Shown: piece after piece, positions 1-36,031 of the stretch | Numbering within the stretch: position 1 is the first letter of the stretch | How the letters are laid out: every line of letters starts with the position of its first letter | DNA from: Alphaproteobacteria bacterium | Lineage (GTDB): Bacteria > Pseudomonadota > Alphaproteobacteria > CADEGL01 | Length of the DNA: 36,031 nucleotides | Direction of reading: 5' to 3' | Assembly: GCA_026400755.1 (NCBI GenBank) | Contig: JAPLOM010000063.1 | Coordinates: 24,333 to 60,363 of the forward strand | Notes under the pieces: generated by a model | Databases searched by the model: none | What the model was told of the DNA's origin: nothing | The model's input: the letters and a program-made list of their open reading frames with translations, nothing else | Program-made: the position numbers and the translations under genes

Positions 1-309
1 AAGATCGTCGGCCAGCCGCTGGCCTCTTTGTTCCCTGGCGCCTCGACGGTGGTCGGCGGTGCCTCGTCCGCGCATATCGAGGCCGCGATCACACGTCATG
101 GCGAGGACGTGAAGGTCGAATGCACTCTCTCGAGCATGGAGCATGCCGGCTCGACTATGACCATCTGCCGTGATACCGCTGTCGTCGGCGGCCGGGCCGC
201 ACGACTCATCGCGCAGCACGGCACGGCGTGTTTCCGGAGAGGCCCGGCCAGATTTGGCGGCTTTAGCGGCTGGCTCCTGCTGACCCATATCTGGCTCCTG
301 CGCCTGTGA
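1..309 (+). CDS. C-terminal fragment of a PAS-domain signalling protein (start outside window)
   Basis: The frame is open from the first base and ends at a TGA at 307-309, so this is the 3' end of a gene starting outside the window. The first 55 or so residues resemble the second half of a PAS fold: a G-Q-P-L-x-x-L-F-P stretch, then a segment like the PAS core strands (VKVECTLSSMEHAG) and an I-C-R-D that matches the usual end of a PAS domain. After that point no HAMP, kinase or GGDEF domain follows. The last 45 residues are arginine-rich and end in a short hydrophobic tail (SGWLLLTHIWLLRL). I read it as a PAS sensor whose natural end may be truncated. Moderately sure of PAS, unsure of the tail. 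Confidence 0.5.
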   Translation, partial: KIVGQPLASLFPGASTVVGGASSAHIEAAITRHGEDVKVECTLSSMEHAGSTMTICRDTAVVGGRAARLIAQHGTACFRRGPARFGGFSGWLLLTHIWLLRL

Positions 310-428
310 TGTTTGTCCAACCTCGCGCGGTCGAGGCGGTTCCTCTACAGGGGTCGGACACGGAGCAAACTTTGTTACTTTCTGGTCGGAATTGTGGAAC
401 TCGCGACGGCGGGAGCAGTTTTGTTCCC

Positions 429-641
429 ATGACCATCTTGCTGCATTTCGATAGCCCCCATCAGTTCACTGTCTTGGTCGACGGCAAAGAGCGGGCGCGC
501 ATCCGCAAGATGGCCGAGAATTGGCGCCTTTTCCGCACCGATCAGGAGCGCTATTCGGATGTGGATGTGACGACAGCCATCCGCGATCACCGCAAGCTGC
601 GCACGATCATCCGCGAGGTTCTGGCGGCCGACGCAGCCTGA
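429..641 (+). CDS. Small hypothetical protein (70 aa)
   Basis: I do not recognise this gene. The frame is open from 306 (GTG), but the segment before residue Met at 429 is low in protein-like character. The ATG at 429 has a GGGAG sequence about 13 bases upstream, so I prefer this start. The product is short, soluble and charged (MTILLHFDSPHQFTVLVDGKERARIRKM...), with no signal peptide or transmembrane segment. It ends two bases before the next small gene, so the two are probably co-transcribed. A longer product starting at 306 or 309 is possible. Confidence 0.4.
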   Translation: MTILLHFDSPHQFTVLVDGKERARIRKMAENWRLFRTDQERYSDVDVTTAIRDHRKLRTIIREVLAADAA

Positions 642-642
642 G

Positions 643-912
643 ATGATGTCGTGGCTGCTCTTGGCGTTCGTCCTCTGCGGGCTGGTTGCCATGATCGCAA
701 CCATCAAGGGCCGCTCTGGCGTTTCGTGGTTCGTCTATGCGTTGCTCGTTTTCCCTGTCGCTTTCGTCCATGTCCTGATGATCCGCAGCCGCCGTCCCGA
801 AACCGGCGTCGAGCCGCGCACGGCCGCGCAAGCCGACGCCGAGATCGCGGCGAAGCTGCGCCAGGACGACGTCATCCGGCATCCGGGCGACGGGCCGCCG
901 GCGCCGCGCTGA
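643..912 (+). CDS. Small membrane protein, unknown function (89 aa)
   Basis: The product has two hydrophobic segments, about residues 2-20 and 29-47, joined by a short positive loop containing K-G-R-S and a tryptophan. A charged tail of about 40 residues follows and would lie in the cytoplasm. The pattern of helix, KGRS-x-x-x-W, helix is seen in small inner-membrane proteins of alphaproteobacteria with no known role. It starts immediately after the previous small gene. A second ATG lies one codon downstream. A weak CCGCC/GGCGG hairpin at 930-946 follows the stop but has no T-run. Confidence 0.5.
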   Translation: MMSWLLLAFVLCGLVAMIATIKGRSGVSWFVYALLVFPVAFVHVLMIRSRRPETGVEPRTAAQADAEIAAKLRQDDVIRHPGDGPPAPR

Positions 913-999
913 TGCGCAATCAAGCTGCCCCGCCGCTGGTTGGCGGAGTCGTCAGGTTGTTCTCTAATTATCAGGATGCTTGGTCGACCAGCCGCGAAA

Positions 1000-1076
1000 T
1001 GGTCGGAGTGAGAGGATTTGAACCTCCGGCCCCTACGTCCCGAACGTAGTGCTCTACCAGGCTGAGCTACACTCCG
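1000..1076 (-). tRNA. tRNA-Pro (anticodon CGG)
   Basis: Read on the minus strand the 77 bases fold as a full cloverleaf. The acceptor stem is CGGAGTG/CACTCCG, the D arm has GCTC/GAGC, the anticodon stem is CTACG/CGTAG around loop TTCGGGA, and the T arm is GGAGG/CCTCT around TTCAAAT. The discriminator base is A and the 3' CCA is encoded. The anticodon is CGG (1040-1042 on the plus strand), with the usual T33 and G37, so it decodes the proline codon CCG. Confidence 0.97.
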
Positions 1077-1096
1077 ATTTCGGCTGGCTGGGCGGT

Positions 1097-1125
1097 TGTA
1101 TAGCGCCCAAGGGCCGGGGTCGCAA
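1097..1125 (-). promoter_or_regulatory. Probable promoter of tRNA-Pro
   Basis: On the minus strand a -35-like TTGCGA (1120-1125) and a -10-like TATACA (1097-1102) are separated by exactly 17 bases. The mature tRNA begins about 20 bases downstream of the -10 box, leaving a short 5' leader. Each box matches the sigma-70 consensus at four of six positions. Confidence 0.55.
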
Positions 1126-1145
1126 CCGCGCCGGGCGGCCCGCGC

Positions 1146-2168
1146 CTAGTAGGCGCGGTCGATGCAGAAGTCGATGACCTCGAGCAAGGCGGCCTTTTCC
1201 GGCCCGTCGGTGAAGATGCCCAGCGCGTCGCGGGCGATGGAGCCGTAGTGGCGCGCCCGCTCCACCGTGTCGCGCAGCGAGCCGTGGCGTTCCATCAGCG
1301 CGATGGCGCTGGCCAAGTCGGTTTCGTCCTGCTTCATGTCTTCCAGCGTGCGGCGCCAGAAGCTGCGTTCCTCGTCATCGCCCCGTCGGAAGGCCAGGAT
1401 GACGGGCAGGGTGATCTTGCCGTCCTGGAAATCGTCGCCCACGGTCTTGCCTAGGGTGGCCTGGGCGGCCGAGTAGTCGAGCACGTCGTCGACCAACTGG
1501 AAGGCGATGCCCAGGTTGAGGCCGTAGCTTTCCAGCGCCTCTTCCTCGACGCGGGGCCGGGCGGCCACGACCGCGCCGATCCGGCAAGCCGAGGCGAACA
1601 GGGCTGCCGTCTTGCAACGGATGACCTCGAGATAGGCCTGTTCGCTGGTCGCCGTGTCGTTGGCGGTCACGAGCTGTTGTACTTCGCCCTCGGCGATGGT
1701 GGCCGAGGCGCGGGAAAGGATGTCCAGCACCGACAGCGAGCCGTCCTCGACCATGAGCTGGAACGCGCGGCTGAATAGGAAATCGCCGACCAGCACGCTG
1801 GCCTTGTTGCCCCATACGGCGTTGGCGGTGGCGCGGCCGCGGCGCAGCGCGCTGTCGTCCACCACGTCGTCGTGCAGAAGGGTCGCGGTGTGGATGAACT
1901 CGACCGCGGCGGCCAGGGCGATGTGGCGGTCGCCCTTGTGGCTGCACATGCGCGCGGCGGCCAAGGTCAGCATCGGGCGCAGGCGCTTGCCGCCCGCTGC
2001 GATGATATGGCCGGCCAATTGCGGGATCAGCTCTACGGAGCTGCGCATGCGGCGCAAGATGACTTCGTTGACCTTGTTGAGGTCGTCGGAGCACAGCGCG
2101 TGCAGCCGCTCGATGCCCGCGCGGCTGCCTTTTCCCGGCTCGGTCCCGAACTTGACGACGACCGCCAC
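1146..2168 (-). CDS. ispB: Polyprenyl (octaprenyl-type) diphosphate synthase
   Basis: This trans-isoprenyl diphosphate synthase would extend farnesyl or geranyl diphosphate with isopentenyl diphosphate to make the side chain of ubiquinone. With the start at 2168 it is 340 aa. The first aspartate-rich motif DDVVDD is at about residues 100-105, preceded by the substrate-binding GGKRLRP (59-65). The second motif LVDDVLDY is at about 225-232. I chose GTG at 2168 because an AAGGGGG ribosome-binding site lies five bases upstream and a good promoter places transcription start near 2199. The alternative TTG at 2192 would leave only a few leader bases. It is divergent from the DUF2007 gene. Family assignment is firm; chain length of the product cannot be read from sequence alone. 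Confidence 0.93.
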   Translation of the reverse strand: MAVVVKFGTEPGKGSRAGIERLHALCSDDLNKVNEVILRRMRSSVELIPQLAGHIIAAGGKRLRPMLTLAAARMCSHKGDRHIALAAAVEFIHTATLLHDDVVDDSALRRGRATANAVWGNKASVLVGDFLFSRAFQLMVEDGSLSVLDILSRASATIAEGEVQQLVTANDTATSEQAYLEVIRCKTAALFASACRIGAVVAARPRVEEEALESYGLNLGIAFQLVDDVLDYSAAQATLGKTVGDDFQDGKITLPVILAFRRGDDEERSFWRRTLEDMKQDETDLASAIALMERHGSLRDTVERARHYGSIARDALGIFTDGPEKAALLEVIDFCIDRAY

Positions 2169-2205
2169 AGAAGCCCCCTTCACGTCGTACAATGGTGATG
2201 GCGGG

Positions 2206-2233
2206 AGAATAAGCGCGGATAGGGACCGGTCAA
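2206..2233 (-). promoter_or_regulatory. Probable ispB promoter
   Basis: On the minus strand TTGACC (2228-2233) and TATTCT (2206-2211) are 16 bases apart. They match the sigma-70 boxes at five and four of six positions. The predicted start of transcription is near 2199, upstream of the chosen ispB start. Confidence 0.5.
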
Positions 2234-2272
2234 GGGAAACCGGCCCGCCGCGCCCGCGGAAGGGCAGCGGAT

Positions 2273-2509
2273 TTGCGCGAATTGTTGCGTTCCAATGACG
2301 CCGTGATGCTGTCCTGGGCGATCGCGGTGCTGGAGGCCGAAGGAATCGCGGCGGTCCTGCTCGATGCCTACACCAGTTCCGTCGAGGGAAGCATCCTGGC
2401 CATCCCCCGGCGCCTCATGGTCGGAGAGGAAGACTATGTCCGCGCGCGGCGCATCCTGGCGGATACGGGGGCCGTGGATCTGTCGCCCGACCGGCCACCC
2501 TGGCGCTAA
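2273..2509 (+). CDS. DUF2007 family putative signal-transducing protein (78 aa)
   Basis: The start MRELLRSNDAVMLSWAIAVL, the central I-A-A-V-L-L-D and the SSVEGSILAIPRRLMV stretch are typical of DUF2007 proteins, small cytoplasmic proteins often labelled putative signal transducers. The start is a TTG at 2273, supported by the GGAAGG ribosome-binding sequence upstream and by the family's usual N-terminus. Length is normal for the family. It sits next to ispB on the opposite strand, a frequent arrangement in alphaproteobacteria. Its biochemical role is not known. Confidence 0.8.
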   Translation: MRELLRSNDAVMLSWAIAVLEAEGIAAVLLDAYTSSVEGSILAIPRRLMVGEEDYVRARRILADTGAVDLSPDRPPWR

Positions 2510-2516
2510 AGTCCGC

Positions 2517-2894
2517 TCAGGGCTTGGGCGGAGCGAAGCCGTTCTCCGCGCACAACGCCTTGATGGCGCGATAGGCTTTCAACGGGTTCTGGTTGTCGTG
2601 CAGCTCTTCCCGCTTCAGGATGTATTGGAACATATAGCTGCGAAAGTCGTTCAGGCCGACCTTGTTGGTGCAGTCCAGCAGCCACTTCTCGCTGATTTCG
2701 GGCGCGCCGAATGCCGGGGCCAGGAACATGCCTTCAAACAGGCCCATCAGATAGGCCTTCTTTTCCAACCCATCCATGTCCATGTATCCCTTCCCGGTGA
2801 CATAGCCGCCGACGATGCGCACCGGCGGAGCTTCCTGGCTCCAGGCGGGCAGGGCGAAGGTGGCGATCAACAGGGCGATCAGGGCGTGTTTCAT
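2517..2894 (-). CDS. Small secreted/periplasmic protein, unknown function (125 aa)
   Basis: The protein begins with a clear signal peptide (MKHALIALLIATFALPAWSQ, cleavage probably after A-W-S). The mature part of about 105 residues has a G-L-F-E-G-M stretch, a W-L-L-D-C pair and a C-terminal A-L-C, so two cysteines may form a disulfide. This layout (glycine-rich helix, W/C, Y, A-x-x-A-L-C) loosely resembles Rap1a/Tai-type periplasmic proteins, but the match is too weak to name. An AAAGGA ribosome-binding site lies before the ATG. It is convergent with the DUF2007 gene and divergent from the methyltransferase gene. Confidence 0.65.
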   Translation of the reverse strand: MKHALIALLIATFALPAWSQEAPPVRIVGGYVTGKGYMDMDGLEKKAYLMGLFEGMFLAPAFGAPEISEKWLLDCTNKVGLNDFRSYMFQYILKREELHDNQNPLKAYRAIKALCAENGFAPPKP

Positions 2895-2926
2895 GGCGGG
2901 ATTCCTTTGACAGCGGAACCAGACGA

Positions 2927-3736
2927 GTGGGCGGCATCATAACGCAAAAGCGAAGCGCCGCGGCGCCGCGAACATCCGAGAGCGAGGACCGGCTGCTTGG
3001 CGGCGCGGTGCGCCTGCGCCAGCCGCGCCAGGGATATCGCGCCGCCATCGATCCTATCTTCCTGGCCGCGTCCGTGCCCGCCAAGCGCGGAGAGCGCGTG
3101 TTGGAGTTGGGCGTGGGCAGCGGCGCGGCCGCTTTATGTCTTGCTCATCGCGTGGCCGGTTGCGTCGTCGTTGGATTGGAGCGCCAGCGTATCGTGGCGG
3201 CACTGGCCGCGCGCAACGCCGAATTGAACGGCATGGCGGATCGTATCGAGATCGTCGTGGGCGATCTGCTCGATCTACCCGCTTCGGTGAAGACGCGGCG
3301 GTTCGACCATGTGATGGCCAACCCGCCCTATTTGCCGCCGGGTCGCGCCGACCGGCGCAAACCGGGCGCGCGCGATGCCAGCGATGTGGAAGGGAGCGCG
3401 GATCTGCGCGCCTGGGTCGATTGCGCGCTGCGCCGCGTGAAGCCGCGCGGCACCGTCACCTTTGTCCATCGCGCGGACAGGCTGGACGCGCTGCTGGCCG
3501 CCTTCGAAGGCCGCGCGGGTGGAATCGTCGTCATTCCTCTGTGGCCGAAGGCGGGCACGGCCGCCAAGCGTGTGATCGTGCGGGCGCGGACGGGTGTGGC
3601 CACGCCCTTGATCCTGACCGCGGGCCTGATCCTGCATCAGCCGGATGGTTCTTTTACTCAAGCAGCCGAGCGAATCCTGCGCGAAGGCGCGGTGCTGGAG
3701 CCGGCTTCGATTGGCAGCATGGCCACGGCGGATTAA
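2927..3736 (+). CDS. TrmN6-like SAM-dependent methyltransferase
   Basis: This is a class I Rossmann-fold methyltransferase. Motif I is LELGVGSGAAAL (about residues 59-70), and the N6-adenine-type catalytic motif NPPY is at 132-135. The N-terminal stretch with R-L-R-Q-P-x-x-G-Y-R-A-x-x-D-P-I-F-L-A matches the tRNA1(Val) adenine-37 N6-methyltransferase group (YfiC/TrmN6). It would therefore methylate an adenine base in tRNA, though rRNA or protein glutamine targets share the NPPY motif. The start is a GTG at 2927; no better in-frame start is nearby. Length (269 aa) is slightly above the E. coli enzyme. The S49 peptidase gene follows after 13 bases. Confidence 0.8.
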   Translation: MGGIITQKRSAAAPRTSESEDRLLGGAVRLRQPRQGYRAAIDPIFLAASVPAKRGERVLELGVGSGAAALCLAHRVAGCVVVGLERQRIVAALAARNAELNGMADRIEIVVGDLLDLPASVKTRRFDHVMANPPYLPPGRADRRKPGARDASDVEGSADLRAWVDCALRRVKPRGTVTFVHRADRLDALLAAFEGRAGGIVVIPLWPKAGTAAKRVIVRARTGVATPLILTAGLILHQPDGSFTQAAERILREGAVLEPASIGSMATAD

Positions 3737-3749
3737 GATTGCGTCCGCG

Positions 3750-4604
3750 ATGCCTCTCCTTCACCTCCTCAAGAAAATACGCGAAGTGCTGAAGCTTCTG
3801 AAGCGTGTGATCCATCCGCCACCGACCGTGGCGGTCATTCCGCTGTCGGGCGTGATCGGATCGTTCGGCCCGCGCCGGCGCGGGCTGTCGCTGGAATCGC
3901 TCGCGCCCGTCATCGCGCGCGCGTTCAAGGTGGGCGGGCTCAAGGCGGTGGCGCTGGCGATTAATTCGCCGGGCGGCTCGCCTGTGCAGTCCGCGTTGAT
4001 CCAGAAGCGCATTCGTGCGCTGGCCGAGGAGAAGAAGGTGCCTGTCTTCGCCTTCGCCGAGGACGTGGCGGCGTCGGGCGGCTATTGGCTCGCGCTGGCG
4101 GGCGACGAGGTCTATGCCGACGAAAATTCCATCGTCGGTTCGATCGGCGTCATCAGCGCGGGTTTCGGCTTTCCCGATGCGATCCGGCGCCTGGGCATCG
4201 AGCGCCGCGTCCACACGGCGGGCGAGAAGAAGTCCTTTCATGATCCTTTCCAGGACGAGAAGCCTGAGGACGTCGCGCGGCTGCGCGCGCTGCAAGATGA
4301 GATCCACGAGAATTTTCGCGACTTCGTGCGCACGCGCCGCGCGGGCAAGCTGAACGCGCCGGAGACCGAACTGTTCACGGGAGAATTCTGGACCGGCCGC
4401 CGCGCCGTCGCGCTGGGTCTGATCGACGGGCTCGGCGATCTGCGCACGGTGATGCGCGCGCGGTATGGTGAGAAGGTGCGCTTCCGCGTTTTCCGTCAGG
4501 AACGCAGCTTGGTGGGTTCGCTGTTGCGCGGCCAGCAAGAATGGCCGGAACACGCCCTGGCCGCGTTGGACGAGCGTCTGTGGTGGAGCCGGTACGGCCT
4601 ATGA
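3750..4604 (+). CDS. S49 family peptidase (short SppA / signal peptide peptidase type)
   Basis: The 284-residue product has the single-domain SppA fold. It carries the LAINSPGGSP oxyanion-hole stretch (69-78), the nucleophile Ser109 in AASGGYW, and the candidate general-base lysine at 160-161 (GEKKSF), placed as in the half-size bacterial SppA enzymes. Such peptidases degrade cleaved signal peptides or other membrane-associated peptides. The N-terminal helix (MPLLHLLKKIREVLKLLKRV) is amphipathic and not a full transmembrane segment, so membrane attachment is uncertain. The frame is open further upstream to 3645, but that part overlaps the methyltransferase gene and is not family-like. The stop overlaps the next start as ATGA, indicating coupling. 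Confidence 0.88.
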   Translation: MPLLHLLKKIREVLKLLKRVIHPPPTVAVIPLSGVIGSFGPRRRGLSLESLAPVIARAFKVGGLKAVALAINSPGGSPVQSALIQKRIRALAEEKKVPVFAFAEDVAASGGYWLALAGDEVYADENSIVGSIGVISAGFGFPDAIRRLGIERRVHTAGEKKSFHDPFQDEKPEDVARLRALQDEIHENFRDFVRTRRAGKLNAPETELFTGEFWTGRRAVALGLIDGLGDLRTVMRARYGEKVRFRVFRQERSLVGSLLRGQQEWPEHALAALDERLWWSRYGL

Positions 4605-4825
4605 TCCTGAAACTGATCCTTCTTGTCCTGGCTATCTTCGTCGTCTGGAAGGGCTTCGGCATCTACAAGAAGATGGAGGCCGCGCGGCGAGAGCTGCCCA
4701 AGCGCCAGGCAGCCGAACGCAACACCCCGATCGCCGCCGATGCGGTCGAATGCAGCCTTTGCGGCACCTATTTCGCGACCAAGCCCGTCGCCTGCGGCCG
4801 GGCGGATTGCCCCTACAAGGCCTGA
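4601..4825 (+). CDS. Small membrane-anchored zinc-ribbon protein (PP0621-type, 74 aa)
   Basis: An N-terminal transmembrane helix ([21 protein letters not shown]) is followed by a basic linker. A C-terminal cysteine cluster comes last: C-S-L-C-G-T-Y-F, then A-C-G-R-A-D-C-P-Y, a CxxC plus CxxxxC arrangement that can hold zinc. This matches the PP0621-like family of short proteins of unknown role. The ATG overlaps the stop of the S49 peptidase gene, and glyQ follows 70 bases later. This order is common in Rhodospirillales, so it is probably one operon. Confidence 0.8.
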
Positions 4826-4895
4826 GCGCCTTGCCTTGGGGGGAGGGGGTGGGTACTGTCCGCCGCGCCCCAATCGCCCCTCGGATGCCCGACCG

Positions 4896-5756
4896 ATGAC
4901 CCTGTCTTTTCAGGACCTGATCCTGAAGCTGCACGCCTTCTGGGCGAAGCAGGGCTGCGTGATCTTGCAGCCCTACGACATGGAGGTGGGCGCCGGCACT
5001 TTCCATCCCGCGACCACCTTGCGCGCGCTCGGTCCGAAACCGTGGCGCGCGGCCTATGTGCAGCCCTCGCGCCGGCCGGCGGACGGGCGCTACGGCGAGA
5101 ATCCGAACCGGCTCCAGCACTATTACCAGTATCAGGCGATCCTGAAGCCATCGCCCGCCGATCCGCAGGCCGTCTACCTCGACAGTCTGCGCGAGCTGGG
5201 CATCGATCCGCTCAAGCACGACATCCGCTTCGTCGAGGACGACTGGGAGAGCCCGACGCTCGGCGCCTGGGGCCTGGGCTGGGAAGTCTGGTGCGACGGC
5301 ATGGAGGTGACGCAGTTCACCTATTTCCAGCAGGTCGGCGGTATCGATTGCGATCCGGTCTCGGTGGAATTCACCTATGGCATCGAACGCCTGGCCATTT
5401 ACGTGCAGGGCGTCGAGAATGTCTATGACCTGGACTTCAACGGCGCGGGTGTGAAATACGGCGACGTGTTCTTGCAGTCGGAGAAGGAATTCTCCGCCTA
5501 CAATTTCGAGCACGCGAACACCGAAATCCTATTCCGGCACTTCAAGGATGCCGAGGCCGAGTGCGCCGCGCTGCTCGATAAGAAGCTCGCGCTGCCAGCC
5601 TATGACCAGTGCATCAAGGCCAGCCACACCTTCAATCTGTTGGATGCGCGTGGCGTGATCAGCGTGACGGAGCGCCAGGCCTATATCGCGCGCGTGCGCG
5701 CCCTGGCCAAGGGCTGCTGCGAGATGTGGGTCGCCAGCCAAACGGCGGCACGCTGA
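4896..5756 (+). CDS. glyQ: Glycine--tRNA ligase, alpha subunit
   Basis: GlyQ is the catalytic subunit of the alpha2beta2 bacterial glycyl-tRNA synthetase; it activates glycine with ATP. The 286-residue sequence carries the family's near-invariant blocks: [16 protein letters not shown] near the start, R-R-P[11 protein letters not shown], the [18 protein letters not shown] block and F-T-Y-F-Q-Q-x-G-G. Length is normal. The ATG at 4896 gives the usual N-terminus. The stop overlaps the glyS start as TGATG. Confidence 0.98.
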
Positions 5757-7831
5757 TGGCCGAGCTTCTGCTCGAAATATTGTCCGAGGAAATTCCTGCG
5801 CGCATGCAGGCGCGCGCGGCGGAGGAGTTGAAGCGCTTCGTCTCCGAAAAATTGAAGGACGTGGGCCTGACCTTCAGTCGCGCGGATTCCTACGTTACGC
5901 CGCGCCGGCTGGCGCTCGTGGTGGAAGGCCTGCCAGAGAAACAGCCCGACATCGTCGAGGAGAAGAAAGGCCCGCGCATCGACGCGCCCGAGCAGGCCAT
6001 CCAGGGTTTCCTGAAATCCGCTGGCCTCACCTCCGTCGAACAATGCGAAGTGCGCGACGCGGGCAAGGCGCAGGTCTATTTCCACACGGTGAAGAGGCCC
6101 GGCCGCGCCACGACCGAGGTGCTGGCCGAATTGATTCCGGCCGCGACAATGGCCTTGCCGTGGCCCAAATCCATGCGCTGGGGCGCGCATCCGGTGCGTT
6201 TCGTCCGGCCCATTCACGGCGTATTGGCGGTCTTCGGCGGCAAAGCCATCAAAGGCGCGCTGTCGTTGGGCGACACGGAAATCGCCTTTGGGGCCTCCAC
6301 GCGCGGTCACCGCTTTCTGAACGCGACGGGAATCACCGTGCGTGACTTCGCCGATTACAAGGCGAAGTTGCACAGCGCCAAGGTAATCTTGGACGCGGCC
6401 GAGCGGCGTGAATCGATCCGCGATCAGGCCGCGAAGCGCGCGCAGAATGCCGGCCTTCGGGTGAAGGACGATGCGGGCCTTCTGGATGAGGTGACGGGGC
6501 TGGTCGAATGGCCGGCGGTGCTCATGGGCCGGATCGATCCGCAGTTCATGGATCTGCCGCCTGAAGTTCTGACCGCGTCCATGCGCGCGCATCAGAAATA
6601 TTTCTCGCTGTTGAATGCGGACGGCTCTCTGGCGCCCAATTTCCTGGTCGTCGCCAATATGGAGGCCAGGGACGGAGGGCAGGCCATCGTGGCGGGCAAC
6701 GAGCGCGTCCTGCGCGCGCGCCTGTCCGATGCCAAGTTCTTCTGGGATTTGGACCGCAAGGCGCGTCTGGAAGACCGCGTGCTGGCGCTGCGCAACATCG
6801 TGTTCCATCAGAAGCTCGGCACGGTCGGGCAGAAGGTGGAGCGCATCACGGCGCTGGCGGTCGACCTATCCGAACATATTCCCGGCGCCGACCGCGACCA
6901 TGTGCGCAGCGGAGCGATCCTGGCCAAGGCGGACCTGACCACCGGCATGGTGGGCGAGTTCCCGGAACTGCAAGGCGTGATGGGCCGCTACTATGCGCTG
7001 GCCCAGGGCGAGAAGCCCGAGGTCGCCGCGGCGGTGGCCGAGCATTATTCGCCGCTCGGCCCCAACGACCGCTGCCCGACCGCGCCCACGTCGGTCGCCG
7101 TCGCGTTGGCGGACAAGCTGGACACGCTGGTGGGCTTCTTCGCCATCGACGAGAAGCCGACGGGCTCCAAGGACCCCTTCGCGCTGCGCCGCGCTGCGTT
7201 GGGGGTGATCCGGTTAATCCTGGAGAACCATCTGCGTTTGGCGCTGCGCCCCGCCATCGAGCAGGCGTTCAAGCTGCACGGTTTGTCCGGCGCCAAGGCG
7301 CCGACGGACGATCTGATTGAGTTCTTCGCCGATCGCCTCAAGGTCTATCTGCGCGAAAAGGGTGTGCGTCACGACCTGGTCAACGCGGTCTTCGCGCTGG
7401 GCGGAGAGGACGATTTTGTCCGCCTGCTTGCGCGCGTCGACGCGCTGGCCGCATTCCTGAAAAGCGAGGACGGCGCGAACCTTCTGATTGCCTATAAGCG
7501 CGCGGCCAACATCGTCGCGATCGAAGAGAAGAAGGACAAGAAAAGCTACGGCGAGCTTGTTGACGCGGCGAAGCTGCCCGAGGTCGAGGAGCGCATGCTG
7601 ATGCAGGAAATGCGTACCGCCAGCAAGCGCTTCCAGGCCGCTCTGGCGAAGGAGGATTTCGCGCAGGCCATGGCCGAAATGGCCAAGCTGCGCCGGCCCC
7701 TGGATGCGTTCTTCGACAAGGTGACGGTCAATACGCAGAATCCCGAGTTGCGGGAGAATCGCCTGCGGCTACTCTCCTTTATCCGCGCGACGCTCAATCA
7801 GGTCGCCGATTTTTCGAAGGTCGAAGGTTAG
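5756..7831 (+). CDS. glyS: Glycine--tRNA ligase, beta subunit
   Basis: GlyS (691 aa) is the tRNA-recognition subunit partnering GlyQ. It opens with the characteristic [18 protein letters not shown]. It has the K-P-x-R-A-x-x-E-V and M-R-W-G-x-H-P-V-R-F-V-R-P stretches in the N-terminal body, and the [13 protein letters not shown] block of the HD-like region with Y-S-P-L-G-P-N-D near residue 430. A C-terminal DALR-type anticodon-binding domain ends the protein. The start overlaps the glyQ stop by one base, so the two are made in equal amounts from one message. Confidence 0.98.
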
Positions 7832-7897
7832 AAGCACGGCGGAATATGCGGCCCTTCCCACCGTCCGTTTAAGGCCGGCAGACAAGGGAGGATCGCC

Positions 7898-10626
<2,729 letters not shown>

Positions 10627-10630
<4 letters not shown>

Positions 10631-11520
10631 GCCGCACCCTTCTCCGGCAGGCGCATCCAGCCGGGCAGGCGGGGGACAAGGCGCGCGTCGCCGGCGGTGA
10701 GCGTGCCTCCTGCGGCGTCGAGGGCATCGAGACGGAGAAGCGCCAGACCATGCCCGTCCCGCGTGCTGCGCATGGTTCCGGCATCCTTGCCGTCCAACAG
10801 GATTTGCGTTCCCGGCTCGGGGGCCGTGCCCGAGACCTCGACCGGCACCAGCTTTTTCTTCACCAAACCGCGATACTTGGTGCGTGCGGTCAGCTCCTGG
10901 CCGACATAGCAGCCCTTGTCGAAGTCGACGCCGTTCAATTCCTCGAAGTTGGATTCGAGCAGGATGGATTTCTCGGGCTCCAAATCGCGGCTGCCGTCCG
11001 CCACGCCATGGGAAAGCCGCCAGCGGTCATAGGCGTCGGCGTTGGCGCGCGTGAAGCCGGTCAGTTCGGCCGCGCCGTCGCCCGGCAACATCACGCGGGC
11101 GCCAAGCGCGGCCAGGCGCGGATCGACGAACGCGACGCCTTCGCCAAGGGGTGCGGCAGTCCCCGCGTCCACGCCGAGGCCCAGAGGGGGCAACGCCCCA
11201 TCGCCCCAGGCGGCCAGGATGCGCCAGCCGTCCAGTGTTTCGATCGTGGCCTTGCTGCGCAGCTTGTAGATCGTCAGCCGCTTTTTCAGGTCGTCGCGCC
11301 GCGCGGCCTCGCAGTCGATCAAGAGCGCGCCGTCGCCGCGCACGGCGATGAAGAAGTCGTGGAGGTATTTGCCCTGGGCGGTCAGAAGCGCGGCATGGAT
11401 GGCCTGTCCCGGCGCCGCCTTCTCGATATCGTTGGAGATCAGGCCCTGGAGAAAGGGCCGTGCCTCGGGCCCCGTGACAGACAGGAGGGCGCGGGCGGGC
11501 AGGGCGGCGAATTGCGGCAT
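10627..11520 (-). CDS. ygfZ: YgfZ/GcvT-like folate-binding protein (Fe-S cluster / tRNA modification)
   Basis: The 297-residue protein is related to the T-protein of glycine cleavage. It carries the YgfZ signature K-G-C-Y-V-G-Q-E-L-T-A-R-T with its conserved cysteine. YgfZ/IBA57 proteins bind tetrahydrofolate and support assembly of certain iron-sulfur enzymes and tRNA methylthiolation. I chose the ATG at 11520 (MPQFAALPARALLSVTG) because it fits the family's N-terminus; the frame is open to 11667 but that part is not conserved-looking. It is convergent with ppdK and divergent from the glycosyltransferase gene at 11621, leaving 100 bases for two promoters. Confidence 0.88.
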
Positions 11521-11620
11521 GGGAACCTGGGTTTCTCTTCCGTTTCGGAAGGGTGGGGCGTCCAGCGCGCGGAGGCAAGGGCCTGTCATCCGAAGGCGCG
11601 CGCGGCTACATTCCGGCCCC

Positions 11621-12646
11621 ATGCGGGTCACGCTGATCGACGACACCATTCCTTTCGACGGCAACACGGCGCAGCTCCAACCATTGGGTGGGGCGGAGAA
11701 GGCCTTTGCCGGCCTGGCCGGTGGTCTTGGCCGGTCGAATCACGAGGTGCAGGTCTTCAACCGCTGCCTTCATCGCCTGATCGCCGACAGCGCGACCTGG
11801 GAGACGTGGGATTCGCCGCGGCCGGAGGAGACCGACATCCTGGTCGTGCACCGGAAGCCGGAGCTTCTGGGTGCGGTCAAGGTCGCGCGAAAGCGCTTCC
11901 TTTGGATGGCGGGCGAGGCGTCCTATCTGGAAAAGTCGCGCAACCGGGCGCTGCTCGATCAGCACAAACCGACGATCGTCTTTTCCAGCCGTGTCCATGC
12001 CGAAAGCTGGAGCAATCCGGATCGGCTGCGCACGGTCATCGTGCCGCCCGGCACGCGGCCAGAGTATCTGGTCGAAGCGTTGACGGCGCCCACCGAGCCG
12101 CCGCATGCGCTGACCACCATCCATCCGCTGCACGGGCTGGCCTGGCTGCTCGATCTCTGGCGCGAGAAGATTCACCCGATCGCGCCCAAAGCGCAGCTTC
12201 ACGTCTATTCCGCAGCGCTGGCCAAGGGGCTGGCGGACGAGCCTGTTGCGCCTGCCATCGCGCCGATTCTGTCACACGTGAAGGTGGCGACAGAATCGGG
12301 CGTCGTAGTGAAAATGCCCATGGCCGATCCGCAGATGGCCAACGCCTATCGCGCGGCGCGCGCCCATCTGCATCCTGGCTTCGCGGCCGAGGTCTATTGC
12401 CACACGGTCGGCGAGTCGCAGTCCTGCGGCCTGCCGCTGGCGGCGCGGCCGCGCGGCGCGGTGAAGGATCGTGCCTATCACGGCGCCACGGGTTTTCTGT
12501 TCAACGACGACGACGCCTATGCCAATGCGGTGTTGCGTCTCTTGAACGACGACGGCACCTACAAGCGCCTGTCGGACGCCGCGCGCGCCATGCAGCGCGG
12601 CCGGCGCTGGGACGAGGCGGCGGGCGACTTCGAGTCGCACTGGTGA
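11621..12646 (+). CDS. Glycosyltransferase, GT4-like (GT-B fold)
   Basis: The 341-residue protein opens with a Rossmann-like strand (MRVTLIDDTIPFDGN) followed by Q-P-L-G-G-A-E-K-A-F, the acceptor-side glycine motif of GT-B transferases (compare GGAE in GT4). The C-terminal half has P-P-G-T-R-P-E-Y and an H-P-G-F-A-A-E-V-Y-C-H-T-x-G-E-S-Q-S-C-G-L-P stretch, the donor-binding E-x7-E-like region. Sugar and acceptor cannot be read from sequence. It heads a run of surface-polysaccharide genes and its stop overlaps the next start (GTGA). Confidence 0.75.
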   Translation: MRVTLIDDTIPFDGNTAQLQPLGGAEKAFAGLAGGLGRSNHEVQVFNRCLHRLIADSATWETWDSPRPEETDILVVHRKPELLGAVKVARKRFLWMAGEASYLEKSRNRALLDQHKPTIVFSSRVHAESWSNPDRLRTVIVPPGTRPEYLVEALTAPTEPPHALTTIHPLHGLAWLLDLWREKIHPIAPKAQLHVYSAALAKGLADEPVAPAIAPILSHVKVATESGVVVKMPMADPQMANAYRAARAHLHPGFAAEVYCHTVGESQSCGLPLAARPRGAVKDRAYHGATGFLFNDDDAYANAVLRLLNDDGTYKRLSDAARAMQRGRRWDEAAGDFESHW

Positions 12647-13614
12647 CGGACATCCTGTTCATCACCGGCACGCGGGTGGGCGACGCTGTTCTGTCCACCG
12701 GCCTGCTCGGTCATTTGATCGAAAAGAATCCGGATGTGCGTGTGACGGTGGCCTGCGGTGCGGTGGCCGCGCCGCTGTTCGCCGCCGTGCCCAATCTGCG
12801 CCGCGTGATCGCGATGCGGAAGCAGCCGCGCGGCGGGCACTGGCTGTCGCTGTGGGCTTCCTGCGTCGGTACCTGGTGGCACACGGTCGTCGATCTGCGC
12901 GGTTCGGCCATGGCCTACCTGCTTCCCGCCGCGCGCCGCTATGTGAAACGTCCGAGCAAGGGGCAGGGGCTGCACGTGGTCGAACAGCTCGCGCGCACGC
13001 TGGGGCTCGAAGCCAATCCGCCGGGTCCACGCCTGTGGACCGCGCCCGAGCATGGGCAGGCGGCGGAACGGCTGATTCCCTCAGGCGGTCCCGTGCTGGG
13101 GCTCGGCCCCGCCGCCAACTGGCGCGGCAAGGAATGGCCGGGGGAGAAATTCTTCGCGCTGGCGCGGCGTTTGACCGCGCCGGACGGCATCCTGCCCGGC
13201 GCGCGTGTGGCCGTGTTCGGCGCGGAAGAGGACCGGCCGCGCACCGATCCCGTACTGGCCGCACTGCCGCCCGACCGGCGCATCGACCTCGTGGGGCGCG
13301 CCGACCTTCTGACTGCCTTCGCCTGCCTACGTCGCTGTGCGCTCTATATCGGCAATGATTCGGGCATCATGCACATGGCCGCCGCGGCGGGCACGCCGAC
13401 GCTCGGCCTGTTCGGTCCCAGCAAGGAAGGCGACTATCGCCCTTGGGGGCCGCATACGGATTTCATCCGCACGCCCGAAACCTATGACGAATTGATCGGC
13501 CGTCCCGGCTACGACCACCGCACCACGGGCACGATGATGGGCAACCTGGCGGTCGAGACGGTAGAGGCGGCGGCGAACGCCCTGTGGCGTCGGCGCGGCG
13601 AGGCCGCGGCATGA
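12643..13614 (+). CDS. Glycosyltransferase family 9 (heptosyltransferase-like)
   Basis: This 323-residue GT9 protein starts with VTDILFITGTRVGDAVLSTG, the typical first strand and loop of heptosyltransferases. It contains the W-R-G-K-E-W-P-G-E-K-F donor-site block and the signature Y-I-G-N-D-S-G-I-M-H-M-A-A-A-A-G with Asp at about 239, followed by F-G-P-S. Family members add heptose or related sugars to the lipopolysaccharide core on the cytoplasmic face. The start is a GTG overlapping the previous stop; its stop overlaps the next ATG. The frame stays open far upstream (to 10750), but only the part from 12643 is GT9. Confidence 0.87.
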   Translation: MTDILFITGTRVGDAVLSTGLLGHLIEKNPDVRVTVACGAVAAPLFAAVPNLRRVIAMRKQPRGGHWLSLWASCVGTWWHTVVDLRGSAMAYLLPAARRYVKRPSKGQGLHVVEQLARTLGLEANPPGPRLWTAPEHGQAAERLIPSGGPVLGLGPAANWRGKEWPGEKFFALARRLTAPDGILPGARVAVFGAEEDRPRTDPVLAALPPDRRIDLVGRADLLTAFACLRRCALYIGNDSGIMHMAAAAGTPTLGLFGPSKEGDYRPWGPHTDFIRTPETYDELIGRPGYDHRTTGTMMGNLAVETVEAAANALWRRRGEAAA

Positions 13615-14200
13615 GCAGCCCGCGCCTGTCCGCCCTGGTCGTCGCGCGCAACGAAGAGGCGCAGTTGGCCCAATGCTTGGAGCCCTTGCGCTTCGCCGAC
13701 GAGATCGTCGTCGTGCTGGACCGCTCGACCGACGGCTCGCGTGCGATCGCCGAACAGTTCGGCGCGCGCGTGCTGGAAGGCGCGTGGGAGATCGAGGGGC
13801 CGCGCCGCAATTCCGGCATCGCACTCTGCACGGGCGATTGGATTCTGGAGGTTGACGCCGACGAACGGGTGACAGCCGAGTTAAGCGCATCCATCCGAGG
13901 ACCGAGCTCGGCGGCCAGCGCCAGACGCTCAGCCAGCCCATGGCCCATTATGTCGACAAGAACATCTCGGACATGATCCGTCGGCTCGACCGCTATACCA
14001 CCGCGCGCGCGGCCGACATGCGCGCCAGCGGCCAGATCGGCACCACGTCCGACAATCTGCGGCGCTTCTTCTCGCGCTTCTACAAATGCTACGTGAGCCG
14101 CAAGGGCTACAAGGAGGGCGGCTACGGCGTGCTACTGGCGCTCATGGCCGGGCTCTATCCGCTCCTGTCCCACCTGAAGGCGAAGCTGGAGAAGGAATGA
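13611..14200 (+). pseudogene. Glycosyltransferase family 2 (WaaE/KdtX-like), broken by an internal deletion
   Basis: The first part (from ATG 13611) is a clear GT2 N-terminus: L-S-A-L-V-V-A-R-N-E-E, then E-I-V-V-V-L-D-R-S-T-D-G-S, then W-I-L-E-V-D-A-D-E-R-V (the DxD region). At 13888-13897 the reading frame changes. From there the second frame reads H-P-R-T-E-L-G-G, runs into M-A-H-Y-V-D-K-N-I-S-D-M-I-R-R-L-D-R-Y-T and ends in the family's C-terminal helix at 14200. The segment that normally lies between these parts, roughly 60-80 residues, is missing. The junction sits in the short repeat CATCCATCCG, as expected for a microhomology deletion. The product would be a 121-residue stub. An assembly error in this spot is the alternative. 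It lies between GT9 and GT4 genes with ATGA overlaps at both ends. Confidence 0.8.
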
Positions 14201-15222
14201 TGCGCGTCCTTCAGGCCATGGCGGGAGCCGAACATGGCGGCGCGGAGGCCTTCTTCGAACGCCTCGCGCCGGCATTGGGGCGCGCGGGACTGGAACAGCG
14301 CGTCTTGATGCGCGAAAACGACGAGCGCGCGGGCGTGCTGCGCGCGGGCGGCATCGAGCCGGTGCAGCTGGCCTTCGGCGGTTTGCTCGATCTTTCGACC
14401 AAGCCCGCCTTCAAGCGCGAGATCGCGTCCTTCAAGCCCGACATCGTGATGACCTGGATGAGCCGCGCCACGCGCTTCTGTCCGCGCGGCGACTTCGTCC
14501 ATGTCGCGCGGCTCGGCGGCTATTACGACCTGAAATACTACGACAACTGTAACCACCTGGTCGGCAACACGCCCGACATCGTGGCCTATGCCGTGCGCGG
14601 CGGCTGGCCGCAGGAACGCGCGCATTACCTGCCGAACTTCGTCGACTGCGAGCCCATGCCGGCCATTCCACGCGCGACGCTGGGCGTGCCCGAGACGGCC
14701 AAGCTTCTGCTCGCGCTGGGGCGCTTGCACACGAACAAGGCGTTCGACGTGCTGATCGATGCGCTGCCGTCCCTTCCGGACGCCTGGCTTCTGCTTGCGG
14801 GTGAGGGGCCGGAAGAGGCCGCGCTCAAGGAGCGGGCGGCCAAGCTGGGCGTCGACAAACGCGTGAAGTTCCTGGGCTGGCGGCGCGATGTGAGCGCGCT
14901 CTATTCCACCGCCGACATGCTGGTCTGCTCGTCGCGCTACGAGCCGCTCGGCAACATCGTGATCGAGGCTTGGGCGCACCAGCGGCCCGTGGTAGCCGCG
15001 CGCAGCATGGGCCCGTCGCATTTGATCCATCACGATGATTTGGGCGTGCTGGTGCCGGTGGATGACGCGGCTTCGCTCGCCGACGGCATCCGACGGGTGT
15101 TCGACGACGGGGCCCTGCGCGCGCGCATCGTCGAGGCTGGCCGGAAGCATTACGAAGCCGAATTCACCGAGCAGGCCATCGTCGCGCGCTATCTGGCCTT
15201 CTTCAAAGCCATCACCGCCTGA
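14197..15222 (+). CDS. Glycosyltransferase family 4
   Basis: The 341-residue protein is a GT-B fold transferase. The N-terminal domain has M-A-G-A-E-H-G-G-A-E-A-F-F, the classic GT4 glycine/glutamate acceptor loop. The C-terminal Glycos_transf_1 domain has A-L-G-R-L-H-T-N-K-A-F-D and S-R-Y-E-P-L-G-N-I-V-I-E-A-W, the E-x7-E donor motif. It probably adds a sugar to lipopolysaccharide core or a related surface glycan. Two ATGs (14197 and 14200) are in frame; the first overlaps the stop of the broken GT2 gene. Its own stop overlaps the asnB start. Confidence 0.85.
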   Translation: MMRVLQAMAGAEHGGAEAFFERLAPALGRAGLEQRVLMRENDERAGVLRAGGIEPVQLAFGGLLDLSTKPAFKREIASFKPDIVMTWMSRATRFCPRGDFVHVARLGGYYDLKYYDNCNHLVGNTPDIVAYAVRGGWPQERAHYLPNFVDCEPMPAIPRATLGVPETAKLLLALGRLHTNKAFDVLIDALPSLPDAWLLLAGEGPEEAALKERAAKLGVDKRVKFLGWRRDVSALYSTADMLVCSSRYEPLGNIVIEAWAHQRPVVAARSMGPSHLIHHDDLGVLVPVDDAASLADGIRRVFDDGALRARIVEAGRKHYEAEFTEQAIVARYLAFFKAITA

Positions 15223-16982
15223 TGTGCGGCATTGCGGGCCTGATGACGGTGGATGGGCGCGCACCCGAAGGCGATGTGCTCCGCCGCCTGGAGACCGCCC
15301 TGCTCCATCGCGGCCCGGACGGCATTGGGCATTACGCAGCGGGCGACGTGGCCCTGGTGCAGACGCGTCTCGCCATCATCGATCTCAAGACTGGCGACCA
15401 GCCGTTGCACGGGCCGGATGGTCTGGCGCTGATCGCCAACGCCGAGATCTACAACCATGTCGAGTTGCGCGCGGCCTCGCCGGAATACAACTACCGCACT
15501 GGCTCCGACTGCGAGCCGCCGCTTTACCTCTATCGCCGCCACGGGCTCGACTTCACCCATCACCTGCGCGGCATGTACGCGATTGCACTGCACGATCCGG
15601 CGGAGCGGCGCCTGGTGCTGGCGCGCGATCCGTTCGGCATCAAGCCGCTCTATTACGCCGAGACGAAGCAGGGCTTCGCCTTTGCCTCCGAGCCGCATGC
15701 GCTGATCGAGGCTGGGTTGGTCGCGCCGCGCGTCAACCGGGCGCGGGCGGTCGAGCTGTTGCAGCTTCAATTCACCACCGGCCGCTCGGGCGTCTTGGAC
15801 GGCATCGAGCGCGTGCTGCCCGGCGAGACCATCGTCGTGTCGGGCGGCAAGGTGGTCGAGCGGCGGCGTCTGCCGGCGTTGCCTGCGGGCGGCGTGGAGG
15901 ATCTGGATGAGGAGGAGGCGCTCGCGCGGCTCGACGTGGCCTTCGAGGATTCGGTCAACGTGCACCAGCGTTCGGACGTGCCCTATGGCATGTTCCTGTC
16001 GGGCGGCGTCGACAGCTCGGCCGTGTTGGCCATGATGGCGCGTCTCAACGACCGGCCGGTGCGCGCCTTCACCGTGGGCTTCCCTGGCACCGCAGCGCGC
16101 GACGAGCGCGCCCATGCCCGCGCGGTGGCGCAAGCCGCGGGCGCCGAGCATGTCGAGGTCGCGTTCACGGAGAAGGATTTCTGGCGGATGCTGCCGGAGG
16201 TCGCCGGCGCCATGGACGATCCGGCGGCCGACTACGCGATCCTGCCGACCTACATGCTGGCGCACGAGGCGCGGCGCAGCGTGACCGTCGTACTGTCGGG
16301 TGAGGGCGGCGACGAGCTGTTCGCAGGCTATGGACGCTATCGTAGCACCATGCGGCCCTGGTGGATGGGCGGGCGGGTGATGCGCGCGCGGGGTATCTTC
16401 GAGGGGCTGGACGTGCTGCGCGACGACGGGCCGGGCTGGCGCGACGGCATCGCCGCCGCCGAGGCCACGGCATCCAAGGACGGACGCACACGGTTGCAAG
16501 TGGCCCAGGCCGTCGATTGCGCCGATTGGCTGCCTAACGACCTGCTCACCAAGCTGGACCGCTGCCTGATGGCGAACGCGGTCGAGGGCCGCACGCCCTT
16601 CCTCGATCCGGTGGTGGCGCAGGCTGCCTTTCTCTTGCCCGACCGGCTGAAGGTGCGTGACGGCATGGGCAAGTTCCTGCTGCGGCGCTGGCTGGACGGC
16701 AAGCTGCCCGCCGCCGAACCTTTTTCCAAGAAACGAGGGTTCACCGTGCCGGTCGGCGAATGGATCGCCGCGCGGCGGCTGGATGTGGGCCCGCTGGTCG
16801 CACGCCAGCCGGGTATCGCCGAGCTGTGCAGGCCGGACGCGGTCGAGGCGCTGTTCCGCGCTGAGGGCAAGCGCGCGGGATTCGCCTGCTGGACGCTTTT
16901 GTTCTATGCCCTATGGCACCGCCGTCACGTGCTGGGCCTGAAGCCCGCCGGCGACGCGCTCGAAACCCTGGCCCACGCATAA
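15222..16982 (+). CDS. asnB: Asparagine synthase (glutamine-hydrolysing)
   Basis: The 586-residue protein has an N-terminal class II glutaminase domain with the nucleophile Cys2 (MCGIAG), R-G-P-D-G at 30-34 and E-I-Y-N-H, and a C-terminal synthetase domain with the PP-loop SGGVDSS at 260-266 and S-G-E-G-G-D-E-L-F-A-G-Y. It would convert aspartate to asparagine using glutamine and ATP, or amidate a sugar or peptide during surface-glycan synthesis, as AsnB paralogues in polysaccharide clusters often do. The glutaminase motif usually read N-G-E-I-Y-N-H is N-A-E-I-Y-N-H here. The start overlaps the stop of the GT4 gene, placing it in the glycan operon. Confidence 0.92.
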   Translation: MCGIAGLMTVDGRAPEGDVLRRLETALLHRGPDGIGHYAAGDVALVQTRLAIIDLKTGDQPLHGPDGLALIANAEIYNHVELRAASPEYNYRTGSDCEPPLYLYRRHGLDFTHHLRGMYAIALHDPAERRLVLARDPFGIKPLYYAETKQGFAFASEPHALIEAGLVAPRVNRARAVELLQLQFTTGRSGVLDGIERVLPGETIVVSGGKVVERRRLPALPAGGVEDLDEEEALARLDVAFEDSVNVHQRSDVPYGMFLSGGVDSSAVLAMMARLNDRPVRAFTVGFPGTAARDERAHARAVAQAAGAEHVEVAFTEKDFWRMLPEVAGAMDDPAADYAILPTYMLAHEARRSVTVVLSGEGGDELFAGYGRYRSTMRPWWMGGRVMRARGIFEGLDVLRDDGPGWRDGIAAAEATASKDGRTRLQVAQAVDCADWLPNDLLTKLDRCLMANAVEGRTPFLDPVVAQAAFLLPDRLKVRDGMGKFLLRRWLDGKLPAAEPFSKKRGFTVPVGEWIAARRLDVGPLVARQPGIAELCRPDAVEALFRAEGKRAGFACWTLLFYALWHRRHVLGLKPAGDALETLAHA

Positions 16983-16998
16983 GGCAACGGAGGAATCC

Positions 16999-18342
16999 AT
17001 GGCCGCTTCCCGGTACGACCTTCTGATCGCGGGCGGCCAGGCCGTGACGCCGGGCGGCATCGTGCCGGCCGATATCGGCGTCGTGGGCGGGCGCATCGCC
17101 GCCATCGGCGCCATTGATCGTTCCGCGGCGGGCGAGGTGTTCGACGCCAAAGGGCTGCACGTCCTGCCCGGCGTGATCGACACCCAGGTCCATTTCCGCG
17201 AACCGGGGCTGGAGCACAAGGAAGACTTGGCCACCGGCACGGCCGGCGCGCTGCTCGGCGGCGTCACCGCCGTGTTCGAGATGCCCAACACCAAGCCCAG
17301 TACGCTGACGGCCGACGATCTGGCCGACAAGCTGCGCCGCGCCAAGGGGCGCGCCTGGTGCGACCATGCCTTCTTCATGGGCGCGGCCGACGAGAACGCC
17401 GAGAAGCTGGGCGAGCTGGAGAAGCTGCCGGGTTGCTGCGGCGTGAAGGTGTTCATGGGTTCGTCGACGGGCAGTCTTTTGGTCTCCGACGACGACACGC
17501 TGCTGCGCGTCCTGAAATCCGGCACCCGGCGCGTGGCCATTCACGCCGAGGACGAGCCGCGCCTCTTGGCGCGCAAGGAGATTGCGGAGAAGGCGGGTAA
17601 GCCCCACGCGCACCATGATTGGCGCGACGTGGAATCGGCGGTGCTCGCGACGCGCCGCGTCTTGGGCCTCGCGCGCCGCGCGGGGCGGCGGATCCATGTG
17701 CTGCACATCTCGACGGCCGACGAGATGCCGCTTCTGGCCGAGAACAAGGACGTGGCCACCGTCGAAGTGACGCCCCAGCATCTGACGCTGTTCGCACCCG
17801 ACTGCTACGACCGGCTTGGCACCTACGCCCAGATGAACCCGCCCGTGCGCGAGGCGCGCCATCGCGAGGGCCTGTGGCGCGCGGTGGCGCAGGGCATCGT
17901 GGACGTGCTGGGCTCCGACCACGCGCCCCACACGAAGGAAGAGAAATCCAAGCCCTATCCGCAGAGCCCGTCCGGCATGCCGGGCGTACAGACGCTGTTG
18001 CCCATCATGCTGGAGCATGTCCACCAGGGGCGTCTGAGTCTGGAGCGGCTGGTGGATCTCACCAGCGCAGGCGCCGCGCGCATCTACGGCATCGCGGGCA
18101 AGGGCCGCATCGCGGTCGGCTATGACGCCGACTTCACGCTGGTCGACCTGAACGCGCGCCGGACGATCACCAACAAATGGATCGCCAGCAAGACGGGCTG
18201 GACGCCTTTCGACGGCGTCGAGGTGACGGGCTGGCCCATCGCGGCCATCCTGCGCGGCCGCGTGGCCATGCGCGATGACACGCTTCTCGGCGCGCCGGGG
18301 GGCGAGCCGGTCCGCTTTGTGGATACGCTTCCGCGTCAGTGA
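16999..18342 (+). CDS. pyrC: Dihydroorotase-family amidohydrolase with an altered metal motif
   Basis: The 447-residue TIM-barrel protein resembles class I dihydroorotases, which cyclise carbamoyl-aspartate to dihydroorotate in pyrimidine synthesis. Visible ligand candidates are Gln63-x-His65 in D-T-Q-V-H-F-R-E-P-G, Lys150 in G-V-K-V-F-M-G, His182, His236 in L-H-I-S-T-A-D-E and Asp307 in G-S-D-H-A-P-H. The first histidine of the usual HxH pair is glutamine. I recall this Q variant in other alphaproteobacterial homologues, so it is a subgroup trait and not a random mutation. A GGAGGA site lies just before the ATG. It follows asnB by 16 bases with no pyrB nearby. Its 3' end overlaps the usg gene by 7 bases. 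Confidence 0.82.
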   Translation: MAASRYDLLIAGGQAVTPGGIVPADIGVVGGRIAAIGAIDRSAAGEVFDAKGLHVLPGVIDTQVHFREPGLEHKEDLATGTAGALLGGVTAVFEMPNTKPSTLTADDLADKLRRAKGRAWCDHAFFMGAADENAEKLGELEKLPGCCGVKVFMGSSTGSLLVSDDDTLLRVLKSGTRRVAIHAEDEPRLLARKEIAEKAGKPHAHHDWRDVESAVLATRRVLGLARRAGRRIHVLHISTADEMPLLAENKDVATVEVTPQHLTLFAPDCYDRLGTYAQMNPPVREARHREGLWRAVAQGIVDVLGSDHAPHTKEEKSKPYPQSPSGMPGVQTLLPIMLEHVHQGRLSLERLVDLTSAGAARIYGIAGKGRIAVGYDADFTLVDLNARRTITNKWIASKTGWTPFDGVEVTGWPIAAILRGRVAMRDDTLLGAPGGEPVRFVDTLPRQ

Positions 18343-18617
18343 AGCGCGAAGCTTCCGTCCGCGAAGCGCCAGCGCTCCACCGCCTCCGGTCCGGCCTGAA
18401 CCAGCGTCACGGAATGCAGCGTGCCCGCCAAGTCGCGCGTCCAGAAATCGAGGAAGCGCATGACCCGTGGAAAGCGCGGCGCCACGTCGTGGGTCTGCCA
18501 GATGAAGGTTTGAAGCAGGCCGGGGAAATCCGGCATGTGGTAGAGAATTTCGGTGGTGACCAGTCGGTAGGCGGGAAGGACGAGATGATCTTGGGCCATC
18601 AGGCTCGCGTCACGCAT
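18336..18617 (-). CDS. usg: Usg family protein (93 aa)
   Basis: The sequence Y-R-L-V-T-T-E-I-L-Y-H-M-P-D-F-P, the aromatic block F-I-W-Q-T-H-D-V-A-P-R-F-P, F-L-D-F-W and the ending L-H-S-V-x-L-V and D-G-S-F-A-L-H match the Usg family. This family of small proteins is seen in alphaproteobacteria and is sometimes misnamed after tryptophan synthase. The function is unknown. Two in-frame ATGs (18617 and 18599) are possible; a GAGAGG lies about ten bases before the first. It is convergent with the dihydroorotase gene. Confidence 0.85.
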   Translation of the reverse strand: MRDASLMAQDHLVLPAYRLVTTEILYHMPDFPGLLQTFIWQTHDVAPRFPRVMRFLDFWTRDLAGTLHSVTLVQAGPEAVERWRFADGSFALH

Positions 18618-18752
18618 CCGTCATCGACCTCTCACGAAAACGAACGACCGGATTTCAGAATATCAAAAATTTCGGCCGCTCTGAATCGCTAATGGCCTGA
18701 TATCAAAGAAGTTTTCGGCAGCACTTGATGCCTCTGGCTGCCAGCCGCGCCC

Positions 18753-18781
18753 TTACCCGCCACAAGTCCATTTGTTATGGT
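18753..18781 (+). promoter_or_regulatory. Possible acuI promoter
   Basis: A -10-like TATGGT (18776-18781) follows a poor -35-like TTACCC (18753-18758) at 17 bases. It lies in the 230-base gap between the divergent usg and acuI genes. That gap also has an AT-rich stretch around 18655-18670 with the octamer ATATCAAA occurring twice (18660-18667 and again near 18700). The -35 match is weak. Confidence 0.3.
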
Positions 18782-18847
18782 GCGGCGCAGCGGCGGCCCG
18801 TTTGCGGCGGCCCAAGGAATCAATCGCGAAACCCACGGAAGGACATC

Positions 18848-19840
18848 ATGGCCAAGACGTTCCGGGCCCTCGTGCTCGAAGAAAACCAGGGCAAGGTCAG
18901 CTCCTCGATCCGCGAACTGGACGACTCCGCTTTGCCCCAGGGCGATGTGACCGTCGCCGTCGAATACTCGACGCTCAACTACAAGGACGGCTTAGTCCTC
19001 AACGGTCTCGGCAAGCTGGTGCGCACCTATCCGCACGTTCCCGGCATCGACTTCGCCGGCACGGTCGAAGCGTCGGACAGCCAGGAGTTCAAGCCCGGCG
19101 ACAAGGTCATCCTGACCGGCTGGCGCGTGGGCGAGATGCATTGGGGCGGCTATGCCACCAAGGCGCGCGTGAAGGCCGACTGGCTGGTGCCGCTGCCTGC
19201 GGGCCTCGACACGCGCCAGGCCATGGCCGTCGGCACGGCGGGCTTCACCTCGATGCTGGCGATCATGGCGCTGGAAGCGCACGGCGTGTCGCCAGCTTCG
19301 GGCGAGGTGATGGTCACCGGCGCCGCGGGTGGTGTGGGCAGCGTGGCCGTCGCGATCCTGGCGAAGCTGGGCTACAGCGTGGCCGCTTCCACGGGCCGCG
19401 CCGAGACGCATGATTACCTGAAGGCGCTGGGGGCCAAGGCCATCATCGACCGCAAGGACATCGGCGATGCACCGGCGCGTCCCTTGGCTGCCGAGCGCTT
19501 CGCGGGCGCGGTCGACAGCGTCGGCGGCAACACCCTCGCGAACCTGCTGACCCAGGTGAAGTACGGCGGCAGCGTGTCGGCCTGCGGCCTGGCGGGCGGT
19601 GCGGAGTTGAAGACGACGGTTCTCCCGTTCCTGCTGCGCGGCGTCAACCTGTTGGGCATCGATTCGGTCATGTGCCCGAAGGAGAAGCGCAAGGCAGCCT
19701 GGGCGCGGCTCGCGAACGACCTGCCCAAGGAACTGCTCGAGAAGACGATCACAGAGGTGAAGCTCGAGGATCTCGTGAGACTCGGCGGCGACATCCTGAA
19801 GGGCCAGGTGCGCGGCCGCACGGTCGTGAAGCCGGCCTGA
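18848..19840 (+). CDS. acuI: AcuI/YhdH-type acrylyl-CoA reductase / quinone oxidoreductase
   Basis: The 330-residue protein is a zinc-independent medium-chain dehydrogenase/reductase. It has the family's N-terminal L-N-Y-K-D-G-L-V-L-N-G-L-G-K, the central V-P-G-I-D-F-A-G-T-V and G-W-R-V-G-E-M-H-W-G-G-Y, and the NADPH-binding V-T-G-A-A-G-G-V-G-S-V-A. AcuI reduces toxic acryloyl-CoA to propionyl-CoA and is widespread in marine and soil alphaproteobacteria. The ATG at 18848 has GGAAGGA upstream. It is a single-gene unit ending in a strong terminator. Confidence 0.9.
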   Translation: MAKTFRALVLEENQGKVSSSIRELDDSALPQGDVTVAVEYSTLNYKDGLVLNGLGKLVRTYPHVPGIDFAGTVEASDSQEFKPGDKVILTGWRVGEMHWGGYATKARVKADWLVPLPAGLDTRQAMAVGTAGFTSMLAIMALEAHGVSPASGEVMVTGAAGGVGSVAVAILAKLGYSVAASTGRAETHDYLKALGAKAIIDRKDIGDAPARPLAAERFAGAVDSVGGNTLANLLTQVKYGGSVSACGLAGGAELKTTVLPFLLRGVNLLGIDSVMCPKEKRKAAWARLANDLPKELLEKTITEVKLEDLVRLGGDILKGQVRGRTVVKPA

Positions 19841-19860
19841 CCAACGCCGATATTGGCCAT

Positions 19861-19896
19861 AAAGGGCGCCACCCTCGGGTGGCGCCCTTTTTGTTT
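19861..19896. terminator. Bidirectional intrinsic terminator
   Basis: A perfect 14-bp stem, AAAGGGCGCCACCC against GGGTGGCGCCCTTT (19861-19874 and 19877-19890), encloses a two-base TC step, so in practice the loop opens by a few pairs. It is followed by TTGTTT. The A-run on the left arm makes a T-run on the other strand. It can therefore end both acuI (plus) and the M19-like gene (minus), whose stop codon lies at 19895-19897. Confidence 0.9.
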
Positions 19897-20923
19897 ATGC
19901 GCCCCAGATCTGGGCCAGGACGCGCATCAGGTTCTCGCCCAGAAGCCCGCGCACCTGGGTTTCGTTCCAGCCATGATTCAGAAGTGCCTCGGTCAGGCGC
20001 GGCAGCTCCTGCGGCGAGCCGCAATCGGAGAGATAGCGCGTGCGGATGTCGTTGCCGAACGCGTCGGCGTATTTCGAGATGGCACCGGGATAGCGGTTGA
20101 GCGTCATGGACGTGGTGGCGCTGACCTTGGCCAGGTCGGAGACGATGGGGAAGTCGGTGCCGAGCGACAGCTTCTCCGGCCCGATCAGGTTCGCGGCATG
20201 GTCCACATGGCGCAGGAAATCCTTGAGCGAGGGGCGGTCGTTGGATTTCCCGTCCCAGCACATGGGACCGTAGACGGAGACGCCCAACAGGCCGCCGGTC
20301 GCGCCCACGGCCTTGATGACGGCGTCGGTTTTGTTGCGCGCGGCCATGGCCACGGTCTTGGTGTTGGCGTGGGTCAGAAGCACCGGCTTCGACGAGGCGG
20401 CGGCTGCGTCCAGGCACGTGCGCTCGCCCACGTGGGAGAGATCGACCGCGATGCCGAGGCGGTTCATCTCCTCGACCGCGCGCTTGCCCATGGCGGACAG
20501 GCCGCCGTCATGCGGCTCAAGGCACCCGTCGCCCAGGAAGTTGCGCTCGTTGTAGGTGATCTGCATCACGCGCAGGCCCAGGCGATGGAAAAAGCCGAGG
20601 CGCTCCAACCGGTCGCCGATGGGGCGCATGTTCTGCCAGCCCATGATCAGGCCGACCTTGCCCTCCTTCTTGGCCTGGCGGATGTCGTCGGTCTTGAGCA
20701 CGAGGCGCCAGGGGCTGTCGGGCTTTTCCACCCGCACCAGCCAGTCGGCCACTTGGTCGGCCGCTTCGGCGAAGTCGGCGTGGAAGCGGGAGACGGTCAG
20801 GTTGATGGCCGAGACATTGCCCTGCTTCAGCGGCTCGATCGTGCCGTCGCAGGTAAAGATCAGCCCGTCGATGATGGTCGCATCCTTGTGCAGCGCGGCC
20901 GCTTGGGGCGAAACGGTGCTCAT
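19895..20923 (-). CDS. M19 (membrane dipeptidase) family protein lacking part of the metal site
   Basis: The 342-residue protein has the M19/renal dipeptidase TIM-barrel layout. I-I-D-G is near 17-20, M-Q-I-T-Y-N-E-R-N follows, then D-G-G-L-S-x-x-G and D-L-S-H-V with His164, L-T-H-A-N with His185 and L-G-T-D-F with Asp257. Canonical members have D-G-H-N-D after the first strand and a bridging Glu in G-V-E-G-G. Here these read D-G-L-I-F and G-W-Q-N, so two ligand sets are gone. I recall a subgroup of M19 proteins with the same changes, so this is probably a divergent enzyme rather than a decayed one. It lies 10 bases after the flavin monooxygenase gene with an AGGAGA site before its ATG, so the two are co-transcribed. 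Confidence 0.82.
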   Translation of the reverse strand: MSTVSPQAAALHKDATIIDGLIFTCDGTIEPLKQGNVSAINLTVSRFHADFAEAADQVADWLVRVEKPDSPWRLVLKTDDIRQAKKEGKVGLIMGWQNMRPIGDRLERLGFFHRLGLRVMQITYNERNFLGDGCLEPHDGGLSAMGKRAVEEMNRLGIAVDLSHVGERTCLDAAAASSKPVLLTHANTKTVAMAARNKTDAVIKAVGATGGLLGVSVYGPMCWDGKSNDRPSLKDFLRHVDHAANLIGPEKLSLGTDFPIVSDLAKVSATTSMTLNRYPGAISKYADAFGNDIRTRYLSDCGSPQELPRLTEALLNHGWNETQVRGLLGENLMRVLAQIWGA

Positions 20924-20933
20924 GGCGTCTCCT

Positions 20934-21950
20934 TCAGGCGAAGTGGGGCATGACGCGCGTGGCGAACAGCTCGAGCGAGCGCAGCACGTCGCGGTGGTTG
21001 GCGCCGAAATTCATGTTCATCTGCATGTTGTGGATGCCCAGTGCTTCATAGCGCTTGAGTTTCTCCACGCATTGCTCTGGCGTGCCGATGATCAACGCGT
21101 TCTCGACCTCGGCCTCGGTGACCTCGACGTCGATCGGCACGATGGCGCCGCCCTTGACCAGACCGGGTGTGTTGAAGACGCGCACGAAGCGGCGGTTGTT
21201 CTCCATGGCCAGCGCCAGCTTCTCCTCGGCATCCGCGCGGCTTTCGGTCACGTAGCACATGCGCAGCATGGACAGCTTCTGCTTGGCTGCCGCGGGGCCC
21301 ACCTCGGCCACGGCGTCCATGAACGACTTGGCTTGAGCCTGCGCCGCGCCGAAGGGATCGCGCAAGGGCGTGGTCATGACGTGATAGCCTTGCTTGACCG
21401 ACCAGTTGACGGCGCCGGGCGCCAGGGCCGCGATCCAGATCGGCGGATAAGGCTTGGTCATCGGGCGCGGCGTGATGGTCAGCGGGCCGAAATCGTACCA
21501 TTGGCTTTTCCAGACTACCTCTTCCTCGGTCAGGAGCTTCTTGAGGCAGGCCAGCGCGTCGCCGAAACGGTCGCGCGATTCGCTGACCGGCACGCGGAAA
21601 TGATCGAACTCATATTGGAATGCGCCGCGTCCCAGGCCCAGTTCGATGCGCCCGTCGGTCAGGCAATCGGCTTGGGCGATTTCGCCGGCCAGGCGGCGGA
21701 TGTCATAGAAGGGCAGCACCAGCACCGCCGTGATGATCGGGATGCGCTTGGTGACGGCGGCCACCTTCACCGCGGTCAGGAGCGGGCTCGGGTGCGTCAG
21801 ATAGTTGATGAAATGGTGCTCGGGGATCGAGACGGAGGTGAAGCCGACATCCTCGGCGAACTTCGCTTCCTCCACCGTCTCCCGATACATGTGCTGGGCC
21901 GGCAGCTTCACGTCGGGCCAATAGCACGGCAGGTAGAACCCGAAATCCAT
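20934..21950 (-). CDS. Luciferase-like (LLM class) flavin-dependent monooxygenase
   Basis: The 338-residue TIM-barrel protein begins MDFGFYLPCYW. It contains the LLM core S-I-P-E-H-H-F-I-N-Y, the A-E-I-A-Q-A-D-C-L-T-D-G-R-I-E-L-G-L-G-R-G block, P-Y-P-P-I-W-I-A-A, and the C-terminal I-I-G-T-P-E-Q-C-V-E-K-L-K. Such enzymes use reduced FMN, supplied by a separate reductase, and oxygen to oxidise or cleave organic substrates. I chose the ATG at 21950, which has GGAGA six bases upstream, over an earlier ATG at 21977 that would overlap the operator. No flavin reductase gene is seen in the window. It is downstream of the MocR gene and its putative operators. Confidence 0.9.
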   Translation of the reverse strand: MDFGFYLPCYWPDVKLPAQHMYRETVEEAKFAEDVGFTSVSIPEHHFINYLTHPSPLLTAVKVAAVTKRIPIITAVLVLPFYDIRRLAGEIAQADCLTDGRIELGLGRGAFQYEFDHFRVPVSESRDRFGDALACLKKLLTEEEVVWKSQWYDFGPLTITPRPMTKPYPPIWIAALAPGAVNWSVKQGYHVMTTPLRDPFGAAQAQAKSFMDAVAEVGPAAAKQKLSMLRMCYVTESRADAEEKLALAMENNRRFVRVFNTPGLVKGGAIVPIDVEVTEAEVENALIIGTPEQCVEKLKRYEALGIHNMQMNMNFGANHRDVLRSLELFATRVMPHFA

Positions 21951-21977
21951 GACGTCTCCATCCCGCCGCGCCATCAA

Positions 21978-21993
21978 ATTGTATCAGTACAAT
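21978..21993. promoter_or_regulatory. Operator palindrome, copy 1
   Basis: ATTGTATCAGTACAAT is a 16-bp palindrome with arms ATTGTA/TACAAT around TCAG. It lies 28-43 bases upstream of the monooxygenase start. An exact reverse-complement copy lies at 22066-22081. It is AT-rich inside GC-rich DNA and adjacent to the MocR gene, fitting a GntR/MocR-type binding site. Confidence 0.75.
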
Positions 21994-22020
21994 TAATTCA
22001 CGTGCGGCTGATGGATGAGA

Positions 22021-22049
22021 CAATTCCCTGACGACGCATTCTCCGTCAA
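22021..22049 (-). promoter_or_regulatory. Possible promoter of the monooxygenase/M19 unit
   Basis: On the minus strand TTGACG (22044-22049) and GAATTG (22021-22026) are 17 bases apart, between the two operator copies. The -35 match is good, the -10 poor. This would put one operator upstream of the promoter (activator position) and one downstream of the start. Confidence 0.3.
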
Positions 22050-22065
22050 GGAAAACGCAACCCAT

Positions 22066-22081
22066 ATTGTACTGATACAAT
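22066..22081. promoter_or_regulatory. Operator palindrome, copy 2 (inverted)
   Basis: ATTGTACTGATACAAT is the exact reverse complement of copy 1, with centres 88 bases apart (about 8.4 helical turns). It ends only nine bases past the MocR stop codon. Confidence 0.75.
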
Positions 22082-22089
22082 TGAGAAAT

Positions 22090-23481
22090 TTAGAGACCGA
22101 CGTAGCCGGGCCGTGGCCGTGCGGACAGCGCTATGGCCAAGACTTCCAGGCCTTTCGCCAATTCCGTTTCGTCGCGCACGGCACCGCCCAGGCTGACGCG
22201 CACGGCGTGGGGCACGGGATCGTGCGCGGCGGCGAAGGCCTCGGCGGGGATCACGAGCGCGCCTTGCGCCCGCGTGTAGGACGCGAACTGCAGGCCGGTC
22301 CAGGCTTCGGGCAGAAGCAGCCAGAGATTGGGGCCCGCGACCTGGGCGCGGATCTTGGCCGAGGACAGAATCTTCGCGGCCAGGGCTTGGCGGCGTTTCA
22401 TCGCCGCGCGCTGGCGCAAGACAAGTTTCTCCGCGGTGCCGTCCTCGATCAATCCGGCCGCCAGTTCCGCGGTCAAGGGCGAGGTCATCCAACTGCTGGC
22501 GCCGAGCGCGGCCGACATGCGCGCAGCACCACCCGGCGGTGTCGCCAGATAGCCGATGCGCAAGGCGGGCACCACGCTCTTGGACAGAGCGGTGACGTAG
22601 TAACTGCGCTCGGGCGCGAAGCTGGCCAAAGGCGGCGGCGGATCAACCGCGTAGGGGCCATAGACGTCGTTCTCGATGATGGTCAGTCCGTGCTTGCGCG
22701 CGACCGCGGCCACGGCCCGGCGGCGCGCAGCGCTCATCATCGCGGTCGTGGGGATGTGATGGGTGGGCAGACAGAACAGGGCGCTGGGCCGCGCCTTGCG
22801 GCACGCTTCGTCCAGCGCGTCGGGGATCAGCCCTTGGTCGTCGATCGCCACGCCCTTCAGGTTCAGCCGGCGGCTGGCCGCGATGAACTTGATGCCGGGG
22901 TCGGTCATCGTCTCGGTCAGGACCGTGTCGCCCGGCTCCGTGATCGCGGACAGGATCGTGGCCGCGCCGTGCTGCGCGCCGCTGGTCACCACCACGTCCT
23001 CGGCTTTGGCCTTCAGGCCACGCGCCCGCAGCCATGCCGCGCCCGCTTCGCGATGACGCTCGAGGCCGAGCCACGGCGGCTGATAGGCGATCATCTCGCC
23101 GAGCTTCGGATGGTCCGAAAGCTTGCGCAGCCGTTGGGCCACCGCGCGCGCATGATGTTCGTCCAAAACGGGGCAGTTGAAGGCCAGGTCGATGGCCGCA
23201 CCCGCGCCGAAGCTGGTCCAGCCGACCGTGCTGACATCCTCGGCCCGGCGCGGCGTGTCGTGGCCCAAGACGAAGGTGCCGCGCCCGACCTGGCCCGCGA
23301 CCAGGCCGCGCCGTTGCGCCTCGGCATAGGCGCGGGTCACTGTCTGCACCGAAACGCCTAGCTCGCGCGCGAATGCGCGGTGGGTGGGTAGGCGTGCGCC
23401 GACGGCCAGGACGCCCGATTCGATATCGCGCGCGATGCGTTCGACGATCGCGAGGTAACGCCGGTCGCGTCCGCCCGCCAT
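22090..23481 (-). CDS. MocR-type PLP-dependent transcriptional regulator (GntR HTH + aminotransferase fold)
   Basis: The 463-residue protein has an N-terminal GntR winged helix, with A-R-L-P-T-H-R-A-F-A-R-E-L-G-V-S-V-Q-T-V-T-R-A-Y at about 29-52 and R-G-T-F-V, followed by a class I aminotransferase-fold domain. This domain includes V-T-S-G-A-Q-H-G, E-N-D-V-Y-G-P-Y and the PLP lysine Lys301 in T-A-L-S-K-S-V-V-P-A-L-R-I-G-Y. MocR regulators sense PLP or amino compounds. I use the ATG at 23481; a GTG is directly before it. No good ribosome-binding site is seen. It precedes the monooxygenase and M19 genes on the same strand and probably controls them through the paired palindromes. Confidence 0.93.
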   Translation of the reverse strand: MAGGRDRRYLAIVERIARDIESGVLAVGARLPTHRAFARELGVSVQTVTRAYAEAQRRGLVAGQVGRGTFVLGHDTPRRAEDVSTVGWTSFGAGAAIDLAFNCPVLDEHHARAVAQRLRKLSDHPKLGEMIAYQPPWLGLERHREAGAAWLRARGLKAKAEDVVVTSGAQHGAATILSAITEPGDTVLTETMTDPGIKFIAASRRLNLKGVAIDDQGLIPDALDEACRKARPSALFCLPTHHIPTTAMMSAARRRAVAAVARKHGLTIIENDVYGPYAVDPPPPLASFAPERSYYVTALSKSVVPALRIGYLATPPGGAARMSAALGASSWMTSPLTAELAAGLIEDGTAEKLVLRQRAAMKRRQALAAKILSSAKIRAQVAGPNLWLLLPEAWTGLQFASYTRAQGALVIPAEAFAAAHDPVPHAVRVSLGGAVRDETELAKGLEVLAIALSARPRPGYVGL

Positions 23482-23505
23482 CACGCGGCCCGAGTCATGG
23501 GCGGC

Positions 23506-24636
23506 TCAGCGCGCCGCCCGGCCCAGCGCCTTGCCGCGCGTGCGCTTGATCGCGGCGATGGCCGGCGCGGCGTGGCTTAGGTCATCGGGATAGAAGGCGA
23601 TCTCGTCCTTGAGCAGAGGGCCGGTGTTCAGGAACCCTTCCAAGGTCGCGTGCATGCACAGCGCGGCATAGGTCACCTGATAGCCGCCTTCCTGCACCGC
23701 GACCAGGCGTCCGCCGGTGTGCTTTTGGGCCAGCTTGCGCGCCTCGTCCGCCAGCGCGCGAAAGCCCGCCATGGTCACGAGCTGGCGGCCGTTGGGGTCG
23801 AACTGGTTCGCGTCCTGGCCGTTCGCGACCAGGATCACCTCCGGCTTGTAGGCGTTCACCGCCGGCACGACGATCTCGCGCATGGCCTTCAGATAACCCG
23901 AATCGCTGGTGCCCATCGGCAGCGGCACGTTCAGGTTGAAGCCCTTGCCGCGACCCTTGCCGACCTCGTTGGCCTTGCCGGTCTGCGGATGGAACTTGGG
24001 GTGCCAGGCGCCATGGTCCATGTGGAACGACACGGTCAGCACGTCGTTGCGATGGTAGAAGCCTTCCTGCGTGCCGTTGCCGTGATGGACGTCCCAATCC
24101 AGGATCGCGACGCGCTTGGCGCCGCGCTCGATGGCGCGCTGGGCGGCCAGCGCCGTGTTGTTGAGGAAGCAATAGCCGTCGGCCGTGTCGGGCGAGGCAT
24201 GGTGCCCCGGCGGACGCACCAGCGCATAGGTCAACTTGCCCTTGCCGTCCAGCATGTGGTCCATCGCCGCGATGGCGGTGCCCGCCGCGGCCTTCACGGG
24301 ACCATAGGATTTCGGCGTGAACAGAGTGGTGCGCGTGTACCACTTGCCGCGCCCCTTGCTCTTGGTCACCCGCTCCAGGTCGGCCAGGAAGCCCGGCGTG
24401 TGGAAGGTGAGAAGCTCGTCGCGCGTGGCTTGGCGGCCCTTGTGCCATTTGATCTGCTTGGCCAGGGGGCCGTCCTTCAGGATGGACAGCATGTTGCGCA
24501 CGCGATCCGGGCCTTCCGTATGCTTTTCGGCGACGGCCAGGAACGGGTAGGGCGGAATTTCGAAGGCCGCCATGCCCATGTCGTGCTTCAGCACGTCGGG
24601 ATGCCAGAACACATGCAAGGTCTCGGTCTTGGCCAT
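23506..24636 (-). CDS. Histone deacetylase-like / acetylpolyamine amidohydrolase family protein
   Basis: The 376-residue protein belongs to the arginase/deacetylase fold of class II HDAC-like enzymes. It shows R-P-P-G-H-H-A (His145-His146 as the catalytic pair), D-W-D-V-H-H-G-N-G-T with zinc ligands Asp182 and His184, and A-N-G-Q-D-A-N-Q-F-D-P for the third zinc ligand. A conserved G-G-Y near the end supplies the tyrosine. Bacterial members deacetylate acetylated polyamines, other small amides or lysine side chains. A strong AGGAGG-like site precedes the ATG. It sits between the MocR gene and the transporter genes on the same strand, which suggests a small-molecule amide as substrate, but that is inference. 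Confidence 0.9.
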   Translation of the reverse strand: MAKTETLHVFWHPDVLKHDMGMAAFEIPPYPFLAVAEKHTEGPDRVRNMLSILKDGPLAKQIKWHKGRQATRDELLTFHTPGFLADLERVTKSKGRGKWYTRTTLFTPKSYGPVKAAAGTAIAAMDHMLDGKGKLTYALVRPPGHHASPDTADGYCFLNNTALAAQRAIERGAKRVAILDWDVHHGNGTQEGFYHRNDVLTVSFHMDHGAWHPKFHPQTGKANEVGKGRGKGFNLNVPLPMGTSDSGYLKAMREIVVPAVNAYKPEVILVANGQDANQFDPNGRQLVTMAGFRALADEARKLAQKHTGGRLVAVQEGGYQVTYAALCMHATLEGFLNTGPLLKDEIAFYPDDLSHAAPAIAAIKRTRGKALGRAAR

Positions 24637-24686
24637 CGCGGCTCCTCCTGAACGAAATCCGGTCTGATCTTAATCGAACCGCGCGG

Positions 24687-25218
24687 CTAGACGAGTCCGG
24701 CGAGGCCCAGCACGCCGGCCGCGCCCAGGATCCACAGCGGATGGATCTTGGTGAACAGCGTGAGGGCGGCGGTGGCCGCGGTGATCGCGTAGGCGACCCA
24801 GGAATGGTCCGCCGCGTCGGTCAGGATCCAAGCCGCTACCCAACACCAGGCCGATGGTCACGGGCGCCAGCCTGGCTTGCGTGGCCTTGCGCCAGGGCCG
24901 GTCGCGGAAACGATCCCAAGCGTTGCTGATGGTGTAGGCCAGAACGGACGAGGGGCCGCACATGGCCAGCGTGGTGATCAAGGCACCCAACAGGCCGCCG
25001 ACCTGGAGGCCGATCAGGCTGACGACCAGGACATTCGGGCCGGGTGCGGCTTGCGCCAGGGCGAACAGATCGACGAACTGGGTGTCCGTCATCCAGTGCT
25101 GATCGTGGACGGACAGGCGGTGGATTTCCGGCACCACGGCGTTGGCGCCGCCGATGGCCAGGATCGACAACAGCGCGAACTGCCCCAACAGGGTGATGTA
25201 GATGTCGAGCGGCTTCAT
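24687..25218 (-). pseudogene. chrA: ChrA-type transporter, second half, with a single-base frameshift
   Basis: From ATG 25218 the protein reads MKPLDIYITLLGQFALLS..., with G-G-A-N-A-V-V-P-E, A-L-A-Q-A-A-P-G-P-N and the helices of a ChrA half domain, as far as G-L-V-L-G-S-G near 24833. The frame then turns into arginine-rich nonsense. Removing one base around 24830 (in the G-G-C-T-T-G-G stretch of the coding strand) restores W-I-L-T-D-A-A-D-H-S and two further hydrophobic helices, ending at a TAG at 24687-24689 (176 aa, normal for this half). It is either a sequencing error or a young inactivating indel. The start overlaps the stop of the first half (ATGA). Confidence 0.82.
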
Positions 25219-25775
25219 GCCGGCGCTTTCCGGAAGCGCCGCCACCACACGATCAGGACGCTCAACGGCGCCACGACCAACAGCAGGGTCAAGAGCGGCC
25301 AGCGGAAGACGGCGATGCCCACGAACGTCGCGCCGACGAACAGAAGCACCAGCGCGTCGCGCCGATGATTGTCGAGCATCTTGAGGCCGGTCGCGACCAC
25401 GAGGCCCGCGGCGGCGGCGGCCACGCCGTCGAAGGCCGCGTCCACCTCCGGACGGTGGCCGTAGCGCGCGTAAAGCAGGCCCAACGTCACCACGACGCAG
25501 AACGGCACCAGCATCAATCCGCCGAAGGCGGCGGTGGAGCCGCGAAGTCCGTGGAAGCGCCTTCCGATGCAGACCGAGACGTTGCAAATGTTGGGGCCGG
25601 GCAGGAACTGGCAGAGGCTCAACACATCGGTGAACTCGGGCGTCGTCAGCCAGCCCTTGCGTTCGACCAGCATGCGCCGGGCGAACGGCAAGACGCCGCC
25701 GAACCCGGACGCGCCGATGGAAAGAAAGCCGAGAAAGAGTTCGCGCGGCGTGGGTGCCGACGCCGCTTGCGTCAC
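25215..25775 (-). CDS. chrA: ChrA-type transporter, first half (186 aa)
   Basis: This is a membrane protein of the chromate ion transporter family in its short, two-gene form. Visible features are G-F-L-S-I-G-A-S-G-F-G-G-V-L-P at 15-29, L-S-L-C-Q-F-L-P-G-P-N (the family's PGPN motif) and about five to six hydrophobic helices. ChrA pumps chromate, taking it as a sulfate analogue; many homologues in non-resistant bacteria move unknown anions. The start is a GTG that overlaps the amidase stop as GTGA. It needs its partner at 24687-25218, which is frameshifted here, so function is in doubt. The link to the amidase gene suggests a different anion from chromate. Confidence 0.88.
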   Translation of the reverse strand: MTQAASAPTPRELFLGFLSIGASGFGGVLPFARRMLVERKGWLTTPEFTDVLSLCQFLPGPNICNVSVCIGRRFHGLRGSTAAFGGLMLVPFCVVVTLGLLYARYGHRPEVDAAFDGVAAAAAGLVVATGLKMLDNHRRDALVLLFVGATFVGIAVFRWPLLTLLLVVAPLSVLIVWWRRFRKAPA

Positions 25776-27205
25776 GGCGTCCCCGGTCGGGGATCGATGG
25801 GCACCTTGGCGGCCAGGCCCAGCACGTCTTCAAGCTGTGCGGCGGCGGCCAGCAACGCGGCCTCGCCGCGCGGCGGCGCCACGAGCTGGAGCCCCACGGG
25901 GCGGCCGTCCTTGGTGAAGCCGCACGGCACCGAGATGGCCGGATAGCCGGTCACGGTGATGGCATACGTGACCAGCACCCAGTCGATGTAGTTGTCGAAC
26001 TTATGGCCCTCGACCTCGGCGATATAGCGCGTGTTGACGTCGAAGGGCGGCACGATGGCGGCGGGGCAGGCCAGGATGTCGTGGCTCTCGAAATAGCGCG
26101 CAAGATTGCGGCACATAGTGCCGCGCGCGTGCTCGGCGCGGCCGACGATGCCGGCATCCAGCTTCTGTCCCTGCTCGATGTTCCAGATCACGTCGGCCTT
26201 CAGCTTGTCACGGTGGTCGGCCAAAAGCTTGGAACGGTCGGTCGCGAATTTGAAGGCGCGCAGGGTCTGGAAGACGAACTGCGCATCCTTCAGATCGGGC
26301 GTAGCCTCGTCGACCTTCGCACCCACGTCGCCGAAGCGCTTGGCCGCGGCCGCGCAGATCTCGCGCACTTCGCGTTCGACCGGTGTCACGCCTAGGTCCG
26401 GGCTGAAACCGACGCGTTTGACCGGCTTGGCTTCGGCGATCGCGTCCTGAAAAGACCGCGCGGGATATTCGAGCGAGATTGGGTCGCGCGGATGCACGCC
26501 GGCTTGGGCGTCGAGAAGAAGCGCCGTGTCGCGCACGTCGCGCCCCATCGGCCCGTCGACTGAGAGCGAATCGAAGATATGCGGCTTCGGCCCATGGGCC
26601 ACGCGGCCCGGCGTTGGGCGAAGGCCGACGACCGAACAGAAGCTGGCCGGCGTGCGCAAGGACCCACCCAAATCCGAGCCGCTGGCCAGCCAGACCTCGC
26701 CGGTCGCGAGCGCGACCGCCGCGCCGCCGGAAGAACCGCCGCAGGTGAGTGCTGTATTCCATGGGTTGAGCGTCTTGCCGAACACCTCGTTGAAGGTGTT
26801 GGCGCCCGCGCCGAACTCCGGTGTGTTGGATTTCGCGATCACGACCGCGCCGCGTGCCTCCAACGTCTCGACCATGATGTCCGAGGTCTGGGGTACGTGG
26901 TTCGTGAAGATGGGCGAGCCATAGGTGGTGCGCACGCCCGCGACGTCGTTCAAATCCTTGATGGCGATGGGCAGGCCCGCCAGCCAGCCCGGGTGGTCGG
27001 ATGCGCCCGTCTTGCCCAACGCGTCGATGCGCTTGGCCGATTCGCGCGCGCGGTCCAGGCACAAAGTGGGCAGGGCGTTGACCTTGGGCTCGACCTCGGC
27101 GATGCGCGCCGCCGCCGCCTCGATCAGCTCTTCCGGCTTGATCTCCTTGCGCTTCAGGCGGCGCACGGCCTCGCGCGCGGACAGGCGGCACAGTTCGCTG
27201 ATCAT
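25772..27205 (-). CDS. Amidase (amidase-signature family)
   Basis: The 477-residue enzyme has the amidase-signature core with catalytic triad Lys83 (P-I-A-I-K-D), Ser158 in G-G-S-S-G-G and nucleophile Ser182 in G-S-D-L-G-G-S-L-R-T-P. It would hydrolyse a carboxamide to acid and ammonia. It is related to GatA, but the gatB and gatC genes are absent and the C-terminus is typical of stand-alone amidases. A strong GGGGGAG site lies five bases before the ATG. Its stop overlaps the chrA start. It follows the triple-RidA gene after 106 bases that contain a pair of palindromic repeats. Confidence 0.9.
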   Translation of the reverse strand: MISELCRLSAREAVRRLKRKEIKPEELIEAAAARIAEVEPKVNALPTLCLDRARESAKRIDALGKTGASDHPGWLAGLPIAIKDLNDVAGVRTTYGSPIFTNHVPQTSDIMVETLEARGAVVIAKSNTPEFGAGANTFNEVFGKTLNPWNTALTCGGSSGGAAVALATGEVWLASGSDLGGSLRTPASFCSVVGLRPTPGRVAHGPKPHIFDSLSVDGPMGRDVRDTALLLDAQAGVHPRDPISLEYPARSFQDAIAEAKPVKRVGFSPDLGVTPVEREVREICAAAAKRFGDVGAKVDEATPDLKDAQFVFQTLRAFKFATDRSKLLADHRDKLKADVIWNIEQGQKLDAGIVGRAEHARGTMCRNLARYFESHDILACPAAIVPPFDVNTRYIAEVEGHKFDNYIDWVLVTYAITVTGYPAISVPCGFTKDGRPVGLQLVAPPRGEAALLAAAAQLEDVLGLAAKVPIDPRPGTP

Positions 27206-27222
27206 GCATACTCCCCCAAGAT

Positions 27223-27250
27223 CCTCATGCTGAGCCTATCGAAGTATGAG
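27223..27250. repeat. REP-like palindrome, unit 1
   Basis: The unit has arms CTCATGCT (27224-27231) and AGTATGAG (27243-27250), one mismatch apart, around a GAGCCTATCGA core. It matches the CTCATGCTGAGCCTGTCGAAG-type repeats scattered through many proteobacterial genomes. It pairs with unit 2 in inverted orientation. Confidence 0.7.
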
Positions 27251-27271
27251 ACCACCCGGATGCGCGGCGGC

Positions 27272-27300
27272 CCTCACCCTTCGACGGGCTCAGGGTGAGG
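27272..27300. repeat. REP-like palindrome, unit 2 (inverted)
   Basis: The arms CCTCACCCT (27272-27280) and AGGGTGAGG (27292-27300) are perfect. The core CTTCGACGGGCTC is the reverse complement of the unit 1 core with two changes. The pair lies between the triple-RidA and amidase genes and could act as a hairpin that tunes or stops read-through. Confidence 0.7.
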
Positions 27301-27311
27301 TGATTTGATTT

Positions 27312-28541
27312 TTAATCCGTCATCGCGATGGCTTCGAACTCGACCGTCATGCCGTCATAGGCCAGATGCGGCACGGGCACGCCGGTGGAGGCGGGGCCGG
27401 GCTTCTTGAAATACGTCGAGCGCACGTTGACGTTGCCGTGCAGCTCGTCCGGCCCGTCCTTGCCTTTGTAGTAGGCGTTCATCTTCACCACGTCCTTGAA
27501 GTTGAGGCCGTAGTGGGAGAGGACGCGTCCGACATAGTCCATGCACATCTTGGACTGCTTCGGCATGTCGTTCGCGTCCAGCACCTCGCCCTTGTCGTTG
27601 AGCGGCGCTTGGCCCGCGACGAAAACCATGTTGCCGCACTGCAGACCGTGCTGGAACGGCAGGTGCAACTTCGGCCAGTCCCAGTGGTTCTTCAACCAAA
27701 CCTTTTTCTTGGGCAATTTCTTGCCGTCTTCGCCCAGCATGGCCCAGGCATCCATCTGGAAGCGCGCGCCGCGCGGCGCGACGGTGGCCAATGAGATGCC
27801 CGTGGCCGAAGGGCCGGGGTCGGGGAAGAATTCCTTGCGCAGTCTCGCGCTCTTCTCCCACTCCTCGACCGTACCGCCCGCCACGTACCAGGTGTTCAGC
27901 TTCACCACGTCGGTCTGATCGGCGCCGAACGCCTGCAGAACTTGCAGAAGATTGTTCTGCACGACGCGCGCCTGCTCGACCGTGTCGTTCGGGTGCAAAA
28001 CGGCTCCCTTTCGGTCGCGGGCCTTGATGCCACTGGTGAAGATCATCTGTCCGGCGCGCACGCCGTGGACGAAGGGGCGGCCCAGGTCTTCGAAGTCGGG
28101 CAGGGCGGCGGCCAGCTTCGTGATGCGCTTTCCGTCCGGACGGCGCATGGCGTAGGTGTCGATCTCGACCATCATGCCGGGATAGGCCAGGTGCGCCAGC
28201 GGCACGAAGCCGATGGCGATGGGGCTGTCGACGATGCCGACCTGCTTGGCGATCTCGGCGCGGTACGCATCCTCGTCCACGCTGCCGTCGGTCTTGTAGA
28301 AGACCACCAGCTTGACGATGTCTTCGCAGTCCGCGCCCAGCTCGCCCAGGATGCGCTTGATGTGGCCGACGGAGACTTCCGTCTGGGCATAGAGGTCGTT
28401 CGGATGCTGGACCTCGCCGTTGCCCTTCATGTCCACCTGGCCGGCCAGGATGATCATGTCGCCCGCGCGTACGCCCATGCTGTAGGGGATCTCGACCTTC
28501 AGGCTCCAATGGCCGGACGGATAGGCGAATTTGCGCGGCAT
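27312..28541 (-). CDS. Triple RidA-domain protein A
   Basis: The 409-residue protein holds three RidA (YjgF/YER057c/UK114) domains in a row: about 17-132, 156-268 and 294-408. Each has a G-x-M-I/V-F/I-x-x-G strand, a Q-T-x-x-x-x-x-N/V helix, a V-V-K-L/M strand and a final V-E-I/F-x-A-x-A-M. Single-domain RidA forms trimers, so this chain could fold as a one-piece trimer. The arginine of RidA imine deaminases (in P-x-R-x-x-V) is absent from all three domains, where the loop reads D-S-P-I-A-I-G, G-P-S-A-T-G and G-P-A-S-T-G. So deaminase action is unlikely or uses other residues. I chose the ATG at 28541 because GGGGAGGAG precedes it. It is divergent from the ABM-like pair. Confidence 0.85.
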   Translation of the reverse strand: MPRKFAYPSGHWSLKVEIPYSMGVRAGDMIILAGQVDMKGNGEVQHPNDLYAQTEVSVGHIKRILGELGADCEDIVKLVVFYKTDGSVDEDAYRAEIAKQVGIVDSPIAIGFVPLAHLAYPGMMVEIDTYAMRRPDGKRITKLAAALPDFEDLGRPFVHGVRAGQMIFTSGIKARDRKGAVLHPNDTVEQARVVQNNLLQVLQAFGADQTDVVKLNTWYVAGGTVEEWEKSARLRKEFFPDPGPSATGISLATVAPRGARFQMDAWAMLGEDGKKLPKKKVWLKNHWDWPKLHLPFQHGLQCGNMVFVAGQAPLNDKGEVLDANDMPKQSKMCMDYVGRVLSHYGLNFKDVVKMNAYYKGKDGPDELHGNVNVRSTYFKKPGPASTGVPVPHLAYDGMTVEFEAIAMTD

Positions 28542-28586
28542 GTGCTCCTCCCCTGACATGGACGGGAAACCTTAGACACCGTGACC

Positions 28587-28615
28587 GGCCGCCACAACCT
28601 TGTTAGGTTGCGGCC
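28587..28615. promoter_or_regulatory. Inverted repeat in the divergent RidA-A / ABM1 intergenic region
   Basis: Arms CAACCT (28595-28600) and AGGTTG (28605-28610) surround TGTT, extended by GGCCG on the left (after a three-base bulge) and CGGCC on the right. It lies midway between two divergent start codons, fitting an operator or a leader hairpin for the ABM1 message. No T-run follows, so it is not a terminator. Confidence 0.4.
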
Positions 28616-28644
28616 CTGTGCTCGCGATCCCAGGGGGAAACGCC

Positions 28645-29232
28645 ATGTACGCACGGCTCAATTATGTTGGGCTCAAGCCCGAGCTGATGACTGAATTGAA
28701 GGCGTTCTGGCGCGAGCGCGTCGGCGCCTACAAGGGACTGACGAAAGGGCACCTGCTGCTCGACGGCGACACCGGCTGGTCGCTGTCGGTCGTCTTGTTC
28801 GACAGCGAGGCGTCCATGCACGAGAACACCTATTCCACGCTTCAGGGCGTGGCCAAGGACGCGACTCGCTTCCGCACCTCGGAGCCGGAGGTCCATATGC
28901 GTGAGGTGCTCGCGCACCTGCAGGGCCATGCGGGAAAGATCGGCTATGCCCGTGTGGTGGACATGGAGATGAAACTGAAGGACGTGGATGACGCCGCGGC
29001 AACCTGGCCGGCCCTGGTCGGCACCGGTAAGAGCGAAGCGGGTTTCCGCCACGCCTATTTCTGCGGCGACCGGAAAACGGGAAAAATCGCCTCGGTTACG
29101 TTCTGGGGCTCCAAGGCGGACGCCAACGAATCCAGCGGCACTTTCCAGAAGGCGCTTCAGCCGCACAAGGCGCTGATGACGGCGCCGCCCAAGATCACGC
29201 ACTGGGATGTGGTGGTCGTCGTCGGCGGGTGA
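28645..29232 (+). CDS. Two-domain ABM-like (dimeric alpha/beta barrel) protein 1
   Basis: The 195-residue protein seems to be an internal duplication. Residues 1-60 (MYARLNYVGLKPELMTELKAFW ... L-S-V-V-L-F-D-S) and 100-160 (Y-A-R-V-V-D-M-E-M ... K-I-A-S-V-T-F-W-G-S-K-A-D-A) each follow the strand-helix-strand-strand order of antibiotic-biosynthesis-monooxygenase or stress-responsive alpha/beta-barrel domains. It ends in T-H-W-D-V-V-V-V-V. Such domains normally pair as dimers; here two are fused. No catalytic residue set is recognised. A GGGGGA site precedes the ATG. It is a tandem paralogue of the next gene and is enclosed by two triple-RidA genes on the opposite strand. Confidence 0.65.
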   Translation: MYARLNYVGLKPELMTELKAFWRERVGAYKGLTKGHLLLDGDTGWSLSVVLFDSEASMHENTYSTLQGVAKDATRFRTSEPEVHMREVLAHLQGHAGKIGYARVVDMEMKLKDVDDAAATWPALVGTGKSEAGFRHAYFCGDRKTGKIASVTFWGSKADANESSGTFQKALQPHKALMTAPPKITHWDVVVVVGG

Positions 29233-29278
29233 TGCGCCCGTCGCCGCCGATGTGAATCAAAGCAAAGAGGAAGAATCG

Positions 29279-29872
29279 ATGTACGCACGCCTGAACTATG
29301 TCGGCATGAAGCCCGAACTGATGGAGGAGCTGAAGCCGTTCTGGCGCGCGCGCGTCGAGGAGTTCAGCAGGGTCGAGAAGGGTTATTTCCTTCTGGAAGA
29401 GGGCAACCGGGCCTGGACGCTGTCGGTCGTTCTGTTCGAGAGCAAGAGCGCGATGGACGCCAATACCCATAACACGCTAGGCGGCGTGGCCCAGCAGGCC
29501 GCCCGCTTCCGCACCACCGAACCCGACCTGCATCCGCGTGAGGTGCTGGCCCACGTGCCGGGACATGCGGGCAAGACTGGCTATGCCCGCGTCGCCGAGG
29601 TCGAATTCAATCCCAAGGACGTAGACGAGGCGTCTGCCATCTGGCCGAGTTCAATCGACGCCTATCAGGCCGAAGCGGGCTTCCGTCATGCTTACTTTTG
29701 CGGTGACCGGGGGACGGGGCGTGTGGCCTCGATCTCGTTCTGGGCTTCCAAGGCCGATGCCGAGGCCAACGAGGCCAGCGGCGCGTTCGTGGCGGCGATG
29801 GCGCCGCACAAGGCATTGATGACCGCAAAGCCGAAGATCACCCATTGGGACGTGGTGGTCGTGGTCGGCTGA
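29279..29872 (+). CDS. Two-domain ABM-like protein 2 (paralogue of the preceding gene)
   Basis: The 197-residue product aligns along its whole length with the preceding gene: MYARLNYVGMKPELMEELKPFW at the start, R-F-R-T-T-E-P, R-E-V-L-A-H, G-H-A-G-K-T-G-Y-A-R-V, A-G-F-R-H-A-Y-F-C-G-D-R and a K-I-T-H-W-D-V-V-V-V-V-G end. Most residues are the same, pointing to a fairly recent tandem duplication. It shows the same two-domain pattern. A GAGGA site lies eight bases before the ATG. Its stop is four bases from the stop of the convergent triple-RidA gene B. The function is not known. Confidence 0.65.
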   Translation: MYARLNYVGMKPELMEELKPFWRARVEEFSRVEKGYFLLEEGNRAWTLSVVLFESKSAMDANTHNTLGGVAQQAARFRTTEPDLHPREVLAHVPGHAGKTGYARVAEVEFNPKDVDEASAIWPSSIDAYQAEAGFRHAYFCGDRGTGRVASISFWASKADAEANEASGAFVAAMAPHKALMTAKPKITHWDVVVVVG

Positions 29873-29876
29873 CGCC

Positions 29877-31082
29877 TTAGTCGGTCATCGCCAGCACTTC
29901 GACCGACAGCATCGCACCGGGAAAGGCCAAGGCGGGCACGGGCACGCCCGTCGAGGCCGGCCCAGGCTTGGCGTAGTAGGTCGAGCGGATGTTCAGGTTG
30001 GCGTGCAAATCGTGCGGCGTCGGCCCGCCGACATAGAAGATGTTGGTCTTCACGACCTGGCCGAAATCCACGCCGAACTCGCCGAGCAGCGCCTTGATGT
30101 CGCCCATCACGCGGTGGGTCTGCTTTTCGACGTCCTTCGGATACGCGACCGCGCCTTTCGCATCCAGCGGCACCTGGCCGCCAACGAAGATCTTGTCGCC
30201 GCATTGGAGCGCGTGGACGAAAGGTTGCTCGGCGGGCCAGCTCCAATGGCCGCCGGGCCGCAGGGGCTTGCGCGCGAGGCGCTTGCCGTCGCGGCCGCGC
30301 ATGGCGGTGGCCTCGATACGGATACGCGCGCCTTTGGGCGAAAGATGGGGCAGCGGCACGTCGGTGACGATGGGACCGGGTGCCGCGAAGCGGCGCGCGC
30401 GGATGACGGCGATTGTGTCCCAAGCCTCGCGCCCACCGGTGAAATAGATGCTCAGCTTCACCACGTCGGCCAAATCGGCGCCGAGCGCGCCGAGATGCCG
30501 TTCCAGCGCGTCGAACACGGCTTCGGTCTGTTTGGGCAGATCGCCGGGCGCGATGACCGCGCTCGTGGCGTCGCGCGGCTCGATGCTGCCGACATGGATC
30601 GTCTCACCGGCCTGCACGGCGGGCGTGAAAGGCGCGGGCAGCCAGCCGGGCGATGGAGCTGCACGGCGCAGCGTTTCGCCCACCACGGCGACTGCGTCGA
30701 TCTCCACCACCATGCCCGGATAGTAGAAACAGTCGAGCGGGGTCGGCACGATCACGGCCGCGCCGCCGCCCGCCTTCTTCACCATGGCGGCGATGGCGCG
30801 CACATAGGCGTCTTCGTCCACCGATCCGTCGGTCACGTAGAAGACCTGCAGCCGCGTCAGGTCCTTCGGTGCGGCGCCCGCTCTGCCGATCACATCGTAG
30901 GCGTATTCCATCGTCTTTTCGGTCTGCGCCAGCAGATCGTCGGGGCGCATCGGCTTGCCATCCGCATCCAGGTCGCATTGGCCGCAGGTGAAGACCATCT
31001 CGCCGCAGCGGATGGCCTTCGGGTACGGCACCTCGACCTGCATCGACCACAGGCCTTCGGACATGACGTGCTGGCGGCGCAT
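29877..31082 (-). CDS. Triple RidA-domain protein B
   Basis: The 401-residue protein is a distant paralogue of triple RidA A, with domains at about 18-134, 150-262 and 284-400. The third domain is the most conserved between the two (N-I-R-S-T-Y-Y/F-x-K-P-G-P-A-S-T-G-V-P-V-P). As in protein A, none of the three domains has the deaminase arginine; the loops read G-G-G-A-A-V-I-V-P, G-P-I-V-T-D-V and G-P-A-S-T-G-V. The ATG at 31082 starts 10 bases after the amidohydrolase stop; an in-frame ATG at 31064 is the alternative. It is the last gene of the DUF1185/hydrolase/amidohydrolase operon. Confidence 0.85.
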   Translation of the reverse strand: MRRQHVMSEGLWSMQVEVPYPKAIRCGEMVFTCGQCDLDADGKPMRPDDLLAQTEKTMEYAYDVIGRAGAAPKDLTRLQVFYVTDGSVDEDAYVRAIAAMVKKAGGGAAVIVPTPLDCFYYPGMVVEIDAVAVVGETLRRAAPSPGWLPAPFTPAVQAGETIHVGSIEPRDATSAVIAPGDLPKQTEAVFDALERHLGALGADLADVVKLSIYFTGGREAWDTIAVIRARRFAAPGPIVTDVPLPHLSPKGARIRIEATAMRGRDGKRLARKPLRPGGHWSWPAEQPFVHALQCGDKIFVGGQVPLDAKGAVAYPKDVEKQTHRVMGDIKALLGEFGVDFGQVVKTNIFYVGGPTPHDLHANLNIRSTYYAKPGPASTGVPVPALAFPGAMLSVEVLAMTD

Positions 31083-31092
31083 AACGGACAAC

Positions 31093-31941
31093 TCAGCCTT
31101 CCGGCCAGAGCAGTTCGATGGGGCGGCGGTAGATAATGTCCTCGATGATCTCGGACGGGAATTTCGGCATCGCGACGCCGGGGCCCCAGTCGTTGATGGC
31201 ACGGAAGGAATCCATCGCCTGCTGCGTCGTCTGGATCGGGAAGTCCGAACCAAACAGGATCTGGTCGGTCACTTTGTAATCCAGCGCCAACATCAGCGCG
31301 TTGTAGCACTGCCACTTGCGGTAATAGCGGGCGGAGAGGTCGGTGAAGATCTGCTTGTGCTTGCGCAGCAGGACGACGGTCTCGCCGGTCCAGGGCTGGC
31401 CGATATGGGCCACGATCATGCGTAGCTTGGGGAACTCGCGGCCGATCTTGTCGAGCAGGATCGGGTTACCCCATTCCAGCATGGACTTGGCGGCATAGGC
31501 GGCGGACTGGTGCCACAGAAGCGGCACCTTGAGCCGTTCAGCCACTTTGTAGACGCGCATGGCCGTGTCGCACCACGGATCGAAGCCGGCATAGACGGGC
31601 GACAGCTTGATGCCCTTCACGCCCAGTTCCTTCACGGCCTGCTCGACTTGGCGCGGCGCCATGGGGTCGGTGCAGTCGATGCCCATGAAGGGATAGGCGC
31701 GGCCCGGAAAGCGCGCGCAGTACTGGGTCACGAAGTCGTTGGGCACGCGGATGCCAAGCTGGTTGTGACGCAGGGCCAGGACGACGAACTTCTCCGCCGT
31801 GCCCGCGACCAGCTTCTCGTGCGCGGGCGGACTCGCGTCCATCTGCCCGCCGGTACGCGAGCCCATCTCCTCGCGTGATTCTTCGCCCAGATGCTCGGGC
31901 AGCCACAGATTGGTGTGCCAGTCGATCAGGCAATCGGTCAT
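31093..31941 (-). CDS. Amidohydrolase-2 family TIM-barrel protein
   Basis: The 282-residue protein resembles the ACMSD-like amidohydrolase 2 group, whose members decarboxylate or hydrolyse small acids. It has I-D-W-H-T-N-L-W (His9, Asn11), L-L-W-H-Q (His144), I-V-A-H-I-G (His179) and F-G-S-D-F-P (Asp233). The usual HxH pair of the first strand is H-T-N here, so one metal ligand is altered. The ATG at 31941 overlaps the hydrolase stop as ATGA, giving tight coupling. With an alpha/beta hydrolase and RidA domains beside it, a role in ring or amide breakdown is plausible but not shown. Confidence 0.82.
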   Translation of the reverse strand: MTDCLIDWHTNLWLPEHLGEESREEMGSRTGGQMDASPPAHEKLVAGTAEKFVVLALRHNQLGIRVPNDFVTQYCARFPGRAYPFMGIDCTDPMAPRQVEQAVKELGVKGIKLSPVYAGFDPWCDTAMRVYKVAERLKVPLLWHQSAAYAAKSMLEWGNPILLDKIGREFPKLRMIVAHIGQPWTGETVVLLRKHKQIFTDLSARYYRKWQCYNALMLALDYKVTDQILFGSDFPIQTTQQAMDSFRAINDWGPGVAMPKFPSEIIEDIIYRRPIELLWPEG

Positions 31942-32726
31942 GGCGGATAGGTCTCCGCGAGAAAGGAGAGAAGGGCTGCGTTCATCTCCGCAACCCCTTC
32001 CATGGGTGCGAGATGGCGCAGTTGGGGCAGGATCTCGAGTTTCGCGTTCGGGATTTCCGCCGCCATCTGTTTTGCCATGCGCGGACTCGAGCCTTTGTCG
32101 TGCTCGGCGGTGATGACCAGCGTCGGACATGAAATGCCGCCGAGCTTGCCGGCCAAATGTGGATCGCCTTCGGCAAAGACGCGATAGGCAGCGGCATACG
32201 CCTTGTGGTCGTTGGTGGTGACGCGCTGGCGCACCATCGCCTCCACCTCCGGATGCGCCCTGCGGAATTCGGGCGTCAGCCAGCGGTCGAGGGCCGCGTC
32301 CACCGTGGCGTTCGGCCCTTCGACGTCGATCGCGTCGGCGCGCGCGATCACGGCGGCGCTCTCTTCCGGCGTACGCTTGTAGACCGCGTTCATGATGACG
32401 GCCGCGCCGAGCCGCTCCGGGTGGGTCAGCGCAAAAGCCTGGGCAATCATGCCACCCAAGGAAAAGCCGACCAGCGCGAACGTCTCCGCGCCGGCCTGAT
32501 CGGCCACGCCACGCACCAGATCGGCGAACAGCGCCAGGCTATAGGGGCCGGGTGGCTTCTCGGTCTGTCCGTGGCCGAGATTGTCGTAGCTGATGACGCG
32601 ATAGCGTTGGGACAGGCCGTCCACCTGGCCCTTCCACATGTGGCGGTCCATGCCCAGCCCGTGGATCAGGATGACGGGCTTGCCCTTGCCGTCCTCCTGC
32701 CACGTCACGTCATAGCGCCGCGCCAT
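31938..32726 (-). CDS. Alpha/beta hydrolase
   Basis: The 262-residue protein has the full alpha/beta hydrolase set: oxyanion H-G-L-G (22-25), nucleophile Ser89 in G-F-S-L-G-G, Asp210 in T-A-E-H-D and His238 in L-R-H-L-A-P. Its overall shape is close to 3-oxoadipate enol-lactonases and to RutD-like hydrolases, but the substrate cannot be fixed from sequence. Its start overlaps the DUF1185 stop by one base and its stop overlaps the amidohydrolase start, so it is the second gene of a four-gene operon. Confidence 0.88.
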   Translation of the reverse strand: MARRYDVTWQEDGKGKPVILIHGLGMDRHMWKGQVDGLSQRYRVISYDNLGHGQTEKPPGPYSLALFADLVRGVADQAGAETFALVGFSLGGMIAQAFALTHPERLGAAVIMNAVYKRTPEESAAVIARADAIDVEGPNATVDAALDRWLTPEFRRAHPEVEAMVRQRVTTNDHKAYAAAYRVFAEGDPHLAGKLGGISCPTLVITAEHDKGSSPRMAKQMAAEIPNAKLEILPQLRHLAPMEGVAEMNAALLSFLAETYPP

Positions 32727-33301
32727 CAGGCGATGCCCATCTCCTTAGCGTCCTGGCGGCGGTCGCCGATGCGCGCGTGCGGGCGACCGCCTTGCGCGCC
32801 GCCGATGGCGATGACGATCTCGTCCGGCCCAGGCGCATCGGGAATCGAGAACTCAAGCGTCAGGAAGTGGGACCGGCGCGGCTCGTCGGTCTTGTGCGTC
32901 ATGGGAATGGTGATCGCGCCACCCGGACCGCTGCGCTTGTTGGAGAAGGAGAGCGGGCTGGTGCCCGCCACTTCGTCGCGGAAGATGTTGCCGAAGCGCA
33001 GTGTGTGGATCAGCGCCGAGGCATGCTCGATCTCGCCGTTGCTGCCCACGTTGGCCGCCTTGCCGTAGGCCTCGATGGCGTCCGCCGAGCCCAGCAGCGG
33101 CACCAGCCGGTCGACCAGAAGGCGTCCCAGCTTGGGTGCGATCTCCAGGATCAGCGGTTTCAGGTCGGCCACGAAGCCCTGCCCCGCCCAGGGATTGCGG
33201 ATCACGGCGGCGGCGGCGGCCATGCGCGGCACCGGATTGGATTCGCGGGCGCCGTCCTTGTGGATGTCCTCGACGTAGGTGACCAGTTTCCGCAGTTCCA
33301 C
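32726..33301 (-). CDS. DUF1185 / amino acid synthesis family protein
   Basis: The 191-residue protein starts at GTG 33301 (VELRKLVTYVEDIHKDG), with AAAGGG seven bases upstream. V-P-R-M-A-A-A-A-A-V-I-R-N-P-W-A-G, G-N-I-F-R-D and S-F-S-N-K-R-S-G-P-G-G are as I recall them from the amino acid synthesis (DUF1185, PF06684) family, whose function is not established. The open frame extends upstream to 33448 but that part is not family-like. It is the first gene of the operon leading to the alpha/beta hydrolase, amidohydrolase and triple RidA B. It is divergent from the protease gene. Confidence 0.78.
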   Translation of the reverse strand: MELRKLVTYVEDIHKDGARESNPVPRMAAAAAVIRNPWAGQGFVADLKPLILEIAPKLGRLLVDRLVPLLGSADAIEAYGKAANVGSNGEIEHASALIHTLRFGNIFRDEVAGTSPLSFSNKRSGPGGAITIPMTHKTDEPRRSHFLTLEFSIPDAPGPDEIVIAIGGAQGGRPHARIGDRRQDAKEMGIA

Positions 33302-33423
33302 GGCGTGCCCTTTCAATGGTGTGACGGTGCGCAGGATAGTCCGGCGGATAAATTGTGCCAAACGCGCCGTCCATCCGGATTTTCGTTGCGGCGGCCGCGG
33401 CCGCACGCGATTCTCCCGGCCTC

Positions 33424-34233
33424 GTGACGACGAAGTCGGGGACGGCATTGCACCGGGGAATGATCTGCGCGTTTGCTCTCGCGGTGCTCTGCGCGAGCTT
33501 TGCGCCCATCCGGGCGGATGATCCGCTGCGCCCCGGCATCAAGGGTGCCGACGATCGGCTGATGGTCGACCCTGTCGGGCCACCGTGGAGTTCGATCGGG
33601 CGCGTGAACCGGACCATTGGCGGATTTTGCACCGGCGTGCTGATCGCGCCGGACAAGGTGCTGACTGCCGCGCATTGCCTGTGGAACGCGCGCACGGATC
33701 GCTGGCTGCAACCTCATTCGGTCAACTTCCTGGCCGGTTACCGTCAAGCCCGCTACATCAAGAATGCCCAGGTTCAGTCCTATGTCCTGGCGCCCGGCGC
33801 CGAGTCGCCGGAGGGCAAGCATGAGCGCAATCCGTCCGCCGATTGGGCCGTCCTGACCCTGACGGAATCCATCGGTCACGCGGTGGGAACCGTGCCCCTG
33901 GCCAATTTCGGGCCGGAGCGCTTCATGGCCGACCAGCAGAAATCGACCATCTACATCCATGCCGGCTACAGCCAGGACAAGGCGCACACGCTGTCGATGC
34001 ACGTGAACTGCCGCATCAAGGGTTTCGCTAAGGACAACGCGTTGGTCCTGCACGATTGCGACGCGACGCGCGGCGATTCCGGTGCGCCGATCCTGGCCAA
34101 GCAGGGCGACCACTATGAGGTGGTGGCGCTGCACGTGGCGACGTTGAATGCCCAGCCCGTTTCCACGGGCCTTGCCGTCTCGGCGGGCTCGATCCTGGCC
34201 GGGCTCGGCAAGGCGAAGCCGCCCACGCCCTAG
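33424..34233 (+). CDS. Secreted trypsin-like serine protease
   Basis: With the start at GTG 33424 the protein is 269 aa and begins with a signal peptide (hydrophobic core M-I-C-A-F-A-L-A-V-L-C-A-S-F-A, cleavage near A-P-I-R-A). The S1 triad is visible: His84 in T-A-A-H-C, Asp140 in S-A-D-W-A-V-L and Ser219 in G-D-S-G-A-P. Cysteine pairs (Cys69/Cys85 and Cys196/Cys212) are placed as in trypsin-like enzymes. Start choice is uncertain: GTG 33355, TTG 33448 (with GGGGA six bases upstream) and ATG 33460 are in frame. The signal peptide favours 33424-33460. It acts in the periplasm or outside the cell; the substrate is unknown. Confidence 0.85.
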   Translation: MTTKSGTALHRGMICAFALAVLCASFAPIRADDPLRPGIKGADDRLMVDPVGPPWSSIGRVNRTIGGFCTGVLIAPDKVLTAAHCLWNARTDRWLQPHSVNFLAGYRQARYIKNAQVQSYVLAPGAESPEGKHERNPSADWAVLTLTESIGHAVGTVPLANFGPERFMADQQKSTIYIHAGYSQDKAHTLSMHVNCRIKGFAKDNALVLHDCDATRGDSGAPILAKQGDHYEVVALHVATLNAQPVSTGLAVSAGSILAGLGKAKPPTP

Positions 34234-34301
34234 CGGCGAACTGGCCGCTGTCATCCGCGAGCGGCATACTGCGGCGGCGCGCGGTAAAGACGGAACGCCA
34301 C

Positions 34302-35192
34302 ATGCGACGGATGCCTGCTCCGCCCAGGACGGTGAGCCTAATCGGCCGGGCGGCTGCCAAGTTCATGATCGACGAAGGCTCGGTCTATTCGGGTCACGTC
34401 GCCTTCTCGACCCTTCTGGCCCTATTTCCCTTCCTGATCTTCGTCACCGCCCTGGCCGCCTTCGTGGGCGCCGCCCAGAAAGCGGACCACTACGTCGTTT
34501 TGCTGGCGACCGTACTGCCCGAGGAAGTCGCGCGTTCCATCGGTCCGACGGTGAAGCAGATCCTCAGCACGCGGCGCGGCAGTGTCTTGACCGTCAGCCT
34601 GATCGGCACCGTGTGGGTGGCGTCGTCCGCCATCGAGGCGCTGCGCATGGCGCTGAACCGTGCCTATGGCGTGCAGCGGAAACGGCATTTCGTTCTGCGC
34701 CGGCTGCAGGGCTTTGGCCTGATGGTCGTGGCCGCCGCGGTGGTGCTGTTGGCCACGATGGCCATCGTGTTGGGGCCATTGATCTGGAAGATCGTGATCC
34801 AGGCCCTGGACGTGCCGCGGACGTGGAAGTTCCTCTATATCGGAGCCCGCCACATCCTGACGCTCACGGCCGTGTTCGCCGCGATCGCGTTCCTCTATCG
34901 CTGGCTGCCCAATGTGCCGCAGCGCTGGCGCCACGTGCTGCCGGGCGCGGTGTTCGCGTCGGTGGCCTGGATCGGGCTTGCCAGCATTTTCTCGGTCTAT
35001 CTGCGCAACATCGGCCAATACAACATGGTCTATGGCAGCTTGGGAGGCATCATCATCAGCCTGGTGTTCTTCTTTTTCTCCGGGGCGATCTTCATCCTGG
35101 GCGCCGAGGTCAACGGCATCCTGCGCCAGGACGAGATCGACCGGATGCCGCGCGAACAAGCCGCAACGGCGCGCGATGGGAAGATTGTCTAG
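34302..35192 (+). CDS. YihY/BrkB family inner-membrane protein
   Basis: The 296-residue protein has about six transmembrane helices and the family's features: Y-S-G-H-V-A-F-S-T-L-L-A-L-F-P-F in the first helix region, a central R-A-Y-G-V segment, and the C-terminal Y-N-M-V-Y-G-S-L-G-G-I-I-I-S-L-V-F-F-F. The family (once called BrkB or RNase BN by mistake) is of unknown function. The gene follows the protease by 68 bases and ends in a charged cytoplasmic tail. Confidence 0.9.
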   Translation: MRRMPAPPRTVSLIGRAAAKFMIDEGSVYSGHVAFSTLLALFPFLIFVTALAAFVGAAQKADHYVVLLATVLPEEVARSIGPTVKQILSTRRGSVLTVSLIGTVWVASSAIEALRMALNRAYGVQRKRHFVLRRLQGFGLMVVAAAVVLLATMAIVLGPLIWKIVIQALDVPRTWKFLYIGARHILTLTAVFAAIAFLYRWLPNVPQRWRHVLPGAVFASVAWIGLASIFSVYLRNIGQYNMVYGSLGGIIISLVFFFFSGAIFILGAEVNGILRQDEIDRMPREQAATARDGKIV

Positions 35193-35202
35193 AAATTAAG
35201 GG

Positions 35203-35231
35203 TTTAGCTAAAAAAGCGCCCCGTTTAGAAT
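35203..35231 (+). promoter_or_regulatory. Possible promoter of the sensor gene
   Basis: A good -10-like TAGAAT (35226-35231) follows a weak -35-like TTTAGC (35203-35208) at 17 bases. It lies in the short AT-rich gap between the YihY gene and the sensor gene. A CCGCGG-flanked hairpin lies just downstream (about 35238-35259) in the leader. Confidence 0.35.
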
Positions 35232-35280
35232 CACTCCCGCGGAGCTTCCGAGCCGCGGCAGAGGGCATGCGCCACGCACG

Positions 35281-36031
35281 ATGACGTCCTTTAACCCCAT
35301 CCCGGCTGAGACACCCCGGCGCCTCAAGTGGCACCACGTCTATTTTGTGCTGGCTGCCGCCACGATCATTCTCATTGTCGGAGGGCTCTATGCCAGCCAT
35401 CTGCTGGCGCACAGCTTCGGCCGCTCTATCGAGGTCAATCAATGGTGGGCGGCGCGGCATGGTGAATTGAATGAATTGCGCCGACAGGTCGGCATGGTGC
35501 GCCGTCCGGGCAGCGATGCCGTCTTGAATTCCGATAACGAAGCCTCGATCCGCAAGCGCGACGCTGCCCTGCGCGACTATGCCGAGATGCGGGGGCGCCT
35601 TTCCGAGAATCTGCTGAACAATGAGGAGCACCGCGACAAGGCGACGCCCATCGTGGAAGGGCTTGGCGCGGTCGATGAAGCTGTCGTGTCTATGGTGGGA
35701 AAGGGCGATGAGGTTTTCCACCACGTCCAGAAGAACGAGATGGAAGCCGCTGCGCGCGCCGCGGCGGAAATGCACCAGCACTTCGCGCGGGCGAACGACC
35801 AGATTCACCTGCTGACCGAGAAGGTCCGCGTAATCCGCGAGGAAAACTTCCGCGAGCAGGCCCGCTTCGTCGCGAAGCTTCGCCGTTTCCAGCATACGGC
35901 CGTGGGAATCGTTGCCCTCTTTCTGGCCTGCGCGGTTTTTTATGGCGTGCGGATCGCGCGCGAGATGCGGCGGACGGACGAGGCGCGTGTCCGCTATATC
36001 GCCGAGTTGAGTCATGCGCGGGAAGCCGCCG
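35281..36031 (+). CDS. Two-transmembrane sensor protein, N-terminal part (runs off window)
   Basis: From ATG 35281 the frame is open to the last base, giving 250 visible residues. There is a transmembrane helix at about 19-42 (Y-F-V-L-A-A-A-T-I-I-L-I-V-G-G-L-Y), a largely helical periplasmic region of about 160 residues rich in charged heptads (four-helix-bundle type), and a second helix at 206-224. The cytoplasmic side then begins with I-A-R-E-M-R-R-T-D-E-A and A-E-L-S-H-A-R-E-A-A, as in histidine kinases just before the dimerisation domain. The output domain (kinase or diguanylate cyclase) lies outside the window. No RBS is clear. Confidence 0.75.
   Translation, partial: MTSFNPIPAETPRRLKWHHVYFVLAAATIILIVGGLYASHLLAHSFGRSIEVNQWWAARHGELNELRRQVGMVRRPGSDAVLNSDNEASIRKRDAALRDYAEMRGRLSENLLNNEEHRDKATPIVEGLGAVDEAVVSMVGKGDEVFHHVQKNEMEAAARAAAEMHQHFARANDQIHLLTEKVRVIREENFREQARFVAKLRRFQHTAVGIVALFLACAVFYGVRIAREMRRTDEARVRYIAELSHAREAA

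What the first reader, a model, noticed from the sequence alone, without database searches (positions are those of the whole stretch)
21978..22081. Perfect inverted pair of 16-bp palindromes upstream of the monooxygenase gene, beside a MocR gene
ATTGTATCAGTACAAT and its exact reverse complement ATTGTACTGATACAAT lie 88 bases apart, in 140 bases of AT-richer DNA between the MocR stop and the monooxygenase start. Each is itself palindromic. One lies near a potential -35 box, the other just before the start codon, which fits regulation by looping or by an activator/repressor switch. I count this as the most likely operator set of the window.
Basis: seen in the sequence. Interest (0 to 1): 0.65.

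Follow-up and report, generated by a model that had tools for sequence, protein, structure and literature searches.

The report
Paired EnuR-type operators of a MocR regulator
Two near-palindromic DNA sites in front of a flavin monooxygenase gene are very probably the docking sites of the vitamin-B6-dependent switch protein encoded next door; they match the sites of a known ectoine-responsive switch, but here the switch appears to serve other genes.

Summary
ATTGTATCAGTACAAT (21978-21993) and its exact reverse complement (22066-22081) lie in the 139-bp gap between a MocR gene and a luciferase-like monooxygenase (LLM) gene; by chance such a pair is negligible. Each has 6-bp palindromic arms around an asymmetric centre (TCAG/CTGA). 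Both match the published consensus of EnuR (EutR/EhuR), the MocR repressor of ectoine catabolism: ATTGT-N6-ACAAT. In R. pomeroyi the predicted EnuR sites also lie between the regulator's 3' end and its operon. The window's MocR scores just above the EhuR model cut-off, has the PLP lysine (K302) and an EnuR-like recognition-helix motif, and falls in a clade sister to EnuR rather than inside it. No ectoine genes are adjacent, and EutD/EutE cut-offs are not reached in the genome. A congeneric genome keeps MocR, LLM and both sites; another genus keeps HDAC-LLM-dipeptidase but lacks both MocR and sites. Best reading: EnuR-like operators through which this MocR controls (probably represses) LLM plus M19 dipeptidase until an unknown primary amine binds PLP. 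Looping is possible but untested. A new member of a known kind, of modest interest.

The parts
22066..22081 (-). Operator O1 (ATTGTATCAGTACAAT on the minus, coding strand), 8 bp after the MocR stop
   Evidence: 15 of 16 bases kept in congener
21978..21993 (-). Operator O2 (ATTGTACTGATACAAT on the minus strand), 27 bp before the LLM start codon
   Evidence: 16 of 16 bases kept in congener
22036..22058 (-). Conserved inverted repeat / possible RNA hairpin between O1 and O2 (core TTYTCC-TTGAC-GGAGAA, 22039-22055), containing TTGACG; role unknown
   Evidence: kept in congener with two one-sided pair-keeping changes
22090..23484 (-). MocR-type regulator, EnuR-like (GntR wHTH plus aminotransferase-like domain, PLP Lys302)
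20934..21950 (-). Luciferase-like flavin monooxygenase (LLM), presumed first controlled gene
   Evidence: Pfam Bac_luciferase
19895..20923 (-). M19 membrane-dipeptidase family gene, presumed second controlled gene
   Evidence: Pfam Peptidase_M19; a homologous gene follows the LLM also in G001 and G002
23506..24636 (-). Histone-deacetylase-family gene, 21 bp upstream of MocR and codirectional; may share a transcript with MocR
   Evidence: Pfam Hist_deacetyl; gap

Best explanation
O1 and O2 are the operators of the MocR protein encoded just upstream. A MocR dimer reads the ATTGTA/TACAAT arms with its GntR-type winged helix. Bound at O1 and O2, on either side of the presumed LLM promoter, it holds down transcription of the LLM-dipeptidase operon; O2, between the presumed start site and the start codon, would block polymerase or its passage. 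An amine-bearing metabolite forms an aldimine with PLP on Lys302 and releases or rearranges the protein. Shown: the sites, their conservation and co-absence with MocR, the EnuR-type consensus, the PLP-site residues, and the sister position to EnuR. Inferred: binding, repression, inducer, promoter position. The MocR gene has no such site upstream and probably is not autoregulated through it.
For: Exact fit to EnuR consensus ATTGT-N6-ACAAT and same placement between regulator 3' end and operon (PMC8739950 section 11). MocR scores 490.4 against a cut-off of 480 for the EhuR model. Tree of 41: window clade (with congener and two Aestuariivirga-type proteins, 100/97) sister to the EnuR clade (support 91/91); three of the seven EnuR-clade rows verified as ectoine-linked. 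SVQTV recognition-helix motif shared with EnuR-clade members (SVQTV/SVHTV/SIHTV), while most other rows have TVGTV; PLP Lys302 in 41 of 41 rows. Congener keeps 31 of 32 site bases against 75 of 107 alignment columns outside. G002 keeps HDAC-LLM (82%)-M19 but has no MocR ortholog and no site. No site-like sequence upstream of MocR (best 4 mismatches).
Against: No binding data. The conservation test rests on one congener, and 66 of 5886 pairs of 16-column stretches in the same gap are as conserved. The G002 comparison is one lineage and its genome is 95% complete. Aestuariivirga relatives (49% MocR) have only a weak site (2 mismatches, shuffle fraction about 0.12), and upstream of MocR rather than downstream. 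ATTGT-type palindromes also occur at MocR genes outside the EnuR clade, so the consensus alone does not single out EnuR-like readers. No promoter was recognised.
Confidence: 0.78

Rival explanations
1. DNA looping: MocR dimers on O1 and O2 meet and form a loop of about 88 bp around the promoter; the mirrored asymmetric centres set the orientation of the two complexes.
For: Two strong sites flank the presumed promoter; the mirrored centres TCAG/CTGA are identical in the congener; spacing is nearly kept, 88 and 87. For MocR proteins, widely spaced direct repeats have been proposed to go with DNA looping (PMC5320631 passage).
Against: 88 and 87 bp are 8.4 and 8.3 turns at 10.5 bp, not a whole number; the sites here are inverted palindromes, not direct repeats; two independent sites explain the anatomy equally; R. 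pomeroyi EnuR has two closely spaced sites.
Confidence: 0.25
2. MocR acts as an activator from O1, and O2 is a repressing site used without inducer (switch, GabR-like).
For: O1 lies upstream of the TTGACG block, where an activator could sit; PMC5924519 passages say some MocR/GabR regulators both repress and activate.
Against: The closest characterised relative, EnuR, acts as a repressor; O2 downstream of the presumed start suits repression.
Confidence: 0.2
3. The sites belong to another transcription factor encoded elsewhere (for example another GntR-family protein), and the nearness of MocR is coincidental.
For: ATTGT/ACAAT-type palindromes also occur beside MocR genes of several other clades; binding not tested.
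Against: In the own genome the only two sites with both 6-bp arms perfect lie here, next to MocR; sites and MocR are missing together in G002.
Confidence: 0.1
4. The inverted pair is a structural or mobile feature: terminal inverted repeats of a small insertion, or an RNA hairpin/terminator.
For: The pair could form a 17-bp stem; the gap folds better than shuffles, z -3.4.
Against: No other copy of the perfect-arm site in the genome; no terminator-like site; the one changed site base in the congener breaks the O1-O2 pairing and is not compensated; palindromes alone lower the fold energy.
Confidence: 0.04

Closest known systems
EnuR / EutR / EhuR (ectoine nutrient utilization regulator, MocR/GabR subfamily of GntR)
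   Same: Operator consensus ATTGT-N6-ACAAT; two sites between the regulator's 3' end and a codirectional operon (R. pomeroyi); GntR wHTH plus aminotransferase-like domain; PLP lysine at position 302; recognition-helix SVQTV/SVHTV
   Different: 36-41% identity to the EnuR-clade proteins used here; sister clade, not inside; sites 88 bp apart; adjacent genes are LLM and M19 dipeptidase, not ectoine genes; EutD/EutE cut-offs not reached in the genome
GabR of Bacillus subtilis
   Same: Same domain plan; PLP-based sensing; distant sequence match (4n0b)
   Different: Binds a different site with direct repeats (PMC5320631 passages); different regulon
MocR-like proteins of Aestuariivirga sp. / Rhizobiales bacterium Y(2018) (L041, L042)
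   Same: 49% identity, same clade; an LLM (41% identical), a RutF-like flavin reductase and a DoeA/PepQ-like peptidase lie within a few kb
   Different: LLM is not adjacent (a LysR-like gene, named by eye, lies between); only a weak site, upstream of the MocR gene

Membership tests
MocR subfamily of GntR regulators | N-terminal GntR winged helix fused to a fold-type-I aminotransferase-like domain | tested here: met
   Pfam GntR 10-72 and Aminotran_1_2 98-447, both above gathering score
MocR subfamily of GntR regulators | PLP-binding lysine and partner residues | tested here: met
   K302, D273, R429; K and R in 41 of 41 rows
EnuR/EutR/EhuR | NCBIfam NF052286 above curated cut-off | tested here: met
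   490.4 against 480 bits; weak test, since 27 of 385 genomes pass and several passing genes lie outside the EnuR clade of the tree
EnuR/EutR/EhuR | Placement inside the EnuR clade | tested here: not met
   Sister clade; EnuR clade 99/98 excludes it, joint node 91/91
EnuR/EutR/EhuR | Adjacent ectoine uptake/catabolism genes | tested here: not met
   Neighbours are HDAC-like, LLM, M19 dipeptidase; EutD best 557 of 613 bits, EutE best 298 of 403 bits, both on other contigs
EnuR/EutR/EhuR | Operator ATTGT-N6-ACAAT between regulator and operon | tested here: met
   Two exact sites; consensus from PMC8739950
EnuR/EutR/EhuR | Induction by alpha-ADABA / DABA | not testable with these tools
   Needs ligand-binding assay
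EnuR/EutR/EhuR | Represses its operon | not testable with these tools
   Needs genetics or in vitro transcription

The most novel reading that the evidence does not exclude
A regulator clade sister to EnuR kept EnuR's DNA code but was rewired to a flavin monooxygenase/dipeptidase pathway with a different amine inducer; the two mirrored, asymmetrically centred sites and the conserved hairpin between them form a looped or two-step switch.
Probability: 0.3. Interest if true: 0.45.

Novelty: new member of a known kind. Interest (0 to 1): 0.3.

Why it matters
It adds a MocR regulator with a clearly defined operator pair and a regulon not described in the papers seen here. DNA specificity appears conserved across the EnuR/sister-clade split while the controlled genes changed, which makes inducer evolution in MocR proteins testable. 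The substrate of the LLM-dipeptidase pair was not identified here; the inducer of this MocR would point to it.

Tried and rejected
RNA/terminator and mobile-element readings: no terminator-like site, no other perfect-arm copy in the genome, no compensating change in the congener. Third genomic site (C16, ATTGTATCAAGACAAT): I saw no MocR-like protein among the ORFs listed around it (by eye), and it is not among the congener's exact sites; taken as chance (about 0.25 expected). Palindrome search in Aestuariivirga gaps: no perfect 6-bp-arm palindrome in the MocR-transporter gap. Ectoine regulon in the own genome: EutD and EutE cut-offs not reached. Wider search for more close orthologs: the order search held only 5 genomes, the genome-contig scan gave 10 loci, the phylum search of 398 genomes gave only the window itself and one 42% protein at E<=1e-98. 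Literature searches for MocR with TACAAT, with luciferase-like monooxygenase, or with monooxygenase plus operator, and for EnuR/EutR with monooxygenase, found nothing on this regulon in the listings. No structure prediction was run.

Full report
What is there. On the minus strand the gene order is HDAC-family gene (23506-24636), MocR gene (22090-23484), a 139-bp gap, luciferase-like monooxygenase (LLM, start ATG at 21950), M19 dipeptidase (19895-20923). In the gap, O1 = ATTGTATCAGTACAAT (22066-22081) starts 8 bp after the MocR stop and O2 = ATTGTACTGATACAAT (21978-21993) ends 27 bp before the LLM start codon. They are exact reverse complements, extended to 17 nt, 72 nt between arms, 88 nt start to start. 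Each has perfect 6-bp arms; the central four bases (TCAG or CTGA) are not symmetric, so the pair is truly mirrored.

Chance. Up to 2 mismatches to ATTGTAN4TACAAT: 4 in the window against 0.05 in shuffles. In the 3.36-Mb own genome, ATTGTN6ACAAT occurs exactly three times, these two plus one on contig C16; the reversed-pattern control has none in any of 5 genomes. Base composition predicts about 0.25 per genome and 9e-6 in the gap.

What they match. [quoted passage not shown] pomeroyi. The window has the same arrangement, with different downstream genes. PMC5924519 (passages) describes EnuR as a repressor induced by N-alpha-ADABA and DABA through PLP on Lys302.

The regulator. The MocR protein scores 490.4 bits against the EhuR model, cut-off 480. 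That cut-off alone is not decisive: 27 of 385 class genomes pass it, including genes outside the EnuR clade of my tree. In a tree of 41 proteins the window protein groups with its congener and two Aestuariivirga-type proteins (100/97); this group is sister (91/91) to a clade of seven (99/98) that holds EnuR. I checked three of the seven as ectoine-linked: EutD, EutB and/or EhuA over cut-off in the cluster and EutE over cut-off in those three genomes. The other four were not checked by model (their TRAP label in the scripts was given by eye). Lys302, Asp273 and Arg429 of the PLP site are present, and the recognition-helix motif SVQTV is shared with EnuR-clade members (SVQTV, SVHTV or SIHTV), while most other rows read TVGTV. 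I infer similar DNA specificity and amine sensing.

Conservation. O2 is identical and O1 differs at its last base; spacing is 87. In the gap 31 of 32 site columns are identical against 75 of 107 others (Fisher p 7e-4), but 66 of 5886 pairs of 16-column stretches do as well; the conserved inverted repeat and the stretch before the start codon are also kept. G002, another genus of the family, keeps HDAC, LLM (82%) and M19 in order, has no close MocR (best E 7e-6; none at 1e-110) and no exact site in its genome, nor one with up to 2 mismatches in the 260 bases before its LLM gene. So MocR and sites come and go together, in the one lineage where this can be seen. Of 385 class genomes only 12 have an LLM at E<=1e-70; of the 18 LLM genes compared, only the window's and the congener's have sites upstream, and one (L101) had almost no upstream DNA to examine.

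Placement in relatives. Over 41 MocR loci, a best site that at most 5% of shuffles reach lies within 200 bases upstream of the gene in 11 and downstream in 4 (about 2 expected each); the four downstream are the window, the congener and two EnuR-clade loci. In the EnuR clade 6 of 7 have a best downstream match with at most 2 mismatches, but only 2 of those 6 stand out from shuffles. Aestuariivirga has ATTGTACTGCGACATA upstream of MocR (2 mismatches, shuffle fraction about 0.12), which is weak.

Mechanism. Committed reading: the MocR dimer binds O1 and O2 and represses LLM-M19; an amine forms an aldimine with PLP and relieves it. No site lies upstream of mocR (best 4 mismatches), and the HDAC gene ends 21 bp before mocR, so mocR may be expressed with HDAC and independently of this switch. 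Looping is possible, but 88 bp is 8.4 helical turns. No consensus promoter was found; the best candidate is the conserved CCTTGACGGAGAATG block.

Third element. Between the sites lies a conserved inverted repeat, TTYTCC-TTGAC-GGAGAA (22039-22055), which folds as a 9-bp hairpin (z -4.9); the congener keeps 8 pairs with two one-sided changes. With 0 mismatches it occurs only at this locus in G000 and G001 and not in G002; with 2 mismatches there is one further match each in G000 and G002. Its role is open.

Verdict. It works like EnuR; it is not filed as EnuR because clade placement and ectoine linkage were tested and not met.

Noticed in passing
22036-22058: Conserved inverted repeat/hairpin TTYTCC-TTGAC-GGAGAA between the two operators, kept in the congener with pair-keeping changes; could be a second regulator's site or an RNA element.
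   Followed up: partly
own genome G000, contigs listed: 33 stretches match the EutD (M24 peptidase/ectoine hydrolase) model, none over its cut-off: a large set of such hydrolases for a 3.4-Mb genome.
   Followed up: no
L041 661-9978: In Aestuariivirga-type genomes the related MocR sits in a cluster with a polyamine-type ABC transporter, a DoeA/PepQ-like peptidase, a RutF-like flavin reductase and an LLM, hinting at an amine-containing substrate for this regulator clade.
   Followed up: partly
L068 2965, L069 2956, L058 1432: Perfect ATTGT-N6-ACAAT sites lie upstream of MocR genes of other clades, so this operator type is broader than EnuR.
   Followed up: partly

Follow-up and report, generated by a model that had tools for sequence, protein, structure and literature searches.

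Fusions in which three RidA domains follow one another in a single polypeptide have been in print since 2015, when researchers named them "3x-RidA", with EF_0115 among the examples, and presumed them to be covalent trimers (Niehaus et al. 2015, PMC4433059). According to published work, deaminase activity in the RidA family hinges on Arg105 (PMC5619798). Loss of this residue is common, and Rid4-Rid7 proteins, which are without it, are called 'mysterious' in the 2015 paper, where the role of Rids that lack the deaminase Arg is posed as a question (PMC4433059). The window considered here, an alphaproteobacterial stretch of 36,031 nucleotides, carries two genes of the 3x type, designated A and B (Table 1).

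Two genes with three fused Rid domains

The earlier note on this DNA had assigned three RidA domains to each of the two genes, and the assignment stands. Each encoded protein contains three PF01042 (RidA; Rid or YjgF/YER057c/UK114 family) stretches above the curated Pfam cut-off, with E-values (7e-46 for gene A and 1.8e-42 for gene B) that place the matches far beyond chance. Besides PF01042, the Pfam search of both proteins returned just a sub-threshold DUF4298 match, and Rid models alone were matched in NCBIfam, TIGR00004 'Rid family detoxifying hydrolase' being barely over its cut-off with both proteins.

Table 1. Features of the window (first block) and of other loci with triple-Rid genes (last four rows, coordinates preceded by the locus)
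Feature	Position	Strand	Remarks
Luciferase-like monooxygenase	20934..21950	(-)	further along the strand of gene A
MocR-type regulator	22090-23481	(-)	
Histone-deacetylase-like amidohydrolase	23506-24636	(-)	
Amidase (PF01425)	25772..27205	(-)	directly downstream of gene A
3x-Rid gene A (P0001)	27312..28541	(-)	409 aa, intact ORF
Gene A, D1	28125-28541	(-)	
Gene A, D2	27699-28124	(-)	
Gene A, D3	27315-27698	(-)	
ABM-like protein a	28645..29232	(+)	between the 3x genes, opposite strand; without Pfam match, homologous to protein b
ABM-domain protein b (PF03992, weak)	29279..29872	(+)	opposite strand to the 3x genes
3x-Rid gene B (P0002)	29877..31082	(-)	401 aa, intact ORF
Gene B, D1	30672-31082	(-)	
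Gene B, D2	30261-30671	(-)	
Gene B, D3	29880-30260	(-)	
Amidohydro_2 family hydrolase/decarboxylase	31093..31941	(-)	directly upstream of gene B
Alpha/beta hydrolase, PcaD/RutD-like	31938..32726	(-)	overlaps the Amidohydro_2 gene
AA_synth (PF06684, DUF1185)	32726..33301	(-)	first gene of apparent operon with gene B
Putative DUF71/Dph6-type ATP-binding protein	L023:582-1418	(-)	near the fifth triple-Rid gene
MlrC (microcystinase-like, M81) family gene	L023:6089-7585	(-)	directly after the fifth triple-Rid gene
Mesorhizobium plasmid locus	L066:7983-16127		contains a triple-Rid gene
Mesorhizobium plasmid locus	L069:2610-10754		contains a triple-Rid gene

The E. coli RidA, human and RutC sequences that served as alignment references agree with expectation at each of the residues marked. 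The alignment places I110 (D1), A246 (D2) and S385 (D3) of gene A, and I111, V239 and S377 of gene B, opposite Arg105 of E. coli RidA. None of the six domains thus has the deaminase Arg, just as the earlier note had stated. Its further statement that the Arg-bearing loop is replaced also holds for all six, although the motif offered as its example, GPASTG, is found solely in the D3 domains; the replacements are PIAIGF and AAVIVP in D1 and GPSATG and GPIVTD in D2 of genes A and B, respectively. Glu120 is present in D1 of both genes and in D3 of gene A, and is absent from both D2 domains and from D3 of gene B, where Ser takes its place.

AlphaFold2, supplied with alignments of 20 sequences, gave confident models of both chains (gene A: pLDDT 93.4, pTM 0.93; gene B: pLDDT 92.9, pTM 0.92). 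When these models were compared with known structures, the full chain of gene A superimposed on chorismatase with Z 28 and an rmsd of 2.9 Å over 294-295 residues, and that of gene B with Z 28 and 2.8-2.9 Å over 289-292 residues. For both models chorismatases alone, among the matches listed, span all three domains; taken singly, the domains resemble RutC and AmnE, with Z ~20. The inter-subunit salt bridge of Arabidopsis RidA is formed by K136 and E182 (PMC4960622), whose E. coli equivalents are K73 and E122; across the 22 closest triple proteins the K73-equivalent is basic and the E122-equivalent acidic in 66/66 domains. Taken together, the model confidence, the chorismatase superposition and the retention of this interface pair make it well supported, as a prediction, that each chain is a single-chain pseudotrimer closing into a RidA-type ring, in agreement with the built-in trimer that had been envisaged from the sequence.

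Unequal domains and the association between positions 91 and 105

Arg105 is likewise absent throughout a set of 29 related triple proteins (0/87 domains). Among the 22 closest of these, the residues that stand in its place differ by domain: I, V, M, C or L in D1, A, G or V in D2, and S or T in D3 (22/22). Other positions are likewise distributed unevenly, with Glu120 kept in D1 (22/22) and mostly in D3 (18/22) and replaced in every D2 by R, K or Q (22/22), Arg found at position 91 in D2 (19/22) and D3 (22/22), and Thr106 and Gly107 conserved in D3; Gly31 and Gln32, like Glu120, are retained in most domains. Asn occupies position 87 in 23/23 D3 domains. The persistence of these domain-specific residues from paralog to paralog, in each of the D1, D2 and D3 series, supports the earlier suggestion that the three sites can differ.

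The same series are visible in a quick tree of 133 columns and 202 rows, whose deep forks are uncertain. The D1, D2 and D3 domains mostly cluster by position, D1 and D3 being closer to one another, and the main branches have support values between 82 and 97; the exceptions are a long-branched group (E D3) placed elsewhere and the Mesorhizobium proteins, which fall at the base. As far as the tree resolves, this position-wise grouping points to one old triplication that took place before the paralogs arose.

The Ser or Thr fixed at position 105 of D3 can be read as the trace of a different chemistry carried out on the same architecture. According to this unlikely alternative, either one cleft or the central barrel would have been reshaped to carry out a lyase or ring-opening reaction, comparably to chorismatase or cyanuric acid hydrolase, and the loop Ser/Thr would act as nucleophile or acid/base. 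Chorismatase is the best full-length structural match, and the concatenated YjgF-like protein AtzD uses Ser-Lys dyads (PMC3758960); however, no chorismatase or AtzD family model in Pfam or NCBIfam was matched by sequence, AtzD is not among the structural matches listed, and Ser105 and Thr106 are also found in many single-domain Rids.

Single-domain proteins also place the loss of Arg105 in a wider context. It is missing from 67/112 single-domain members in 21 genomes of the class, and 36 of these 67 carry a basic residue (Arg or Lys) at position 91, versus 0/45 of the members with Arg105 (Fisher P 5e-11); in a scan of 115 columns for basic residues, position 91 ranked second only to 105 itself. 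Because the sequences are related and contain only two supported independent pairs for 91/105, with a sign test that is not significant, the relationship amounts to an association and falls short of demonstrating a swap. F147 of Arabidopsis RidA, which contacts pyruvate (PMC4960622), occupies position 87, a single turn of the helix away from position 91, and this spacing suggests that residue 91 may face the cleft. Ten of the sampled single-domain Rids (e.g. L130, L139 and L187) have Trp at position 105, with Lys in eight and Arg in one at position 91.

Loss of Arg105 is widespread among single-domain Rids and often goes with a basic residue 91; it is not peculiar to the fusions, and the earlier suggestion that absence of the Arg points to a binding role is not established. 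A possible, on balance doubtful, alternative drawn from these alignments is that a large share of the Arg105-less Rids, the fused trimers included, moved the carboxylate anchor from the 105 loop to the 91 helix and remained working acid-binding enzymes, and that in the fused trimers two or three of these sites have diverged from each other within one chain. The basic helix residue, found only where Arg105 is missing, is a target for mutation, and a single-chain trimer lets each of its three sites be altered alone, which a homotrimer cannot.

Distribution, gene neighbourhood and proposed function

Triple genes number five in most members of the source family and are rare elsewhere in the class. 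Of 30 PF01042 matches in the source genome, 15 lie within five triple genes; with the gene A protein as query, 4/5 family genomes gave five full or near-full-length matches and the fifth gave four. A triple-protein profile found a match in 14/385 genomes of the class, five of them within the source family, and in a phylum-wide sample 3x proteins were present in 1/398 genomes, namely the source genome. The named relatives come from uncultured, mostly alphaproteobacterial public assemblies, and a few more reside on rhizobial plasmids.

In 5/5 family genomes gene A lies next to the amidase gene, accompanied by one or more ABM-like genes on the opposite strand. This constancy supports the earlier proposal of a tie to neighbouring enzymes in the case of the amidase, and the stable pairing indicates a substrate class to try. 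Most downstream neighbours of gene A, the luciferase-like monooxygenase gene included, are found within the genus only. Gene B adjoins the Amidohydro_2 gene in 3/5 family genomes, and the overlaps among the Amidohydro_2, alpha/beta hydrolase and AA_synth genes suggest a four-gene operon with gene B. The AA_synth gene is absent from 3/5 family genomes (G002, G003 and G004); its product belongs to a family (DUF1185) with a chorismate-mutase-like fold (PMC2954203). No Rfam RNA was found in the window between positions 19000 and 35500.

Two further genes of the window can be described by their relatives. The solved relatives of the histone-deacetylase-like amidohydrolase include chains named dimethoate hydrolase and propanil hydrolase, and the MocR-type regulator scores 490 bits against a cut-off of 480 for the NCBIfam EhuR model, with no ectoine genes recognised beside it.

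Elsewhere, triple genes adjoin a branched-chain/urea-type ABC transporter, an SDR gene or an MlrC-family gene, and the theme shared by the triple-gene neighbourhoods is amide-bond hydrolysis together with uptake of nitrogen compounds. The fifth triple-Rid gene, besides its MlrC-family neighbour, has near it a protein of DUF71/Dph6 type as judged by a look at its sequence; in eukaryotes, a DUF71/Dph6-type enzyme is fused to Rid domains. The two Mesorhizobium plasmid loci combine a triple-Rid gene with genes for an M24 peptidase, DoeB-like and EutB-like proteins and an amino acid ABC transporter, and resemble ectoine-utilisation loci.

The Mesorhizobium loci and the match of the MocR gene to the EhuR model led to consideration of a role for the window in ectoine catabolism. 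This role was set aside, as the window shows no recognisable gene for ectoine hydrolase and none of the copies in the genome attains the EutD cut-off. The ectoine hydrolase (M24 family) model does find 33 sub-cut-off places in the source genome (G000) and 33-40 in four relatives, a large M24 enzyme set for the 3-4 Mb genomes of this bacterial family.

The reading preferred here, held tentatively and at somewhat below an even chance, is that each protein is a single-chain pseudotrimeric Rid enzyme of an amide or nitrogen-compound catabolic locus and acts on an imine/enamine-type acid. In a continuous chain the three clefts between domains would be non-equivalent, and at least one of them may function as a binding site for a small acid. 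There the carboxylate would be held by an Arg of the helix that leads into the loop (E. coli position 91), namely R374 together with N370 in D3 of gene A and R366 with N362 in D3 of gene B, with help from the Ser/Thr-Thr-Gly loop that replaces Arg105-Ser-Cys. The protein could then accelerate the hydrolysis of an intermediate of imine/enamine or enamide type delivered by adjacent amidase, amidohydrolase or monooxygenase steps, in a pathway that would break down an amide or N-heterocyclic compound. The luciferase-like monooxygenase, the alpha/beta hydrolase and the DUF1185 protein may make up a trigonelline-like pathway set, which we treat as a lead only.

A DUF1185 relative, TgnF, considered alongside this lead, has been described as a stimulator of a partner enzyme (PMC7913881), and a somewhat improbable alternative gives the triple proteins a comparable, binding or allosteric part: catalysis would have been lost with Arg105, leaving a metabolite sensor or a partner or stimulator of the amidase or amidohydrolase. 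The absence of Arg105 from all domains, the retention of gene A beside the amidase and the finding that the Rid4-7 proteins assayed so far have no imine deaminase activity (PMC9714295) are in line with such a part. The polar cleft-type residues that are conserved (Glu120 in D1 and D3; Arg91, Thr106 and Gly107 in D3) fit both this alternative and the enzyme reading but suggest more than a bare scaffold. That the proteins carry out the usual RidA reaction despite the missing Arg appears most improbable. Family membership, the presence of Glu120, Gly31 and Gln32 in most domains and the narrow passing of the TIGR00004 cut-off speak for it, but the equivalent Arg-to-Ala change in Arabidopsis RidA leaves 2.2% of activity (PMC4960622), and many single-domain Rids in the genome, several of them with Arg105, could do that job.

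Comparison with known systems

Chorismatases of the FkbO/Hyg5 type (PDB 4bps, 5a3k and 5ag3) share with the predicted models a single-chain RidA-like fold that superimposes over its full length (Z 28, 2.9 Å); they differ in that identity is 12-16% and no family model was matched, whereas all three domains here are recognisable PF01042 domains. AtzD and barbiturase, with their 'Toblerone' fold, are likewise presumed concatenations of three YjgF-like monomers, but AtzD has a central-barrel active site, Ser-Lys dyads and four-stranded units (PMC3758960). AtzD did not appear among the matches listed in the fold search, and the resemblance is kept as an analogy only. RutC and AmnE-type deaminases, too, are Rid-fold proteins encoded alongside hydrolases in catabolic operons; they are, however, single-domain homo-oligomers with the Arg. 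The imine deaminase group as a whole (RidA, Rid1-3) has Arg at position 105, in contrast to 0/6 domains here and 0/87 in the wider set.

Rid4-Rid7 and the other Arg-less single-domain Rids share the absence of Arg105 with the present proteins; they usually keep Glu120, as do D1 of both genes and D3 of gene A but not the D2 domains or D3 of gene B. Being single-domain, they presumably form three equal sites, whereas the three domains described here have diverged. The 3x-RidA fusions themselves likewise have three tandem RidA domains per chain and are presumed covalent trimers, closure being predicted for the present proteins and EF_0115 being compared by description. The portions of the 2015 paper considered here give no account of their Arg state, of conserved inter-domain differences or of function (PMC4433059). 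Set against that class, four new leads emerge: the expansion throughout the family, the conserved differences that make the three domains unequal, the amidase as a constant partner, and the association of a basic residue 91 with the loss of Arg105.
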